This document shows positions 1 to 64,000 of a DNA stretch of 64,000 bases, piece after piece. The position numbers were made by a program, and so were the translations under genes. The notes beneath the pieces are model-generated. The model was not told where the DNA came from, searched no databases, and was given only the letters and a program-made list of their open reading frames with translations. This DNA comes from Deltaproteobacteria bacterium RBG_13_43_22. GTDB taxonomy: Bacteria; Desulfobacterota; RBG-13-43-22. The stretch covers positions 1-64,000 of the forward strand of contig MGQB01000036.1 in assembly GCA_001797675.1 (NCBI GenBank), read 5' to 3'. Position 1 is the stretch's first letter, and each line of letters starts with the position of its first letter.

Positions 1-161
1 CATGCATAACATATTGTATTGGTCTCCTGAAGGATTCCATTCAACCGTTTAAGAAAATTTTCCCTGTCAACATCGCTCCGGAACACCTTGGAGCCTTCAA
101 TGCCCCTGACCATGATATGATGCAACGCTCCGGCTGTGTCTATTCTTGATTGTCTTGGCAT
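1..161 (-). CDS. REP-associated tyrosine transposase (RAYT, Y1/IS200-like), N-terminal 53 residues, cut by window edge
   Basis: Not in the ORF track because it is short and truncated. Reading the minus strand from the ATG at 159-161 gives MPRQSRIDTAGALHHIMVRG, then GIEGSKVFRSDVDRENFLKR, and stays open to base 1. This N-terminus (MPR.xRID.xGALHHI..RGIE...IF..D.DR..FL.RL) is characteristic of TnpA-REP / Y1 transposase-like proteins common in Desulfobacterota. The catalytic HUH and Tyr motifs would lie beyond the edge, so activity cannot be judged. Known RAYTs are single-copy domesticated relatives of IS200/IS605 transposases linked to dissemination of hairpin REP elements. The window holds a hairpin repeat family (R2) that would be a natural partner, which is an inference. 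Confidence 0.85.
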   Translation of the reverse strand, partial: MPRQSRIDTAGALHHIMVRGIEGSKVFRSDVDRENFLKRLNGILQETNTICYA

Positions 162-782
162 GCTCCAGTATTTATGCTTCTTAACCTTTAATGTAAAGTT
201 AATAAGTTAACAGCGTCCCTATTTATTTCGGCTTTAAGGTAAGCTGCAACCATATAGTGTTCTGTAATTGTTTCAAGTTGTTTCATCTTATTTTCCGGTC
301 ATGGCTAATGCAGCGGCGACCCGTGGCACGATTCTGCATTGTCGGAGACAAATGCAAGGGAGTGACATCGGTGTCCAATGGCCTGGTTGGTGCCGCCAGC
401 GGCGGCAAGAACAAGCTTATTCTAAAGTTTTCCGTATAACCTTACAAATCAAAGGTTTTATTGGTGAAATCAACCCCGGTCATTTGTCTGTTTCAGATGA
501 CATAAGATTTGCCCAAATCCTCAAATTCTTTGTAACCTATTATAAATGATAAGAATTATACTGACAAATGATTTCTCTCGATTAAAATTTACACAAGGCT
601 TATCCCCCAACGCCCCTATCCCCCCACCCCAACCTTCATACCCCTTGGTTTTGCAGGTATTTAGAAATATAAAAAGTTGTTGACATTTTTTTCAAACCAA
701 ATAAAACATATTGGATTATAATCATTAACATGTTATCATTTTACGATAAAATAAACCCTTCAAATTCCAAGGGAGGAATGCC
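162..782. other. Intergenic region between RAYT and glycyl-radical enzyme gene
   Basis: About 620 bases without a convincing gene. Track ORFs 257-439 and 268-549 overlap in different frames and resemble no family I know. The part nearest the RAYT contains a GTTAATAAGTTAAC near-palindrome at about 197-210. The last 120 bases are strongly AT-rich and hold the likely promoter and Shine-Dalgarno (GGGAGGA, 771-777) of the glycyl-radical enzyme. Confidence 0.6.
680..707 (+). promoter_or_regulatory. Candidate sigma-70 promoter for the glycyl-radical enzyme gene
   Basis: A perfect -35 hexamer TTGACA (680-685) is followed after 16 bases by TAAAAC (702-707), a weak -10. A better TATAAT at 717-722 is too far (31 bases) to pair with it. 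The surrounding AT-rich leader ends in GGGAGGA and ATG at 783. Weak call because only the -35 is convincing. Confidence 0.3.
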
Positions 783-3266
783 ATGAGTTTAGCCAAACGC
801 ACCATCGGGTCTCAGGTTTCTCCGGACCCTTTACGGGTAACCAAGGAGATGAGGAAAAGCATTGTCTACCAAAATAAAAGCAGTCGGGGTTCGGGAAGGA
901 TTGAAGCCGCCAAAGGGAATGTGACCCGCGTCAAGGAAGAGGGCCGCAACCCTTACCGGGATGAGGTCAAACTTTGTATCGAACGGGCCAGGCTGATCAC
1001 CGAAGGATATCAGGCCTCGGAAGGCGAACCGATGGTCCTCCGGCGGGCCAAGGCCATGGCCCATTTCCTGGACAACAGGACCCTGTACATCCTTCCTCAA
1101 GAACGTATCGTGGGAAATGTAGCCAGTGAACCCTGCCAGATGATCACTTTCCCGGAAAAATGGAGCAGTTGGCTGGACAAGGCCATTGATACCGAATACA
1201 GCCAATTACTGGATGACGATAAGCGTTCCGAACTGCATCAGATCCATAAATATTGGAAAGGAAAATCGGTTCACGGCATGGAACGGAATCTCCTGCCCAA
1301 GGATATCCTCTACTACTGGTTTTATCCCAATCAGGGGGTCTTCTTGTGGCGCCACGGCGGCCATGTGGGATCGCCGGATTACCCCAAAATTTTCCGGACC
1401 GGTTTAAAAGGGATCATCGCCGAGGCCAAACAAAAGCTGGAAGAAATCAGATCCGATCCGGAACTCTATCTGCACGCCAAAGACTTTCTCAAGAAAAAGG
1501 CCTTTTACGAAGCGGTGATCGTTTCCTCCGAAGCGGTGATCCGACAGGGTAAAAGGTTCTCCGAGCTTTGCCGGCAAGAGGCGGCCAAGGCTTCTGATCC
1601 CAAGAGAAAGACCGAACTCGAGGAAATGGCCGTGGTTTGCGACTGGGTGCCGGAAAATCCACCCCGTAACCTTCATGAAGCCCTTCAGTTCTACTGGTTC
1701 ATCAATCTGATTGTCCGGGTCCTTGACCTTCAAACCTCCGGTAATGGTGACCGGGTGGACCAGATCTTCTATCCCTTTTATAAAAAAGACAAGGAAGAAG
1801 GCCGCCTGACCTACGAGCAGGCCCAGGAACTGGTGGAACACCTTCTGCTCAAATTTAATGAAGAAGGGGCCTTGATTCCTCCCTCCCACCCTTCGGCCGG
1901 ACCTCTGATCACCCGCGTGGTAACCATAGGCGGGGTGGATACCGAAGGTTTTGACGCCACCAATGAAATGACCTATATCATGATGGACGCCAAGGATGAA
2001 GTGGGTTTCAATCAGCCGGCCCTGGCTGTCCGGCTGCATCCTCAAACACCCCAGAGACTATATCAAAAAATCATCTCCTCATTGCTCAAACAGCCCGGTG
2101 TCTATTCCTTTTTTAACGACAATATGATGATCCCCTTTCTGATGAACCTCGGCCTTCCCCTGGAAGACGCCCGGGATTACGGAACTGACGGCTGTATGCG
2201 CTGGATCGTACCCGGCAAGGCCATGTGTCAAAGGGCTTTGGGGGGCACCTTCGTCCTGCCCAAGTGCCTGGAATATGCCCTCTACCAGGGCCTGGATAAA
2301 TTCAGCAATAAGCAGGTGGGGGCCAAGACCAGCGATCCATTGACCTGGACCTCGGTGGATGATGCCATGCAGGCCTATCTGGAACAGCTCAAATTCTTTT
2401 TACACAAACTGGTTACCATCTATAATATCGTGGATGTCCTGGAGGAAGAGTGGCTTCCCCAGCCCTTTCTCTCTGCTGTGGTGGACGGTTGTCTGGAAGC
2501 CGGAAAAGACTGTCGCGAATTCAAATACTATCACAACACCATCATTCAACCGGTGGGTCAGGTGACCATCATCAACTCCCTGGCGGCCCTCAAAAAATTG
2601 GTTTTTGATACCAAGAAGGTCCCGATGGCCGAGCTCCTCGAGGCCTTGAAAAACAATTGGGAGGGACGGGAGGATTTGCGTCAACAATTTATCAATGACG
2701 CCCCCAAATGGGGCAATGACGACGATTATGTAGACCTCATCGGCCGGGAATTTTACCGGAAGACCAACCAGGCCTTTAAAAGCTTTAAGAATATCTGGGG
2801 CTGGCCCTTCAATGAAGACGGAACCGGGGCCTCTTCCTATTATGATTACAGCGGAATGACCGGGGCCACACCCGACGGCCGGAAGGACCTGGATCTTTTC
2901 AATGACGGGACCGTATCTCCGGTTATCGGCACGGACAAAAAAGGACCTCTGGCCACCATGAAATCCATCAGCAAGTTGGATCACGCCGGAACCTTTACCC
3001 ACCTGTTCAATCAAAAATTCACCCCTCAGGAGTTAAAAAAGAACAACGGGGCCAATTTCATCGCCCTGTTGAAAACCTTTGTCGACCTCGGCATTCACCA
3101 CACCCAATTCAATGTCATCGACCGGGAGACTTTGATCGATGCTCAGATGCATCCGGATCAATATTCCGATCTGGTGGTCCGGACCGCCGGTCTGGCCGCT
3201 TATTTTGTGGACATGACCAAGGGAGTGCAGGACCAGATCATCGAGAGAACCGAACTGAGTCTTTAA
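783..3266 (+). CDS. Glycyl-radical enzyme (pyruvate formate-lyase superfamily), substrate unknown
   Basis: 827 residues, normal length for the PFL-like superfamily. The glycyl-radical loop near the C-terminus reads VVRTAGLAAYFVD, with the radical Gly at residue 803, 24 residues from the end. The catalytic Cys is Cys471 in DYGTDGCMRWIVPG. The Glu that follows in the GCVE motif of dehydratase-type members (diol dehydratase, choline lyase) is absent here, so a simple eliminase is less likely; decarboxylases or fumarate-adding (X-succinate synthase) enzymes are closer in this respect. The sequence alone does not name the substrate. ATG at 783 follows GGGAGGA. A crotonase lies downstream, and a matching activase is found at 16900, not adjacent. 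Family call is firm; substrate is open. Confidence 0.9.
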   Translation: MSLAKRTIGSQVSPDPLRVTKEMRKSIVYQNKSSRGSGRIEAAKGNVTRVKEEGRNPYRDEVKLCIERARLITEGYQASEGEPMVLRRAKAMAHFLDNRTLYILPQERIVGNVASEPCQMITFPEKWSSWLDKAIDTEYSQLLDDDKRSELHQIHKYWKGKSVHGMERNLLPKDILYYWFYPNQGVFLWRHGGHVGSPDYPKIFRTGLKGIIAEAKQKLEEIRSDPELYLHAKDFLKKKAFYEAVIVSSEAVIRQGKRFSELCRQEAAKASDPKRKTELEEMAVVCDWVPENPPRNLHEALQFYWFINLIVRVLDLQTSGNGDRVDQIFYPFYKKDKEEGRLTYEQAQELVEHLLLKFNEEGALIPPSHPSAGPLITRVVTIGGVDTEGFDATNEMTYIMMDAKDEVGFNQPALAVRLHPQTPQRLYQKIISSLLKQPGVYSFFNDNMMIPFLMNLGLPLEDARDYGTDGCMRWIVPGKAMCQRALGGTFVLPKCLEYALYQGLDKFSNKQVGAKTSDPLTWTSVDDAMQAYLEQLKFFLHKLVTIYNIVDVLEEEWLPQPFLSAVVDGCLEAGKDCREFKYYHNTIIQPVGQVTIINSLAALKKLVFDTKKVPMAELLEALKNNWEGREDLRQQFINDAPKWGNDDDYVDLIGREFYRKTNQAFKSFKNIWGWPFNEDGTGASSYYDYSGMTGATPDGRKDLDLFNDGTVSPVIGTDKKGPLATMKSISKLDHAGTFTHLFNQKFTPQELKKNNGANFIALLKTFVDLGIHHTQFNVIDRETLIDAQMHPDQYSDLVVRTAGLAAYFVDMTKGVQDQIIERTELSL

Positions 3267-3373
3267 CGAAAATAGATTTCCAATTTCGGATTCCGGATTG
3301 CGGAATTCAAAAAACTTATTTTCAAGATTTGTAGTGCTCACAGTGGGTTGAGATTTTAGTAAAAAAAAGGAAG

Positions 3374-3464
3374 GGGATTCGAGGATTCAAGTGTTATTAC
3401 TTCCTTGCCTTTCACTTGACTCCTTGAATCCCTGACCCCTTGAACCCTTTTTGTGCTTCATGGT
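3374..3464 (+). repeat. R1 repeat copy (MITE-like, diverged)
   Basis: Contains GATTCGAGGATTCAAG, then TTGCCTTTCACT, TCCTTGAATCC and a GTGCTTCATGGT tail in the same order as the fuller R1 copies at 4427 and 14282, but lacks their CCGCCCCGCGG core. Its arms are mutually complementary (GGATTCAAG against CTTGAATCC). It fills most of the 268-base gap between the glycyl-radical enzyme and the crotonase. Confidence 0.75.
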
Positions 3465-3534
3465 TCCCACCACAATCCAGCAAAAGAGTTAAAGATAGCT
3501 TTCTATTCTTCTTATAAAAAACCGAGGAGAGGCG

Positions 3535-4335
3535 ATGGAATTTGACAAAATGTTCTTAAAGGAAGAAGACGGCATTGCCACCTTGACCTTGAATCATCCG
3601 GAGAAGCTGAATGCCATGTCTACTGAGATGTGGAATGATTTTCGGAAAATCATTGATTACCTCCAGGGGAATAACGAAATCAATGTCCTGGTAATTACCG
3701 GTTCCGGGCGGGGTTTTTGTTCGGGATCGGACGTGGGTGCCAGGCTGGCCGCCAATATCGAAGGCCGCGGACCCACCAAGACCCAGGCCGATTTACTGGA
3801 AGGAACGGGGTACGTGGCCGGGTTGATCAGAAACCTGGAAATTCCCATCATAGCCGCCATAAACGGGGTGGCCGCAGGGGCGGGCCTTTCCCTGGCCTTA
3901 CTGAGTGATGTCCGTATCGCTTCGGAAACCGCCCGTTTCGGTGCCATCTGGGTCCGGGTCGGTCTGGTCGGAGACCTGGGAGCCACGCTTTTGCTTCCCC
4001 AGCTTATCGGCCCGGATAAGGCTATTGAAATGCTGACCACCGGGATCATGATTGACGCCCGGGAGGCCGAGCGTATCGGATTGGTTACAAAAGTGGTTTC
4101 TCCCGAGGCCCTGATTCCCACGGTCTATGACCTGGCCACTAAACTGGCCAAGGGGCCGGCCTTACCGATCAAATTGATGAAAAAGGCTGTTTATAAGGGA
4201 CTTCGCCACAACGACCTCCAAACCCAACTGGAATTTGAAAGCTTTGCCCAGGGGGTCTGCCGTCAATCCGAAGATCATCGTGAAGGCGTCCGGGCCTTTA
4301 TGGAAAAAAGAGAAGCCCGGTTCAAAGGGATATGA
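3535..4335 (+). CDS. Enoyl-CoA hydratase/isomerase (crotonase) family protein, PaaG-like
   Basis: 266 residues, one crotonase fold. Oxyanion-hole segments are visible at GRGFCSGSD (about residue 60) and AAINGVAAGAGLSLALLSDV (about residue 105). The segment ARFGAIWVRVGLVGDLGAT carries an Asp in VGDLGAT where PaaG-type isomerases have their active-site Asp, and lacks the paired Glu residues of classical hydratases. An isomerase or ring-opening type reaction is therefore as likely as hydration. A good Shine-Dalgarno (GAGGAGAGG) precedes the ATG. It lies 268 bases after the glycyl-radical enzyme on the same strand and may act on a CoA thioester from the same pathway; that link is inferred. Confidence 0.88.
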   Translation: MEFDKMFLKEEDGIATLTLNHPEKLNAMSTEMWNDFRKIIDYLQGNNEINVLVITGSGRGFCSGSDVGARLAANIEGRGPTKTQADLLEGTGYVAGLIRNLEIPIIAAINGVAAGAGLSLALLSDVRIASETARFGAIWVRVGLVGDLGATLLLPQLIGPDKAIEMLTTGIMIDAREAERIGLVTKVVSPEALIPTVYDLATKLAKGPALPIKLMKKAVYKGLRHNDLQTQLEFESFAQGVCRQSEDHREGVRAFMEKREARFKGI

Positions 4336-4426
4336 TAGGACCTAAAAACCCGCCTAGTAAGCGGGGAAAGGAAATTTTTAACAAAATAAATCGAGGTCTC
4401 AGTGGATTCCCTAAATTGATTGCCGT

Positions 4427-4554
4427 TTAATTCGAAAACAGGGTTCGAGGATTCAAGGATTCGAGGGTTCAAGTAGTTTAACTTCTATGCCTTTCACTCC
4501 GCCCCGCGGTCCTTGACCCCTTGGCCCCTTGAATCCTTTTTCATGCTTCGTGGT
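4427..4554 (+). repeat. R1 repeat copy, left member of an inverted pair
   Basis: 128 bp from TTAATTCGAAAA to CTTCGTGGT. It is the reverse complement of 14282-14409 with 6 mismatches by manual alignment (122/128). The arms are built from iterated words such as GATTCAAGGATTCGAGGG against CCTTGACCCCTTGG, with a CCGCCCCGCGG core, so a transcript could form a long imperfect hairpin. It lies just beyond the 3' end of the C1 operon. Confidence 0.9.
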
Positions 4555-4592
4555 AAACCAATGGGGCATGAGGGTTTAAGATAACAAAGTTG

Positions 4593-5480
4593 TTAAATAA
4601 GACCTGCTTTGGACATGATATCAGGAACCAGCTCTTCCCTACCAATAGCCATGATATGAACCCCATCACACATTTTTTCGTCATGTAAGCGTTTGATCAT
4701 TCGACCGGCAATTTCAATCCCCTTTTCAATGGCCCTTCCTTTTGGGGCGGAGGCCATCTCGTCAATCAGATCCTGAGGAACGTTTACACCGGCCACATTT
4801 TTATTCATAAATCTGGCCATGGGTGCCGAAGTGAGGAGAATAATCCCGGCCAAAATCTTAACCGGAAATTGCCTGGCGTAGTTCATGAATTTTTTAAAAT
4901 TATCCAGGTCATAAACGGCCTGGGTTTGAATGAATTCCGCCCCGGCCTCGATCTTCTTTTCAAATTTTAAAAGTTGGGGTTCAATCGGGTTGGCCTCCGG
5001 AGTTACGATTGCACCGGCACAGAAAGAGACTGTTCCTTCCAGCTTATTGCCCCCGAGATCCAATCCCTTTTCCATTTGTCTGATAGCGGCCAGGAGCTGG
5101 CTTGAATCCAGGTCGAAGACGGCTTTGGCCTCCTTATGATCTCCCAGGATAATGGAATCTCCGGTCAGACATAAGACGTTGTTTATTCCTCTGCTGGCGG
5201 CGAACAATAGATCGGCTTCCAGCGCCATCCGATTCCGGTCACGGCAGGTCATTTGCAAAATAGGCTCCCCCCCAAGTTCTTTGACCATAAGAGCACCTCC
5301 CAGAGACGGGAACCGCATCACCGAACTCTGATGATCCGTAATATTCACGGCATCCACCTTGTCTCTCAATAATTCAATATGATGGATCATTTTTTCAAGA
5401 TCGGTTCCTTTCGGGGGAGCCACTTCTGAGGTAACCACGAACCTGCCTGACTGTAAGGCCTTGCTGAATGAAGAAACCAT
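4593..5480 (-). CDS. metF: Methylenetetrahydrofolate reductase, MetF
   Basis: 295 residues, full length for MetF. Reduces methylene-THF to methyl-THF in the methyl branch of the Wood-Ljungdahl pathway or in methionine supply. The conserved catalytic Glu is seen in VVTSEVAPPKG near the N-terminus, and the flavin/folate Asp in CLTGDS. IQTQAVYD and the C-terminal half match the TIM-barrel fold. The track starts at a TTG (5486); I prefer the ATG at 5480, which has GAGG six bases upstream. It is the last gene of the operon, 31 bases after metV. A MetF partnered with MetV normally relies on other subunits for electrons, and the Nuo-like genes upstream fit that role. Confidence 0.92.
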   Translation of the reverse strand: MVSSFSKALQSGRFVVTSEVAPPKGTDLEKMIHHIELLRDKVDAVNITDHQSSVMRFPSLGGALMVKELGGEPILQMTCRDRNRMALEADLLFAASRGINNVLCLTGDSIILGDHKEAKAVFDLDSSQLLAAIRQMEKGLDLGGNKLEGTVSFCAGAIVTPEANPIEPQLLKFEKKIEAGAEFIQTQAVYDLDNFKKFMNYARQFPVKILAGIILLTSAPMARFMNKNVAGVNVPQDLIDEMASAPKGRAIEKGIEIAGRMIKRLHDEKMCDGVHIMAIGREELVPDIMSKAGLI

Positions 5481-5511
5481 TGCCAACCTCTATTCTTATC
5501 TTAAAAAGTCT

Positions 5512-6156
5512 TCACAAATTCCATTTTCCCGGAGTGGGCTCAACCTGATAATTCCGGGGCCTTTTCAGAACTCTTATAAAATCCAGGCGATTCAACTTTT
5601 CCAGTCGATTATAGATTAGGGTCCAGGCACAATCCTTGTTCGAATCTATCTCACATTTTCCGTCATTGGTGCCGCCGCAGGGTCCGTTGACCAAACCCTT
5701 ATGGCAAGAAGTCACCGGGCATATCCCCCCGGTTTCGCCGATGATGCAAGATCCACACTGGCTGCAGATTTCGTTAAAAAGCCCTTCCGAGGTCTGCTTC
5801 CCCATAAACAAAGTATCCAGAGCCGGTACTACCATTTTATTCGCATATCCGGCCACGGTTTGAACCCCAAAGGCGCAGGTCATTATTAAAAGTAGATCCG
5901 CCTGATTAATCTGATCTCCGTACTCCTTCAGCGCTTCGCTGGTCAGGTTGTCACAGGCGACCGGTAATACCGCCTGCCCGGTAATGAGTTTCCCTTTATC
6001 CCTTAATCGACGCTGCATAGCAGTCACTTCGGGTTCTCCCCCGGTCCTGGTCATGGTAACGCAGGTTCCGCACCCGATGATGAAAATCCTGCTATAGCCG
6101 TTTAATAAACGGTCTATCTCCTCTTCGGTTTTCTGCCGGGTTATTGATCGAATCAT
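5512..6156 (-). CDS. metV: MetV-like zinc/iron-sulfur subunit of methylenetetrahydrofolate reductase
   Basis: 214 residues. The N-terminal half contains IIGCGTCVTMTRTGGEPE, and the C-terminal third is Cys-rich: CSQCGSCIIGETGGICPVT, then SCHKG, NGPCGG and GKCEI. This is the layout of the methylene-THF reductase C-terminal domain protein (MetV), which binds a metal centre and partners MetF in acetogens. It follows the NuoF-like gene by 10 bases and precedes metF by 31, so the three are translated from one message. AGGAG lies just upstream of the ATG. Confidence 0.88.
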   Translation of the reverse strand: MIRSITRQKTEEEIDRLLNGYSRIFIIGCGTCVTMTRTGGEPEVTAMQRRLRDKGKLITGQAVLPVACDNLTSEALKEYGDQINQADLLLIMTCAFGVQTVAGYANKMVVPALDTLFMGKQTSEGLFNEICSQCGSCIIGETGGICPVTSCHKGLVNGPCGGTNDGKCEIDSNKDCAWTLIYNRLEKLNRLDFIRVLKRPRNYQVEPTPGKWNL

Positions 6157-6166
6157 GCTTGATCTC

Positions 6167-9100
6167 CTATCTTAAATCCCTCTCTAAATCACACCTCAGA
6201 CATCTCATGGCCTCATATAAGGCCTGGCTTTCTTCCAACCCCTTTTCCACTTCCCTGAAATCCTTCAGCCTCGCTTCCGGTTTCTCCATTTCAAGTCCGG
6301 CCCTTGGTTTTTCATCCGGTGATTGTTCCTCCAAGGCCAGGCCCAGAGGCTCAGGCATGGCGGACTTTTCATCGAATATCTCCAACCGGCCTTTTTTACC
6401 CAACAGATATCGGTCTATGGCTAAAGCCGCCCTTCGGCCCGAGGCGATCGCCCGAATGACGGTACTGGGACCGGTTGTAAAATCTCCACCGGCGAAGATG
6501 CCGGGAATGTTGGTGGAAAGGCTGTTTTCGTCGACAGCCAGACTTCCCCATAAAGCCCTTTCTAGCTGGGTATCTTTGGTTAAAAAAGAGATGTCCGGGG
6601 CCTGCCCAATGGAAATGATAAGGGCATCGGCATTAATCCTCCGGGTGGACTGTTCATCAACGCTCAGATGGGAGCGTCCGTCTTCATCAAAAATGGTTTT
6701 GCTGCGCATAAATTCGATCCCGGACAGCTTTCCCCCATCATGAAGGATTCTTTTGGGAGCCCATAAAGGATTGATGACAACGCCTTCCTCGATCGCCTCT
6801 TCAATGTCTTTTCGCCAGGCCGGCATCTCCTCTTTGGTTCTCCGATAGAAAATCTGAACGTCCTGAGCCCCGATCCGGAGTGCGGTTCTGGCCACATCGA
6901 TAGCCACGTTGCCGCCTCCCAAAACCACTACCTTCCCTTTTAAATTTCTTTTCTTATCGGTTCGGATATCGGTCAGTAATTGAAGGCCGTAGTAAATGCC
7001 TTCGATCCCTTCATCTTCTCCTTGAATGCCTATTCTTCGGATAGACTGGGCCCCGGCCGCGATAAATAAAGCGTCATACCCCTCCTTCATAAGATCATTA
7101 ACCGTGTGCCTGGCGTCAATGGGCGAGCTGTATCGAATCTCCACGCCACAGCTTTCAATGTAATCGATTTCTGCCTGAATCACTTTTCGGGGCAACCGAA
7201 ATTCAGGTACGGCCAGCCCGAGCATGCCGCCTCCTACGGGTTGTTCCTCGAAAACGGTCACTGGATAACCCATCTTGGCCAAAAAATAGGCCCCGGTCAG
7301 TCCGGCCGGCCCGGCGCCCACCACGGCGACTTGTTGTTTTTTCGTTACCGTGAAAGGTTCTTCCGCCAGGCCGATGTTACCTAAATACCAATCCGCGGCA
7401 AAGCGTTTAAGGGATCGAATGGCAACGGGATCATCCAATTCTCCGCGACGGCATTTAAACTCGCAGGGGTGGATACAGATACGGCCGCAGACGGCCGGAA
7501 AAGGATTTCTTTCCCGGATGATTTTTACGGCCTGCTCATATTTCCCGGCCGCGATCGAGGCAATATAATTCGGCACATCAATACCCGCCGGGCAGGCATG
7601 CTGGCAGGCGGATATAACCATCGAATCACAGGTTGCTCCGGCGCAACGGCGGTCCAATATATGCTCTTCATATTCTTTTAAAAAATACTGAAGGGTTGAC
7701 AAAGCAGGCTTCGGAGCGGTTTGTCCGAGACCGCAGAGAGAGGACTTGATAATCGTCTCCCCCAGTTCCTTGATGGTTTTAATATCCTCGAGACGGCCTT
7801 TCCCCTGGGTAATACGGGTCAGGATCTCCAATATCTGGGTGGTCCCAAGCCGGCAGGGCGTGCATTTGCCGCAGGACTCGGACTGGGTAAAACTTAGAAA
7901 GAAACGGGCGATCTCCACCATGCAGTTGTTTTCATCCATAACCACCATGCCGCCGGAACCCATAATGGCGCCGACCCGCTGCAAGGTATCGTAATCGATG
8001 GGAAGATTCAGGTACTGGGATGAAACGCAACCACCCGATGGACCTCCCATCTGCACCGCCTTGAATTCCCTCCCCTTGGGAATGCCTCCGCCGATATCAA
8101 AAACAACCTCCTTTATGGCAGCGCCGATCGGCACCTCAACGAGCCCCGTATGGTTCACTTTTCCGGCCAGTGAAAAGATCTTCGTTCCCTTGCTTTTCTC
8201 CGTGCCTAACTGGGAGTACCATTCAACCCCTTTCTGAATGATCAGGGGGACGTTGGCCCAGGTCTCGACATTATTGATATTGGTCGGTTGCCCCCCAATG
8301 CCCGATTGGGCCGGAAAGGGGGGGCGTGGTTTCGGCATTCCCCTTTTCCCTTGAATGGAGGCCATAAGGGCGGTCTCTTCCCCGCAGACAAAGGCGCCTG
8401 CCCCCATTTTTAAGGAGAGATCAAAATGAAAACCCGTGCCCAGGATATTATTACCCAATAGGCCCATCTCTCTCATCTGGTTCAAGGCGATTTGAAGGTG
8501 TTCAACCGCGATGGGGTATTCCTCTCTGACATAGATGTAGCCATACTCTGCTCCGATAGCGTAGGCACCGATAAGCATTCCTTCCAGAACTAAATGGGGG
8601 ACCCCCTCCAAAACAGCCCGATCCATAAACGCCCCCGGATCCCCCTCGTCGGCGTTGCAAACGATATATTTGGGAAAACTCTTTACCCTTTGAGCCAGTT
8701 CCCATTTAACCCCGGTATAAAACCCGGCTCCTCCCCGTCCTCTGAGTTTTGCCGCTTTTATCTCCTCTATGACCTGGGTCGGTTTCATTCCGGACAAGAC
8801 TTTAATAAGAGATTGATACCCTCCGGCGGCGATATAATGCTCAATCTTTTGAGGATCGATTCGGCCGCAATCCGCCAGAACCCTTTTCACCTGTTTCTTA
8901 TAAAAGGGAATCTGATGGTAATGATAGATGGGTTCCCCTGTCGGGAGCGCTTTGTAGGCCAGTCTGTCGATCAATTTATGATTTTTCAATGTTAAAGAAA
9001 CAATATCAAAGGCGTCATCCGGGCTCACTTCCCCGTATTGAATGCCTTTTGGTTCGATAGTCAAAACCGGTGCTCTGGCACAAAAACCATGGCAACCCGT

Positions 9101-9292
9101 AGAACGCAGTTCCACTTTACCTGAAAGACCTTGTTGGTCGATTTCCTTTTCGAGGGCGGCTCTGACTTCTTCAGCGCCATAAGCACGGCAACCCGTCATA
9201 CAGATACATACCAATTCCTTCGCTTTGGTCTCCCGGGCAAGGATCTTATTGCGATACCATTCAAATTCACCGATGGATGGAATTTTTTCCAT
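6167..9292 (-). CDS. NuoF-like flavoprotein fused to a GltD/NfnB-like FAD-NAD(P) oxidoreductase
   Basis: 1041 residues in two parts. Residues about 1-95 are a thioredoxin-like [2Fe-2S] domain (CICMTGC and TGCHGFC). About 150-560 is NuoF: FMN/NADH site GRGGAGFYTGVKWE, then GAGAFVCGEETAL, and a [4Fe-4S] site ESCGKCTPCR with a later SSLCGLG. From about 570 on is a glutamate-synthase-small-subunit-like module: Cys-rich ACQHACPAGIDVP and CGRICIHPCEFKC, an FAD dinucleotide fold VAVVGAGPAGL, a second nucleotide fold VVVLGGGNVAIDVA, and the closing IFAGGDFTTGP. Two NAD(P)H-type sites, two flavins and several clusters in one chain suggest a bifurcating or transhydrogenase-like electron hub. It overlaps nuoE by one base and is followed by metV after 10 bases, implicating it in methylene-THF reduction. 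Confidence 0.88.
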   Translation of the reverse strand: MEKIPSIGEFEWYRNKILARETKAKELVCICMTGCRAYGAEEVRAALEKEIDQQGLSGKVELRSTGCHGFCARAPVLTIEPKGIQYGEVSPDDAFDIVSLTLKNHKLIDRLAYKALPTGEPIYHYHQIPFYKKQVKRVLADCGRIDPQKIEHYIAAGGYQSLIKVLSGMKPTQVIEEIKAAKLRGRGGAGFYTGVKWELAQRVKSFPKYIVCNADEGDPGAFMDRAVLEGVPHLVLEGMLIGAYAIGAEYGYIYVREEYPIAVEHLQIALNQMREMGLLGNNILGTGFHFDLSLKMGAGAFVCGEETALMASIQGKRGMPKPRPPFPAQSGIGGQPTNINNVETWANVPLIIQKGVEWYSQLGTEKSKGTKIFSLAGKVNHTGLVEVPIGAAIKEVVFDIGGGIPKGREFKAVQMGGPSGGCVSSQYLNLPIDYDTLQRVGAIMGSGGMVVMDENNCMVEIARFFLSFTQSESCGKCTPCRLGTTQILEILTRITQGKGRLEDIKTIKELGETIIKSSLCGLGQTAPKPALSTLQYFLKEYEEHILDRRCAGATCDSMVISACQHACPAGIDVPNYIASIAAGKYEQAVKIIRERNPFPAVCGRICIHPCEFKCRRGELDDPVAIRSLKRFAADWYLGNIGLAEEPFTVTKKQQVAVVGAGPAGLTGAYFLAKMGYPVTVFEEQPVGGGMLGLAVPEFRLPRKVIQAEIDYIESCGVEIRYSSPIDARHTVNDLMKEGYDALFIAAGAQSIRRIGIQGEDEGIEGIYYGLQLLTDIRTDKKRNLKGKVVVLGGGNVAIDVARTALRIGAQDVQIFYRRTKEEMPAWRKDIEEAIEEGVVINPLWAPKRILHDGGKLSGIEFMRSKTIFDEDGRSHLSVDEQSTRRINADALIISIGQAPDISFLTKDTQLERALWGSLAVDENSLSTNIPGIFAGGDFTTGPSTVIRAIASGRRAALAIDRYLLGKKGRLEIFDEKSAMPEPLGLALEEQSPDEKPRAGLEMEKPEARLKDFREVEKGLEESQALYEAMRCLRCDLERDLR

Positions 9293-9789
9293 TATTTTAT
9301 TTCACTCTCTCCTGTTTTTGGCCGGCTGTATTGCGCGAGGATACTTTTTACTTTTGGTGGTGAAAGTTTGCCAAAGTAAGTCCTGTTGACCATCATAGCC
9401 GGAGCCAGAAAACAGGCTCCGAGACAGGCTACGGTCTCGAGGGTGAACTGATAATCGGGACTGGTTTCTCCTTCTTCCAGATTCAATTCCTTTTTAATAA
9501 ACCGGAGAATGCTTCGGCTTCCTTTGACATGACAGGCCGTACCCCGACAGCTTTTGATGACATTTCTCCCTTTGGGCTCCAGAGAGAAACCGGCATAGAA
9601 GGTAATGACCCCCTGAACCTCACTGGGGAACAGTTTCAAGGCCTCAGCCACGGGCTCAATGAATTCCGGAGGCAGGTAACCGAACTCCTCCTGGATATCC
9701 TGAAGCAGCGGGATAAGGGCCCAGTTCTCATCCCGATGACGTTTTATTATCTCATCGAGGCGGCCCCAATCGATCTCTTTTTGGGTCAT
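9292..9789 (-). CDS. NuoE-like [2Fe-2S] subunit
   Basis: 165 residues, usual size for the 24-kDa NADH dehydrogenase subunit. The four cluster Cys residues are in SCRGTACHVKGS and ACLGACFLAPAM (Cys-x4-Cys and Cys-x3-Cys). An N-terminal helical region (LIPLLQDIQEEFGYLP) is typical of the family. Its stop overlaps the start of the NuoF-like gene by one base, indicating translational coupling, and the NuoG/FdhA-like gene lies 82 bases upstream. Membrane Nuo subunits are absent nearby, so this is a soluble diaphorase-type module. Confidence 0.92.
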   Translation of the reverse strand: MTQKEIDWGRLDEIIKRHRDENWALIPLLQDIQEEFGYLPPEFIEPVAEALKLFPSEVQGVITFYAGFSLEPKGRNVIKSCRGTACHVKGSRSILRFIKKELNLEEGETSPDYQFTLETVACLGACFLAPAMMVNRTYFGKLSPPKVKSILAQYSRPKTGESEIK

Positions 9790-9871
9790 ACAAATATCCT
9801 CGGGAATCTCAGTAAGGTAAAAGTTATATTCCTCAACCCCGTTTTTTTAAGTGGCGAAAACAGAAACCTAA

Positions 9872-12520
9872 TCAAGTCTTTTCGATCTTTACATTGATCT
9901 CCTTGAATCCCGGAGAATTCGGAGCCTCCAAAGTCGTTAAGGGGAGTAAATTCCTGGCATCATTTTCATAAAACGCCCGGGGAACAAATATCAATCCGGG
10001 TTTTTGATTTCGCACAACTTTAACTTTTCTCTCTATGCTTCCGTAAGACGAAGATAGGCGGATTTTATCTCCGTCCAGGAGATGAAGTCGTTCCCCATCT
10101 TTTATGGAGACTTCGATCTCGCCGGATAACGGCATCTGGTTTATCCGGTTGGAAGAGCCGGTTCTCGTTCCACTGCCAAGATGGTATCTCCAGGAACCCA
10201 GGATGGCCTTAAATGGGAAATCTTCATCGCGGATATTTTCCTTTAAAGGCACCAGAGGCGAAAACAGGGCTGATTCCCCTGATTCATCCGGATGAAAAAG
10301 GGCCAGATCGCTTTTTTCCTTAATCCAGGAGCTATTCCCGTTTTTCCCCCATTGCGAGTACAGGGGGGCCAGTTCCCGGATTTCATCCCTTATTTTTTCT
10401 ATGGTCCTGTATTGGGCAGGCAAACCCATTTGATTTCCCAAAAAACTCAAGATTTCCCAGTCGGGTTTTGCCTGGCCGGGAGGCGATACTACCGGATCGA
10501 AGGATTGTATTCTTCCTTCCAGGTTGGTGAAGCTGCCCGCTTTTTCACTAAAGGCGGCCCCCGGCAGGACGACATCGGCCATTCTCACGGTTTCACTATC
10601 CAGTATGTCTTGAACAACAAGGAACTCCAGATTATCAAAGGCTTTACGGATCTGCCCGGGTTGGGGAAGACTTCGCAGGGGATTTTCCCCCATGATATAC
10701 ATCGCTTTTAGATTTCCTTCTTCCGCCGCTTCGATCATTTTGATTATATTCAGCCCCGGATCAGGGGATATTTTTATTTTCCAGGCACGGTCCCAATATT
10801 TTCTGATTTCATTATCAACCAAAGATTGACGCCCTGGAAGGAAATCCGGAACAGCTCCCATATCCCAGGCACCCAGAGCATTATTTTCCATGGTTAGAAA
10901 GTAAAATCCTGTACCCCTCTGCCCCAAACTCCCGGTCATTAGGGCGAGGTTGAGTAAAGCGTCAATGACCTCAAGCCCGTTTCTTTGTTGCAGAATCCCA
11001 TGTCCGACTACAAAAACTATTTTCTTTCCGGCCAATAGATCCGCGGCCTTTTCCAATCCTTCCGGTTCAATTTCGGTGACTCGGGATATTTGATCGAGAT
11101 TCATTGCCGATAGTTCTTTAAAATATTCGTCGGAGCCCTGAGTAAAACGTTTGACGAATTGGGCATCGTAGGCCTTCCGATGATAAAGAAGAGCCGCCAG
11201 GCCGTTTATCAGATAATAATCGGTTTGCGTTGCCAGGGGCATCCAAAGTGAAGCAAAAGGGATCAAATCCGTTCTTCTTGGATCCGCCACAATAATCGGA
11301 ACCCCTTTTATTTTTGAGACCCTTTTCAGATGGTAACCCAGCACCGGTAAAGAATGAGTTGGATCGGCTCCCAGGACAAGGACCACTTCGGCCTTTTCAA
11401 GGTCCTTTAAGGGCCCTATCGACATTCCACCCAACCTGCTCTGGAATCGGTTCAATACGGACCTCCCGGTCAGGAATCCGCCATTATCAATATGATTGGT
11501 TTGTAAAATAACCCGGGCTATTTTCTGAAATAAGTAGTTCTCTTCAAGACTGCATTTGGATGAGCCGAAAAAGGCAATGCTTTGGGGACCGTTTTTCTTT
11601 TTGATCGAAAAAAGTTTATCGGTAACCACTGCAAACGCTTCCTCCCAGGTTGCCGGAGAAAGCTCACCATTTTTGCGCAGTAATGGAGTGGTCAGCCTTT
11701 GGGAAGAACTCAAAAAATCATGGGCAAAATGCCCCCGAACGCAAAGGGTGGACTGGTTAATCGAATTTTCGACAGGAGAAGGGTTTACGTCAACGATTCG
11801 GTTATCTTGGATCCCCATAACCAGTGAACACCCCACCCCACAAAAACCGCAGATAGAAGCCATCTCTTTCTGTGGGGAACCTGCGAAAGAAACATTTTTT
11901 ACCGCAAGCGCCCCGGTGGGGCAAATGGATATGCAGGAGCCGCAAAAAGTACAGGAGGATTGTTCCAAAGGTCTGTCATGGACCGTGGCGGGCCGAGACC
12001 TGAATCCTCTCTGGTTGTAATCAATCGCCCCTACCCCAACCAGTTCATGATCGGCCCTTATACATTTACCGCACAGAATACATTTGCTGAGATCCCTGAT
12101 AATGAAAGGATTGGCCTCTTCAAAACCGGTATAATGAGGCATTGGATAAAGATCGTACGTCCCGACTCCCAACTGAGAAGCGATTTTTCTCAACTCGCAA
12201 CGGTTCCCTTTATTGCAGACAATGCAGGATTCCGGATGATTGGCCATGAGGAGGCGGATGATGTTTTTACGGTGTGCTCTGACATTCGGGGAGTCGGTCT
12301 GAACGGATAGATTCTCTGAGACGGGGGTGACACAGGATGCCAGGATGCGCCCGTTTTCATCTTCGACAAGGCAGAGACGGCAAGCACCTATGGGTTCCAG
12401 GTGGGGATGATGGCAAAGGCTGGGGATCCTGATATCGTTTTCTTTGGCGGCATTGAAAACGGTCGTCCCGGCACGACAAACGATCTTCTTTCCATTTATG
12501 GTCAGGTTTATTTCATCCAT
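9872..12520 (-). CDS. NuoG/FdhA-like iron-sulfur protein with molybdopterin-type domain lacking the Cys/Sec ligand
   Basis: 882 residues from the ATG at 12520 (the track start at 12565 adds 15 non-conserved residues). Domains in order: N-terminal [2Fe-2S] (SLCHHPHLEPIGACRLC, then SC); His-Cys cluster NHPESCIVCNKGNRC; two ferredoxin clusters CILCGKC and CTFCGSCISICP; a [4Fe-4S] site CGFCGVGC with LCVRG; then a molybdopterin oxidoreductase fold to the C-terminus. Where NAD-linked formate dehydrogenases have the Mo-binding Cys or Sec (ARLC/U-H), this reads GGFLTGRS, Thr351. No in-frame TGA is involved. Annotation pipelines would likely call it formate dehydrogenase; the missing ligand argues against formate catalysis and for a NuoG-like conduit. 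It sits in the metF/metV operon directly upstream of nuoE. Confidence 0.85.
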   Translation of the reverse strand: MDEINLTINGKKIVCRAGTTVFNAAKENDIRIPSLCHHPHLEPIGACRLCLVEDENGRILASCVTPVSENLSVQTDSPNVRAHRKNIIRLLMANHPESCIVCNKGNRCELRKIASQLGVGTYDLYPMPHYTGFEEANPFIIRDLSKCILCGKCIRADHELVGVGAIDYNQRGFRSRPATVHDRPLEQSSCTFCGSCISICPTGALAVKNVSFAGSPQKEMASICGFCGVGCSLVMGIQDNRIVDVNPSPVENSINQSTLCVRGHFAHDFLSSSQRLTTPLLRKNGELSPATWEEAFAVVTDKLFSIKKKNGPQSIAFFGSSKCSLEENYLFQKIARVILQTNHIDNGGFLTGRSVLNRFQSRLGGMSIGPLKDLEKAEVVLVLGADPTHSLPVLGYHLKRVSKIKGVPIIVADPRRTDLIPFASLWMPLATQTDYYLINGLAALLYHRKAYDAQFVKRFTQGSDEYFKELSAMNLDQISRVTEIEPEGLEKAADLLAGKKIVFVVGHGILQQRNGLEVIDALLNLALMTGSLGQRGTGFYFLTMENNALGAWDMGAVPDFLPGRQSLVDNEIRKYWDRAWKIKISPDPGLNIIKMIEAAEEGNLKAMYIMGENPLRSLPQPGQIRKAFDNLEFLVVQDILDSETVRMADVVLPGAAFSEKAGSFTNLEGRIQSFDPVVSPPGQAKPDWEILSFLGNQMGLPAQYRTIEKIRDEIRELAPLYSQWGKNGNSSWIKEKSDLALFHPDESGESALFSPLVPLKENIRDEDFPFKAILGSWRYHLGSGTRTGSSNRINQMPLSGEIEVSIKDGERLHLLDGDKIRLSSSYGSIERKVKVVRNQKPGLIFVPRAFYENDARNLLPLTTLEAPNSPGFKEINVKIEKT

Positions 12521-12643
12521 TGTTCCAACTTTTATTATTGAACAGATGAAATGCTCATGCCCCAAAACAGTACTGGGTTATCTCCAGGAAAAGACCGGGG
12601 TGGATTGAAATCCTAAAAAACCTCACTATTCTGATGGTTAAAA

Positions 12644-13519
12644 CTACTTGAGTTCAGCGGCATCCAGAAATAATCTTAGTTTATCCTCGGCTCCCAAAGT
12701 AATGATATGAATTCCTTGGCAGAGATCCTTCAGTCCGGTCACAATCTCGGTAAATATCTCGATGCTGGCCTTCTGCCTGTCGGTCGCTTTGGCTAATTTC
12801 TTGATGATCCAATCAGGAACCAATCCTGATTGTAAATGTCGATTCAGAAACTGGGCCATTCCGGCAGTTCTTAATATAATGACCTCGGCAATAACCGGTA
12901 CGCCAAAAGATCGGACCGGTTTCATAAATTTTTCAAAGGTGACCAGGTCAAAGACAGGAGTAGTCAGAAAATATCCTGTTCCCATCTTGGTTATCTCCTC
13001 CATCTCCCTCATTTCCAAATCCGGAATATTTTTCCCCCACTTGGATTCTATACCGGAACCTACAGTAAACTCGGCTTTCAGGGATAGTTCTTTACCGTCA
13101 ATGGTGGATCCCTCTTTCAGGTGGTCTAATACGGAGCTCAATTTTCCTACATCCACATGAAAGAACATCATTTCCTGAAGACTGTCTCCTGTAATCCGAT
13201 AATCTTCCGTAAACACTAAAAGATTTTCTATTCCCGCCTGATGTGCACTGATAAGATCTTTTTGTAACTGAGGGCGATTTTTGTCTCTCGTAGTGGTCTG
13301 GTATATGGATTCAAACCGGTTCTGTTTCAGAAGTTCGCATATCTTGATGCTGTCACCGACAATGCCTTCTACCTCCAGTTCCGGTACGGCAATACCGTCA
13401 ACGCGTCCGCGCACCAATTGAAGACGTTTGATAAGTTCTTGCGGTTCTTCATCAAGAGGTGCCTGAACTTCTGAAGTGACCACGAATTTCTCTTTTGTTA
13501 GAGCCTCTTTAAGCCTCAT
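12644..13519 (-). CDS. Divergent MetF paralogue
   Basis: 291 residues with the MetF barrel and the N-terminal Glu segment VVTSEVQAP, but the conserved LTGD/LRGD loop is replaced by VFTEDYR, and the middle of the protein differs from the MetF encoded at the other end of the operon. An AGGAGAGG Shine-Dalgarno precedes the ATG. It is the second gene of the operon, 34 bases after the regulator. It may be a structural or regulatory subunit, or act on a related folate substrate; loss of the key Asp-containing motif makes ordinary reductase activity doubtful. Retention of two MetF-fold genes bracketing the Nuo-like genes suggests both belong to one complex, which is inferred. Confidence 0.8.
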   Translation of the reverse strand: MRLKEALTKEKFVVTSEVQAPLDEEPQELIKRLQLVRGRVDGIAVPELEVEGIVGDSIKICELLKQNRFESIYQTTTRDKNRPQLQKDLISAHQAGIENLLVFTEDYRITGDSLQEMMFFHVDVGKLSSVLDHLKEGSTIDGKELSLKAEFTVGSGIESKWGKNIPDLEMREMEEITKMGTGYFLTTPVFDLVTFEKFMKPVRSFGVPVIAEVIILRTAGMAQFLNRHLQSGLVPDWIIKKLAKATDRQKASIEIFTEIVTGLKDLCQGIHIITLGAEDKLRLFLDAAELK

Positions 13520-13553
13520 GTTCCTCTCCTGTATATAATGCCTTGGGTCCGGA

Positions 13554-14135
13554 CTATTCCTCTCCGATTAGACCTAATAATTTGGCAACCTCCTTTTTTA
13601 ACTGGGGCAGGGGCAGGGGCTTGGAAAAGCAAAGGTCGGCGCCATAATCCTTCATCTTTTTAAATTTTTCTTCATCCAGATAAGCCGACAAGACAATAAT
13701 TTTGGTATTTTTTGTGTCTTCGTTGGATTTTACTTTTTTACAAACTTCATATCCCTTAATATCCGGCATCATAATGTCAAGGATTAAAAGGTGGGGGTTA
13801 AAATGATTGACCTGAAGGCCGGCTTCAAATCCGTCCGAGGCCGAAATAATCTCATAATCGTATTCCTCTTCTTCCAGGGCCTGGACTATCGTTTCCACTA
13901 TTATGGCGTCATCATCAACAATAAGAATGCGTTTTTTCTCACCAATAGCCTCTGTTTCAGGTATGGGTATACCCTGCTTTCTCATAAAATCTTCAAGTTT
14001 TGACCTTTTTATGCGCCTGTGGCCACCTACGGTTTTGTAAGCCTCGATATGACCGGCTTCAATCCAATTAATAATGGTCTTTGGAGAGACACTGCAATAG
14101 TTGCTGGCTTGAAAAACGGTCAGAATATCATCCAT
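13554..14135 (-). CDS. HTH-receiver regulator (excisionase/MerR-like HTH plus response-regulator receiver)
   Basis: 193 residues. Residues about 1-55 form a helix-turn-helix of the excisionase type (ASNYCSVSPKTIINWIEAGH, then VGGHRRIKRSKLEDF). Residues about 68-190 are a receiver domain with the acidic pair VDDD, phospho-Asp in LILDIMMPD, and the Lys in CFSKPLP. The DNA-binding part is N-terminal, opposite to OmpR or NarL regulators. It is the first gene of the C1 operon and lies 34 bases before the MetF paralogue. The PAS histidine kinase at 14578-16749, transcribed in the same direction, is the obvious sensor partner. It probably regulates the operon it heads; that is inference. Confidence 0.85.
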   Translation of the reverse strand: MDDILTVFQASNYCSVSPKTIINWIEAGHIEAYKTVGGHRRIKRSKLEDFMRKQGIPIPETEAIGEKKRILIVDDDAIIVETIVQALEEEEYDYEIISASDGFEAGLQVNHFNPHLLILDIMMPDIKGYEVCKKVKSNEDTKNTKIIVLSAYLDEEKFKKMKDYGADLCFSKPLPLPQLKKEVAKLLGLIGEE

Positions 14136-14173
14136 ATAGAAACCCTTCCTTATTGCAGTTATTTTTATATTTA

Positions 14174-14202
14174 CTATTATTATAATTATTTTAATTTGTC
14201 AA
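14174..14202 (-). promoter_or_regulatory. Candidate promoter of the C1 operon
   Basis: On the minus strand a perfect TTGACA (14202-14197) is followed by a continuous AT tract. At 17-base spacing the -10 would be TAATAG (14179-14174). A TATAAT occurs only 12 bases downstream, too close. The transcript would begin about 30 bases before the regulator ATG. Only the -35 and base composition support it. Confidence 0.35.
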
Positions 14203-14281
14203 GAAAATTTTTATTCCTTATAATAACTATAATAACTATAATTCCTATAATACATATGGTGCCCTCAGGACCTTTTGGGTC

Positions 14282-14409
14282 ACCACGAAGCATGAAAAAG
14301 GATTCAAGGGGCCAAGGGGTCAAGGACCGCGGGGCGGAGTGAAAGGCATGGAAGTTAAACCACTTGAACCCTAGAATCTTTGAATCCTCGAACCTTATTT
14401 TCGAATTAA
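14282..14409 (-). repeat. R1 repeat copy, right member of the inverted pair
   Basis: 128 bp, inverted relative to 4427-4554 (122/128 identical by eye). It contains the CCGCGGGGCGGAGTGAAAGG core and GATTCAAGG arms. With its partner it brackets the operon from regulator to metF; the bracketed interval is about 9.7 kb. Confidence 0.9.
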
Positions 14410-14577
14410 TAGGTAGAGATGGAATAACCGATAAAAGCAGTAAGGCTGTTGAGGATTATTGAGGAAAACCAGAGGAGTTAGCTTAATAATCTAATTTTAT
14501 TGGTAAGATATAAAGAAATTGGATAGCGTATTTCAGTGAGGTTCAGGACTCCGGCTTTCTGCATCACCGGTATCAGG

Positions 14578-16749
14578 TTATTCTTCAAAATTTTCCTTAT
14601 AACTGGGAAGAGTGATGGTAAAGGTCGTTCCTTCGCCTATCCTGCTGGAAACCTGAATATGTCCGCCATGTTCTTTAATAAACCCATAACATACAGACAA
14701 TCCAAGACCTACACCTTTGATGCTGTCCTTTGTAGTGAAAAAAGAATCGAATATTTTCTCAATGATCTCCTGGTCGATACCGATCCCGGTATCAGTGAAT
14801 TCAATATGAATATTATCTTTATTGGGACTTGTTTTGACGGTTAGGGTCCCTCCCTCAGGCATGGCATCTCTGGCATTGGATATCAGGTTGAGAAAAACCT
14901 GGCGCAGTTGATTTTTAGAGGCAAAGACCTGGTCTAAATCGGGAGAAAAAGAGGAGGCAATAGTAACCCCGTTTTCCTGCAGCTGTTTTTTTACCAGTAC
15001 CAGTATCTCATCGATAATAGTATTAATATCGACCGTTTGTTTTTCTTCTTCATCTGGCCTGGAAAAGCTGAGCATTTTTCGCAGCAGTTCTGTCAGGCGT
15101 ACGGTTTCTGAAAGAGCCATTTCAAGAATTTTTCGCCTTTTGCTCTGAGGAGAAACCTCTGTTTTCAGAAGCTCGAGGGTGTTCATAATACCATACAGAG
15201 GATTATTTAATTCATGGGCGATCTGGGAGGTCAATCGACCCATGGCCGCCAACTTTTCTGATTGAAGGAGTTGTTCTTGTGTAATCCTGAGTTTGCGTTC
15301 CATATCCAATCTCTCTTTTAAATCTACAAACACCCCTACCGAAGCAATCTCTTTACCCTGGCCGTCATAAACAATTGCTGCCGAGAGGTTTCCTTCAATG
15401 ATTTGCCCATCCCGCCGCTTATAAACCATTGGATAGGATCGCAATTTCCCAATCCCGCCATAGTCAGGGCTTCGAAGCATTTTCATGACCTGTTGGGCAA
15501 CTCCCTCGGGATAGATTTTACGGATATTCATTTTGCCGATGACCTCATAGGCTTTATACTCCAAAATCTCTTCTGCAGCCTTGTTCCATATAAAAATATC
15601 CCCTTTCATATCCGAGGCCATGATGGCATTGGGGGAGCTCTTAATGAAATTATTCAAGAAATCGTTGGTTTCCCTGAGTTCTTTCTCCATCTGTTTTCTC
15701 TGAGAAAGATCAATATTGATTCCTTCATAGCCGATTAATTTTCCCTGTTGATCATAACGAACATGACCGGTAAGAAGGACCGGAATTATAGTGCCGTCCT
15801 TTCGCTTAAATTCTACTTCGTAGCCGATCACATGGCCTTGTTTTTCAATCATATCCATGAATTTATTTCGATCCTCGGCCCTGGCATATAGATCCTTGGT
15901 GATATCGATGTTCAGAAAATCCTCTTTACTTTTATAACCCAACATGTCGAGTAAGGCCTGATTGGCGTTTATAAATTTTCCCTCTCGAGTGCTGATAAAT
16001 ACGCCGCAGCCAACGTTTTCAAACAATCTTTTATATTCTTCCTCCATCTGTTTTCTTTGAGATTGATCAACCATAATGCCTTCATATCCCAAGATCTTAT
16101 TTTCATTATCATAACGAACATGACTGGTCATCAAAACCGGAAGAAGGCTGCCATCTTTTCGTTTGAAGTTTACTTCATAGTCAATGACATATCCATTTTG
16201 TTCTATGTTATCCATGAATTTGTCTCGATCTTCGGGTCTGACATATAGATCTTTGGTGATTTCGATGTTTAGAAACTCTTCTTTACTCTCATAGCCCAAC
16301 ATATCCAACAGGTAACGATTGGCATTTAAAAATTTGCCTTCTTTACTACTCACATACAAACCGCTGCGAACATGCTCAAATAATCTTTTATAATCTTCTT
16401 CCGAAGATCTTGCTTTTTCTTCACTTATTTTCCTCTTGGTAATGTCCTTAAAAATACTCACCTTCGATTTAGAGACATTTTTGTTTTTCAAGGACATTTC
16501 AATGAGGGTATAATATTTCCCCTTGGCTGGGAGGTGTAATTCGCTATTAAGGGTGGCGCCCTCGAAAACTTCTTCTGCCCGGCACCAAGGACACCTTTCG
16601 TCACTTCCATTGATTACTCTATAGCACTTCTTTCCAACGCCTTCTCCAAAGTCCCGAATCATTGACTTATTCATGAATTCTATAGTGAAATCCTCTTTGA
16701 TGACGCAAATGCCTTCTTCAATCAAGTTAAGAATTGAAATTGCTTTCAT
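14578..16749 (-). CDS. Cytoplasmic PAS-rich sensor histidine kinase
   Basis: 723 residues, no transmembrane segment. An N-terminal PAS-like domain contains CYRVINGSDERCPWCRAEEV, a Cys arrangement that could bind metal or sense redox state. Two PAS domains follow that are close duplicates of each other (about residues 120-240 and 245-365; shared LDMLGY, KDLY, EDR.KFMD), then a fourth PAS (about 370-485). The phospho-acceptor is His512 in SQIAHELNNPL, and an HATPase domain with DTGIGIDQE and GVGLGLSVCYG ends the protein. There is no receiver, so it needs a partner; the HTH-receiver protein encoded 440 bases downstream on the same strand fits. Confidence 0.92.
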   Translation of the reverse strand: MKAISILNLIEEGICVIKEDFTIEFMNKSMIRDFGEGVGKKCYRVINGSDERCPWCRAEEVFEGATLNSELHLPAKGKYYTLIEMSLKNKNVSKSKVSIFKDITKRKISEEKARSSEEDYKRLFEHVRSGLYVSSKEGKFLNANRYLLDMLGYESKEEFLNIEITKDLYVRPEDRDKFMDNIEQNGYVIDYEVNFKRKDGSLLPVLMTSHVRYDNENKILGYEGIMVDQSQRKQMEEEYKRLFENVGCGVFISTREGKFINANQALLDMLGYKSKEDFLNIDITKDLYARAEDRNKFMDMIEKQGHVIGYEVEFKRKDGTIIPVLLTGHVRYDQQGKLIGYEGINIDLSQRKQMEKELRETNDFLNNFIKSSPNAIMASDMKGDIFIWNKAAEEILEYKAYEVIGKMNIRKIYPEGVAQQVMKMLRSPDYGGIGKLRSYPMVYKRRDGQIIEGNLSAAIVYDGQGKEIASVGVFVDLKERLDMERKLRITQEQLLQSEKLAAMGRLTSQIAHELNNPLYGIMNTLELLKTEVSPQSKRRKILEMALSETVRLTELLRKMLSFSRPDEEEKQTVDINTIIDEILVLVKKQLQENGVTIASSFSPDLDQVFASKNQLRQVFLNLISNARDAMPEGGTLTVKTSPNKDNIHIEFTDTGIGIDQEIIEKIFDSFFTTKDSIKGVGLGLSVCYGFIKEHGGHIQVSSRIGEGTTFTITLPSYKENFEE

Positions 16750-16782
16750 ATTTTCCCCCTTGATTTTGTTTTTTTCTTTCCC

Positions 16783-16859
16783 TATACTCTTCTCATCAAA
16801 GAAAAACCTTTATCATAATTATAATATACTCTTCCCATCAAAACGCAAGTTCTCTATCT
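16783..16859 (+). repeat. R4 short repeat, two units
   Basis: TATACTCTTCTCATCAAA (16783-16800) and TATACTCTTCCCATCA followed by AAACGCAAGTTCTCTATC (16825-16859). The same word recurs at 59919, 59964 and 61355. The units lie in the spacer between the divergent histidine kinase and activase genes, so they may also contribute promoter or operator sequence. Confidence 0.7.
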
Positions 16860-16899
16860 GATAAACATGATAACTGCTTGGAAAAGATTTGAATAGTCT

Positions 16900-17829
16900 A
16901 TGATAAAACATGAACCGGAGGCCCGACCAGACCAGGGATCCATTTTTCTTATCCAAAGTTACAGCACCAATGACGGTCCTGGGATAAGAACCACGGTCTT
17001 TATCAAAGGTTGTCCCCTTAAGTGTCTGTGGTGCCACAACCCGGAATCCGCCAACAGTTTTCCGGAACTCATGATTCATGATGATCGGTGTATCGGCTGC
17101 CGTAAATGTCTGGAGATTTGTCCGGTAAAGGCCATCTCCTTTCATCCGGAAAAAGGCAGACGGATCAACCGCAAACGGTGCAATCGTTGTCTTGAATGCG
17201 TTGCGGTTTGCCCGGCCAAATCCTTGACCGCGGTGGGTGAAATCATGACCGTTGAGCAGGTGATGGCCGAGATCCTTAAAGACGAGTTGTTTTTTAACCG
17301 CTCCGGCGGAGGGGTAACCGTTTCCGGCGGGGAACCGCTTTCCCAAGGCCCCTTTGTCCTCAAGCTGTTAATGGCCTGTAAAGAACGGGGGTTGCACACA
17401 GCGTTGGATACCAGCGGGTATGGCTCCTGGTCTGTTTTGGAAAAGCTTCTCGATTATCTGGACCTGATTATGTTTGACGTCAAACATATGGACCCCAAAG
17501 CCCATAGCCGGGGCACCGGGAAAAGTAATGTGTTACCCATTTCCAACTTACGACAGATCCCTCGGGACATCAAGGTCTGGATAAGGCTGCCGCTCATCCC
17601 CGGTTACAATGATTCCACAGAAAATTTGAATAAAGTGATTGCCTTAACCCGGGAAACAGGGGCGGAAAAAATTTCTCTTTTGCCCTTTAATCGTTACGGG
17701 GACGGAAAATATCTGAACTTGGGCCGGAAAATACCCTTCCCGGGGATCAACCCGTTCAGCCGGAAAAAGATAGAAGAATTCAGGGCCCACCTGGAAAGGT
17801 CCGGACTTCCGGTGACTGTAGGAGAATAG
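16900..17829 (+). CDS. Glycyl-radical enzyme activating enzyme (radical SAM)
   Basis: 309 residues. The SAM-binding [4Fe-4S] motif is GCPLKCLWCHNPES (Cys38, Cys42, Cys45). It is followed by a ferredoxin insert with two clusters, CIGCRKCLEICP and CNRCLECVAVCP, as in activases of non-PFL glycyl-radical enzymes. SGGEPL is the SAM-methionine contact. It generates the Gly radical on a partner such as the enzyme encoded at 783. The two genes are 13.6 kb apart with the C1 operon and kinase between, whereas such pairs are normally adjacent; no other glycyl-radical enzyme is visible in the window. The crotonase downstream may belong to the same pathway. Confidence 0.92.
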   Translation: MIKHEPEARPDQGSIFLIQSYSTNDGPGIRTTVFIKGCPLKCLWCHNPESANSFPELMIHDDRCIGCRKCLEICPVKAISFHPEKGRRINRKRCNRCLECVAVCPAKSLTAVGEIMTVEQVMAEILKDELFFNRSGGGVTVSGGEPLSQGPFVLKLLMACKERGLHTALDTSGYGSWSVLEKLLDYLDLIMFDVKHMDPKAHSRGTGKSNVLPISNLRQIPRDIKVWIRLPLIPGYNDSTENLNKVIALTRETGAEKISLLPFNRYGDGKYLNLGRKIPFPGINPFSRKKIEEFRAHLERSGLPVTVGE

Positions 17830-17834
17830 AAAAA

Positions 17835-17911
17835 ACAGGCTGAAGACTGAAGGCTGAAGGCCGAAGGAGGAAATCGGTTTTCTTCCTTCAGTCTTTAGCT
17901 TTCAGCCTAAA
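17835..17911 (+). repeat. Intergenic hairpin built from iterated words
   Basis: The left arm is AGGCTGAAGACTGAAGGCTG and continues AAGGCCGAAGGAGG; the right arm is CCTTCAGTCTTTAGCTTTCAGCCT, largely complementary. It fills the space between the activase and the next crotonase and could act as an attenuator or RNA-stability element. Confidence 0.6.
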
Positions 17912-17937
17912 CACCAATGAAATGGAGGCAGAAAATA

Positions 17938-18732
17938 ATGACTACTGAAAAAACCGTTCTCATGGAAACCAAAAACAGGATTTGTGTTGTGACCTTTAAT
18001 CAACCGGACAAACTGAATGCTATGAATGACGCCATGGCCGAAGAATTCAGGGCAGCCATCCATAAAATTAAAATGGACCCGGATCCTAAAGTCCTTGTCC
18101 TTACCGGTGCAGGCCGTGCCTTTAGCGCCGGCGGTAACCTGGAAAAGATGAGAGGCAGTGTTGGATCGAACCCGGCCAAGCGGAAAAGGGAGTCCTTTGC
18201 CTTTTATAATTCTTTCCTCCGTATCATGGACTTGGAAATTCCGACCATCGCCGCCATCAACGGCCATGCCATCGGCGCCGGGGCCTGTGTCAGCCTGGCC
18301 TGTGACATGCGGATTGCAGCCGAGAACAGCAAGATCGGTTTCACCTTTACCAAGATCGGACTTCATCCGGGGATGGGTGCGGAACACTTTCTTACCCGAA
18401 TGATAGGCCGGGCCCGTACCTTTGAATTGCTGATGACCGGAGACATCCTCTCGGCCGAAGAGGCCTTTCGTATCGGGCTGGTCAACCATCTGGCACCCCC
18501 GGAAAAATTAATGGAAAAGGCTCTGGAATTGGCCGGAAAAATTGCCGCTATGCCGGTTTTACCCATCCGGATGCTTAAGGAATCCATTGATGCCTCCACG
18601 AGAAATACCCTGGCCGAGACCCTCCACCGCGAATCGGCTTATCAGGCCCTATGCTACATGACCACTGATATCGCCGAAGGGATCGATTCGGCCAGAGAAA
18701 AAAGGGCTCCGAATTTTAAGGATGAATACTGA
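17938..18732 (+). CDS. Enoyl-CoA hydratase/isomerase (crotonase) family protein
   Basis: 264 residues from the ATG at 17938, which has GGAGG ten bases upstream; the track start at 17917 includes the Shine-Dalgarno and is unlikely. Oxyanion-hole segments are GRAFSAGGNLEKM and AAINGHAIGAGACVSLACDM. At the usual first catalytic Glu position the sequence is GFTFTKIGLHPGMGAEHFL, so the first Glu is replaced (Phe-Thr-Lys) while a Glu remains in GAEHF near the second position. Reaction type is therefore uncertain. It follows the activase by about 108 bases and is only moderately similar to the 3535-4335 crotonase, so it is not a recent duplicate. Confidence 0.88.
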   Translation: MTTEKTVLMETKNRICVVTFNQPDKLNAMNDAMAEEFRAAIHKIKMDPDPKVLVLTGAGRAFSAGGNLEKMRGSVGSNPAKRKRESFAFYNSFLRIMDLEIPTIAAINGHAIGAGACVSLACDMRIAAENSKIGFTFTKIGLHPGMGAEHFLTRMIGRARTFELLMTGDILSAEEAFRIGLVNHLAPPEKLMEKALELAGKIAAMPVLPIRMLKESIDASTRNTLAETLHRESAYQALCYMTTDIAEGIDSAREKRAPNFKDEY

Positions 18733-18921
18733 CCAGAAAGGATTAATTTATTGGAATCCAGAATCCAGGATAGAAATAAGCTCACCTATTAACATCAGAG
18801 GATAACGAGAAATTTTTTTAATCCGGTGTTAAATTCCCTTCGGTGTTGGTAGGGTCAGGATTGAAAATCGATCCCACAGACACATCTTCCGAAGTAAAAT
18901 CTTACCTTCGCCCCACCTTTT

Positions 18922-19839
18922 TCACTGAATTTTACACCGGTTTTTTAATGTCGCTACATCATCCGAAGCCAGTTCCAGAGTATTGGACTTTATCAACCGG
19001 TACATAACGGCATCCTCGTTCTGACTGTGGTCCAGGCCCAGGGCATGGCCGAATTCATGGGCCAGCACACGCACCAGCCGGTAGTCGTTGTCAAATTGAA
19101 AAATGGTAATGGACTGCCGGCCTTTTTTGTTTTCATAATTGCCTTCACAGAACTCGCGGCCTATGGCCTGGCCTATGTTTTGGTGGTCGACTAAATCCAG
19201 ATTGTAATTAGAGGCAACTTCATTGATGACCACAACCAGGCTGTTGATGGTTTCCATCAGTCTCTTCATTTCTTCCTGCCGCCCGTGCAGATGATCGCGC
19301 AAATTATTCAGTTCGCTTTTTTCTTTCATCAACCGCGAGTGGACGTTTTCAGAAACTCCGCCGCTGCGGTTCCAGGATTCGGCTTCCTTATTAAAAGCGT
19401 TCGTCCGTGAATGGTAGACCGTAAGATCACCGCCGAGGGCTGCATTTTTTTGTTCGTATTCCATTTTTAAACTATCCAGGCGCGCTTTTAATTCTTCGCA
19501 GGAGTTTTTGGAGCGGTCTATCTTAATATTGAGGCTTTTCAACCGGTCCGTTGCCTCCTGCCGATAGTCATAAACCAGATTAACCTCAATGTTTCCCTGG
19601 GGATCCTCCCGAAAAAGATCGCGGGAAACAGGTTTCCCCCACATCGCGGCGGCCATATTCACGGCCGTCCCAAATTCCTCACGGGTCAGGTCGAATCTTT
19701 CATCTACCTTGCCGAGGCGATAGGTTATCGGTTCCTGACAGGGCCGTGGTGTGCGAAGATAAAGGACGGTCGGAATAATTAAGACGGCCAGCAACAGAAG
19801 TATAAGCATCCAGCTGGTTGTTTTTGGTGAATGAGCCAT
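18922..19839 (-). CDS. Membrane-anchored matrixin-like zinc metalloprotease
   Basis: 305 residues. A single N-terminal membrane segment (about residues 10-28, WMLILLLLAVLIIPTVLYL) anchors the protein. The middle (about 85-190) is charged and heptad-like, probably coiled coil. The C-terminus carries the metzincin zinc motif LAHEFGHALGLDHS (HExxHxxGxxH) and a following Met in AVMYRL that can form the Met-turn. The catalytic domain should face the periplasm. Substrate unknown. It stands alone on the minus strand between crotonase genes. Confidence 0.85.
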   Translation of the reverse strand: MAHSPKTTSWMLILLLLAVLIIPTVLYLRTPRPCQEPITYRLGKVDERFDLTREEFGTAVNMAAAMWGKPVSRDLFREDPQGNIEVNLVYDYRQEATDRLKSLNIKIDRSKNSCEELKARLDSLKMEYEQKNAALGGDLTVYHSRTNAFNKEAESWNRSGGVSENVHSRLMKEKSELNNLRDHLHGRQEEMKRLMETINSLVVVINEVASNYNLDLVDHQNIGQAIGREFCEGNYENKKGRQSITIFQFDNDYRLVRVLAHEFGHALGLDHSQNEDAVMYRLIKSNTLELASDDVATLKNRCKIQ

Positions 19840-20017
19840 GTTGGAAAATGAAAAAAATTAAAGTATGACGGCTTCCTAATAATTCGTCAACTACCCATTT
19901 CTTTTAAAATTGCTTTTGATTTAGACGAGTATAAAATATCGAAGAAATGAGAGTCAAGGAGAATAATAGAATGTTCTGATTGGCTTGAATTTTAAACTTT
20001 TTTGGGTTATAAAATTG

Positions 20018-20131
20018 ATGGACCAACGGCAGAAACCTATGAGTCAAGGAGCAGGTGCCTGTACGCCGTTGACAGAACGGGGAGATACGCTGGCCACCGT
20101 ATTCAACCCTTGTATTCATAGGAGGAAATAA
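20018..20131 (+). pseudogene. Short ORF, possible 3' remnant of a lost gene
   Basis: 37 codons (MDQRQKPMSQGAGACTPLTE, then RGDTLATVFNPCIHRRK) ending TAA, with the last base shared with the ATG of the crotonase remnant (TAATG). A Shine-Dalgarno for the next gene lies inside its end. It looks like the C-terminal tail of a larger protein in a former operon with that crotonase, but I cannot assign a family. It may instead be a chance ORF. Confidence 0.35.
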
Positions 20132-20451
20132 TGTCTTCTCGCCGACTCACTTATGATGAATTCGGAGAGATACGGGTGATCCGTTTTAATAGACCGGAGG
20201 TCATGAACTGCATCGGACCGGTCACCCATGCCGAATTGGTAGAGGCCTGGAACCGATTCCGGCCGGATGAAGCAGCCATTCGAGGTTTTGGTCTTCCCCT
20301 GGATGAAGGGCTTCGCATAGAGGTTCAATGCTTCAATCGCTCCATAAAACAACCTGAGACCGCAGAAGGCCTGCGGCGTTTTGTAGAACGGGACCACCCC
20401 GATCGCCTCAAAGGACGACCAAGCCAAACACCGGGTCTGGTAAGAGACTAA
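20131..20451 (+). pseudogene. Crotonase with large in-frame internal deletion
   Basis: 106 codons. The N-terminus (DEFGEIRVIRFNRPEVMN, then C and AELVEAWNRFRPDE) is the beginning of an enoyl-CoA hydratase. The sequence then jumps to the family's C-terminal tail (GLPLDEGLRIEVQCFNRS, EGLRRFVERDHPD). Roughly 150 residues containing both oxyanion-hole loops and the active site are missing, with the frame kept. It cannot be an active hydratase. A sound Shine-Dalgarno (AGGAGG) remains, so the stub may still be translated. Confidence 0.8.
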
Positions 20452-20474
20452 TCAAGGAATAAGGAGGGGATAAC

Positions 20475-21281
20475 ATGGAGGATTTAATTCAAAAAGCAGC
20501 TGAACAATTAGTGAAAAGCAAACATGCCATAACCCTGACCGGTGCGGGAATTTCCACCGAATCGGGAATTCCTGATTTTCGCGGACCAAACGGGATCTGG
20601 ACCAAAAACCCGGAGGCCGAAAGAAAGGCCTACCAGAGCTATGCCAAGTTCCAGCAAAATCCCAAGGAATATTGGAAAGATCGAATGGCCGGCGCTTCGC
20701 TTCTGGGGGATCTGACCAATGCCGCACCCAATCCGGGTCATTATGCCTTGGCCGAATTGGAGAAAATAGGGATCTTGAAATGTGTGGTCACCCAGAATAT
20801 CGACAATCTCCACCAGAAGGCAGGCAGTCAAAGGGTCCTGGATTATCATGGAAACATTTCCTTATTGAGATGCGTTTCCTGTGACGCCCGCTTTGACCCC
20901 GGGGAATTCCACCTGGATCGATTATTGGCTGAGGATCGACTGCCGCCCCTATGCCGGAAATGCAATGGGGTCCTGAAGTCGGACGTGGTCCACTTTCATG
21001 AGGCCATTCCCATGGATGTGGCCCAGGAAAGTCAGGAACAAGCCGAAAAATGCGACCTCATGTTGATTTGCGGCACCTCGGCCGTGATTTATCCCTTTGC
21101 TTATCTGCCCAGGATAGCCAGACAACGGGGGACTGGGAAAAAAACCATCATCATCGAAATCAATGCCGATCCCACCCCTTTGACCGAAGAGGGCATTTCC
21201 GATTACCTGATCCAGGGCAAGACCGGCACGATCCTGCCGAAGATCCTGGAAGAGGTTAAGAAAAGAAGGGAGGGGAAGTAA
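20475..21281 (+). CDS. cobB: Sir2-family NAD-dependent protein deacylase
   Basis: 268 residues, usual sirtuin length. Motifs: NAD site LTGAGISTESGIPDFRG (about 21-37), TQNIDNLHQKAG, catalytic His in LDYHGN (about residue 120), zinc Cys pairs CVSCDARF and CRKCNG, then CGTSAVIYPFA and IIEINADPTPLT. It removes acyl groups from lysines using NAD; in acyl-CoA-rich metabolism such enzymes control acyl-CoA synthetases and other enzymes. AAGGAGGGG precedes the ATG at good spacing. It follows the crotonase remnant by 23 bases, among genes of acyl-CoA metabolism. Confidence 0.95.
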   Translation: MEDLIQKAAEQLVKSKHAITLTGAGISTESGIPDFRGPNGIWTKNPEAERKAYQSYAKFQQNPKEYWKDRMAGASLLGDLTNAAPNPGHYALAELEKIGILKCVVTQNIDNLHQKAGSQRVLDYHGNISLLRCVSCDARFDPGEFHLDRLLAEDRLPPLCRKCNGVLKSDVVHFHEAIPMDVAQESQEQAEKCDLMLICGTSAVIYPFAYLPRIARQRGTGKKTIIIEINADPTPLTEEGISDYLIQGKTGTILPKILEEVKKRREGK

Positions 21282-21434
21282 AAAGGGCACCCTCCACCCC
21301 AGCGGGCGAGTATTAGGGGGAGGGGGATGAAAATTTATTTTGACGTTTACTATTGTATTAAGGGGAATCTATCAACAGGATGAAAGGAATACCGTCCCGA
21401 TTCGGTCGACGTTAAGTGGCAGGAGGAGACCAGG

Positions 21435-22289
21435 ATGAACTTAAAAGGAAGCAAAACCGAAAAAAATCTTGAAATGGCTTTTGCTGCAGAATCAAAGGCC
21501 CGAAATGCCTATACCCTCTACGCTGATGCGGCTCGGAAAGCGGGGCATCCCCTTGTGGCCGATGTATTTTTGGAGATTGCTCAAAATGAAGAAGAACATG
21601 CCGGGGGTCATTTGAGATTTCTCGAAAAAATCCGGGATACCCAAACCAATTTGGAAGCGGCTGTCCACGGCGAACATTACGAAGCCACCACGATCTATCC
21701 TGGGTTTGCCAGGATCGCCCGAGAAGAAGGGTTTGAAGAAATTGCTGATTATTTTGAACGAATGACTCATATAGAGGCCAGACATGAAAAAATGATCGGG
21801 AATCTTCTTGCCCAGTTAAAAAAGGGGTCCACCCCCGAAGAAAGGACGACCGGACATTCCTCGATAACCCTGGTAGAAGTCATGTTGCCGCATCAGGGTA
21901 ACCCGGCGGGCAACGTACATGGGGGGGAGATTATGAAGATGATGGATACCGCCGCCGGGGTGGTTGCCGCGCGTCATGCCCATTCCAATGTGGTGACGGC
22001 CAAAGTGGAAGAACTGAATTTTTTAAGGCCGGTCCATATAGGAGAACTGGTTTTCGCTCATGCCAGACTCACCTTTGTCAGCCGGACCTCCATGGAGGTT
22101 TTGGTGGAGGTCGAAACCGAGAATCTGGCTACGGAAGAACATCACAAAGCCCTGACGGCCTCGTTCATTTATGTATCCCTGGATCGAACCGGGAAACCCA
22201 TAGAGGTTCCCCCTCTTCTCATTACCACTGAAGAAGGCGAACGGCTCTTCGAGGAAGGACGGAAACGATACGACACCCGTAAAAAATAA
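21435..22289 (+). CDS. Rubrerythrin-like diiron domain fused to a hotdog acyl-CoA thioesterase
   Basis: 284 residues in two unrelated domains. Residues 1 to about 135 are a ferritin-like/rubrerythrin four-helix domain with diiron ligands in NEEEHAGGHLRFLEK and THIEARHEKM; no C-terminal rubredoxin Cys-x2-Cys follows. Residues about 140-270 are a YciA/BACH-type hotdog thioesterase (GNPAGNVHGGEIMKMMDTAAG, LNFLRPVHIGEL, TSMEVLVEVETE). The frame is continuous with no plausible internal start at the junction, so the fusion appears genuine. A role combining peroxide reduction with acyl-CoA hydrolysis is speculative. AGGAGGAG lies upstream of the ATG. Confidence 0.85.
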   Translation: MNLKGSKTEKNLEMAFAAESKARNAYTLYADAARKAGHPLVADVFLEIAQNEEEHAGGHLRFLEKIRDTQTNLEAAVHGEHYEATTIYPGFARIAREEGFEEIADYFERMTHIEARHEKMIGNLLAQLKKGSTPEERTTGHSSITLVEVMLPHQGNPAGNVHGGEIMKMMDTAAGVVAARHAHSNVVTAKVEELNFLRPVHIGELVFAHARLTFVSRTSMEVLVEVETENLATEEHHKALTASFIYVSLDRTGKPIEVPPLLITTEEGERLFEEGRKRYDTRKK

Positions 22290-22344
22290 TTAGCCCCTTA
22301 TTCTTTAATCGATTGAAATTAACTCCCAACCAAGGAGCACTTTA

Positions 22345-22677
22345 ATGGCCAAACAAAAAGTTCCCGTCAAACATTACCAGCGGTTGTCTAAACTCTTTCC
22401 TGAAGCCCTCTCTGCACTTGAGAATTTAGGCTCGGCCGTTCGCAATTCCGGCCCCATCAAAGGAAAGACCGCAGAACTCATCCAACTGGCAGGAGCGGCA
22501 GCCGTACAATCCGAAGGTTCGGTCCACTCCCATACACGCCGGGCTGTTCAGGAAGGCGCCTCAAAAGAGGAGATCCGGCATACGATGTTGCTGCTGATTT
22601 CGACTATCGGGTTTCCTCGCGCTTCGGCAGCCTTGAGATGGGCCGAGGATATCTTAAGTAAGACAAAAAAGAAATAA
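22345..22677 (+). CDS. Carboxymuconolactone decarboxylase/AhpD-family protein without the redox Cys pair
   Basis: 110 residues, single helical CMD domain (GKTAELIQLAGAAAVQSEGS, then EGASKEEIRHTMLLLIST). AhpD-like members carry Cys-x2-Cys before the His; here the position reads EGSVHSHTRRA, with no Cys in the whole protein. It is therefore not an AhpD-type disulfide reductase and may be a decarboxylase-like or binding protein. CAAGGAG precedes the ATG. It lies 55 bases after the rubrerythrin fusion and may be cotranscribed. Confidence 0.8.
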   Translation: MAKQKVPVKHYQRLSKLFPEALSALENLGSAVRNSGPIKGKTAELIQLAGAAAVQSEGSVHSHTRRAVQEGASKEEIRHTMLLLISTIGFPRASAALRWAEDILSKTKKK

Positions 22678-22689
22678 GTCAACGCATTT

Positions 22690-22745
22690 TCTCCTAAACC
22701 CCCGCAGCAAGCTGTGGGAATGCGCTCGCTATCATGTTCAATCGG
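22690..22745 (+). repeat. R2 repeat, 3' half only
   Basis: CCCGCAGCAAGCTGTGGG hairpin followed by AATGCGCTCGCTATCATGTTCAA matches the second half of the 125-bp R2 repeat. The track start of the downstream hydrolase (22714) lies inside it, which is why the later ATG is preferred. Confidence 0.75.
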
Positions 22746-22758
22746 TTGGCAGGTGATC

Positions 22759-23574
22759 ATGCCCTTTGTTGCCGTTCGAGACCTCAATATTTATTATGAA
22801 ATCCGCGGGACCGGCCCACGGTTGTTGATAATCAGCTGGACCGGAGGAGACTTGCGCCGCTCCCCGAGTTTCTTTGACATGCCGATTGCCCGGCACTTTG
22901 AGATGTTGGCTTTTGATCAACGCGGTTTGGGACAAACCTCCAAACCGGACATCCCTTACACGATGGCCGATTATGCCGCCGACGCCGATGCCTTGCTCGA
23001 TGCGGTGGGGTGGAATCGCTGCCTGGTCATGGGGATCTCCTTCGGGGGCATGGTGGCCCAGGAATTTGCTTTGCGCTATCCCCAGCGAGTCGAACGGCTG
23101 GTCCTGGCCTGCACCAGCAGCGGCGGTGCCGGTGGGGCCTCTTATCCGTTACACGAACTGGCCGAACTCCCCATTGAAAATTATGTTCGCCGAACTCTGG
23201 AATTGAGCGACACACGCCGGGACGAGGTCTGGCAGACCGCCAACCCCGAACGGTTTCAATCGCTGATCGAAATGACTTTATCCGGAATGCAAATTGGGGC
23301 TGATGAACCCGGGCGGCAAAGCGGGGCTCGCCGACAGCTCGAAGCCCGCATCGGTCATGATACCTTTGATCGGCTCCCTACCCTATCCATACCGGTTTTT
23401 ATCTGCGGCGGCTGGTATGATGGAATCGCCACCCCTGACAATCTTAAAGCCCTCCAGGCACAGATCCCAAAAGCCCGAATGGAACTGTTCAAGGGAGGGC
23501 ATTTATTTTTTCTGCAAGATCCAAAGGCCTTTGAACGCATTTCGGTTTTTTTATTGGGGGAGTCGGACCGTTAG
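22759..23574 (+). CDS. Alpha/beta-hydrolase fold protein
   Basis: 271 residues from the ATG at 22759 (MPFVAVRDLNIYYEIRGTGP), the typical start for this family; the track start at 22714 falls in an R2 repeat remnant. Nucleophile elbow GISFGGMVAQ (Ser), acid in GGWYDGIATP, and His in FKGGHLFF complete the triad. Oxyanion/cap features (AFDQRGLGQTSKP) resemble 3-oxoadipate enol-lactonase and ring-cleavage hydrolases, but the substrate cannot be read from sequence. The Shine-Dalgarno (GGCAGG) is weak. Confidence 0.85.
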   Translation: MPFVAVRDLNIYYEIRGTGPRLLIISWTGGDLRRSPSFFDMPIARHFEMLAFDQRGLGQTSKPDIPYTMADYAADADALLDAVGWNRCLVMGISFGGMVAQEFALRYPQRVERLVLACTSSGGAGGASYPLHELAELPIENYVRRTLELSDTRRDEVWQTANPERFQSLIEMTLSGMQIGADEPGRQSGARRQLEARIGHDTFDRLPTLSIPVFICGGWYDGIATPDNLKALQAQIPKARMELFKGGHLFFLQDPKAFERISVFLLGESDR

Positions 23575-23631
23575 GCAAAGCGCTGATGTTGTCCATCCAT
23601 CGACCTTATCTGACTTTTCCAAGGGGGGAAA

Positions 23632-24123
23632 ATGCCGGTGAATTTGGAACCCATGACTGCCGTTGACCGCAACCCGGTTATTGATATTTTTAATTATTAT
23701 ATCGAAAACAGCTTTGCCGCCTATCCTGACCATAAGGTATCTTACGATTTTTTTGACCATCTGTTAAAGGCGGGCGAAAGCTACCCGGCCATCGTCGTCA
23801 AAGATGGAAAGGGGACGGTGGTAGGTTTTGGAATGCTGCGCGCCTTTCACCCCTTTCCAGTTTTTTCAAAAACAGCCGAAATCTCTTATTTTATAAAGCC
23901 GGCTTGGGTCGGTAAGGGTCTCGGCAAGAAGATGCTTGAACACCTCATCCATAAAGCCGAAGAAAAAGGCATCACCTCCATCCTGGCCAGTATCTCGTCA
24001 CTAAATATTCAGAGCATCGGTTTTCATAAAAATAACGGATTTAGGGAATGCGGACGTTTTAAGAAGATCGGCAGGAAAAAAGGGCAAGCGTTTGATGTGG
24101 TCTATATGCAAAAAATACTCTGA
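23632..24123 (+). CDS. GNAT-family N-acetyltransferase
   Basis: 163 residues with the acetyl-CoA binding segment VGKGLGKKMLEHLIHKAEEK and a C-terminal IGFHKNNGFRECGRFK. This layout matches phosphinothricin/amino-acid acetyltransferase-type GNATs. The ATG follows AAGGGGGGAA. It is separated from the hydrolase by 57 bases on the same strand. Substrate unknown. Confidence 0.88.
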   Translation: MPVNLEPMTAVDRNPVIDIFNYYIENSFAAYPDHKVSYDFFDHLLKAGESYPAIVVKDGKGTVVGFGMLRAFHPFPVFSKTAEISYFIKPAWVGKGLGKKMLEHLIHKAEEKGITSILASISSLNIQSIGFHKNNGFRECGRFKKIGRKKGQAFDVVYMQKIL

Positions 24124-24210
24124 TCAATCGGGATCTTTGAAACACGTCCCCTTTGGCCTGATCTCAGTGTCAGCCTCAAAATTTAATACTCGAAACGGGG
24201 TAAACAACCT

Positions 24211-26850
24211 TTATCGGTCGAGCTCCTCTCTGACGGCTACGGCTATCGCCTCCAGGGTATAGGGTTTTTTAAGGTACCGCCCGGCCCCCAGTCTTTGGGC
24301 CTCTTTGACGCGGTCCGTTTCGGAGAATCCGCTGGTAATGACCGCCCTTTGACCGGGCCGCATCTGAATGACCCTCCGGTAGGTTTCCAGGCCGTCCATA
24401 TTCGGTTCCATAATCATATCCAGGATCAGGAGATCCACCGGATTGCCGGTTACGTATTCAACCGCCTCTTTCCCGTTAGAAACCGAAGCCGTCCTATATC
24501 CGATTTTTCTCAACATCTCTTCAGCGATCTTCCTCTGGTCCTCTACGTCATCAACCACCAGCACCATTTCTCCCCTGCCTGCCGAAAGCCCGGCCGTTAT
24601 GGGTTGGGTGTTCCCATCGGCATCTTTTCTGGTAGCCGGGAAGTAGAGGGTAAAGGTTGTTCCTTTCCCAATCTCACTTTTAATGTCTATAAAACCGTTG
24701 TGATCCTCTACCGTCCCCCAAACCACCGACATGCCCAGGCCGGTTCCACTCCTTCCCATGACCTTGGTCGTGTAGAAAGGCTCGAAGATTCTTTCCACTT
24801 CCTTTTCCGTCATGCCTATCCCCTGGTCTATCACCCTGACCGCTACATATTCGCCTTCCCCCAGATGATCATTTTCCGTTCTTATTCTGTCGACGTAGAG
24901 GTTCTGGGTGGAGATAAGAACCTCTCCTCCGGCAGCCATCGCCTCCGCGGCGTTGGAAACAAGATTCATAATGACTTTGGAAAGGTGAACAGGTGATCCC
25001 AGGATATTGAGCAAATGCTCATCAGGCCGGGTCAGAAATCTCAAGTTTCGGTGATATTGGGAAAGACTTTCATGCTCCGGACTCTTGAGGTATTCGGAGA
25101 TGATTTCGTTGAAATTAGTCACCTCTTTAGCCATAACCCCTCTTCGGGCCAAGGTCAGCAAATCCTGAACAATCGTGGCCGCCTTTTCTCCGGATTTCTT
25201 GATGGTCAGGAGGGGATCACGCAAGGGACTGTCTTGGGGGAGGTCCATCAGTAACAGATCGGGATAGCTCAAAATACCGGACAGAATATTGTTCAGGTCA
25301 TGAGCAACCCCACCGGCCAGCGTTCCAATGGCTTCCATTTTCTGAGCGTGACGCAATCGCATTTCCAGACTTTTTTTTTCGCTGATGTCTTCGTAAAAAA
25401 TTATTTTTTCGCCGCTCTCTAATCGGACCGGACGGGAATCCACCAACTTTTCGCTGCCGTCCTTACAGACGACGGGAATGGTCATAACAGGAGTCCCTTC
25501 GGAGATCAAACCCTTGAGGTCTTTCACATCAATAGAAACCCCATCATGATTGGGATTTCTTTGGAGATCTTCCAATCCATACCCGAACATGGAGGAAAAT
25601 TCGGGATTGACATATTTAAAGTTACCGTCTTCTCCGATAAGGCTTACTCCGAAAGGGGATTCTTCAACCAGTTTTCGGAAGTTTTCCTTCTCCCGGTACA
25701 GAGCCTCTTCAACTTTCTTCCGGGAAGTGATGTCTCTGGCAATCCCCTGAACGGCGTAAGGTTCCCCGTGACGATAAATCGTGGAAGCGATGGTTTCCAG
25801 ATAAAGCATTTCATCCTTTTGATTGGTGATTTTAAATTCGGTCATTTTTTTCTGAAAGCCATTTTCGATCAGTTCCTGGAGGGTCTGAAAGGCAAGGAGC
25901 AACTGGCCCTCGTCCAGGATGGATTGGAAATTAAACGATCGAACCTCCTCCTTTCGAATCCCGAATAAATTCAGAGAAGCCGGATTGGCATCAATAAAAT
26001 TTCCTTGAAAATCATGGACGTAAACACAATCCAGGGAACGTTCAAAAAGGGCCTTGTAGCGTTCCTCACTTTCCAGCAGTGCGGCTTCGGCCTGTTTACG
26101 TTCCCCAATTTCCCTGGTCAATTCTGAGGTACGGGCCTTAACCCGCAGTTCAAGTTCATTGCGCATTTTATTCAGAGCCTCTTCGGCCGCCTTCCTTTCC
26201 GAGATCTCCTGCGTGAGCTGCCCATTCGATTCTTTGAGCCGTTTTTCCGATTCCAAAAGGGCCTGGTGTTTTTGAATTAATCCTTCCTGGGTAAGATGGC
26301 GTACATTTTCATAAATATAGGCGATTAAACCAATCCCGGATAAGGCCACCAGGGTCTGAATCTTCAGGTTCAAGAGCAGGGTTGGGGTGAGCGATAAGGG
26401 TTCCTGGATGAGGAAACTGATCAATACCGACAGGAGACTGATTAAACCCCAGATTATCCCGCCCCTGTTCCCCAAGGAAAAAAAGGCCAGCAGCGGATAA
26501 ATGAATAACCAACCCACGTAATCGATGCGATGGTTCATTCCGATCAAGTTAGTATGATGAAGGACCATAAAGAAAAAAAACAGGGCCACCATAACCCGGT
26601 AAACCAAAAGGGACTTTTCCTGGGTGTTGGATCGGAAGATCCAAAGCGAACCGATAGTGATCGTCAAACCGGCGGCCAGGATCATGGCCGCCGCAAAGTA
26701 GAATCCTTTGACAAAGAAATAGGCCGAATAGGCATAAAGGAAAGGTCCACCCACCCATTGCAGGATTTTTGCGAAACGAAACCGATAGGTCATATCGGTC
26801 GAAATATTCTCGGCAGGATCGAAATACATTCCGAAGAGCCACATTTTCAT
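24211..26850 (-). CDS. Membrane-bound hybrid histidine kinase
   Basis: 879 residues. About six hydrophobic segments occupy residues 20-185 (for example FYFAAAMILAAGLTITIGS), giving a membrane sensor without a large periplasmic loop. A coiled coil follows (about 190-260), then two PAS domains, HisKA with His517 in GGVAHDLNNILSG, HATPase (VIDQGIGMTEKE, GTGLGMSVVWG), and a C-terminal receiver with LLILDMIMEP. It stands alone with no response regulator or output gene beside it. The divergent hisS promoter lies upstream. Confidence 0.92.
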   Translation of the reverse strand: MKMWLFGMYFDPAENISTDMTYRFRFAKILQWVGGPFLYAYSAYFFVKGFYFAAAMILAAGLTITIGSLWIFRSNTQEKSLLVYRVMVALFFFFMVLHHTNLIGMNHRIDYVGWLFIYPLLAFFSLGNRGGIIWGLISLLSVLISFLIQEPLSLTPTLLLNLKIQTLVALSGIGLIAYIYENVRHLTQEGLIQKHQALLESEKRLKESNGQLTQEISERKAAEEALNKMRNELELRVKARTSELTREIGERKQAEAALLESEERYKALFERSLDCVYVHDFQGNFIDANPASLNLFGIRKEEVRSFNFQSILDEGQLLLAFQTLQELIENGFQKKMTEFKITNQKDEMLYLETIASTIYRHGEPYAVQGIARDITSRKKVEEALYREKENFRKLVEESPFGVSLIGEDGNFKYVNPEFSSMFGYGLEDLQRNPNHDGVSIDVKDLKGLISEGTPVMTIPVVCKDGSEKLVDSRPVRLESGEKIIFYEDISEKKSLEMRLRHAQKMEAIGTLAGGVAHDLNNILSGILSYPDLLLMDLPQDSPLRDPLLTIKKSGEKAATIVQDLLTLARRGVMAKEVTNFNEIISEYLKSPEHESLSQYHRNLRFLTRPDEHLLNILGSPVHLSKVIMNLVSNAAEAMAAGGEVLISTQNLYVDRIRTENDHLGEGEYVAVRVIDQGIGMTEKEVERIFEPFYTTKVMGRSGTGLGMSVVWGTVEDHNGFIDIKSEIGKGTTFTLYFPATRKDADGNTQPITAGLSAGRGEMVLVVDDVEDQRKIAEEMLRKIGYRTASVSNGKEAVEYVTGNPVDLLILDMIMEPNMDGLETYRRVIQMRPGQRAVITSGFSETDRVKEAQRLGAGRYLKKPYTLEAIAVAVREELDR

Positions 26851-27006
26851 GGGCCGTCTCCTTTCTTCTCGGATACCGCTCTGTTACTGAGGAACAATTT
26901 CCACTGGGTCTTATTCCGGGGCTCAACAAAACAACCGGATATTTCCCGGCCAAACAACGCTCCAGTTTATATTATCGTATCAACTTTAGTAGAAATTAAC
27001 AATTTC

Positions 27007-27035
27007 TGGACAAAAAGGAAGAATTTTTGTATAAA
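27007..27035 (+). promoter_or_regulatory. Sigma-70 type promoter of hisS
   Basis: TGGACA (27007-27012), 17-base spacer, TATAAA (27030-27035): five of six matches in each hexamer at optimal spacing, 45 bases before the hisS ATG. Confidence 0.6.
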
Positions 27036-27079
27036 TAATAGCTTATTAAATTGATTGATTTGGTAAGTCAAAGGATTTT

Positions 27080-28336
27080 ATGGCCATTCAAGCTCTAAAG
27101 GGATTTAAAGATATTCTGCCCGGCGAATCGGAGAAGTGGGTCTTTATGGAAGAAACGGCCCGGCGAATCTTCCGGACCTTCGGTTTTTCAGAAATCAGGA
27201 CCCCGGTCCTGGAAAAAACCGACCTTTTTGTCCGTTCCATCGGTACCAGTACCGACATCGTCGAAAAGGAAATGTACACCCTCATTGACCGAAGCGGAGA
27301 TTCGATCACCTTGCGCCCCGAGGCCACGGCTTCGGTCATGCGGGCCTTTATCGAACATAATCTCCAGGGACAGCAGCCGATTCATAAACTTTTCTCTATC
27401 GGTCCCATGTTCCGCCATGAACGGCCCCAAAAAGGAAGACTGCGGCAGTTTCATCAAATCAATGCCGAATACATAGGAACCAACAGCCCTTTTGCCGATG
27501 CGGAGCTCATTTATCTCCTGATGCAAATTCTGGATCACCTGGGGCTTCTGGAAATCCGTCTTCGATTAAATTCCCTGGGCTGTCCGCTTTGCCGCCCTTC
27601 GTTTAATTCGGCACTTCAGGGGTTTTTAGGAGAACGGCAAAGTGAGTTATGCCCTGATTGCCAGCGCCGGATGAGTACCAACCCCTTGAGAGTTTTTGAC
27701 TGTAAGGTGGAACGCTGCCAGGAGTTGTTGACTGCCGCTCCGACCATAACCGATTTTGTTTGTCGGGCCTGTCAAGAACATTTTGAACAGGTACAGAAAC
27801 TTATCTCCGGACTTTCAATTCCTATCCATAGGGATCCACGGTTGGTTCGGGGGCTGGACTACTACACCCGGACCACTTTTGAAATCAGTGCCAGTCACTT
27901 GGGGTCCCAAGATGCCGTAGCCGGGGGCGGACGTTATGATGGTCTGATCCGACAACTGGGAGGAGCCGATATGCCGGCCATTGGTTTTGCCATTGGTCTG
28001 GAACGGATGGCCCTATTATTGTCATCCCAGGAGGAATGGATAAACCGGCCCTTTGTGTTTCTAATCCCCTTGGGTGCGGCGGCTCGGGAAAAGGCTTTTA
28101 GTCTTTTAACTATCCTTTATAAAAAAGAAATCCCGGCCATGATGGACTATGAGGACAAAAGTCTGAAAAGCCAGCTCAAGCGGGCTGATAAGGTCAAAAG
28201 CCGTTTTGCGGCCATTCTGGGGACCGAAGAACTGAATAAGGATCGGATCCTGATACGCAACCTGGACACCCAGAGCCAGGAAGCAATCCCCATCCCCCAA
28301 TTTTTGGATTATTTTTTGGAAAGATATCTCAAATAA
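27080..28336 (+). CDS. hisS: Histidyl-tRNA synthetase
   Basis: 418 residues, standard bacterial length. Charges tRNA-His in the cytoplasm. Class II motif 2 region FRHERPQKGRLRQFHQINAEY is clear, with the histidine signature LVRGLDYYTRTTFE and GGGRYDGL, and motif 3 GFAIGLERMALLL. A C-terminal anticodon-binding domain follows (about 330-418). A zinc-like Cys cluster (CPLCRPSF, CPDCQRRM, CRACQEHF) sits in the insertion domain, as in many anaerobes. Its own promoter is visible upstream. aspS follows on the same strand after a repeat-filled 223-base gap. Confidence 0.97.
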   Translation: MAIQALKGFKDILPGESEKWVFMEETARRIFRTFGFSEIRTPVLEKTDLFVRSIGTSTDIVEKEMYTLIDRSGDSITLRPEATASVMRAFIEHNLQGQQPIHKLFSIGPMFRHERPQKGRLRQFHQINAEYIGTNSPFADAELIYLLMQILDHLGLLEIRLRLNSLGCPLCRPSFNSALQGFLGERQSELCPDCQRRMSTNPLRVFDCKVERCQELLTAAPTITDFVCRACQEHFEQVQKLISGLSIPIHRDPRLVRGLDYYTRTTFEISASHLGSQDAVAGGGRYDGLIRQLGGADMPAIGFAIGLERMALLLSSQEEWINRPFVFLIPLGAAAREKAFSLLTILYKKEIPAMMDYEDKSLKSQLKRADKVKSRFAAILGTEELNKDRILIRNLDTQSQEAIPIPQFLDYFLERYLK

Positions 28337-28545
28337 AAGGACTCAAGGGGTCCAGGGACCAAAGATTCGAGCGAAAAACTTTAAAATTGAAGCTCCCTGC
28401 ACCAAGGTGCAGGGAATCTTCCAGGCAAGGAAAGGGTTTATTTGTTGTAGTTCGCTCGCTAACCCACGCAGCAAGCTGCGGGGAATGCGCTCGCTATTCC
28501 TGTTCAAAAAACAGAACCCTTGAATCCTGGAATCCTATTTTTTTT
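28337..28545 (+). repeat. R1 repeat copy interrupted by an R2 repeat
   Basis: The left piece (AGGACTCAAGGGGTCCAGGG, ending near 28383) and the right piece (ACCCTTGAATCCTGGAATCC, about 28516-28536) are the two ends of an R1 element like that at 32610. Between them lies a complete 125-bp R2 element (28384-28508). The nesting shows R2 arrived after R1. The R1 core is missing, so the insertion was accompanied by loss of internal sequence. Confidence 0.7.
28384..28508 (+). repeat. R2 repeat, full copy (125 bp)
   Basis: Identical over all 125 bases to 46283-46407. It contains two hairpins with AA loops, CCCTGCACCAAGGTGCAGGG and CCCACGCAGCAAGCTGCGGGG, each followed by GGAAT(C/G), plus paired TTCGCTCGCT and TGCGCTCGCT words. 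The layout resembles a REP doublet (BIME). Confidence 0.95.
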
Positions 28546-28559
28546 TAAAGGAGAACACG

Positions 28560-30341
28560 TTGACTGAAACCAAACCTATCGGGCAGCGTACCCATGACTG
28601 CGGGACTCTGACTGCCCAGGATATCGGCCGCTCAGTGAACTTGGCCGGATGGGTGGATACCCGCCGGGACCATGGAGGGCTTATCTTTATCGACCTCCGG
28701 GACCGGGCCGGTATCACCCAGGTTGTCTTCAACCCGGAGATCAACCCGTCCATCCATCAGCAGGCGCATCAACTGCGCAATGAATATTGCATCGCTATCC
28801 ATGGAAAAGTCCGATCCCGGCCTGAAGGTATGGCCAATCCCAATCTTAAAACCGGGGAAATCGAGGTCCTGGTGGATGAGTATCAATTACTGAATACCTC
28901 CAAGACCCCGCCCTTTACCCTGGAGGACACAGCCGAAGTATCCGAGGCCATACGCCTGCGTTACCGCTATCTCGATCTTCGCCGACCGGGCCTGCAGAAA
29001 AATTTCTTTATCCGTCACCAAGCCATCCGGTTTATCCGAAATTTCTTGGACCAAAAAGGGTTCTGCGATGTGGAGACCCCATTTCTGACCAAAAGCACCC
29101 CGGAAGGAGCCCGGGATTATCTGGTCCCCAGTCGAGTTCAGCAGGGGAAGTTCTTCGCCCTGCCCCAGTCCCCTCAGCTTTTTAAACAGCTCCTCATGGT
29201 AGCTGGTTTTGACCGCTATTACCAGGTGGTCCGCTGTTTTCGGGATGAAGACCTCCGTGCCGACCGGCAGCCGGAATTCACCCAATTGGACATGGAAATG
29301 TCCTTTATAACAGAAGAAGATATTTGCAATTTAATTGAAGAACTTATCTGTCAATTATTCAAGCAGATTCTTGAGATGGAAATCCCTAAGCCCTTTCGTC
29401 GTTTGACCTATGAAGAGGCCATGAACCGATATGGAACTGACCGTCCGGACCTTAGATTTGGGCTGGAAATCGTGGATCTGACCGCCCTGGTAAAGGAATC
29501 GGAGGTCAAGGTCTTTTCTGAGGCAGCCCAAAAGGGAGGATGCATTAAGGCCATCCGGGTCCCAAAAGGAGCCGCCTTTTCCAGAAAAGAATTAGATGAT
29601 CTGGTCGGCCTGGCTCAAGAATGGGGGGCCAAAGGCCTGGCCTGGGCCAAAATCAACCCTGAGGGATGGCAATCCCCTCTGGCCAAATTCTTTAAAGAAG
29701 ACGAGCGGAAAGTGATTGACCGGACTCTCGAGGCCCTGCCTGGAGATCTGATCCTTTTTCAGGCCGATGTCCCTTCCGTGGTCCATGAAGTCCTGGGCAA
29801 GGTCCGCCTTCATCTTGGAATGCAGATTCCCCTTCCCAAAGACCGATTCGAATTCACCTGGGTTCTTCAATTCCCCCTTCTAGAATACCGGGTGGAAGAA
29901 GGCCGCTATGGGGCGGTGCATCATCCTTTCACCTCTCCCCTGGAGGAGGATCTTTCGCTCCTGGAATCCCAGCCGGAAAAGGTCCGTTCCCGGGCTTATG
30001 ACTTGGTCTTGAATGGAAATGAAATCGGCGGCGGCAGTATCCGTATTCACCAGAGGACGTTGCAGGAGAGGATATTCAACGTTTTAAAAATCTCCACGGA
30101 AGAGGCCGAGGAAAAATTCGGTTTTCTTTTAGAGGCCCTGGAAATGGGTGCCCCGCCCCATGGCGGAATCGCCTTCGGACTGGACCGGTTGGTCATGCTC
30201 ATGACCGGCGCCCAATCCCTGCGGGAAGTCATCGCTTTTCCCAAAACCCAAAAGGCGGTTTGCCCTTTGACCAACGCCCCCACCAATGTCGGCAGGATTC
30301 AATTGAATGAATTGGGGTTGAGGTTGGACATTAGGAAATAA
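28560..30341 (+). CDS. aspS: Aspartyl-tRNA synthetase (bacterial type)
   Basis: 593 residues, including the bacterial GAD insertion domain. It begins at a TTG (28560) preceded by AAAGGAG. N-terminal OB-fold anticodon domain (GWVDTRRDHGGLIFIDLRDR), motif 2 with YYQVVRCFRDEDLRADRQPE, and motif 3 GIAFGLDRLVMLM. It may charge tRNA-Asp only, or also tRNA-Asn if an amidotransferase exists elsewhere; that cannot be told here. It is probably cotranscribed with hisS unless the repeat pair in the gap terminates transcription. Confidence 0.97.
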   Translation: MTETKPIGQRTHDCGTLTAQDIGRSVNLAGWVDTRRDHGGLIFIDLRDRAGITQVVFNPEINPSIHQQAHQLRNEYCIAIHGKVRSRPEGMANPNLKTGEIEVLVDEYQLLNTSKTPPFTLEDTAEVSEAIRLRYRYLDLRRPGLQKNFFIRHQAIRFIRNFLDQKGFCDVETPFLTKSTPEGARDYLVPSRVQQGKFFALPQSPQLFKQLLMVAGFDRYYQVVRCFRDEDLRADRQPEFTQLDMEMSFITEEDICNLIEELICQLFKQILEMEIPKPFRRLTYEEAMNRYGTDRPDLRFGLEIVDLTALVKESEVKVFSEAAQKGGCIKAIRVPKGAAFSRKELDDLVGLAQEWGAKGLAWAKINPEGWQSPLAKFFKEDERKVIDRTLEALPGDLILFQADVPSVVHEVLGKVRLHLGMQIPLPKDRFEFTWVLQFPLLEYRVEEGRYGAVHHPFTSPLEEDLSLLESQPEKVRSRAYDLVLNGNEIGGGSIRIHQRTLQERIFNVLKISTEEAEEKFGFLLEALEMGAPPHGGIAFGLDRLVMLMTGAQSLREVIAFPKTQKAVCPLTNAPTNVGRIQLNELGLRLDIRK

Positions 30342-30349
30342 TTAAAGGA

Positions 30350-30432
30350 CGTTCGTCGTTCATCGTTCGTCGATTTAATCCTTAAACCCTTTTTTTTTCA
30401 CCGAACGCCGAACGCTCAACGATGAACGATAT
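30350..30432 (+). repeat. Intergenic hairpin built from iterated CGTTCG words
   Basis: The left arm (GTTCGTCGTTCATCGTTCG) and right arm (CGAACGCCGAACGCTCAACG, then ATGAACGAT) are largely complementary across an AT-rich loop with a T run (CCTTTTTTTTTC). It could terminate the aspS transcript or stabilise its end. Confidence 0.6.
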
Positions 30433-30450
30433 AACGGTACGGAGGTAGTT

Positions 30451-32280
30451 ATGGCCCGCTGGAACCCTAATAAAAAAGTTCTGGATCATGAGCATAGCCG
30501 TTTTTGGGGCTATGAATTAAGGGACATTCCCGAACCCAATCTGCAACGGGATATTTTCCCCTATGATGAAATCTCCCGCATCGATTTTGACCACAAGATC
30601 ATCCCTATCGATCCCTGTGAAGAATTTTGGATTACCGATACCACTTTTCGAGACGGTCAACAGGCCCGTCCCCCCTATACGCTGGAACAAATCCTGAATA
30701 TCTTCGATTTCCTCCACCGCATGGGCGGCCCTTATGGGGTTATCCGCCAAACCGAATTCTTTCTCTACGGGGAAAGGGACAAAGAAGCCGTTCGTAAATG
30801 CCGGGAAAAGGGTTATCCTTATCCGGAAATCACCGGTTGGATCCGTGCCCATCCGGATGACCTGAAACTGGTTAAAGAGATGGGACTTTCGGAAACCGGG
30901 ATACTCACCTCGGTCTCCGATTACCATATCTTTTATAAGCTGAATTTAACAAGGTCTCAGGCCTTTAACCAATACCTTTCCATCGTGAAAAAGGCTCTGG
31001 ATCTTGGTATAGTCCCCCGCTGTCACTTTGAAGATATCACCAAAGCCGACATCTATGGATTTTGCGTGCCGTTGGCCATGGAATTGATGAAACTCCGGGA
31101 GTCCTCAGGAATCGACATCAAAATTCGCCTCTGCGATACCCTGGGTTATGGGGTTACCTATCCCGGGGCAGCCCTACCCCGCAGCGTGCCCAAATTGGTC
31201 CGGGCCATGATCGAAGATGCCGGAGTTCCGGGCCGGCTTCTGGAATGGCATGGCCACAACGATTTTCACAAAGGATTTATCAACGCCACAACTTCCTGGC
31301 TCTATGGCTGTGCAGCGGTCAATGGCGCCCTTTTGGGTTTTGGTGAAAGGACCGGAAATACGCCGGTTGAGGGTCTGCTGATCGAATATATCAGTCTCTT
31401 GGGACAGGATAACGGGATCGACACCCAGGCCATCACCGAGATGGCCGAATATATTGAGAAGGAGCTCCATTACGCCATCCCGGCCAATTTTCCTTTTGTC
31501 GGTGCGGACTTCAATGCCACCAGCGCCGGAATTCATGTCGACGGCCTGATCAAGAATGAAGAAATCTATAACATTTTTGATACTCATAAAATCCTAAGCC
31601 GTCCTATCAGCATCATCATCACCGACAAATCCGGCCTGGCCGGGGTCGTTCACTGGCTGAATAAGCGGCTCGATCTTACGGGCGCCAACGCCGTCGACAA
31701 ACAGCACCCGGGCGTGATCAAAATTTACAAATGGGTCATGAAACAATATGAGGAAGGCCGGACCACCTCCATCTCCGCCCAGGAAATGGAACGGATTAGC
31801 CGAAAACACCTTCCTGAATACTTTGTCTCTGAGTTCGATGAACTGAAACAAAAGGCCTATCATCTGGCTTTTCATATTGTTGAAGAAATTCTGCAACGGG
31901 AAGAAATCCGGAGCATGGACCCGGTCCTTCAGGAACCGGTCATGGAAAACTTTATCGAGCTCAATCCCTTTATCCAGTTTATTTACATCACCAACATGGA
32001 AGGGAAGAAGATCACCAAAAACATCACCCGGGTCATCGACCGGGCCAAATATCAGGTCTTTAAATTGGACGAGGACTTTTCCGACCGCTCCTGGTTCGCC
32101 CAGCCCATTAAAGACGGCAAGATTCATGTGACCGACTTTTACACGTCAAAAATCACCGCTGCCCTGTGCATCACCGTTTCCGGACCGATTAGAAACCAGG
32201 AAAACGAAATTCAGGGAATCCTGGGGATAGACATCAAATTCGAGGACCTGGCCAAGATGGATCAGGATGGAGAGTTATAG
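30451..32280 (+). CDS. DRE-TIM metallolyase (isopropylmalate/homocitrate/Re-citrate synthase type) with C-terminal Cache-like domain
   Basis: 609 residues. The HMGL-like barrel starts with DTTFRDGQQARPP (metal-binding Asp and substrate Arg) and has the metal His pair in EWHGHNDFHKGF, then NTPVEGLL, the hallmarks of acyl-CoA/2-oxoacid condensing enzymes. It lacks 5S transcarboxylase/oxaloacetate-decarboxylase motifs. After about residue 488 comes a separate domain of about 120 residues, FIQFIYITNMEGKKIT, DEDFSDRSWFAQPIKDGKIH, ILGIDIKFEDL, which looks like a PAS/Cache sensory fold usually found extracytoplasmically in chemoreceptors; no membrane segment is present here. It heads the methylmalonyl-CoA gene set. 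Re-citrate synthase, supplying citrate from acetyl-CoA and oxaloacetate, is an attractive but unproven role. Confidence 0.8.
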   Translation: MARWNPNKKVLDHEHSRFWGYELRDIPEPNLQRDIFPYDEISRIDFDHKIIPIDPCEEFWITDTTFRDGQQARPPYTLEQILNIFDFLHRMGGPYGVIRQTEFFLYGERDKEAVRKCREKGYPYPEITGWIRAHPDDLKLVKEMGLSETGILTSVSDYHIFYKLNLTRSQAFNQYLSIVKKALDLGIVPRCHFEDITKADIYGFCVPLAMELMKLRESSGIDIKIRLCDTLGYGVTYPGAALPRSVPKLVRAMIEDAGVPGRLLEWHGHNDFHKGFINATTSWLYGCAAVNGALLGFGERTGNTPVEGLLIEYISLLGQDNGIDTQAITEMAEYIEKELHYAIPANFPFVGADFNATSAGIHVDGLIKNEEIYNIFDTHKILSRPISIIITDKSGLAGVVHWLNKRLDLTGANAVDKQHPGVIKIYKWVMKQYEEGRTTSISAQEMERISRKHLPEYFVSEFDELKQKAYHLAFHIVEEILQREEIRSMDPVLQEPVMENFIELNPFIQFIYITNMEGKKITKNITRVIDRAKYQVFKLDEDFSDRSWFAQPIKDGKIHVTDFYTSKITAALCITVSGPIRNQENEIQGILGIDIKFEDLAKMDQDGEL

Positions 32281-32307
32281 ATTTTCCGCCTATTATGAGC
32301 TTTGGGC

Positions 32308-32336
32308 TTGACAAAATTTTTTATACTTATTAAATA
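32308..32336 (+). promoter_or_regulatory. Candidate promoter for the biotin carrier gene
   Basis: Perfect TTGACA (32308-32313), 17-base spacer, TAAATA (32331-32336), a weak -10. It lies in the 106-base gap between the DRE-TIM gene and the biotin carrier gene. Confidence 0.35.
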
Positions 32337-32386
32337 GTTCGTAACCCTTTTACCCTATAAATTTAAAAAAATAAGGAGGAGATATC

Positions 32387-32599
32387 GTGGCAGAGATTTT
32401 AGCACCTATGGCCGGCAAGGTTATTGAGGTTAAAGTGAAGGTGGGCGATTCGGTTCACGAAGACGATGAAGTGGCTGTTATTGAGGCCATGAAAATGGAA
32501 ATGCCGATCCTGACTTACTCGGATGGAACGGTTAAAGAGATCAAAGTGGCCAAAGGGGATTCCGTTGAGGCCGATCAGGTCTTGATGATTATTGAGTAA
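32387..32599 (+). CDS. Biotin carboxyl carrier protein, free-standing
   Basis: 70 residues, essentially a bare biotinyl domain. The biotinylation site is Lys36 in VIEAMKMEMPI. GTG start at 32387, preceded by AAGGAGGAG. It carries CO2 between a carboxylase (or donor) subunit and the carboxyltransferase encoded 132 bases downstream. No biotin carboxylase, 5S transcarboxylase or membrane decarboxylase subunit is found nearby, so the carboxyl donor must be encoded elsewhere. Confidence 0.92.
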   Translation: MAEILAPMAGKVIEVKVKVGDSVHEDDEVAVIEAMKMEMPILTYSDGTVKEIKVAKGDSVEADQVLMIIE

Positions 32600-32609
32600 A
32601 AATCTATAG

Positions 32610-32709
32610 AGGATTCAAGGGGTCCAGGAGTCAAGGACCGCGGGGCGGAGTGAAGGGCATGGAAGGTAAAACCCTTGGACCCTCGAATCCTGGAATCCTT
32701 GACCCCTAT
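32610..32709 (-). repeat. R1 repeat copy
   Basis: GGATTCAAGGGGTCCAGGAG, then the shared core CAAGGACCGCGGGGCGGAGT, GGCATGGAAGGTAAA and CTCGAATCCTGGAATCC. Same orientation as the copy at 14282. It fills the gap between biotin carrier and carboxyltransferase genes and ends about 20 bases before the latter's Shine-Dalgarno. Confidence 0.85.
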
Positions 32710-32731
32710 TTTCTTTTTTAAAGGGAACCCA

Positions 32732-34285
32732 ATGACCAATGAAGAACGAATTAAGGAATTGATCGAGCGGGACGCTCAGGCCGAAATGGGCGGAGGCCGG
32801 GATAAAATCGACAGCCAGCATAAAAAGGGTAAACTCACGGCCAGGGAACGGATCGATTATCTATTGGATAGAGATACCTTCGAGGAATTGGATAAATTTG
32901 TAGTCCATCGCTGTTATGATTTCGGCATGGAAAAACAAAAAATTTTCGGAGACGGGGTGGTGACCGGATACGGCCGGATCAACGGCCGACTGGTTTACCT
33001 CTTTTCCCAGGACTTTACCGTATTCGGCGGTAGCCTCAGCGGTCCTTTCGGAGAAAAGATATGCAAAATTATGGACCTGGCCTTACGAAGCGGGGCACCG
33101 GTCATCGGGTTGAATGATTCGGGTGGAGCACGTATCCAGGAAGGGGTCAACAGCCTGGGGGCTTACGGTGAAATTTTCAAAAGGAACGTCAGATCCTCCG
33201 GAATTATCCCTCAAATTTCAGCCATTATGGGGCCCTGTGCCGGAGGCGCCGTCTATTCCCCGGCTATCACCGATTTTATCATCATGGTCGAAAAGACCAG
33301 CCACATGTTTATCACCGGTCCTCAGGTCATTAAGGCCACTACCCATGAAGAGGTTGAACCTGAAGCCCTTGGCGGAGCGGTCAGACACAATACCACCAGC
33401 GGTGTAGCCCATTTCTCGGCCAAAGACGACCAGAAAGCCTTGGATCTGATCAAGGAACTTTTATCTTTCCTTCCGCAAAACTGCAATGAGCCTCCCCCTC
33501 AGATCGAATCCAAAGACGATCCCAATAGGACGGATATGAATCTAAGGGCCATCATTCCCGATAATCCGCGCCTTCCTTATGATATGAAAAGAATCATCCT
33601 CTCCGTTGTGGATGATCACCACTTTTTTGAGGTCCAGAAATTATACGCCCCCAATATGATTATCGGTTTGGCCCGGATGAACGGGATGCCGGTCGGCATC
33701 GTAGCCAACCAGCCAAGATTCCTGGCCGGATGCCTGGACATCAATGCCTCGGACAAATGCGCCCGTTTTGTGCGATTTTGCGACTGCTTCAATCTCCCGG
33801 TCCTCACGTTTGTGGATGTTCCCGGTTTCCTGCCCGGCGTGGCTCAAGAGTACGGGGGGATTATCCGCCATGGGGCCAAGATCATTTATGCCTATTGCGA
33901 TGCCTCGGTGCCCAAGGTGACGGTGATCACCCGAAAGGCTTATGGAGGGGCCTATGATGTCATGGGCAGCAAACATCACGGGGGGGACATCAATTTTGCC
34001 TATCCCATGGCCGAGATCGCCGTCATGGGCCCGGATGGGGCGGTTCCCATTGTCTTTCGCAATCAACTAAACCAGGCGGCCGATCCGGAAAAAACCCGGC
34101 AGGAATTGATTGATGATTATCGTCAGACTTTTGCCAGTCCTTATAAAGCTGCCGAGTTAGGATATATTGATGAAATCATCCTTCCTGAATACACCCGCCC
34201 CAAATTGATCCGCGCCCTGGAATCCCTGAAAACCAAAGTGGATGTGCATCGGCTCCCTCGCCGGCATGGAAATATACCCTTGTGA
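32732..34285 (+). CDS. Acyl-CoA carboxyltransferase subunit (propionyl-CoA carboxylase beta / methylmalonyl-CoA decarboxylase alpha type)
   Basis: 517 residues from the ATG at 32732 ([20 protein letters not shown]); the track start at 32675 lies in an R1 repeat. Twin crotonase-type carboxyltransferase domains: acyl-CoA side [44 protein letters not shown]; biotin side [31 protein letters not shown]. It transfers the carboxyl between biotin and propionyl/methylmalonyl-CoA. Neighbouring mutase genes favour a methylmalonyl-CoA role over acetyl-CoA. Direction (propionate oxidation or formation) is not determined by sequence. Confidence 0.93.
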
Positions 34286-34287
34286 TG

Positions 34288-34385
34288 CGTTACGAGTTGC
34301 CAGTTTCGGATTTCGGGTTAAAAAACTTAACCTCAAGCACTCAGCAGGCAACCCCTAACTCGCAACCCGCAACCCGTACCATTGG
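34288..34385 (+). repeat. Intergenic hairpin-forming spacer
   Basis: Contains GGTTAAAAAACTTAACC as an inner hairpin and iterated CAACCCGCAACCCGT words facing TTACGAGTTGCC. It resembles the other word-iterated hairpins of this window in design but not in sequence. It separates the carboxyltransferase and mutase genes. Confidence 0.5.
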
Positions 34386-34394
34386 AGTTTATCC

Positions 34395-36071
34395 ATGTTT
34401 GATCCGGAAAAAATAAAAGATCTGAAAAAACAACAATCAGCCTGGGAGGAGAAAATCGAATCAAAACTTTCCAAGGCACCGGAAAGGCAAAAGATCTTTA
34501 AGACTATTTCGGAAATTCCGATACAACGGGTCTATTCCCCCGGCGACATCCCGAATCTGGACTATGATAGGGATCTGGCCTTTCCGGGAGAATTTCCTTT
34601 TACCCGGGGGGTCCAGCCCACCATGTACCGGGGTCGATTCTGGACCATGCGCCAATACGCCGGTTTTGCCGATGCCGAAGAATCCAACCGCCGCTATAAA
34701 TACCTATTGGACCAGGGCCAGACAGGGCTTTCTGTGGCCTTTGATCTGCCCACCCAGATCGGATACGACTCCGATCACCCGTTGGCCCAGGGGGAGGTGG
34801 GAAAAGTCGGGGTGGCCATCGACTCCCTTTTGGATATGGAAACCTTGTTTGACGGCATCCCTCTGGACAAAGTCAGCACCTCCATGACCATCAATGCCCC
34901 GGCAGCCGTCCTCTTGGCCATGTACATCGGCGTGGCGGAGAAACAAGGAGTTTCTTCCAAGGACCTCAATGGGACTATTCAAAATGATATTTTGAAAGAA
35001 TATTCTTCCCGGGGGACCTATATTTTTCCGCCCCAGCCTTCCTTGCGCATCATTACCAATATTTTTGGATATTGTTCCAAAGAAGTCCCTAAATGGAACA
35101 CCATCAGCATCAGCGGATATCATATCCGGGAGGCCGGTTCCACGGCCGTTCAGGAAGTGGCCTTTACCCTGGCAAACGGTTTGGCTTATGTGGAGGCCGC
35201 CCAAAAAGCCGGTTTGGATGTAGATGTGATCGGCCCCCGATTGTCCTTTTTCTTCAATGCCCATCTTGATTTTTTTGAAGAGATCGCCAAATATCGGGCC
35301 GCCCGCCGTCTCTGGGCCCGCCTGATGAAAGAACGGTTCGGCTCCAAAGATCCCCGGACCATGACCTTGCGTTTTCACACCCAAACCGCCGGCTGTTCCT
35401 TGACCGCCCAGCAGCCCAAAAACAATATTGTCCGGGTCGCCTTTCAGGCCTTGTCCGCAGTCCTGGGGGGGACCCAGTCTCTGCATACCAATTCCATGGA
35501 TGAGGCCCTGGCCCTGCCTACCGAGGAAGCGGTCCAGGTCGCCTTGCGCACCCAGCAATTGATCGCTTATGAGACCGGCGTCACCGATACCGTCGATCCC
35601 CTGGCCGGGTCTTTTTATATCGAACATCTGACCACCACTATTGAAGAAAAGGCCATGGATTATCTCCGGAAGATCGATGAACTGGGGGGGGCGGCGGCCG
35701 CTATAGAAAAAGGATTTATCCAAAGAGAAATCCAGGAAAGTGCCTTTCGTTACCAGAAGGCCATTGAAGCCGGCGATCGTGTGGTGGTCGGGATCAATAA
35801 GTTCCAGATCAAAGAACCGCCGCCTTCAGGATTGCTCAAAGTCGATCCGGCCATCAGGGAACAGCAGATCCAAAAAATTAGAAAAATAAAACAAACGCGG
35901 GACAATACGAGGGTGCTTTCCTGTTTGGACAGCCTTAAAAAAACCGCCGAAGGGTCGGATAACCTGATGCCCCCCATCCTCGAGGCGGTTCGGGCTTATG
36001 CGACCTTAGGGGAAATCTGCGATACCCTGCGGTCGGTTTTCGGGGAATACACAGCGGTTTCAACTTTATAA
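34395..36071 (+). CDS. mcmA: Methylmalonyl-CoA mutase, catalytic (large) subunit
   Basis: 558 residues, the barrel part without the B12 domain. [49 protein letters not shown] and [15 protein letters not shown] are diagnostic. It interconverts methylmalonyl-CoA and succinyl-CoA together with the separate cobalamin subunit encoded 106 bases downstream, an arrangement common in archaea and in syntrophic or sulfate-reducing bacteria. The long antisense ORF at 34704-35723 is a mirror of its codon use. Epimerase and the MeaB-type chaperone are not in the window. Confidence 0.95.
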
Positions 36072-36177
36072 TTAGTTAGATGTCATTTTTTTGTAAATTA
36101 TTTTCCCCGCAAAGACGCAAAGAACAAGGTTTTTCAAGTTTTCAGTTCCAATTTTTCAGGTTAGGAGGTTTGGTTCC

Positions 36178-36582
36178 ATGAGCAATGAAAGGAAAATACG
36201 CGTCCTGGCCGCCAAACCGGGACTGGACGGACATGATCGAGGGATCAAAGTCATCTGTCATGCCTTGCGGGATGCCGGCATGGAGGTGATCTATACCGGC
36301 CTCCGACAAACCCCGGAACAGATCGCGGCCACGGCCGTTCAGGAGGATGTGGATGTTATTGCCTTGAGTGTCCTCTCCGGGGCTCATGATTATCTCTTTC
36401 CCCGGATCATGGAACTGGTCAAGGGAAAAGGGTTGAAGGATGTCCTGGTTATCGGCGGAGGGGTCATTCCGGAAGAAGACATCCCGGCCCTGAAGGCGGC
36501 CGGAATCAGTGAAATATTCGGTCCGGGAACCTATACCTCGGATATCGTCCAATACATCCAGGAAAACGTCAGAAAAACCTGA
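36178..36582 (+). CDS. mcmB: Methylmalonyl-CoA mutase, cobalamin-binding (small) subunit
   Basis: 134 residues, single B12-binding domain. The base-off cobalamin motif DGHDRG has the Co-ligating His19, followed by SVLSGAH and VIGGGVIP. It is a separate polypeptide, as expected for the two-subunit mutase. AGGAGG precedes the ATG. The preceding 107 bases show no strong terminator, so it is probably cotranscribed with the large subunit. Confidence 0.95.
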
Positions 36583-36696
36583 AAAATAAAAAACCTTTTC
36601 CCAAAAATCCACTACTTTATCAGCGAAATAGAATTTCTCTATTAATCGACTTGATTCATTACTGAACTCTCTCTCCTTCTCAAAATGTCGAAAAAT

Positions 36697-36723
36697 TCAA
36701 GTTTTTTCTTTTTAAACCGACAA
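36697..36723 (+). promoter_or_regulatory. Sigma-28 (FliA) type promoter of the flagellin gene
   Basis: TCAAGTTT (36697-36704), 11 bases, ACCGACAA (36716-36723), against the consensus TAAAGTTT-N11-GCCGATAA: 7/8 and 6/8 matches at exact spacing, 130 bases upstream of the flagellin start. Confidence 0.75.
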
Positions 36724-36852
36724 AATAGTCAGGAATAAAAAACAGGAGGGAGGACTATAGGCTTTTTATGCGGTATGGTATTTCAGGACAACCAAACTGC
36801 AGTCAGCTTGGCAAGAAGGGCAAAAGGAACAACATAGAAAAGGGAAAAAAAA

Positions 36853-37674
36853 TTGGCCAATGAAATTTCCTTAACCTCGGGAATGCGGAGTAATTTAATC
36901 AGTCTGCAGTTGACCACTAAACTTTTAAGTGAAACCCAGACCCGTTTGTCCACCGGTAAAAGGGTGAATACTGTCCTGGATGATCCGGTCAACTACTTTG
37001 CCGCACAGAGCCACACGACCCGGGCGGCCGACCTGGCTTCCCGTAAGGACGGCATGGGGGAAGCCATCAATATCGTAGCCTCGGCCGACAAAGGGTTAAC
37101 CGCCATCACTAACCTATATGAACAGGCCAAAGGTATTGCCACTTCGGCCCTAGCCACCACGGATACCGCTTCCCGGATCTCCTATCAGAACCAATACAAC
37201 ATAGTGATGAGTCAGATCGTCACCATGGCCAAAGATTCCGGGTATAAGGGGACGAATCTTTTAGATAATGGTTCAGTGGATGTCAAATTTAATGAGGACG
37301 GCTCTTCAAAACTAACGGTAAACGGCTTTAATGCGACAAATTTACCGGAAATTGGTTTAGGTTTTCCCTATTTTTGGGGTATCAACGGCGATACCTTTAT
37401 TAACGAGTCCTTGTCGGAGATTAATACGGCCTGTGAGATTATAAGAACCAAGGCAAAGACCCTGGCGGCCAATATGAATGTCATCACCACCCGTCAGGAT
37501 TTTACCACTAATATGATCAATACCCTGAAATCAGGAGCCGATAATTTGACTTTGGCTGACATGAATGAAGAATCGGCTAATATGCTGATGCTTCAAACCA
37601 GGCAGTCTCTGGGTACGACTTCACTTTCTATTGCATCTCAGGCGGCCCAAGCCGTTTTGAAGTTGTTCGGTTAA
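36853..37674 (+). CDS. fliC: Short flagellin
   Basis: 273 residues, starting at TTG (ANEISLTSGMRSNLISLQLT follows the initiator). The N-terminal D0/D1 helices are clear (LLSETQTRLSTGKRVNTVLD) and the C-terminal helices end in LGTTSLSIASQAAQAVLKLFG. The variable middle is almost absent, about 60 residues, so this is a minimal flagellin close to the alphaproteobacterial short type. No other flagellar gene is in the window, and the gene stands alone. A purine-rich GAAAAGGG lies upstream of the TTG. The sigma-28 promoter upstream supports expression with late flagellar genes. Confidence 0.9.
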   Translation: MANEISLTSGMRSNLISLQLTTKLLSETQTRLSTGKRVNTVLDDPVNYFAAQSHTTRAADLASRKDGMGEAINIVASADKGLTAITNLYEQAKGIATSALATTDTASRISYQNQYNIVMSQIVTMAKDSGYKGTNLLDNGSVDVKFNEDGSSKLTVNGFNATNLPEIGLGFPYFWGINGDTFINESLSEINTACEIIRTKAKTLAANMNVITTRQDFTTNMINTLKSGADNLTLADMNEESANMLMLQTRQSLGTTSLSIASQAAQAVLKLFG

Positions 37675-38366
37675 CGACTTGACTGAATAAGACGCCAGTA
37701 ACTAATTAAATAATTTATGGAATCAACTTTCACCGCCTCCACTGATTCTCTTGGATGATGTTCTCGCCTCTTTCAATCGCGAACCCAACCCCGGAGGACT
37801 TATCCCCAATCTCTTGACTAATGTTCTGAACGATATCCCAGCACCCCTGATGGCGTTAAAATCCTCGTAATCTTACCACGTCAGGAATATCTAACGACAA
37901 TCTATGCCCCCGATCATGATGTGGAGCTAAACACCGGGAGCGGCAAGACAAGCTGGTGTATATATTCACTCCCAAATACCACGACTTATCGTGTCAACTT
38001 AAGTGCTTATTAGTGTGCCCGAAAACGACGAAACTGGTTTTGCAACTTTTTCCCGGCGGGATGATAAATTTTCTTAGCCGGGGGTAGTATTTTTTCTAAT
38101 TTAGGTTGTTGAACAGAATTTTTATTGCCATTGAAGATACCGGGAGCAAGCCCCCGGCAATGCGTAACCACAAACAAATTCTATCTTTTTTCTTATCCTT
38201 CACTAGCTTGACGTCCAATTTGAAGAAATGGGCTGGCAAATGGTTATGCTGGCATATTTCTTGATTAAAGATGTCCGAAAGGCAGATTTGAAAGCCTATC
38301 TGTTTTTGTAAGGTCATAAGGTCTTAGCTAAAAATTTAGAATAATAGGCCTAACCCCGCCAGGCTC
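37675..38366. other. Long intergenic region after flagellin
   Basis: About 690 bases without a supported gene. The first 350 bases have codon-like composition but are full of stops in all frames; they may be a decayed gene I cannot identify. From about 38030 the sequence is the leader of the first pilin duplication unit. Confidence 0.5.
38106..38165 (+). repeat. R2-like repeat remnant
   Basis: TTGAACAGAA resembles the R2 end in reverse, and CCGGGAGCAAGCCCCCGGCA, continuing ATGCG, keeps the AA-loop hairpin followed by AATGCG seen in R2. Confidence 0.4.
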
Positions 38367-38393
38367 TAAAGTTTTTCTAAAAAATTCCGATCA
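38367..38393 (+). promoter_or_regulatory. Decayed sigma-28 promoter of the first pilin copy
   Basis: TAAAGTTT (38367-38374), 11 bases, TCCGATCA (38386-38393). The -35 is intact; the -10 has two changes from GCCGATAA. It occupies the position of the perfect promoter in the second unit. Confidence 0.6.
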
Positions 38394-38598
38394 ATAAGTA
38401 GGTATCGTGAATCCGGCAAACCTTTTAGGAAAACTATTGGAGTCTGTAATTCTTCTTTTATTATAAGAATAGAAGGAAAAACAAGGAGCGGGTGATTGAT
38501 CCTTACATTTAACTTAGGCAACTTGTTTGGTATTTGCAGTTAATCATGTATAGGCTTGGGACCTGTAATAAACCAATTAAACCCAAAAAATATCCAGA

Positions 38599-39087
38599 AT
38601 GATATTTACCATTAATAAAAGAATAATCATTTTAGTGGCGTTAACAGCCATCGGCATTCTGGACATGAGCAGTATCTCCATGGCTGCAACCAAAACCAAC
38701 AACCTTAATGTAACGGCATCTGTGGCTACAAACTGTAATATCATCAGCGTGACCGATGTCGCCTTCGGTGCGTATGATCCAACGAATGCGACCGATCTCG
38801 ATGTTAACGGGGATTTGACCTTTCGATGCACAAAAAACACCGCCTTTAAGACGTATATCGTCGGTACTAGGGCGATGGTCGGAGCCGTTAATCTTGATAA
38901 CCTTAACTTCGAGCTTTATACCGATGCAGGACGCACAACGGTCTACCCCAGCACCAACGCGGGCGGCAGTACCGTTACCCCGAATAACAGTCCAATAATC
39001 TCAACGATCTATGGCCGGATCCCAGCTCTTCAGGATGCGAGTATCGATACCTACTCGAAAGTTTTGACGGCCGCAGTAGAATATTAG
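38599..39087 (+). CDS. Spore coat U (SCPU) domain pilin-like protein, first copy with degraded start
   Basis: 162 residues in the track. The protein has a signal peptide (IIILVALTAIGILDMSSISM, then AA) and an SCPU/Csu-type pilin domain (NCNIISVTDVAFGAYDPTN, LTFRCTKNT, YTDAGRTTVYP), about 75% identical to the second copy. Alignment of the upstream DNA shows that the second copy's Shine-Dalgarno AGGAGGA corresponds to AGAATGA here, and its ATG corresponds to ATT at 38611. The only available ATG (38599) lies within the former Shine-Dalgarno and has no ribosome site of its own. It is probably poorly translated or silent, though the reading frame is still intact. Confidence 0.75.
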   Translation: MIFTINKRIIILVALTAIGILDMSSISMAATKTNNLNVTASVATNCNIISVTDVAFGAYDPTNATDLDVNGDLTFRCTKNTAFKTYIVGTRAMVGAVNLDNLNFELYTDAGRTTVYPSTNAGGSTVTPNNSPIISTIYGRIPALQDASIDTYSKVLTAAVEY

Positions 39088-39137
39088 AATAGCAATCATG
39101 TTTAGGGATATTCCATAATGTCCCCGAATATTTTTCA

Positions 39138-39187
39138 CTAACCCACTCAACAAGCAATGGGGAATGCACTCGTTGTCCATGTCAACT
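39138..39187 (+). repeat. R2-like repeat remnant (3' half)
   Basis: CTAACCCACTCAACAAGCAA followed by TGGGGAATGCACTCGTTG and CATGTCAAC matches the second half of R2 with several changes; the hairpin stem is partly lost. Confidence 0.55.
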
Positions 39188-39585
39188 ATTTCAACAATGA
39201 TTTTTTCTCATGACTTGGCTTGTAATTCAACAGCGTTCCCAATTATTTTGCAATTTTTTCCCGTTAGGGTGAAAATTTTTCCTTTTCGCGGTGTCGGTTT
39301 TTGGCCAAAACTGATTCTTAAGGGTTTTTTTGAAAAAAATATTGCGGTTGAAAATCCCCGATCCATAAATCAACAAAATTTCAACTGGAAGGATTTCCAT
39401 CTTTTTTCTGATCGCTCATCCGCTTGAAGGCGAATTTTAAAAAAAGGGCCTACTTAAAATTTTTTATTGGCATATTTCTTGATAATAAATCGTCCGATAG
39501 ACAGATTTAAAAACCCTTTCTATCTTTAAGGGTTTCGAGTTTTTATTTTTAAATGTCAAGAAAATAGACCGGACCCCGCCTCCTC

Positions 39586-39612
39586 TAAAGTTTTTTTCAT
39601 TTGTGCCGATAA
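39586..39612 (+). promoter_or_regulatory. Perfect sigma-28 (FliA) promoter of the pilus locus
   Basis: TAAAGTTT (39586-39593), 11 bases, GCCGATAA (39605-39612). Both elements and the spacing match the classical FliA consensus exactly. The transcript would start near 39620 and run into the second pilin gene, about 215 bases downstream. Confidence 0.85.
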
Positions 39613-39834
39613 ATAAGTAACCATAATGAGCCCAAGAACCCTTCTTGGGTAAGTTATGATTATGAAATCCTTCTTTCTTAAAAAAATCGGACACAGAAGG
39701 AAAAAACAAGGAGGGGGTGATACGAAAGATTAAGTCCTTAAAATTATTGTAGTATCGTTGTAAAATTTATTAAAACTTGGGACCTGTATTAAACCATTTA
39801 AACATTAAAATCTATTTTTAGGAGGATATCTATC

Positions 39835-40311
39835 ATGAAAAAAAGATTGATCATTTTAGCGGTTTTAGCCGCCATCGGCATTCTGGCCATGAGCAGTGTC
39901 TCCATGGCCGCCACCAAGACCAACAACCTTCAAGTAACGGCAGCCGTTCAGGCCAACTGTAATTTCATCAGTGTGACCGACGTTGCCTTCGGCGATTACG
40001 ATCCAACCTCCGCTACCGATCTGGATGTAAACGGAGATATGACCTTCCGCTGTACCAAAAATACAGCCTATAAAACTTATCTCGTTGGTACCCGTCAAAT
40101 GGTTGGGGCCGTGAACGCCGACAACCTGGATTTCGAACTCTACTCCGATGCCGGCCGTACCACGGTTTACCCCATCGACAACTCCGGCGGCAGCAGCAAT
40201 GCACCGGATAACAGCCCTATCACCTTAACCATCTATGGCCGGGTCACGGCCCTTCAGGATGTGAGTGTGGATACCTACTCGAGAACGTTGACGGCCACAG
40301 TCGAATATTAG
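39835..40311 (+). CDS. Spore coat U (SCPU) domain protein, main archaic chaperone-usher pilin
   Basis: 158 residues. Signal peptide with Lys-rich start and cleavage after SMA (LAAIGILAMSSVSMA), then an SCPU domain: ANCNFISVTDVAFGDYDPTS, MTFRCTKNTAYKTYLVG, ELYSDAGRTTVYP, ending in VDTYSRTLTATVEY, a beta-strand tail typical of Csu-type subunits. It is expected to be polymerised on the cell surface by donor-strand exchange through the chaperone and usher encoded downstream. AGGAGGA precedes the ATG at good spacing. A terminator follows the gene, which would give excess pilin over chaperone and usher. Confidence 0.9.
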   Translation: MKKRLIILAVLAAIGILAMSSVSMAATKTNNLQVTAAVQANCNFISVTDVAFGDYDPTSATDLDVNGDMTFRCTKNTAYKTYLVGTRQMVGAVNADNLDFELYSDAGRTTVYPIDNSGGSSNAPDNSPITLTIYGRVTALQDVSVDTYSRTLTATVEY

Positions 40312-40345
40312 GGATAAAACAGGATGGCCATTCGCTATCACAACC

Positions 40346-40380
40346 AAAAGGGTGAGGGTAAAAACTCACCCTTTTTGTTT
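40346..40380 (+). terminator. Rho-independent terminator after the main pilin gene
   Basis: AAAAGGGTGAG and CTCACCCTTTTT form an 11-bp stem around GGTAAAAA, followed by GTTTT. It sits between pilin and chaperone, so partial read-through would set subunit stoichiometry. Confidence 0.9.
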
Positions 40381-40408
40381 TAACCGCTCAACAAAAAAGG
40401 AAACAACC

Positions 40409-41206
40409 ATGAAGCACAGAAAACCGAGAAAAATTGGGTTTCATTTGAGGGTTTGGGAAATGACGGCTATCGGGCTTTTCCTGGCCTTGTTCCTGGCCAA
40501 TCATTCAGCAGCCGCCAACTTCGACCTCAAACCTATAAAAATATTTTTGGATCCCCAGACCAGAATAGAAAAACTTATCTTGAGGAATGTCAGCGAGGAG
40601 GATTTAACGGTACAGATCAAGGGTTATCAATGGAACCAAAATGAAAAAGGACAGGATATCTATCAGGAAACCAAGGATATTATCATTTTCCCCAGGATTG
40701 CCACCCTTAAAAAAGAGGAAGAAAAAATTGTCCGGATCGGCACCAATCTGAATTCCGGTTCCATGGAAAAGACCTATCGGATATTTGTGGAAGAAATACC
40801 GACCAGCGAAAAGAAAGACACCAGCGGCTCCACGGTTCATATGTATATGAAAATCGGGGTCCCTGTATTCATTAGCCCGGTGAAAAAGGAAGAAAAAGGG
40901 ACGATCGAGGCCGTTCACCTTCAGAAAGGGAAGGCGGAGATTAAAGTGCAGAATAAAGGAAATCTTCATTTCCTGGTAACCGCTGTCCAGATCAAGGGGG
41001 AAAATACCCAGGGAAAAGAAGTCTTTTCCACCGTCATCGGCGGATGGTACATTTTAAGCGGTCTGTCCAAGGCCTATGAGGTTTCCATCCCCCAGGATGT
41101 ATGCAGCAAAATGGACAAACTGACTATTGAAGTCAAGACCAACAATAACGTCATTTTCAAAGAACAGCTTCAGGTGGAAAAACCGATGTGCGGACAATCC
41201 ATATAG
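40409..41206 (+). CDS. Periplasmic pilus assembly chaperone (CsuC-like)
   Basis: 265 residues from the ATG at 40409 preceded by AAAAAAGGAA; the track start at 40352 lies in the terminator. Signal peptide LFLALFLANHSAAA. Two Ig-like domains follow: G1-strand and subunit-binding region FPRIATLKKEEEKIVRIGTN (Arg-rich edge typical of FimC/CsuC chaperones), then YRIFVEEIP. It folds pilins in the periplasm and delivers them to the usher. It is the first gene after the terminator and is followed directly by the usher. Confidence 0.9.
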   Translation: MKHRKPRKIGFHLRVWEMTAIGLFLALFLANHSAAANFDLKPIKIFLDPQTRIEKLILRNVSEEDLTVQIKGYQWNQNEKGQDIYQETKDIIIFPRIATLKKEEEKIVRIGTNLNSGSMEKTYRIFVEEIPTSEKKDTSGSTVHMYMKIGVPVFISPVKKEEKGTIEAVHLQKGKAEIKVQNKGNLHFLVTAVQIKGENTQGKEVFSTVIGGWYILSGLSKAYEVSIPQDVCSKMDKLTIEVKTNNNVIFKEQLQVEKPMCGQSI

Positions 41207-41219
41207 TGACAATGGCCTT

Positions 41220-43769
41220 ATGCCAAAAGGAAAACGAACAGAAAGCACCAAGCTCATTACAACAGGCCGGGCATGTGATTGTTACCCAATGCTGCTTAAA
41301 GACCAAATATACAGGTTTGTCCTGTCCAAAGTTGCACAGGTAGAGACCTATGCCGGACGGCTCTCCTCCCAACTTAACCGGCTGGTCCCGCTAAAAAAAA
41401 TAATAACCCCCCTCTCTTTAATTTTTTTTTCCACCCTTTCGGTAAGCCTTTTCCCCTTGCCGCCGGCCCAGGCCATGGAAACCATTATTCCCGTCATCTA
41501 TCTTAATGAAGAACAAAAGGGCGAATATTTTGTAAAAATGACGGAGGATCATGATTTTTTGATCAAGGCTGAAGACCTTAAAGCAATCGGTTTGCTGGAC
41601 CCCAAGGGGAAGTCCCAGGACGTTGAAGGGATATCCTATCTTTCTCTGAAGTCTTTGGCCAAGGTTACTTTTTTCTTTGATGAAAAAAAACTGGCCCTCA
41701 AGATACAGGCCTCCCCGGAACAGTTGGCCAGAACCGTCCTGGATTTTTCAAATAAACGACAGAAAGCTATCTATTATTCCAAGGAAAACAGCGTATTTTA
41801 CAATTATGGCCTCACCCTCAATGCGGGGAAAGGGTTCAAATATGAATCCTTCAGCACTACCGGTCAATTAGGGATCAGGGTGGGCAATTTCTTATTATTA
41901 TCGGATTCCATTGTTTCCACTACCGGTTCGGAAACAAAATTCAACCGCCTCATGTCCAGTATTACCTATGACCGGCGTGACCGGATGGATGCCTTTGTCT
42001 TTGGGGATTTTTATACTACCTCCGGCAATCTGGGGTCTTGCCAGGTCCTTGGGGGCCTGAGTTATTCCAAAAATTATTCGGCCGACCCCAATGTGATCAA
42101 AAGACCGGTTCAGGGATATCAGGGTTTTGTCACCCTGCCCTCGGAAGTCAGTGTTTATCTGAACGGGGTCCGCATCAAAAGTGAAAAAGTACCGGCCGGG
42201 GGATTTGACCTAAAAAATATCCTGGCCTACGGCGGACGGCAGGATATGGAAATCGTCATCAAAGATGCCTTTGGAAGGGAACAGCACATTGCCAATCCTT
42301 TTTATGTCTCCGATACCCTTCTGTCCAAAGGGTTTCATGATTATAGTTACAACATAGGCTTCCAGAGAAATAATATCGGTGCCAGTGAAGACCAATACGG
42401 TGATCCGGCCTTCCTGGGTTTCCATCGTTATGGTCTGACCAATAACCTGACCGTCGGTTTAAGGGGGGAAGCGGCCGGCGGCCTTTATAACATGGGGCCC
42501 AATTTTTCTTATGGGACTAATTTCGGGGTTTTTGATCTGGCCCTGGCCGGCAGTCGGGACAAAGGAGACAAGTCGGGTTGGGCCGGTTCGGTCAATTACA
42601 CCTTTCAGGGTAAAAGATTTAATACCCGATTAGGTTTTTCTAATTATGCAGAGGATTATGCCACCATTTCCACTTCCGAGAATACCGGTCTATCCCTATC
42701 CGGAAAAACCAAGTATGAAGCCTATGCCGGTGTCGGGTTCGGCACCAAAAGCTTCGGTTCCGTGGGACTCAATTATTCCAAAGCGGTAAAATATGATAAT
42801 GGAGAGAGACAGATTGCAGGTATACTCTATTCGAAAGGCATCGGGAGGAATTTTTCCCTTTCCCTTTCCCTGACCCACACCAATGAAAACGGTCCCGATA
42901 CCAACACCAGGGAAATAGATTTTTTTGTCAGCCTCACCTATTACCCCTGGAAAGAAACAATCATGACCAATACGGGTATGACCGGAGACCAGTTCAGGGG
43001 GAACATACAAGTTCAAAAGAATGCCCCCATAGGGGAAGGCTATGGGTATCGAGCTGCCCTGGACGTTTCGGAAGAGCAGGATAAACTCGTCACCCGCTTC
43101 AGACCCTATTTTCAGTATAAAGGCCCCTATGGGATTTATTCCACCGATATCACCACTTCATTCGGGGGGACCAACAATTATCAAAGCTATCAATTCAACG
43201 CCTCGGGGGCTATTGTTTATGTGGGAAAATCTTTCGGGTTCAGCCGGCCGGTGGACGACAGTTTTGCCATCGTTAAGGTGGGCAAGGTTCCCGGGGTTCG
43301 GGTCTTTCACAATAACCAGCTGATCGGAAGAACAGACCGGTCCGGCACCGCCGTGCTGCCCACTTTCCATTCCTACGATGAAAACCAGATCCGGATCAAC
43401 GACAAAGACATACCCCTGGAGTATGCCCTAAAAAAGGTCTCCAGGATTGTTTCCCCGCCCTTACGCAGCGGCACCCTGATCAAATTTGAGGCCAAAAAGG
43501 TCCAGGCCTTCACCGGAATGCTGACAATAGAAAAAGACGGCCAACGACTGCCGGTGGAATTTCAATTGATCAACCTGAAGAAAAACGAAAAAATCATTTC
43601 CTTCCAGACCGGAAGGGGTGGGGAATTTTTTATTGAGGAGGCCGAGGCCGGCACCTTTCAGGGCTCATTTAAATACGGCGAAAAGAAAGTCACTTTTACC
43701 ATCACCATACCCAAAAGCAATGAGACCATCATCGACGGGGGGGAAATCCATGTCCAGATTCAGCCTTAA
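41220..43769 (+). CDS. Outer-membrane usher (CsuD/FimD type)
   Basis: 849 residues from the ATG at 41220, 14 bases after the chaperone stop; the track start at 41127 overlaps the chaperone by 80 bases and is less likely. A late hydrophobic segment with AQA cleavage site (SVSLFPLPPAQAME) shows a long N-region. The N-terminal domain (VIYLNEEQKGEYFVKM) binds the chaperone, and the barrel with plug contains VSVYLNGVRIKSEKVPAGGF and IANPFYVSDTLL, as in archaic ushers. C-terminal domains follow from about residue 690. It translocates and polymerises pilins. The gene end overlaps the next SCPU gene by 20 bases. Confidence 0.9.
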   Translation: MPKGKRTESTKLITTGRACDCYPMLLKDQIYRFVLSKVAQVETYAGRLSSQLNRLVPLKKIITPLSLIFFSTLSVSLFPLPPAQAMETIIPVIYLNEEQKGEYFVKMTEDHDFLIKAEDLKAIGLLDPKGKSQDVEGISYLSLKSLAKVTFFFDEKKLALKIQASPEQLARTVLDFSNKRQKAIYYSKENSVFYNYGLTLNAGKGFKYESFSTTGQLGIRVGNFLLLSDSIVSTTGSETKFNRLMSSITYDRRDRMDAFVFGDFYTTSGNLGSCQVLGGLSYSKNYSADPNVIKRPVQGYQGFVTLPSEVSVYLNGVRIKSEKVPAGGFDLKNILAYGGRQDMEIVIKDAFGREQHIANPFYVSDTLLSKGFHDYSYNIGFQRNNIGASEDQYGDPAFLGFHRYGLTNNLTVGLRGEAAGGLYNMGPNFSYGTNFGVFDLALAGSRDKGDKSGWAGSVNYTFQGKRFNTRLGFSNYAEDYATISTSENTGLSLSGKTKYEAYAGVGFGTKSFGSVGLNYSKAVKYDNGERQIAGILYSKGIGRNFSLSLSLTHTNENGPDTNTREIDFFVSLTYYPWKETIMTNTGMTGDQFRGNIQVQKNAPIGEGYGYRAALDVSEEQDKLVTRFRPYFQYKGPYGIYSTDITTSFGGTNNYQSYQFNASGAIVYVGKSFGFSRPVDDSFAIVKVGKVPGVRVFHNNQLIGRTDRSGTAVLPTFHSYDENQIRINDKDIPLEYALKKVSRIVSPPLRSGTLIKFEAKKVQAFTGMLTIEKDGQRLPVEFQLINLKKNEKIISFQTGRGGEFFIEEAEAGTFQGSFKYGEKKVTFTITIPKSNETIIDGGEIHVQIQP

Positions 43770-44223
43770 TCTTTTAGGGGTCTTTTTATTTTGCCTCTTT
43801 TTCACAGTTGAGGCCTATGCCGCCGCTGACTGTAATTTTCAAACCGTAACCGACGTCAACTTCGGCAGTTACGATGTCTTGTCCGGTCTTAATAATGATT
43901 CAACGGGCAGTTTAACCGTATCGTGCTCCGGCCAAACCTGGACTACGGTTACTACCTCCATCGGCGCCAGTCCCAATTCCGGAGGTTTCAATCCAAGGCA
44001 GATGCTCCAAGCCAGTGGAACAGACCTGCTGAATTATAATCTTTATACCAATTCCACCAGGACCACCATCTGGGGAGACGGCACCCAGGGCACCTCAACC
44101 GTTACTACCAGTATCCATAAGAATCACCCTTGGAACGGAACGATCTACGGACGCATCCCGCCGGGTCTGAATGTGGGGATAGGGACTTATAGTGAAGCGC
44201 TGGTGGTCACAATAAATTTTTAG
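43750..44223 (+). CDS. Spore coat U domain protein, probable pilus tip or adaptor (CsuE-like position)
   Basis: 157 residues from the ATG at 43750, overlapping the usher end by 20 bases; the track start at 43618 lies deep in the usher gene. Signal peptide LGVFLFCLFFTVEAYAA, then an SCPU domain (ADCNFQTVTDVNFGSYDV, LTVSCSG, YNLYTNSTRTTIWGDG, TIYGRIP). Last gene of the operon, where csuE (tip adhesin) lies in Csu systems. It is about the size of one domain, whereas CsuE has two, so the tip may be simplified. Confidence 0.85.
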   Translation: MSRFSLNLLGVFLFCLFFTVEAYAAADCNFQTVTDVNFGSYDVLSGLNNDSTGSLTVSCSGQTWTTVTTSIGASPNSGGFNPRQMLQASGTDLLNYNLYTNSTRTTIWGDGTQGTSTVTTSIHKNHPWNGTIYGRIPPGLNVGIGTYSEALVVTINF

Positions 44224-44315
44224 GGGATATAATCCGGGGTAGAAAGACGAAAGCCTTAATTTGAAGTCAGAAATTCGCGATAATATCTCAACACTTTGAG
44301 CTCCGAAACAGCCAC

Positions 44316-44837
44316 TTACCTTTTCTTCCGTTTATTATCCAGATATTCCACCGGCTGGACCGAGATGGTAAAAGGCCAGGGATATAAGCCGGGGGTTGTA
44401 TTTTTGGAAAGAATACCTCGATAACTTAATTCAATGGTCTCCTTTTTCAGCCGGGTATAGGGTTGAAGGATAAAGGCGTTTCCGTTTTCCAATTGGGCCG
44501 GATTGTTCAGCCCTTGAATATGAACCTCCTTGAAAGGCCCCAGGGACCCCTCAAAGGCCAAAAGGTATCCATTCGGATTGTTGCTTTCCACCTCAAAAAG
44601 GGAGACCGAGGGAAGTTCCAGATAGCCTCTTTGAACATCCGGTTGGGAAATCGTAATCTCCGGCAGCTGGAAAAGGATATTCAAATGCAGGCGCGGAGGG
44701 ACCGTAGCCCTGACATTTAATTCTGCTGCCCAAAGGACGGGGACGGTTTCGTTGGAAGGCAGGAAAGTAATGAGAAATACTATAGGGATGAGGACAGTCA
44801 AGTAGAGGGTAAAGTATTTCAGTTTAGAAATAACCAT
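44316..44837 (-). CDS. Secreted protein of unknown family, paralogue A
   Basis: 173 residues. N-terminal signal (LYLTVLIPIVFLITFL) with a likely cleavage near VLWAAE. The mature part is beta-rich: PRLHLNILFQLPEITISQPD, VQRGYLELPS, NPNGYLLAFEGSLGPFKEV, and a closing GLYPWPFTISVQP. It is clearly homologous to the protein at 44974-45462. I do not recognise the family. It converges on the pilus operon with a 92-base gap and may be a surface or periplasmic accessory; that is by position only. Confidence 0.75.
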   Translation of the reverse strand: MVISKLKYFTLYLTVLIPIVFLITFLPSNETVPVLWAAELNVRATVPPRLHLNILFQLPEITISQPDVQRGYLELPSVSLFEVESNNPNGYLLAFEGSLGPFKEVHIQGLNNPAQLENGNAFILQPYTRLKKETIELSYRGILSKNTTPGLYPWPFTISVQPVEYLDNKRKKR

Positions 44838-44973
44838 CGTCCTGGAATCGGCTTATTCATTCTCTTCTTGGTTAATCTTTTTAACTCATCCTCTCAAAAA
44901 AAACAAGAAAAAGATAGGTCAAAATCAATCGGCTGGAATTTTTTAGAAGGTTCCTGTGGATGATCCGGAAGAT

Positions 44974-45462
44974 CTATCCCGGATGGACGGAGATGGAAAG
45001 AGGCCAGGCATAGGAGCCGGGTTGGGTATTTTCGGAGAGAATAAAGCGGTAACTCAGATTCATGGACACCTTGCCCTTTACAGAAGGCTGGAAAACGACG
45101 GCCTGGCCGGAATTAAGCTGAAGGGGACTGGCCAGCCCTTGGATCCGGACCTCTTTAAAGGGCCATAAGGATCCTTCAAAAGCCAACATGTAACCGGAGG
45201 GGGAGTTGGTTTTCACCTCCAGGCGGGAGGCCGAAGGCACATCAAGATAACCCCGCTGGATATCCGCTTCGGTGATCTGGATTTCCGATACTTGAGAGAT
45301 AAGATTAACCTGAATGTAAGGCAGGACCCGGGAAGATACGGTCAGTCTGGCTGTCTTTATCACAGCGAAGGTTTCTTGTGCGCTCAGGAATAAATGAAAA
45401 ACCAGCGCCGCTGCAAAGGCAGCCACACCGACACCACACCATTTCAGTTTAGGAGGACACAT
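44974..45462 (-). CDS. Secreted protein of unknown family, paralogue B
   Basis: 162 residues. Signal peptide GVAAFAAALVFHLFLSAQET with cleavage around TFA. Shares with paralogue A the segments DIQRGYLDVPSASRLEV, SPSGYMLAFEGSLWPFKEVR, IQGL.SP.QL, and GSYAWPLSISVHP. The two genes are tandem with a 136-base gap. The bases just before its ATG contain AGGTCCCAAGCCT, the reverse complement of the AGGCTTGGGACCT seen in the pilin leaders. Confidence 0.75.
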   Translation of the reverse strand: MCPPKLKWCGVGVAAFAAALVFHLFLSAQETFAVIKTARLTVSSRVLPYIQVNLISQVSEIQITEADIQRGYLDVPSASRLEVKTNSPSGYMLAFEGSLWPFKEVRIQGLASPLQLNSGQAVVFQPSVKGKVSMNLSYRFILSENTQPGSYAWPLSISVHPG

Positions 45463-45997
45463 AGGCTTGGGACCTTTATTGTAATCTGCTCCTTTTCCGT
45501 GGGTACTAAGCTAACATACACACCGTCAAAAATCAAGCAAAAAACTTCTTTTTTTAAATTTTTTCAACCCTAACGCCAAATACTTGTCACATTAAAACCT
45601 ACCGTTCCGGTCCCTTCATGATCTGCAACTTTCCCTATAATCCCTTTAATCTTTTTTATCCTTTTTATCCCTTTAATCGCTTTAATCCTATTTCCTTGAA
45701 CCTTTTTTACCGTCTTTTACAGAAATGACATATCAGAACTTTAGTACCCCTGTTATTGAAATACCACACAGTTGCCAGTTCCATGATTCTTTGAATCCCT
45801 GTTCTCAGCTATTCAAGTTAAACGGAAAAAAAACCGATAAAATCCTATCCAAAGATATTTGAAATTTTTCTGTGGCGAGGTGCGAGTTTCGGGTAGCGAA
45901 GTTAGAGAAAAATTCTCAGATTACAGAAGTAACCATCTATAAAGGAATGGGGAAAAATAATCAGAACGGCTGGTAAGAGTCGGCAAGGCCAATAATC
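45463..45997. other. Intergenic region with a sigma-28-like site
   Basis: 535 bases. It holds the promoter region of the paralogue B gene, a run of iterated CCTTTTTATCCCTTTAATC words (about 45640-45690), and a sigma-28-like site on the plus strand: TCAAGTTA (45813-45820), 12 bases, ACCGATAA (45833-45840). Spacing is one over optimum. No gene is supported. Confidence 0.5.
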
Positions 45998-46213
45998 ATG
46001 GAACTGCAAACCATGAATATGAACGTGGAAGAAGTATCAAACTGGCTGCATATTCCGCCATCGACCATTTATAGTCTATGTCGCCTTGGTGAGATCCCCT
46101 GCAATAAAATCGGCAAGCAATGGCGGTTTGAACGGAGGCACCTTGAGACCTGGTTGATTCAAAAAACCCTTGAGATCTGCGTTCCCTTGAAGGTAAACGA
46201 TCCATCCTTATAG
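45998..46213 (+). CDS. Small excisionase-type helix-turn-helix DNA-binding protein
   Basis: 71 residues. NVEEVSNWLHIPPSTIYSLC, then GEIPCNKIGKQWRFERRHLE, is a complete winged HTH_17 (excisionase/MerR-like) domain, and nothing else is present. It resembles the N-terminal domain of the HTH-receiver regulator at 13554-14135 in type but not closely in sequence. The exact start is uncertain among ATGs at 45998, 46013 and 46019. Target unknown; it stands alone between the pilus locus and the kinase pair. Confidence 0.8.
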   Translation: MELQTMNMNVEEVSNWLHIPPSTIYSLCRLGEIPCNKIGKQWRFERRHLETWLIQKTLEICVPLKVNDPSL

Positions 46214-46629
46214 GATAAGGCTTTAAATCCCTCCAAAAATATTTGCATTTTTGGTTTAAATCCGAACTTCGAAATCCGAAACAAATTGAAGCTCCCTGCA
46301 CCAAGGTGCAGGGAATCTTCCAGGCAAGGAAAGGGTTTATTTGTTGTAGTTCGCTCGCTAACCCACGCAGCAAGCTGCGGGGAATGCGCTCGCTATTCCT
46401 GTTCAAATGATCAAATTTAAAAATCAAAAACATTTTTGTTTTGATCATTTATATTTTGGCCCTTCGTGCTTGTTTCGGATTTGTTCCCTAGGGTCACTCC
46501 CCTCCCGATTGCATCGGGACGGGTTCCCGGTTTCGTAATTCGAATTTCGGATTTAAAGATTACGCCGGTTCAACGGTTATAAATAAATTCTAAGATCGGG
46601 TAAAGAAAGAATCTATCAAAACCGACTTT
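46214..46629. other. Intergenic region with R2 repeat
   Basis: 416 bases holding the second full R2 copy. The remainder contains iterated TTTCGTAATTCGAATTTCGG words (about 46525-46555). No gene is seen. Confidence 0.6.
46283..46407 (+). repeat. R2 repeat, full copy (125 bp)
   Basis: Identical in all 125 bases to 28384-28508 and in the same orientation, 17.9 kb away. Perfect identity in noncoding DNA implies recent copying or gene conversion. Confidence 0.95.
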
Positions 46630-49008
46630 TCAGGTTGCCAAAACATCCTTTATTTTTTTTGAAAGATCATCGAGCCGGAAGGGTTTCTGCAGAAATACCT
46701 GCGCCCCTCCCCGATCCATGATCTCCTTCGCCTCACCTTCCAAACTGTAACCGCTGGCCAGGATCACCTGGACCCGGGGATTGATGGATTTTATGATATC
46801 GATCGCTTGGCCCCCCCCGATCCCCGGCATTACCATATCCATGATCACCAGGTCAAAGAGATTGGGATCGCTCTGAAAGCGCTCCACGGCCTCTTCCCCG
46901 CTGCGGGCGATCACGACCTGATATCCCAGCCCGGTTATCATCGATCCAACCACTTCGGTTATGACCTTCTCATCATCAACCAGGAGAATGATTTTGGGAC
47001 CCGTTTCGGTCTCCTGAAAGGATTGATCTTTGACGACCGGTTCGTTGGGCGATGCCGGAAGGTAAATATTGAACGTCGATCCTTGCCCTTTTTCGCTGAA
47101 GACTTCAATCATACCGCCATGTCCCTTGATAATGCCATAGGCGGAGGCCAAACCGAGTCCAATCCCTCTGCCCATCTCTTTGGTGGTAAAAAAAGGATCG
47201 AAAATACGTTCCCTGGTCTTTTCATCCATCCCCACCCCCGTATCCGTGACGGATACCTTCACATAGGGACCGGGCGTTATTTCATAGGGTTGGACAACGG
47301 ATTCATCCAACAGGACATTTTCCGTCTCCAGATAAAGGGTGCCCCCGCCGGGCATGGCATCCGCGGCATTGATGAAAAGGCTCAGAAGGACCTGTTCTAT
47401 TTGCCCTCGATCTGCCTCCACAAGCCAGGGGGGCTTTGCAAACTGACGACGGACTCGAATGGCCTTTTTCATTCTTTCGAACATGGAGGAGGCCTTGTCG
47501 ACCAATTCACTTAGGTTGGTGGGCAAGATTTCATAGCGTCCGCCGCGGGCATATCCTAACAACTGCCGGGTCAATTCGGCCCCGGTCTTAACCTGAGCCC
47601 CTATAGCCTTGAGTCTTTCGTAAAACGGATGTCCGGGATCAATATCCAACAACATTAAGGAGGCGTACCCCTGGATCCCCATGAGCAGATTGTTAAAATC
47701 ATGGGCAATGCCTCCAGCCAAAGTCCCGATGGCCTCCAGTTTCCTGGCCTGGTTAAGCTGCTGGTTCAGTCGTTCCCGGTCTGCCTCGACCTTCTTTCTG
47801 TCGGTAAAGTCCTGAACGATTCCCCGGAAGCCGATGGGATTTCCTTTGGCATCACGGATCAGCGAGACTGACATATTCAAATAGGCAACCTGGCCGTCCT
47901 TACGGATAATTTCATAATCAAAAATCTTGGAAGGGATTCCCGTTCGGTATATTTCGTTAAATATTTTATAAATTCTTTTGGCTGTTTCCGGTGTAGCGTA
48001 TCGGCGGTTGTTCATACCCATGAGCTCTTCCCGGGGATATCCGAATATCCGGCAGGCGGCATCATTAAAAAAAGTCATATTGCCGGCCAGATCCACTTCA
48101 TAACAACCGGACTCTACGTTTTCCACAAAATCCCGGAATTTCTCCTGCTCCGCTTCCATTCTTTTTAGTTCGGTGACATCCCAGGTAATACCGCGGAAAC
48201 CAATAATATGCCCGGCGGCATCACGGTTTAATGAAGCCGACAATTGCATTCGCCTGGCAGTTCCATCCTTGCGAATAATTTCATAATCCAAATCAAACCT
48301 CTTGGCAGAGGCCCCAAATCGGTATTTTTCATTGAATCCGGTAAAGACTTTTTTTGCTGTTTCCGGTGACATATATTCCCGGTTATTCATACCTATCAAT
48401 TCTTCACGGGTGCGCCCATGATACCGACATACGGCTTCGTTGACAAAAGTATAATTCCCGGCCAAGTCAACTTCGAAATATCCTTCTTCCATATTTTCAA
48501 TGATACTGCGATACTTCTCTTCACTTTCCCTTAGGGACTCCTCGACCTCCTTGAGCCGAGTGATTTCAGTGGTCATGGTCAATAGACAGTCTTCGCCTCT
48601 AAACCGGTAAGGACGGGCCGATACCAGGTCGTAAATAATAGACCCGTTTTTGCGCCGAAATTTGACCTCCATCCCTTCCACGAAACCGTCCTGACGTAAG
48701 CCATTAATCAGCCTTTGCCGGCCATCGGAATCAGCATACAGATTTAAGTCAAAGGGGGTTCGGCCGATGACTTCTTCAGGACTATATCCAGTCAATCGGC
48801 AGAAGGCTTTATTGACCTGAAGGTAACGCCCGTCACTGATCCGGGTGATGGCAGCCAATTGCGGGGCCATTTCGAACATGTTTTGATAGAGTTCCGCAAA
48901 TTCCCGCAGATCGCCCCCCAAGGTCTCCAACTCTTGAACACGGCTCCGTAGGACCTTCAGCTCTTCCAGAAGCTGAGCCTTGGTTTTTCCCCGATCGTCC
49001 CTGATCAC
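46630..49008 (-). CDS. Soluble hybrid histidine kinase with three PAS domains
   Basis: 792 residues, no membrane segment. A short N-terminal coiled coil ([20 protein letters not shown]) is followed by three PAS domains, the last two near duplicates (each with GMNNREY or GMNNRRY and an R-K-D-G box). HisKA has His436 in [13 protein letters not shown], HATPase has [14 protein letters not shown] and [11 protein letters not shown], and the C-terminal receiver has [10 protein letters not shown]. Its start overlaps the end of the upstream kinase by four bases (ATGA), so the two are translationally coupled. They are paralogous from the PAS array to the receiver. Confidence 0.92.
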
Positions 49009-51749
49009 CCTTTCAATCCTTCCTCATCCAGAACCTGCCGCACCTTTTTTGAAAGATCCGTCAGGCTGAAGGGTTTCTGCAGAAAACCTTTACAGCCGCG
49101 ATCCATTATGGTCTTGGCCTGCCCATTAATACTGTATCCGCTGGAAAGAATCACTTTTATCTGATGATCGATTTCTTTCAGCCGGTCAAAGGTTTCCCCG
49201 CCCCCCATTTCCGGCATGATCATGTCCAAAATGACTAAATCAATCAGACGGCCTTCCCGGCGGTAGATCTCTACCGCTTCCGATCCGTTCCGGGCACTGA
49301 TAACCCGGTACCCCAATCTTTCCAGAAGCCTCCGCCCAATTTGAACTATGTCCTCTTCATCGTCCACAAAGAGAATGGTCCCGGTCCCGGTTAAAATTTC
49401 TTCGGGGAAATTGGTCTCCTCTTTTATTTTTTTCTCGGTCACCGGGAGGTAGATATTAAAGGTGGTTCCATGACCTTTTTCACTGTATATATTAATAATG
49501 CCGCTGTGATTTTTTACAATTCCGTAGGCCGAAGCTAAACCCAACCCCGTTCCTCTGCCCATTTCCTTGGTGGTGAAAAAGGGATCGAAGACCCTCTTTT
49601 GGGTAGCCTCATCCATCCCGATCCCGGTGTCTGTAACGGAGATCCTGACAAATTTCCCGGGTCCAAGGCCATAAGGACCGGTATAGGATTTATCCAGGAA
49701 GATATTTTTGGTCTCCACGTACAAATCACCGCCTGCCGGCATGGCATGTCCGGCATTGACATAGAGATTCAGAAGGACTTGTTCGATTTGATTCCTATCC
49801 ACCTCGACCGTCCAGATCCTCTCCTGTAAAAACTTATGAATATGAACCTCTTTTCTCGTCCGGCCGAACAAATCCAATCCCCGGCTGATAAGCGTATTGA
49901 TGTCCGTCGGCTTGACTTCATACTTCCCCCCGCGGGCGCTTCCAAGAAGCTGTTTGGTCAGCTCTGCACCGGCCCGGACCTGCTGCTCGATGCTTTTAAG
50001 TTTGTTGTAATGGGGATCATGGGTGTCCATATCCAAGAGTACCAGAGAGGCGTTTCCTTGAATGCTCATAAGCAGATTATTAAAATCATGGGCGATACCA
50101 CCGGCCAGGGTTCCTACCGCCTCCATCTTCTGCGCTTGCAGGAGTTGGATCTCCATTTTCTTTTGCGGGGTTATGTCTCTGAGAAAATTAAGGGTTGCCG
50201 GGCGCCCTTCCCAGACAATCTTAACCGTGTTTAATTCCACCCATAGGGCCTCATCCCCCTTGATGATCAATCTGAAAGAATAAAGACTGGGTCTTTGACC
50301 GTTCTCAGGCTCCCCCTGCAGACGTTCGACCACGACCTTCCGGTCTATGGGATGGACCAGGTTAATAAACGGTATTTGGGCCAATTCCTCCGACGAATAT
50401 CCGGTCAGTTCTTCGGTTCTGGGGTTTGAAAATCTTATGACCCCGTCTTGAAGGATATAGATGCCGTCATGGGCATTCTCCACCAGGAGGCGGTATTTTT
50501 CTTCGCTCTGCTGAAGGGCCGTTTCAGCTTTATGTTGTTCCGTTCTATCCCGTATCATGCCGCGGAAGCCGATCGGTTCCCCGGAGACATTTCGCAAAAG
50601 AGAAACGGACCCTTCCAGTATCCTGACAACCCCGTCGATTCTTATGATCGGAAAGTCAAACAATTGGTTGGGGATTCCCGTCCTGAAAACCTCATTGAAC
50701 ACGGAAAAAAGTAACGAGGTCCCCTCCGGGGAGGTATATTCCCGATAATTCATACCCATCATATCATCATGGGTACGCCCAAAACTCTTGCACATGGCCG
50801 GATTGAAAAAGGTCAGGTTTCCAGCCAGGTCCACTTCATAATAGACTTCTTCCATGTTATCCAGGATATTACGATATTTTTCTTCACGTTCCTGAAGGGT
50901 CTGTTCGGCCTTTTTTCTTTCGGTCACATCCCGCGAAATCCCGTAAAAGCCGATCGGTTCTCCGGCTTGGTTCCGCAACAAAGAGGCGGAGGTCTCCAGG
51001 GTTTTTATAGAGCCGTCTTTGGCAATCACTTCGTAGTTGATGATTTTGGCGGGAATTCCTGTTTTGTAGACTTCATTGTAAAGAGTATAGACCCTTTTTG
51101 AGGTTTGTGGAGATGAAAAAGCCTTATTATTCAGACCCTTCATCTCTTCGGCTGAGAATCCATGAATCCGGCATTCGGCTTCGTTGAAAAAAAGAAATTT
51201 TCCGGACAGGTCGCATTCGTAATACCCCTCTTCCATGTTCTCCAGAATATGGCGGTACTTCTCTTCACGTTCCCGTAGGATCTTTTCGCTTTTCTTTCTT
51301 TCCGTGATATTGCGGGCAATCCCGGAAAAACCGACCGGTTCTCCGGCGACGTTCCTTAAAAGGGAAACGGAATCCTCAAAATACACTAAGGTGCCGTCTT
51401 TTCTGGTTACTTCATATTCAAATTGCCCGGAGGGAATACCGGTCCGATAGACTTCCCGAAGGATCCGGTATAATCTTTTCCCCTCTTCTGGAGTCAAATG
51501 CCCCTGAGCATTCATACCTATCAATTCTTCCCGCGGGAGGCCCTGGTTGTTGCAAACGGCTTGGTTGAGAAAGGTATATTTCCCCTCCAGGTCGATTTCG
51601 TAATATTCATCTTCAATGTTCTCCAGGATGGACCGATACTTCTCCTCGCTCCGTTTAAGGATCGCCTCGCTGGTTTTAAGTTCGGCAATCTCCAATGTTA
51701 AATCCTTGATCCTTCTCTCCAGATCCTTATAGGTCGGTTGGTCGCCCAT
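49005..51749 (-). CDS. Soluble hybrid histidine kinase with four PAS domains
   Basis: 914 residues. Three similar PAS domains in a row (repeated EEKYR.ILENMEE and a G.R.ITERKK linker) plus a fourth, different PAS; HisKA with His554 in [13 protein letters not shown]; HATPase ([25 protein letters not shown]); receiver with LVILDMIMPEMGG. No transmembrane segment. It is the promoter-proximal gene of a two-gene kinase operon behind a consensus sigma-70 promoter. Tandem PAS duplication suggests expansion by internal recombination. No output-domain partner is adjacent. Confidence 0.92.
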   Translation of the reverse strand: MGDQPTYKDLERRIKDLTLEIAELKTSEAILKRSEEKYRSILENIEDEYYEIDLEGKYTFLNQAVCNNQGLPREELIGMNAQGHLTPEEGKRLYRILREVYRTGIPSGQFEYEVTRKDGTLVYFEDSVSLLRNVAGEPVGFSGIARNITERKKSEKILREREEKYRHILENMEEGYYECDLSGKFLFFNEAECRIHGFSAEEMKGLNNKAFSSPQTSKRVYTLYNEVYKTGIPAKIINYEVIAKDGSIKTLETSASLLRNQAGEPIGFYGISRDVTERKKAEQTLQEREEKYRNILDNMEEVYYEVDLAGNLTFFNPAMCKSFGRTHDDMMGMNYREYTSPEGTSLLFSVFNEVFRTGIPNQLFDFPIIRIDGVVRILEGSVSLLRNVSGEPIGFRGMIRDRTEQHKAETALQQSEEKYRLLVENAHDGIYILQDGVIRFSNPRTEELTGYSSEELAQIPFINLVHPIDRKVVVERLQGEPENGQRPSLYSFRLIIKGDEALWVELNTVKIVWEGRPATLNFLRDITPQKKMEIQLLQAQKMEAVGTLAGGIAHDFNNLLMSIQGNASLVLLDMDTHDPHYNKLKSIEQQVRAGAELTKQLLGSARGGKYEVKPTDINTLISRGLDLFGRTRKEVHIHKFLQERIWTVEVDRNQIEQVLLNLYVNAGHAMPAGGDLYVETKNIFLDKSYTGPYGLGPGKFVRISVTDTGIGMDEATQKRVFDPFFTTKEMGRGTGLGLASAYGIVKNHSGIINIYSEKGHGTTFNIYLPVTEKKIKEETNFPEEILTGTGTILFVDDEEDIVQIGRRLLERLGYRVISARNGSEAVEIYRREGRLIDLVILDMIMPEMGGGETFDRLKEIDHQIKVILSSGYSINGQAKTIMDRGCKGFLQKPFSLTDLSKKVRQVLDEEGLKG

Positions 51750-51945
51750 GTATTTCTCCGATCCTCCTCTTAACCTCTAAAATCTTCGGGATTTAACAAC
51801 CAAAACCCCTGCGGTTCATTTCATGGTTTGCAAAAATTCTTTTTCGCCATTCCGCTGAAAGCCTCAATGACACACGAAAAAACACCCAACTTAATGTTAG
51901 TGCTTATGTTCTTGGCGGGAGAGGTCCATACCAATCCTTTTTTAA

Positions 51946-51973
51946 ATTATATATGATATAGGGGGTATGTCAA
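51946..51973 (-). promoter_or_regulatory. Consensus sigma-70 promoter of the kinase operon
   Basis: On the minus strand TTGACA (51973-51968), 16-base spacer, TATAAT (51951-51946). Both hexamers are perfect. The transcript would start near 51938 and leave a leader of about 190 nt before the kinase ATG. Confidence 0.75.
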
Positions 51974-52027
51974 GAAATAGGACCATTCGAGTGAAGCGGA
52001 AGACACGAGACAAAAGAGGATAATGGA

Positions 52028-52855
52028 TTAGTCAGCAAAAAAACTTTCCGCCTCAATTCTTGAGCCGTAAAGTTTTTCACCGATAACGGCTACTCCCTTA
52101 CTGTCTATCCCAAGTTCAAGGAGGATGACATGGTGTTCCTCGGTCCACAAACCGTCATCTTCAGTTCGTGGGCCGTACATCCGGGACATGGCCTCGGCCA
52201 GAGAAACAATGGAAACCGAATCTTTGAATTCCTTTGCCTCGGAAGGAAGGTGATGATGCCGGATGGCCGAGATGATCTCTGAGGGCATGCCGGAAGTTTC
52301 GGCAAACCAGGCTCCGGCCTCGGCATGCGTACAGCCGAAAATCCCCCTCTCCTTTTCGAGCATGTCATCGGCAGTTAAAATTTTATGAAATTGCTGGTGA
52401 TCCATTTGATAAAAAATAATCCTTCCAATATCATGAAGCAAGCCTGACAGAAAACACTCCCTTGGGGAGGTTATGGTCACAAAATCTGAAACCACCGAAG
52501 CGATTAAGGCCACCTCATAACCATGAATCCATAGGTTTTTAATATTGAAGGAGTTTTGATGGGGAAATATTTTCAGAACATTCATGCCGATGGCTATCGA
52601 TTTTATCCTTTCGAAACCCAAAAACATAATAGCCTGTCTGATGTCCCGAATCTGACCCGAGTGGCCGAAAAAGGGGGAATTGGCGGACCGTATGACCTGT
52701 TCAGCCATGGCCTGGTCATGGGCAACCAAATTGTCAAGGTCTGAAATGGAGCAGTCCTCTCTTTGGGTAATAGAGAGTATCTTCCCGAGCAATGCGGGAA
52801 TGGTGGAAAGATTATCAATACCCCGAATAAAATATTTTACCTCATTAGCATCCAT
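52028..52855 (-). CDS. HDOD-domain signalling protein
   Basis: 275 residues, a single HDOD domain covering most of the chain: NLSTIPALLGKILSITQRED, AHDQAMAEQVIRSANSPFFG, RDIRQAIMFLGFERIKSIAI, and the remnant HD motif GLLHDIGRII. HDOD proteins are thought to be non-catalytic regulators of signalling or motility. It is transcribed in the same direction as the kinases downstream but is separated from them by 278 bases with their own promoter. Confidence 0.9.
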   Translation of the reverse strand: MDANEVKYFIRGIDNLSTIPALLGKILSITQREDCSISDLDNLVAHDQAMAEQVIRSANSPFFGHSGQIRDIRQAIMFLGFERIKSIAIGMNVLKIFPHQNSFNIKNLWIHGYEVALIASVVSDFVTITSPRECFLSGLLHDIGRIIFYQMDHQQFHKILTADDMLEKERGIFGCTHAEAGAWFAETSGMPSEIISAIRHHHLPSEAKEFKDSVSIVSLAEAMSRMYGPRTEDDGLWTEEHHVILLELGIDSKGVAVIGEKLYGSRIEAESFFAD

Positions 52856-53006
52856 TTAATTCATCCCAACCAAGTAATGATCAAAATATCTCCGAAGACC
52901 ACCAGTGCAGACCATCAATAATATATCGGCAGGTAAATCAAAAAACTTTAGTCCCCTGACCCCCGGCAAGGCCGGGGGTTACCCTAAAAGGAATTTAAAT
53001 CCCCCG

Positions 53007-54692
53007 TTATTCCCGGGTTAAATGTCGGTATCGGATACGGTGGGGTTGATCGGCAGCGGCGCCCAGGCGGGATTTCCGGTCGGCTTCATACTCCGAGTAG
53101 TTGCCGTCGAAAAACAGGACCCTGCTTTCCCCTTCAAAGGCCAGGATGTGGGTGATGATTCTATCCAGAAACCAGCGGTCATGGCTGATGATCAGGGCAC
53201 ATCCGCCGAAATTCTCCAGGGCTTCCTCCAGAGCTCTCATGGTATTGACATCCAGGTCGTTGGTCGGTTCATCCAGAAGAAGCACATTGGCCCCTTCTTT
53301 CAGCATGCGCGCCAAATGGACCCGGTTTCGTTCCCCTCCGGAAAGGAGGCCCACTTTCTTTTGTTGATCACTGCCGCTGAAGTTAAACCTGGCCACATAA
53401 GCCCTGGAATTCACTTCCCTCGCTCCCAGGGTGATGGTCTCCCGGCCGTCTGAAATCATTTCCCAGATGGTTTTTTCCGGATCGAGCACATCACGGCTTT
53501 GATCTACATAAGCCAATTTGACCGTTTCCCCCACTTTGAGTGTGCCGGAGTCCTGTTTTTCCTGGCCGGTTATCAAACGGAAGAGGGTGGTCTTGCCAGC
53601 CCCGTTTGGCCCGATAACCCCTACAATCCCGCCCGGTGGTATCATAAAAGAAACCTTTTCCATGAGTAGGTTGTCGTCATAGGCCTTGCCCACCTCCTCG
53701 GCCTCTATGACCAGATTCCCCAATCGGGGACCGGGAGGGATATAGATTTCCAACTCTTGATCTCTTTTTTCAATTTCCTGGTTGACCAAGTTCTCGTAGG
53801 AGTGAATCCGGGCTTTGGCCTTGGTATGCCGCCCTTTAGGCGACATTCGGATCCATTCCAGCTCACGCTGCAAAGTCCTTTGGCGCTTGCTCTCGCTTTT
53901 TTCCTTGAGACGCAGCCGGTTCTGTTTCTGCTCCAGCCAGGAAGAGTAGTTGCCCTTCCAGGGAATTCCCTCTCCCCCATCCAACTCCAGAATCCATCCG
54001 GCCACGTTGTCCAGAAAATAGCGATCATGGGTTACGGCAATGACGGTTCCGGCATAGCGCTGAAGGTGGCTTTCCAACCAGGCAACGGATTCTGCGTCGA
54101 GATGGTTGGTGGGCTCATCCAGAAGAAGGATATCAGGCTTCTGAAGCAAAAGCCGACAAAGGGCCACCCGTCGTCTTTCCCCACCGGACAAGACCTTGAC
54201 CAAGGTATCACCCGGAGGACAACGCAGGGCCTCCATGGCCATTTCCAGCCGGGAATCCAGCTCCCAGGCATCCAGGGCCTCCAGTTTTTCCTGCACTTGG
54301 GCCTGACGCTCAATAAGCTTATCCATGGCCTCATCCGACATGGATTCGGCAAATTGTTCATTAATCCGGTTGAATGTATTTAACAGGTCAACGGTTTCCT
54401 GGACCCCTTGTTCCGCCATTTCTCTTACCGTTTTGGTATCATCCAGAACCGGTTCCTGTTCCAGCAGACCCACGGAATACCCGGGTGAAAGTATGGTTTG
54501 ACCGTTGAAGTCCGGGTCGACTCCGGCCAGGATCCGAAGCAGAGAGCTTTTGCCCGATCCATTAAGTCCCAGGACCCCGATTTTGGCCCCGTAAAAATAA
54601 GACAAGGATATGTCTTTCAATACCGGTTTTTTATCATAATATTTACTCACCTTAATCATCGAATAGATGACTTTATTCGGTTCGGTACTCAT
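53007..54692 (-). CDS. ettA: Energy-dependent translational throttle protein EttA (ABC-F)
   Basis: 561 residues, two ABC ATPase domains and no membrane segment. Walker A motifs are GLNGSGKSS (residues 42-50) and GPNGAGKTT; signature motifs are LSGGERRRVA and LSGGERNRVH; Walker B segments are LLLDEPTNHLDAE and LLLDEPTNDLDV. The arm segment (VDLLNTFNRINEQFAESMSD) and the linker fit EttA rather than other ABC-F members. It binds the ribosomal E site and gates elongation according to the ATP/ADP ratio. The start ATG carries a short leader before MIKVSKYY, as is normal. Confidence 0.95.
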   Translation of the reverse strand: MSTEPNKVIYSMIKVSKYYDKKPVLKDISLSYFYGAKIGVLGLNGSGKSSLLRILAGVDPDFNGQTILSPGYSVGLLEQEPVLDDTKTVREMAEQGVQETVDLLNTFNRINEQFAESMSDEAMDKLIERQAQVQEKLEALDAWELDSRLEMAMEALRCPPGDTLVKVLSGGERRRVALCRLLLQKPDILLLDEPTNHLDAESVAWLESHLQRYAGTVIAVTHDRYFLDNVAGWILELDGGEGIPWKGNYSSWLEQKQNRLRLKEKSESKRQRTLQRELEWIRMSPKGRHTKAKARIHSYENLVNQEIEKRDQELEIYIPPGPRLGNLVIEAEEVGKAYDDNLLMEKVSFMIPPGGIVGVIGPNGAGKTTLFRLITGQEKQDSGTLKVGETVKLAYVDQSRDVLDPEKTIWEMISDGRETITLGAREVNSRAYVARFNFSGSDQQKKVGLLSGGERNRVHLARMLKEGANVLLLDEPTNDLDVNTMRALEEALENFGGCALIISHDRWFLDRIITHILAFEGESRVLFFDGNYSEYEADRKSRLGAAADQPHRIRYRHLTRE

Positions 54693-54779
54693 AGAGCTTT
54701 GAAATCCTCCTCTTCCGGCATGAGATTTTAGATTCCTACACCTTTAAATCTGATATTTTATCCCTAACTTTCAACTCTC

Positions 54780-54992
54780 AGGTTTTAGGGGGTCTTGTTT
54801 TGGGAGTGGTCCATCCATAGGCCAGGTACTTCTTTGCCGGACCAAAATGGAAACCTGCTTCAAGAGCAGGCCTACACCCAAACAGGAAATTAGCTCAGGG
54901 GAATGCCCTATTCCTAATCCAACTCAGCTGTCCGGGCCGGATTATGGCGGTTGGTTACCCTTTCCACTCCCACAACAAGACCCCCTAAACCT
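54780..54992 (+). repeat. R3 element, MITE-like with 30-bp terminal inverted repeats
   Basis: The left end AGGTTTTAGGGGGTCTTGTT and the right end AACAAGACCCCCTAAACCT are reverse complements over about 30 bases with one mismatch and one single-base indel, extending inward through GGGAGTGG/CCACTCCC. The element is 213 bp and has no ORF. An inverted, diverged relative lies at 55837-56044. Confidence 0.8.
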
Positions 54993-55092
54993 ACTATTCC
55001 AAAATCAAGAGAGAAATTTCAAAAAACTTCGGATAGGTTTCAGAATTCCGTAATCCTCAATCTAAAATCCGAAATTTAGTGCCGTAAATCAG

Positions 55093-55734
55093 TTAATCCT
55101 GCTCTTTCATATACTGGGGGGCTTTTTCATGTTTCTGAAGCCCGCCATAGGAACGGTGTGATGGGTAATACTCCGTCCCGAACTGAATCCGGCCGGCCGT
55201 TTCTTCGCCGGCCACATCGGCCACAAAGGCCAAAGCCAGGTCAATCCCTGCAGAAACACCAGCGGATGTCCAAATGCGGCCGTCTCGGACAATTCGCTCC
55301 TCGACCACGGTTACGTCACCCAGATCACGCAACCGATCCAGAGAGGCCCAATGCGTTGTAGCCCGCAAGCCGGACAACAGACCGGCACGGTGCAGAATGA
55401 AGGCCCCTGTGCAAACGGAAAGGAGCGCCCGGCAGTATTGAGCCTGTCCGGCAACAAATCGGATTAAAACCTCGTTATCCACTTCTTGGCGCGTACCCTG
55501 GCCTCCCGGTACAAGCAGATAATCCAGGGGAGGACACTCCGAAAAAATGACCTGGGGATTAATAGACATCCCCTTGTTGCAAACAACCGGCTCTGATTTC
55601 TCGGAGATCATAAGACAATTCTCCGGTCCTTGGGCAAACCGGCTCCAGTATCTTATTATTTCCCAAGGGCCGACCAGGTCAAGTTCTTCAAGATCGGGAA
55701 ATATCAAAAACCCAAAATTCATAACATCCCCCAT
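55093..55734 (-). CDS. DJ-1/PfpI-family protein (isonitrile hydratase/transcriptional-regulator-like glutaminase fold)
   Basis: 213 residues. Nucleophile elbow SVCTGAFILHRAGLL with Cys, followed by TTHW, and the N-terminal FGFLIFPDLEELDLVGPWEI, typical of the InhA/ThiJ-like branch that lacks an AraC HTH here. The true start may be the second Met (MNFGFLIF, 55722). The Glu in DLEELDLVGPWE may be the one that contacts the Cys in related enzymes. Substrate unknown. The gene is flanked on both sides by R3 elements in inverted orientation. Confidence 0.88.
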   Translation of the reverse strand: MGDVMNFGFLIFPDLEELDLVGPWEIIRYWSRFAQGPENCLMISEKSEPVVCNKGMSINPQVIFSECPPLDYLLVPGGQGTRQEVDNEVLIRFVAGQAQYCRALLSVCTGAFILHRAGLLSGLRATTHWASLDRLRDLGDVTVVEERIVRDGRIWTSAGVSAGIDLALAFVADVAGEETAGRIQFGTEYYPSHRSYGGLQKHEKAPQYMKEQD

Positions 55735-55836
55735 GATAAAAGTTGAAAGTATTATTTTAATACAAAAGTAAGCAAAACCCTATAATTTTTTTCTGAAAAA
55801 CCTAACCAAAGATATTTGGAATTTTGGTGTTTATGA

Positions 55837-56044
55837 ATCTTGTTTTTTGAAGTAGTCCAAAAGGTAACCCTCGCCCAAACTGGGACCCGCTCCGAAGGAG
55901 TGGGACTGAGCATGGCCTAAAAAGCGAAGAATCCCGGCCCAATCCCTCCTTTGGCGGGATCGAACCCAAGTTAAAATATTTGGCCCGGCAAAGAAGCTTA
56001 TGGCCCCAGGGTGGACAACCCCAAAAACAAGACCCCCTTGCACC
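55837..56044 (-). repeat. R3 element, diverged inverted copy
   Basis: Read in reverse complement it begins GGTGCAAGGGGGTCTTGTTT, then TTCTTTGCCGGGCCAAA, and ends with GGGTTACCTTTTGGACTAC and CAAG, parallel to GGGGGTCTTGTT, CTTCTTTGCCGGACCAAA and GGTTACCCTTTCCACTCC of the copy at 54780. The middle is unrelated or strongly diverged. Confidence 0.65.
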
Positions 56045-56132
56045 TTAGTATCGAAAGTAAGAGATAAATTCTCAGACTTATGGTGTAAGTATCTAAAATA
56101 GGGCTTTATCAGAATAAAATATTGTTTTCAAA

Positions 56133-56162
56133 TTGATTCTCATTTAGAAATTGTGATATAAA
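56133..56162 (+). promoter_or_regulatory. Candidate sigma-70 promoter of the cyclase-family gene
   Basis: TTGATT (56133-56138), 18-base spacer, TATAAA (56157-56162), 33 bases before the ATG at 56195. Moderate match at acceptable spacing. Confidence 0.45.
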
Positions 56163-56194
56163 ATACAATAAAAACATACACTGGGGAAAAAGAA

Positions 56195-56980
56195 ATGAAG
56201 CCTAAACGTTTTGTGGACTTAAGTATAGCCCTCGAGTCGGATCTGCCGAGTGATCCGCCGGGCATGATCCCCAAGGTGGATTATTCCGATCATGCCTTGG
56301 GAAGTGAGGGAATGAAGAATTACTTTCCGGGGATCACCCAAGAGGATCTTCCGGCCGGTCTGGGCTGGGCCGTGGAGTCGGTAAGTCTGACCACCCACTC
56401 AGGAACCCATCTCGACGCCCCCTATCATTACCACCCTACCATGGACCGGGGCAAACCTTCTTTAACGATTGATGAAATCCCTCTTGAATGGTGCTTTCAC
56501 GATGGAGTGCTCCTGGATTTCCGTCATAAGGCCGACGGGGAGCGGATAACGGCCTTAGATGTGGAAAAGGAATTGAAACGGATAGCCTATGAGATTAAGC
56601 CGTTCGATATCGTTCTCGTTCAAACAGGAGCTGATGCGGCCTGGGGCACACCTCAGTACCTGCTGAAAGGTTGCGGCATGACCAGGGAGAGCACTCTGTA
56701 TCTTACGGAAAAAGGAGTCAAAGTGGTCGGTATCGATGCCTGGAGTTGGGACAGGCCTTTGCCTTTTTTGGCCCAGGAATTTAAGGAGCGGGGAGACTCC
56801 AAAGTAATCTGGGAGGCCCATTTTGCCGGGATTGAAATCGGTTACTGCCACATGGAGAAGATGGCTAATCTATCGGCCATCGGGCAGCCTCATGGATTTA
56901 CAGTCTGCTGTTTCCCGGTTAAGATCAAACGGGCCAGTGCCGGATGGGTTAGGCCGGTGGCCATTGTCTATGAGGATTGA
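56195..56980 (+). CDS. Cyclase-family metal-dependent hydrolase (kynurenine formamidase-like)
   Basis: 261 residues. The metal-binding signature HSGTHLDAPYHYHP is present at about residue 67, and a second metal/His region is in EAHFAGIEIGYCHMEKMANL. The family hydrolyses formyl-amides, lactones or isatin, so substrate cannot be fixed. It resembles the longer members (about 260 residues) found in aromatic-degradation loci rather than KynB (about 210). It is convergent with the acyl-CoA ligase gene, with a gap of only 7 bases. Confidence 0.88.
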   Translation: MKPKRFVDLSIALESDLPSDPPGMIPKVDYSDHALGSEGMKNYFPGITQEDLPAGLGWAVESVSLTTHSGTHLDAPYHYHPTMDRGKPSLTIDEIPLEWCFHDGVLLDFRHKADGERITALDVEKELKRIAYEIKPFDIVLVQTGADAAWGTPQYLLKGCGMTRESTLYLTEKGVKVVGIDAWSWDRPLPFLAQEFKERGDSKVIWEAHFAGIEIGYCHMEKMANLSAIGQPHGFTVCCFPVKIKRASAGWVRPVAIVYED

Positions 56981-56987
56981 TTGATCG

Positions 56988-58502
56988 TTATTTTTCCGAA
57001 GGGCGCTGCCGAAGTTCCTGGCGCAGGACTTTGCCGATGGGACTTCTGGGTATCTCGTTAATGAACTCAATGTATTTTGGGCACTTATATCTTCCCAGGC
57101 TTTCCCGGCAATAGGCAACCAACTCCTGACCGGTAACGGATTGACCGGCCTTCAGGACCACAAACGCTTTGACTTCTTCTCCCATGATCGGATCCGGCAC
57201 CCCGACAACCGCCACATCCTGCACCGCCGGATGCTCATAAAATACCTCTTCAACATCCCAAGGGTAGATATTGAGTCCGCCCCGTATAATGAGGTCCTTT
57301 TTGCGATCGACAATGAATAAATAACCATCATCATCCATCCTGGCCATGTCCCCGGTGTACAGCCAGCCGTTTCGGAAGGCCTGCCCTGTTTCTTCAGGCA
57401 TTTTATAGTATCCCGGAGATACATTCGGTCCTCTGACAATCAGTTCTCCGACCCCCCCGATGGGCAGATCATTATCCTCTTCATCCACAATCCGGACTTC
57501 CACGCCTGGTATGGGTATTCCGATGGAGCCGGGTTTCTGGGGCATGTCCGGCCGGTGTCTGGTTACGATGGGGGCCGCCTCGGACAACCCATAGCCCTCC
57601 CAAACAGGGCAACCGAATTTTTTCTGAAAACCTTGCAGAATGTCAAGTGGAAGAGGCGCTGATCCGCAACCGCAACGTCTGAGGGACGACAGGTCATAGT
57701 TATCCGCCACAGGGCTGTTAAGCATCATAGCAAACATGGCCGGAGACCCTGAAAAACCCGTTACCTTATATTTTTCGATGAGACGAAAGGCCTCCTCTAC
57801 ATCAAACCAGCGCATGAGCACGCTTTTTTGGTTGAACAGATAACCGGCATTCATAACCGTCAGTCCGTAGGAATGCGACAGGGGCAGTACATGCAACATG
57901 ACATCATTGGGTTTGACATCGGAGAAGGTTGAAGAATTGACGGCATTGGAGTAAAGGTTCCTATGGGTCAGCATCACCCCTTTCGGTTCGCCGGTGGTTC
58001 CGGCGGTGTAAAGGATCACGGCCAAGTCGTATTCATCAATTTCAAAGTCGACCGGCTGGTCAACCGGTTTATGGACCAGATCCCAGAAATGGATCGTTTC
58101 AGAAATTTCCTCATCTTCAACCACAATAATATGTTTCAGGGTTTCGAGGCCGGGTCTGAACTTTTCGATTCTGTTCAACCAATTCTTATTGGTGATTAGG
58201 ACCTTGGATTCGGAATTTCTCAAGATATGAATCATCTCCCTTTCACCCAAAAAAGATATGACCGGAACGATGATCCCTCCGGCCCTGAGTATGGCCTGAT
58301 AGCTGATTAGGACCTCAGGACAGTTGATAAGCATCACCATCACCCTATCCCCCATCCCCACTTCCAATCCCTTAAGTCCATTAGCCAACTGGTCCGCATA
58401 CCGAAGCAGTTGAAGATTCGTGAACTCCTTGCCTTCAAAAATCAAGGATACCTGTTCGCCGAATTTCCTATAATGTTGATCCGCCAGTTCAACCAGATTC
58501 AT
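56988..58502 (-). CDS. AMP-forming acyl-CoA synthetase/ligase
   Basis: 504 residues from the ATG at 58502, which has GGAGGAATAGGA upstream; the track start adds 34 residues without homology. P-loop LYTAGTTGEPKGVMLTH, A5 motif GYGLSEAAPIV, hinge and C-terminal motifs YTGDMARMDDDGYLFIVDRK and GGLNIYPWDVEEV, and the acetyl-controlled Lys in SPIGKVLRQEL. It activates a carboxylic acid to its CoA ester through an adenylate. Long-chain or aromatic specificity cannot be chosen from sequence. The C-terminal Lys is the usual target of sirtuin deacylation, and a sirtuin is encoded in this window. Confidence 0.92.
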   Translation of the reverse strand: MNLVELADQHYRKFGEQVSLIFEGKEFTNLQLLRYADQLANGLKGLEVGMGDRVMVMLINCPEVLISYQAILRAGGIIVPVISFLGEREMIHILRNSESKVLITNKNWLNRIEKFRPGLETLKHIIVVEDEEISETIHFWDLVHKPVDQPVDFEIDEYDLAVILYTAGTTGEPKGVMLTHRNLYSNAVNSSTFSDVKPNDVMLHVLPLSHSYGLTVMNAGYLFNQKSVLMRWFDVEEAFRLIEKYKVTGFSGSPAMFAMMLNSPVADNYDLSSLRRCGCGSAPLPLDILQGFQKKFGCPVWEGYGLSEAAPIVTRHRPDMPQKPGSIGIPIPGVEVRIVDEEDNDLPIGGVGELIVRGPNVSPGYYKMPEETGQAFRNGWLYTGDMARMDDDGYLFIVDRKKDLIIRGGLNIYPWDVEEVFYEHPAVQDVAVVGVPDPIMGEEVKAFVVLKAGQSVTGQELVAYCRESLGRYKCPKYIEFINEIPRSPIGKVLRQELRQRPSEK

Positions 58503-59175
58503 TCCTATTCCTCCGTCCGGCCGTCGATAAGCGTTTTCCTCTTTTTCAACGGTCGAAACAGCCATTGCAGGAGATTTATTGAAAGATCTTTGATCCCCTG
58601 CCATCCTTGACTTGATAAGGTTGGGGTTTCGTATAAAAGAACCGGCTTACGGATAGTGAGATCTGCCGTTTTCGTTGTCTTCGTTGAATGGGTAGAATCT
58701 TCTTTTAAATCAATAAAATTTAAATGGAAGAAACGATGAAAGTCAAGCGAAAAAGCGAAAAAAGGCTTTGCCCATATTCATTTTACAGATAATAATCACC
58801 CCGCCAGGGTCCACTCGGGCCTTTTCTCCTGGATTATCCAAAAGGTACCCGGTCGCCTTTTTCCGGTTCACGGTATCAAAATGAAGGATGGTAACCAAAA
58901 AATCCTCACGCCTAAATTGAAGCTCACTGCACCAAGATACAGTCCCACCTCCCGGATCCCATGCAACTTAAATGACTATCATGGCCGTTCGCTCGCTAAT
59001 CCCGCTGAAGACGGGATCACTCCGACGGTATGACCGGGGAATGCCCCACGGCTCCTGTTCAACCCCTGTCATTAAATTGATTGCATCTTATCCCTCCATT
59101 GTGATAACTTTTTATCTTTGAAAAACCGCAGACAGCGATTAAATTTTATCGATAATTATCAGAAAGGAGCAAATT
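58503..59175. other. Intergenic region with diverged R2
   Basis: About 670 bases. It includes the leader of the ligase gene, an R3-like fragment (TTATCCAAAAGGTACCC, about 58837) and a diverged R2 copy (58914-59063). The 45 bases before the MaoC gene are AT-rich. No gene is supported. Confidence 0.6.
58914..59063 (+). repeat. R2 repeat, diverged copy
   Basis: AAATTGAAGCTCACTGCACC, then CGTTCGCTCGCTAATCCCG, GGGGAATGCCCC and CTCCTGTTCAA in R2 order, but the middle is longer and hairpin 1 has lost its right arm. The second hairpin is replaced by ATCCCGCTGAAGACGGGAT. Confidence 0.7.
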
Positions 59176-59634
59176 ATGGCAACAGAAATGACCATACAGG
59201 AAGTTAAGGAACTATTAGGAAAAGAAGTCTCATTAGGAAACTGGTTTGAAGTGACCCAGGATCGGATCAATCAGTTTGCGGATTGCACCGGTGATCATCA
59301 GTGGATACACGTGGATCTGGAAAAGGCGGCCAAGGGACCTTTTGGAAAGCCGATTGCCCACGGGTTTTTGACATTGTCTCTCCTCCCGTCCCTGCAGTCG
59401 GGTACCCGTTTCTCGGTGAAAGGCGCGAGAATGGGAATCAATTACGGACTCAACAAAGTAAGGTTTTTAAGCCCTGTCCCCGTAGGATCACGGATCAGAG
59501 TCCGAGGGATCCTGTCCGGTGTTGAGGAAAAAGAGGGGGGAAGAATTTTGCTGACCACCACCCAAACCATTGAAATAGAAGGAAGTGAAAAACCGGCCTG
59601 TGTCGCCGAAACCCTCAGTCTTATTTATGTCTGA
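59176..59634 (+). CDS. MaoC-family (R)-enoyl-CoA hydratase-like protein
   Basis: 152 residues, one hotdog fold. The hydratase-2 motif is present as FADCTGDHQWIHVD (catalytic Asp and His), followed by FGKPIAHGFLTLSLLP. It should hydrate trans-2-enoyl-CoA to (R)-3-hydroxyacyl-CoA. AAAGGAGC lies upstream of the ATG. It is close to the acyl-CoA ligase but divergent from it, so they are not an operon. Confidence 0.92.
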   Translation: MATEMTIQEVKELLGKEVSLGNWFEVTQDRINQFADCTGDHQWIHVDLEKAAKGPFGKPIAHGFLTLSLLPSLQSGTRFSVKGARMGINYGLNKVRFLSPVPVGSRIRVRGILSGVEEKEGGRILLTTTQTIEIEGSEKPACVAETLSLIYV

Positions 59635-60005
59635 TTGTTTAACAGGGTAAATGTTCAGCGTTAAATCCTTCAAGACGGAATCCTGCCAAACTATTTTCGG
59701 CCTAATTTAGATTTTGAAATTATCCGGGGGGAAAAATTACCAGAGGGACTTGGAGGACTCGGAGAAATGCTATTTTTTGGTAGTCGCCCCCTTCCTTTCC
59801 CCTTATTGCTTTCTATTTTTATACCCAGCCTGCCAAAGTCCCTTTTTCACCAGAAGACCCCCTCTGTCCCATTGCCTTTGGCCCTATTTTTCTCCTTGAT
59901 TCTGTCTTTTCCTTTTTTTATACTCTTCCCATCAGAAAGCAAATTCTTATCAAATTCTTTTTTTATACTCTTTTCATCAAAAAGGAAGTCCTTTTCAAAA
60001 AGCCT
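59635..60005. other. Pyrimidine-rich intergenic region with R4 repeats
   Basis: 371 bases. From about 59775 the plus strand is strongly C+T-rich. Track ORFs at 59714 and 59767 overlap in different frames and look spurious. R4 units start at 59919 and 59964. Confidence 0.6.
59919..59990 (+). repeat. R4 short repeat, two units
   Basis: TATACTCTTCCCATCAGAAA followed by GCAAATTCTTATC, and TATACTCTTTTCATCAAAAA followed by GGAAGTCC. They match the units at 16783-16859 and 61355-61390. Confidence 0.75.
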
Positions 60006-61154
60006 CTAAATTCGGGGCTGAATGTGTTGGAAATAGATCCGTCTCAAGGAGGTCCATATCCCGGGATTTCTTTGTACTCCGAGAATGCAATGGGGACACA
60101 TGGCAAGCTTTCCGCCATTTTGTTGTTCTCTGAAGGTTTGGTGCTTGCCCTTGTTCCAAATCTCTCCCAGGGTGTTGCTCACGAGGTTGCCCATCATATA
60201 ATTATTGATAAACGGACAGGCCACGATATTGCCATAGGGATCGATGGTAACTTCATTTCTCTCAACGTAACACTTGCCATGGGGGATCGTGCCTTCATAG
60301 AGATGCCGTTCGGACAAAATATCTATATTCACAGTACCAATTTTGATCGGTTCTTTCTGATACCTTTCTTTTATTTTCCTCAAATTTTCTTTTAAGAGAT
60401 GGGCGCCCTGTCGATCGACTAGGACTGTTTCCTCCTGTTTGACAATATAGGGAGAAGGCCTTATTCCGTTAATCATGGAACAATCGATAGTTGCCGGCGA
60501 AAATTCTCCGGCGTACTCAAAATATATTTCGTCAAATCCATTTGAACAGGCATACGCAACGATTTTATCGAGGATGTTGACATTAAATTTTGAGACCGTT
60601 GTATTGCAGATCAACCGGGGAATCTTTGCATTGTTCCGAAGTCTGATCAACATGGATATCGAATCCTCAACCCTTTGTGATGCCCCTATTTGTCCGCGGA
60701 TCAGGTCTTGATATTCTCCCACGCCATCAGTGGAAATATACAAATAATCGACAGTGGAGACAATGGCCTGGGCGATTTCTTCATCAAGGCCGATTTGGTT
60801 CGTGGGTAGATGAATAATGAAATTTTTTGCATGTAGATACTGTAATACGGAGATGAGCAGGTCTTTCCGAAGCAAAACATTCCCACCGAATATCTCTGCT
60901 ATTCTAACTTCCTCAGCCTCTAGCTTGTCGATAATGAGTTTCCATTCATGGATACCAATTTCTTTCCTTATTTCTTCCGCCGCAGGTCGTTTCCATGCTG
61001 TACACGTTTTGCAATGAGAATTGCAGCGGTAGGTGAGAAAGAGCGTGGCGATATAAGGTTTTCCCTGATAAAAGCGGATTTCGCGCTGTGCAAGGTCTCT
61101 TACCTCATAAAAGATCGTTTGCAATCCTTTGATCATTTTATCGAATAAAGCCAT
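60006..61154 (-). CDS. Radical SAM/SPASM-type protein
   Basis: 382 residues from the ATG at 61154 (MALFDKMIKG); the track start adds 55 residues encoded by a hairpin-containing region and is not believed. The SAM cluster motif is TYRCNSHCKTCTAW (Cys-x3-Cys-x2-Cys), followed by IAEIFGGNVLLRKD. The C-terminus carries a SPASM-like region GKCYVERNEVTIDPYGNIVA, then CPF and MCPHCILG for an auxiliary cluster. Such proteins modify peptides or small substrates; no peptide substrate or partner gene is visible nearby. A Shine-Dalgarno (AAAGGAAA) lies 13 bases before the start. Confidence 0.88.
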   Translation of the reverse strand: MALFDKMIKGLQTIFYEVRDLAQREIRFYQGKPYIATLFLTYRCNSHCKTCTAWKRPAAEEIRKEIGIHEWKLIIDKLEAEEVRIAEIFGGNVLLRKDLLISVLQYLHAKNFIIHLPTNQIGLDEEIAQAIVSTVDYLYISTDGVGEYQDLIRGQIGASQRVEDSISMLIRLRNNAKIPRLICNTTVSKFNVNILDKIVAYACSNGFDEIYFEYAGEFSPATIDCSMINGIRPSPYIVKQEETVLVDRQGAHLLKENLRKIKERYQKEPIKIGTVNIDILSERHLYEGTIPHGKCYVERNEVTIDPYGNIVACPFINNYMMGNLVSNTLGEIWNKGKHQTFREQQNGGKLAMCPHCILGVQRNPGIWTSLRRIYFQHIQPRI

Positions 61155-61254
61155 ATGTAGTCTTGTTTCCTTTATGCCATTACGAATGCCTTGCCACTTC
61201 AGTCGGATATTGTAATAGCCGAGATGCCGTAGATCCGAGGCCGCAAAGGTGAAG

Positions 61255-61271
61255 TCCCGCCGTCGGCGGGA
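61255..61271. repeat. Perfect hairpin upstream of the radical SAM gene
   Basis: TCCCGCC-GTC-GGCGGGA, a 7-bp GC stem, lies in the leader of the radical SAM gene, within the stretch the track translates as its N-terminal extension. Its structure argues for a noncoding leader. Confidence 0.5.
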
Positions 61272-61354
61272 TTTCGTTATTGCGGCGTCTATAGTAACGC
61301 CTCCCGCAGACTTCGTCAAAAAGAAAATGTGGATGGCTTCATTCCCTATGGCCT

Positions 61355-61390
61355 TATACTCTTTCCATCAAAAACAAATTCTCTATCAAT
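61355..61390 (+). repeat. R4 short repeat, one unit
   Basis: TATACTCTTTCCATCAAAAA followed by CAAATTCTCTATCAAT, closely matching the 16825 unit including its CTCTATC end. Confidence 0.75.
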
Positions 61391-61412
61391 CTATCCATAC
61401 CATTCAATTCGA

Positions 61413-63707
61413 TCAATTACCGTCTGATCTCTTTACCCCTCTTCCTGACTTTTCTATCAATTCACGATAGCGATCAATGAATTTTCGGGCTTCCGGATGA
61501 TTCCATAATTCCTCTACCGAATATTGCATTTTTCGGGACCAGTTAGGGTAGGCGGTAACGGTTCCCGGAAGATTGAGCTGCTCTTTTCCCAGGAAAAGAT
61601 CTTCCTGACTTAAAGCCACCAATTTGGCCTTGGTGGAAACCAAAAAAGATAACACGGCCCGGTGAAGTTCTTCTGTCAAGACCGGTTCTCCCTGGGCCTG
61701 AAGGGAGCAGGCCTCTTCCTCGGAAAGAAATCCTAATTGGTGAAGGCGGTCTATCATCCGGCGTTTGTCTTTTATCCGATCGGCCAGGGCTTGATGAAAT
61801 GGTTCCTCTTCAGGAAAGAGCCCCAGTTCTTTTCGGAGAATAAGATCGTCCATCCCCCAGAAGCCGGCCAGCGTGGGCAAATCATGGGTACTCACCGAGG
61901 CTAAAGCCCAGTCCGGATAGATTTCAGGGGACTTTAAAATTCCCGATTCATCTTTTTCAAAATAAAACAAGCGGTAAGAAAAGATACCATATCGATGCAG
62001 AATCTCACTCAATTGGTTCGGCAGGGTTCCAAGGTCTTCGCCGATAATCAATGTTTTGTTTCGAACACTTTCCAAGGCCAGAATTTTAAGATAATCCTCA
62101 AGACAATATCTAACATAGGCCCCCTCTTGGGGATCCCGGCCTTCCAATATCCAAAACAGTCTGAAAAATTTCATAATATGATCGATCCGCAGCGCCCCTC
62201 CCGGGCGGCTGTTTTTCCTGATCTCCAAAGCAAAGAGCTCATAGCCGTCCTGACGATATTTTTCTTCGTTTGGAGGGAAGAAGCCCCAATCTTGCCCCTT
62301 GGGTGAAAAATCATCCGGCGGAGCCCCAACTCTGACGCCGGGAATGGTGAAACCCCGGTAGGCCCAGGAATCCGCTCCCCAGGGATCAATACCGAGGGCC
62401 AAGTCATGATAGAGACCGATCCCTGAACCTGATTGGAGGGCCATTTCCTGCACCTCTGAAAGCTGTGCTTCCACCTGCCATTGAAGATATTTATGAAACA
62501 AGACCTCCTGCCAATGGTTTTCTTGAAAAATCTTCACTTCCCGTGAATAAGGGTCTTGAAAACGGTGCGGCCACTGCTCCCAAGTTTGAAATTCCGGGTT
62601 TGTTCTCTCAAAATGAGCCGTCAGGGCGCAATAGACCGCATAGTGATCCAATAACTTGCCTTCATTATTAATATAAGCTTGAAAATTTTTCTGACGTTCG
62701 CTCTTTTGCCCGGCCGCCTTCCAATGGCGCACTAAAAAGGTTTCAAAAATATTTTCCAATACCTTTCTCTTCAGGGTATCCACTTTTTCAAACTGAACTT
62801 TTTCGCAATCCCTCAGTTCGGCCAGTAACTCTTGAGTCGCCGGGGCCATCATAATTTTCCACGCTTTTGGGGAATAGTTGTATTCTTCTATTTCGGGAAT
62901 ATTCAGATAGATGGGATTCCGATACAAACGGCTTGAGGGATAATACGGGCTGATATTATAGGGTTCGTGGTTAGAAAGGGCATGTAAGGGAAGGAGACCG
63001 ATAACCTCGACTTGTAGAACATCGATGGCCCAGCGCACCAATTCCCTCAGGTCTCCGAAATCCCCTACTCCCCAATTATTCTTGGAACGAAGACCGGCCA
63101 GGGAAATCATCAGCCCGGCCCTTTTGCCAATGCCTCGGAGGACCAGGGGAAGATAAGTCTGCCCGGGACAGACGATCACTTTAACCGTCTGAACAAAGCG
63201 GTAATTGGTTTGCTTTAAAGTTAAAAAAATTTGATGATAGCCTAAAGGTAATCCTTCGGGAAAAGGCAGACTGCCTCTAAGATAGACGCGCCCATTGATC
63301 GTTTTGGCTCCTTTAAACAGGAGCTGTTTTTGAGAAAAAAAGTGATTGGACCCATTTCCGGATTCTTCTTTGATGTTGATTCGGACCTGGATATCCGGAG
63401 GCAGACGGTCAGTTTCCTTATCATGATTGGCCGGGATTTGAAAGGTCAGTTCTTTCGGCAAGGCATCCCCGGAGACGATCAGGATGGGCTCGGTAACCGG
63501 TCTCCAGTCTCGGTTTTCCTCTGCTTGGACCTCTTTTTTCAGTTCCCCCAAACTTCCCAAACGACATCCCATAGCTGAAAGGATTTTAATCTGGGTCTCT
63601 TGAAAATTGGAATGCAGATGCCCCCAGACATCCCAATATTCCGGCTCAATCCCTTTCAGGGCAGCCAGTCGGCTAAGCCATTTTTGATATTCTTCACGAT
63701 CACTCAT
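61413..63707 (-). CDS. malQ: 4-alpha-glucanotransferase (amylomaltase, GH77)
   Basis: 764 residues, long form with an extra N-terminal beta-rich region (about 1-190) before the GH77 barrel. Signature segments: LLPLHALSNHEPYNISPYYP; the nucleophile Asp in GALRIDHIMKFFRLF; acid/base Glu in IIGEDLGTLPN; the third acid in VSTHDLPTLAGF. It transfers 1,4-glucan segments in glycogen or maltodextrin metabolism. Translation starts at 63707, right beside an R2 repeat (63714 on), so its leader includes repeat sequence and shows no clear Shine-Dalgarno. It stands apart from other glycogen genes. Confidence 0.93.
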   Translation of the reverse strand: MSDREEYQKWLSRLAALKGIEPEYWDVWGHLHSNFQETQIKILSAMGCRLGSLGELKKEVQAEENRDWRPVTEPILIVSGDALPKELTFQIPANHDKETDRLPPDIQVRINIKEESGNGSNHFFSQKQLLFKGAKTINGRVYLRGSLPFPEGLPLGYHQIFLTLKQTNYRFVQTVKVIVCPGQTYLPLVLRGIGKRAGLMISLAGLRSKNNWGVGDFGDLRELVRWAIDVLQVEVIGLLPLHALSNHEPYNISPYYPSSRLYRNPIYLNIPEIEEYNYSPKAWKIMMAPATQELLAELRDCEKVQFEKVDTLKRKVLENIFETFLVRHWKAAGQKSERQKNFQAYINNEGKLLDHYAVYCALTAHFERTNPEFQTWEQWPHRFQDPYSREVKIFQENHWQEVLFHKYLQWQVEAQLSEVQEMALQSGSGIGLYHDLALGIDPWGADSWAYRGFTIPGVRVGAPPDDFSPKGQDWGFFPPNEEKYRQDGYELFALEIRKNSRPGGALRIDHIMKFFRLFWILEGRDPQEGAYVRYCLEDYLKILALESVRNKTLIIGEDLGTLPNQLSEILHRYGIFSYRLFYFEKDESGILKSPEIYPDWALASVSTHDLPTLAGFWGMDDLILRKELGLFPEEEPFHQALADRIKDKRRMIDRLHQLGFLSEEEACSLQAQGEPVLTEELHRAVLSFLVSTKAKLVALSQEDLFLGKEQLNLPGTVTAYPNWSRKMQYSVEELWNHPEARKFIDRYRELIEKSGRGVKRSDGN

Positions 63708-63713
63708 TGAAAA

Positions 63714-63872
63714 TGAACAGCGAACGTATTCCCCGTCACGTCCATGGCGTGACTGCGTAAGCAGTAGGTCCCGTATTCATCGGGATTGGCGAGCGAACTT
63801 CAAAAATACCCATTTACCTTGCCTAGGATCCCGCCCTGCAGGACTGCACCTTGTTGCAGGGAGTTTCAGTTC
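63714..63872 (-). repeat. R2 repeat, diverged inverted copy
   Basis: In reverse complement: CTGAAACTCCCTGCAACAAG, GTGCAGTCC, then TAGGCAAGGTAAATGGGTA, GAAGTTCGCTCGCCAATCCC, and GGGGAATACGTTCGCTGTTC. The order equals the 125-bp R2. The first hairpin is CCCTGCAACAAGGTGCAG. It lies directly upstream of malQ. Confidence 0.75.
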
Positions 63873-64000
63873 GGATTATTTTCCCGTCATCACTTATTCG
63901 GACATTGAATGGATGACCGTTTTTTTGGGTAAGGCTTTTGAGCAACAGGATCCCTTCTTTATAACTATCCGGTTCAGGGATTCCCCCGTTGATTAACTTG
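63823..64000 (-). CDS. 3' end of an unidentified gene running into the R2 repeat
   Basis: The minus-strand frame is open from base 63999 to a TAG at 63825-63823: KLINGGIPEPDSYKEGILLL, then KSLTQKNGHPFNVRISDDGK. The last 15 or so residues are encoded by R2 repeat sequence, as if the repeat had replaced the original C-terminus. The protein cannot be identified from this fragment and may be a chance frame. Confidence 0.35.
   Translation of the reverse strand, partial: KLINGGIPEPDSYKEGILLLKSLTQKNGHPFNVRISDDGKIIRTETPCNKVQSCRAGS

Follow-up and report, generated by a model that had tools for sequence, protein, structure and literature searches.

A predicted sigma-28 (FliA) promoter precedes an archaic chaperone-usher pilus operon in a deltaproteobacterial genome and recurs in part of its phylum

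The 64,000-nucleotide stretch of DNA that we analyzed ('the window') contains a cluster of pilus genes, a flagellin gene located upstream of it, and several predicted promoter elements (Table 1). Downstream of the main SCPU-domain pilin come the genes for a PapD-like chaperone, an usher and a further SCPU protein, in that order. The window encodes three SCPU-domain subunits in total, and the usher and a Csu-like chaperone lie within the same gene cluster. Because the chaperone is nearest to CsuC, and the last subunit nearest to CsuA/B, among solved structures, we assign the locus, at the level of its genes, to the archaic, Csu-type chaperone-usher pili. The pilin and its upstream region are duplicated within the window, a feature that an earlier reading made from the sequence only (the 'sequence-only reading') had overlooked.

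Table 1. Genes and sequence features of the pilus locus and its surroundings (positions in the window)
Feature	Position	Strand	Evidence or remark
Sigma-28-like site of flagellin	36697..36723	+	3 mismatches
Flagellin, orphan copy	36853..37674	+	Outside flagellar cluster (contig C23)
Sigma-28-type promoter of duplicated pilin, predicted	38367..38393	+	TAAAGTTT-N11-TCCGATCA, 2 mismatches
Duplicated SCPU pilin	38599..39087	+	76% protein identity to main pilin
FliA-type promoter of main SCPU pilin, predicted	39586..39612	+	Exact motif, matrix 22.94 bits
5' leader of pilin mRNA, 222 nt (predicted)	39613..39834	+	Hairpin at its beginning, just past expected start site
15-bp element AACTTGGGACCTGTA	39774..39788	+	Common to both pilin leaders and accessory gene
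Main SCPU-domain pilin, archaic chaperone-usher	39835..40311	+	PF05229, 82.5 bits (cut-off 22.4)
PapD-type periplasmic chaperone	40409..41206	+	PF00345; nearest solved relative CsuC, E=1e-10
Outer-membrane usher, ORF as listed	41127..43769	+	PF00577, 107 bits
Second SCPU subunit, probably tip	43750..44223	+	PF05229, 100.2 bits; CsuA/B match E=0.009
Accessory secreted protein (predicted)	44316..44837	-	Aligned to C-terminal domain of c-di-GMP-receptor-like protein; no Pfam match
Second accessory secreted protein (predicted), same family	44974..45462	-	Same alignment; no Pfam match; predicted beta-sandwich
Further sigma-28 site TAAAGTTT-N12-GCCGATAT	52923..52950	-	Found by flagellar/chemotaxis matrix

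The region upstream of the main pilin contains an exact TAAAGTTT-N11-GCCGATAA sequence, in which the elements of a sigma-28 promoter (TAAA(GTTT)-N11/12-GCCGATAA) are found at the correct spacing. The motif occurs once in the window, against an expected count of zero in 100 dinucleotide shuffles of the same stretch (p=0.0005 for the site relative to 2000 dinucleotide shuffles of its own upstream region), in agreement with the sequence-only reading, which had described it as a perfect FliA site. It is also the sole zero-mismatch match at N11 spacing in the 3.23 Mb assembly; a further perfect match, at N12 spacing, is located upstream of a chemotaxis receptor (MCP) gene. The end of the motif is separated from the pilin start codon (ATG, 39835) by 222 bp. 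The fold of this leader as a whole displayed no extra stability relative to shuffled sequences (z -0.61), and an Rfam search of the 36-46 kb region returned no RNA family. A sigma-54-like block (TGGCATATTTCTTGAT) is kept upstream of both pilin copies of the window (39466-39497 and 38248-38279); as a candidate sigma-54 promoter of this genome's pilins it is a partial match that lacks the -12 C, and we do not claim it as such.

The genome encodes a cognate FliA (TIGR02479, 248.6 bits versus a cut-off of 189.6), within a flhB-flhA-flhF-flhG-fliA-cheY cluster (gene names assigned by eye from the translations). Pattern searches of the assembly and of fetched stretches identified sites with up to two mismatches and a recognisable target (one of them at N12 spacing) at three pilins, at flagellin, MCP and CheW genes, at a histidine kinase gene, and at a small ORF and a response regulator inside the flagellar cluster; three more sites of this quality had no convincing target. 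The best flagellin site deviates by one mismatch. At the three-mismatch level the matches were mostly noise (58, versus 77 for a reversed control pattern). A weight matrix trained on seven flagellar and chemotaxis sites, from which the pilins were excluded, ranked the main pilin site joint first with the MCP site among the genome stretches scored, and placed the site of a third pilin (22.57 bits; contig C10) level with the best flagellin site. With the same matrix, simulated intergenic-like sequence totalling 1.5 Mb gave only three sites above 17 bits. The additional site that the matrix identified in the window lies upstream of an HDOD/HDIG-type gene (52028-52855), at a distance of 68 bp.

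The pilin of contig C10 is a paralog with 68% identity, and its site (TAAAGTTT-N11-TCCGATAA) contains a single mismatch; the site of the duplicated pilin in the window was also distinguishable from shuffled sequences (p=0.0025). Upstream of the pilin, copies 1 and 2 are on average 60% identical. Relative to copy 1, the promoter elements are kept at 14 of 16 bases in the duplicate and at 15 of 16 in the C10 copy, and the spacers at only 5 of 11 positions in each of the two comparisons. The coding sequences differ by a dS of about 0.9 and a dN of about 0.15 and 0.23 (dN 0.15 and dS 0.93 for the duplicate versus the main pilin), a pattern of diverged copies under apparent purifying selection. A pseudogene interpretation of the duplicated pilin was dropped in view of a dN/dS of about 0.16 and an intact frame, although alignment places its start at an ATT codon and it has a weak Shine-Dalgarno sequence. 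The site of the C10 pilin (locus L119, about 4739-4792) ends 9 bp before the ATG, and the corresponding mRNA would therefore be nearly leaderless.

The sequence-only reading had tied the pilus promoter to the neighboring flagellin. That gene is real, and a sigma-28 site of its own is indeed found 2.89 kb upstream of the pilin site, but it is a weaker match. The flagellin has a TTG start codon and a weak Shine-Dalgarno sequence (the other four small flagellins, of 272-273 amino acids, start with ATG) and may be poorly expressed. The link does not depend on this neighbor: relatives in which no flagellin was detected show the same pairing of pilus and sigma-28 site. Co-expression of motility and pili would still be the natural expectation for this genome.

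The conservation of the site was examined across the phylum, in which 23 of 395 genomes contain SCPU genes (none was found in the two same-genus and two same-family genomes searched). At 29 loci, of which this genome contributes three, the best N11/N12 site within 350 bp upstream of the first SCPU gene was compared to 2000 dinucleotide shuffles of the respective region, using site weights that were fixed from the general consensus before this test and left untuned. With this genome's loci excluded, sites were enriched at the 18 loci from genomes with a FliA above the cut-off (Fisher p=5.6e-9) and not at the 8 loci from genomes without one (p=0.59); the tested loci are phylogenetically related to one another (including within family f27), so that these p-values are not independent, although they treat the loci as if they were. 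Clear sites are present in family f27 (genomes G066, with TAAAGATT-N12-GCCGATAA, G424, G421 and G423) and in family f58 (G321 and G219). Weaker ones were found in f27 genomes G343 and G422 and none in G418, which places a site upstream of the first pilin in six of seven f27 operons (p<0.03). Several of the f27 sites deviate from the consensus by 2-5 bases, and that of the duplicated pilin by 2. No site was found at the SCPU operons of f58 genomes G411 and G413, nor at those of six other FliA-positive families (f25, f43, f8, f67, f54 and f24). Conservation of the site at the same gene in other genomes is borne out in f27 and f58 but not in the other six families, and because of those families we regard the pilus/sigma-28 link as recurrent in the phylum and not general. 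Its distribution points to a recurring arrangement rather than a local accident.

The best-supported reading of these observations is that FliA transcribes the archaic pilus operon of this genome, which we consider probable. The promoter claim of the sequence-only reading is supported at this level, in that FliA is encoded, the sites resemble the genome's own flagellin, MCP and CheW sites, all three pilin paralogs keep them, and the SCPU operons of other families carry sigma-28 sites only where FliA is present. It is unlikely that the site is instead a relic, copied as a flagellin promoter along with the neighboring flagellin, or a minor element next to a sigma-70 or sigma-54 promoter that does the main work. 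A flagellin does lie 2.9 kb upstream with a sigma-28-like site of its own, and the sigma-54-like block is kept at both pilin copies in spite of its missing -12 C, but the sigma-28 elements have persisted in three paralogs as diverged as a dS of about 0.9, the contig of the C10 paralog holds none of this genome's six flagellin matches, and the arrangement occurs independently in f27 and f58 with no flagellin neighbor. We find it more doubtful still that a different sigma factor of similar consensus uses the sites; further sigma-70-family factors exist in these genomes, but they score below the FliA cut-off and are equally common in genomes without sites, whereas the sites track FliA and are also found at flgM, flagellin and chemotaxis genes. 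Least probable of all is that the AT-rich motif arose by chance in intergenic DNA rich in T, since despite an upstream G+C content of 31% and an easily generated -35 side (TAAAGTTTTTTT), no exact match appeared in shuffled DNA, the matrix score is far above all simulated intergenic-like DNA, and the site recurs at paralogs and, in other families, only together with FliA.

From the sites, their enrichment, the gene content and the neighborhoods, all of which are directly observed, we infer how FliA might act on this operon. The main pilin site would be bound as a working sigma-28 promoter, FliA-RNA polymerase would start about 7 nucleotides downstream of GCCGATAA, and a single transcript would include the pilin, chaperone, usher and tip genes. 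The pili would then be made late in the flagellar programme, after the export of FlgM has released FliA.

Csu-type pili such as those of Acinetobacter (CsuA/B-C-D-E) and Pseudomonas (CupE) resemble the present locus in their SCPU pilins, CsuC-like PapD-type chaperone, usher and second SCPU subunit. The difference lies in the promoter, which here belongs to the flagellar sigma-28 class; the regulators are BfmRS for Csu and PprAB for CupE. Accounts of pili and flagella usually set the two programmes against each other, so that a cell either attaches or swims. The class III regulon of FliA in E. coli, Salmonella and Desulfovibrio ferrophilus shares with this genome its consensus and its flagellin, MCP and CheW targets, to which a pilus operon appears to be added here. 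In D. ferrophilus, FliA sites are located at fliC, ycgR, cheW and mcp (PMC9769857). The presence of a sigma-28 site at a pilus operon, in three paralogs and in distant families, suggests that in some bacteria attachment fibres belong within the swimming programme.

In family f27, flagellin (PF00669, searched with this one profile) was not found in five of the six genomes tested, in all five of which FliA was found: G066 (99% complete), G225 (96%, one contig), G421 (95%), G343 (92%) and G422 (75%). The sixth, G424, is a metagenome-assembled genome with 3% contamination, and its flagellin is located on a 3.2-kb contig with FlaG-, FliD- and FliS-like frames. Within the fliA neighborhoods of the family no flagellar gene was recognised. 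Next to fliA (whose product in G066 passes the NCBIfam FliA model NF005413, 222 versus 201) lie genes for an NtrC-type response regulator and, in divergent orientation to the regulator, for a small FlgM (PF04316, 34.6 and 41.1 bits, cut-off 25), so that FliA and FlgM are both present.

A strong sigma-28 site is located at the flgM start in all eight f27 fliA loci that include flgM. Across the 145.6 kb that the f27 fliA loci span together, a score of 14.9 or above is reached at only eight sites; every one is at the flgM start, and each of the eight regulator-containing loci holds one. In some loci the site coincides with, or lies downstream of, the listed start of the FlgM frame, so that the true flgM start must be further in. 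In addition, a near-perfect sigma-54 site is positioned 44-129 bp before fliA in 8 of 8 f27 loci (p<=0.002 for each); this site is absent in the genome studied here and in G321. The overall arrangement resembles the upper tier of a flagellar cascade that has no flagellum beneath it.

A second sigma-28-like site precedes the gene that follows the pilin(s) in five of six f27 operons (G424, G421, G422, G423 and G418, p<=0.0015; none in G066). The accessory gene was not found in G343, in which a sigma-28-like site is instead located upstream of the chaperone. The G066 accessory product contains three MshE-type c-di-GMP-binding domains (NF053729, 159.5 bits, cut-off 38), and further has a hydrophobic segment and a C-terminal domain. 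Such a protein suggests a direct c-di-GMP input to the chaperone-usher pilus. The accessory proteins of the window (44316-45462) are homologous to the C-terminal domain alone, without the c-di-GMP part; the model of one forms a beta-sandwich, with a pLDDT of about 90 or above over most of the domain, that has only weak similarity to proteins of solved structure, including the pilins FimG and CfaB. Copies of the gene include those at L098 7432-8520 (-), L146 4410-5489 (+) and L110 6294-7394 (+), and relatives; they share an architecture of MshE-type domains, which form three stretches in the protein of L098, with a hydrophobic segment and, at the C terminus, a beta domain. In the open-access literature searched, we found no paper linking FliA to archaic pili and none on a c-di-GMP-receptor-like gene of archaic pilus operons.

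We infer from this gene content a circuit in which f27 would have kept the FliA/FlgM pair, with an NtrC-type regulator adjoining a fliA gene that has a putative sigma-54 promoter, with feedback by FlgM made from a sigma-28 promoter of its own, and with the archaic pilus and its c-di-GMP-receptor-like partner gene as an output. That the FliA/FlgM circuit has turned into a flagellum-free regulator of pili is plausible, and in our estimation an even call. There is precedent for such retention, though not for a pilus target, in non-flagellated Legionella oakridgensis, where nothing of the flagellar regulon but FliA and FlgM is left (PMC5655016). The two resemble each other in having kept both sigma-28 and anti-sigma-28, and differ in that f27 has a sigma-54 promoter and NtrC-type regulator adjoining fliA and, as its identified target, a chaperone-usher pilus in place of virulence genes. 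The f27 order of sigma-54, then fliA, then late genes is also that of the hierarchy of polar flagellates (FleQ/FlgR type), but with no flagellar structural gene around fliA and with pili in the late tier.

The fuller proposal stands equally in the balance: that in f27 the cascade outlived the flagellum (the NtrC-type regulator and sigma-54 acting on fliA, FlgM providing feedback, and FliA driving pili together with an MshE-type membrane protein that has a periplasmic domain), and that in flagellated lineages FliA drives both organelles. A regulator of swimming seems to have been adopted for pili, including in relatives apparently without a flagellum, and a pilus output would be one possible reason that sigma-28 genes survive flagellum loss. 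The presence of FliA and FlgM without a detected flagellin raises the question of how FlgM is removed if there is perhaps no flagellar export gate.

In G066, a divergent sigma-28 site with one mismatch (L098 10083-10109, +) is located upstream of a gene (10175-12565) that lies back to back with the pilus operon and encodes a 796-residue, lipoprotein-like product with no Pfam match. In family f58, where flagellin was not found in four genomes searched with the one profile, flhA, flhB and fliP adjoin fliA in G411. At three f58 loci (L172, L173 and L183), flhG-fliA or fliA is followed by a HEAT-repeat-like protein, CheR and more chemotaxis genes (two CheY-like, a possible CheZ-like and CheA).

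The 15-bp element of the pilin leader belongs to a set of three copies in the window (CTTGGGACCT[G/T]TA; 38553-38567, 39774-39788 and 45464-45478) and was confined to the pilus cluster among all DNA stretches searched. It is the best-kept block of the pilin leaders (93%), and its copy at the accessory gene is inverted relative to that gene.
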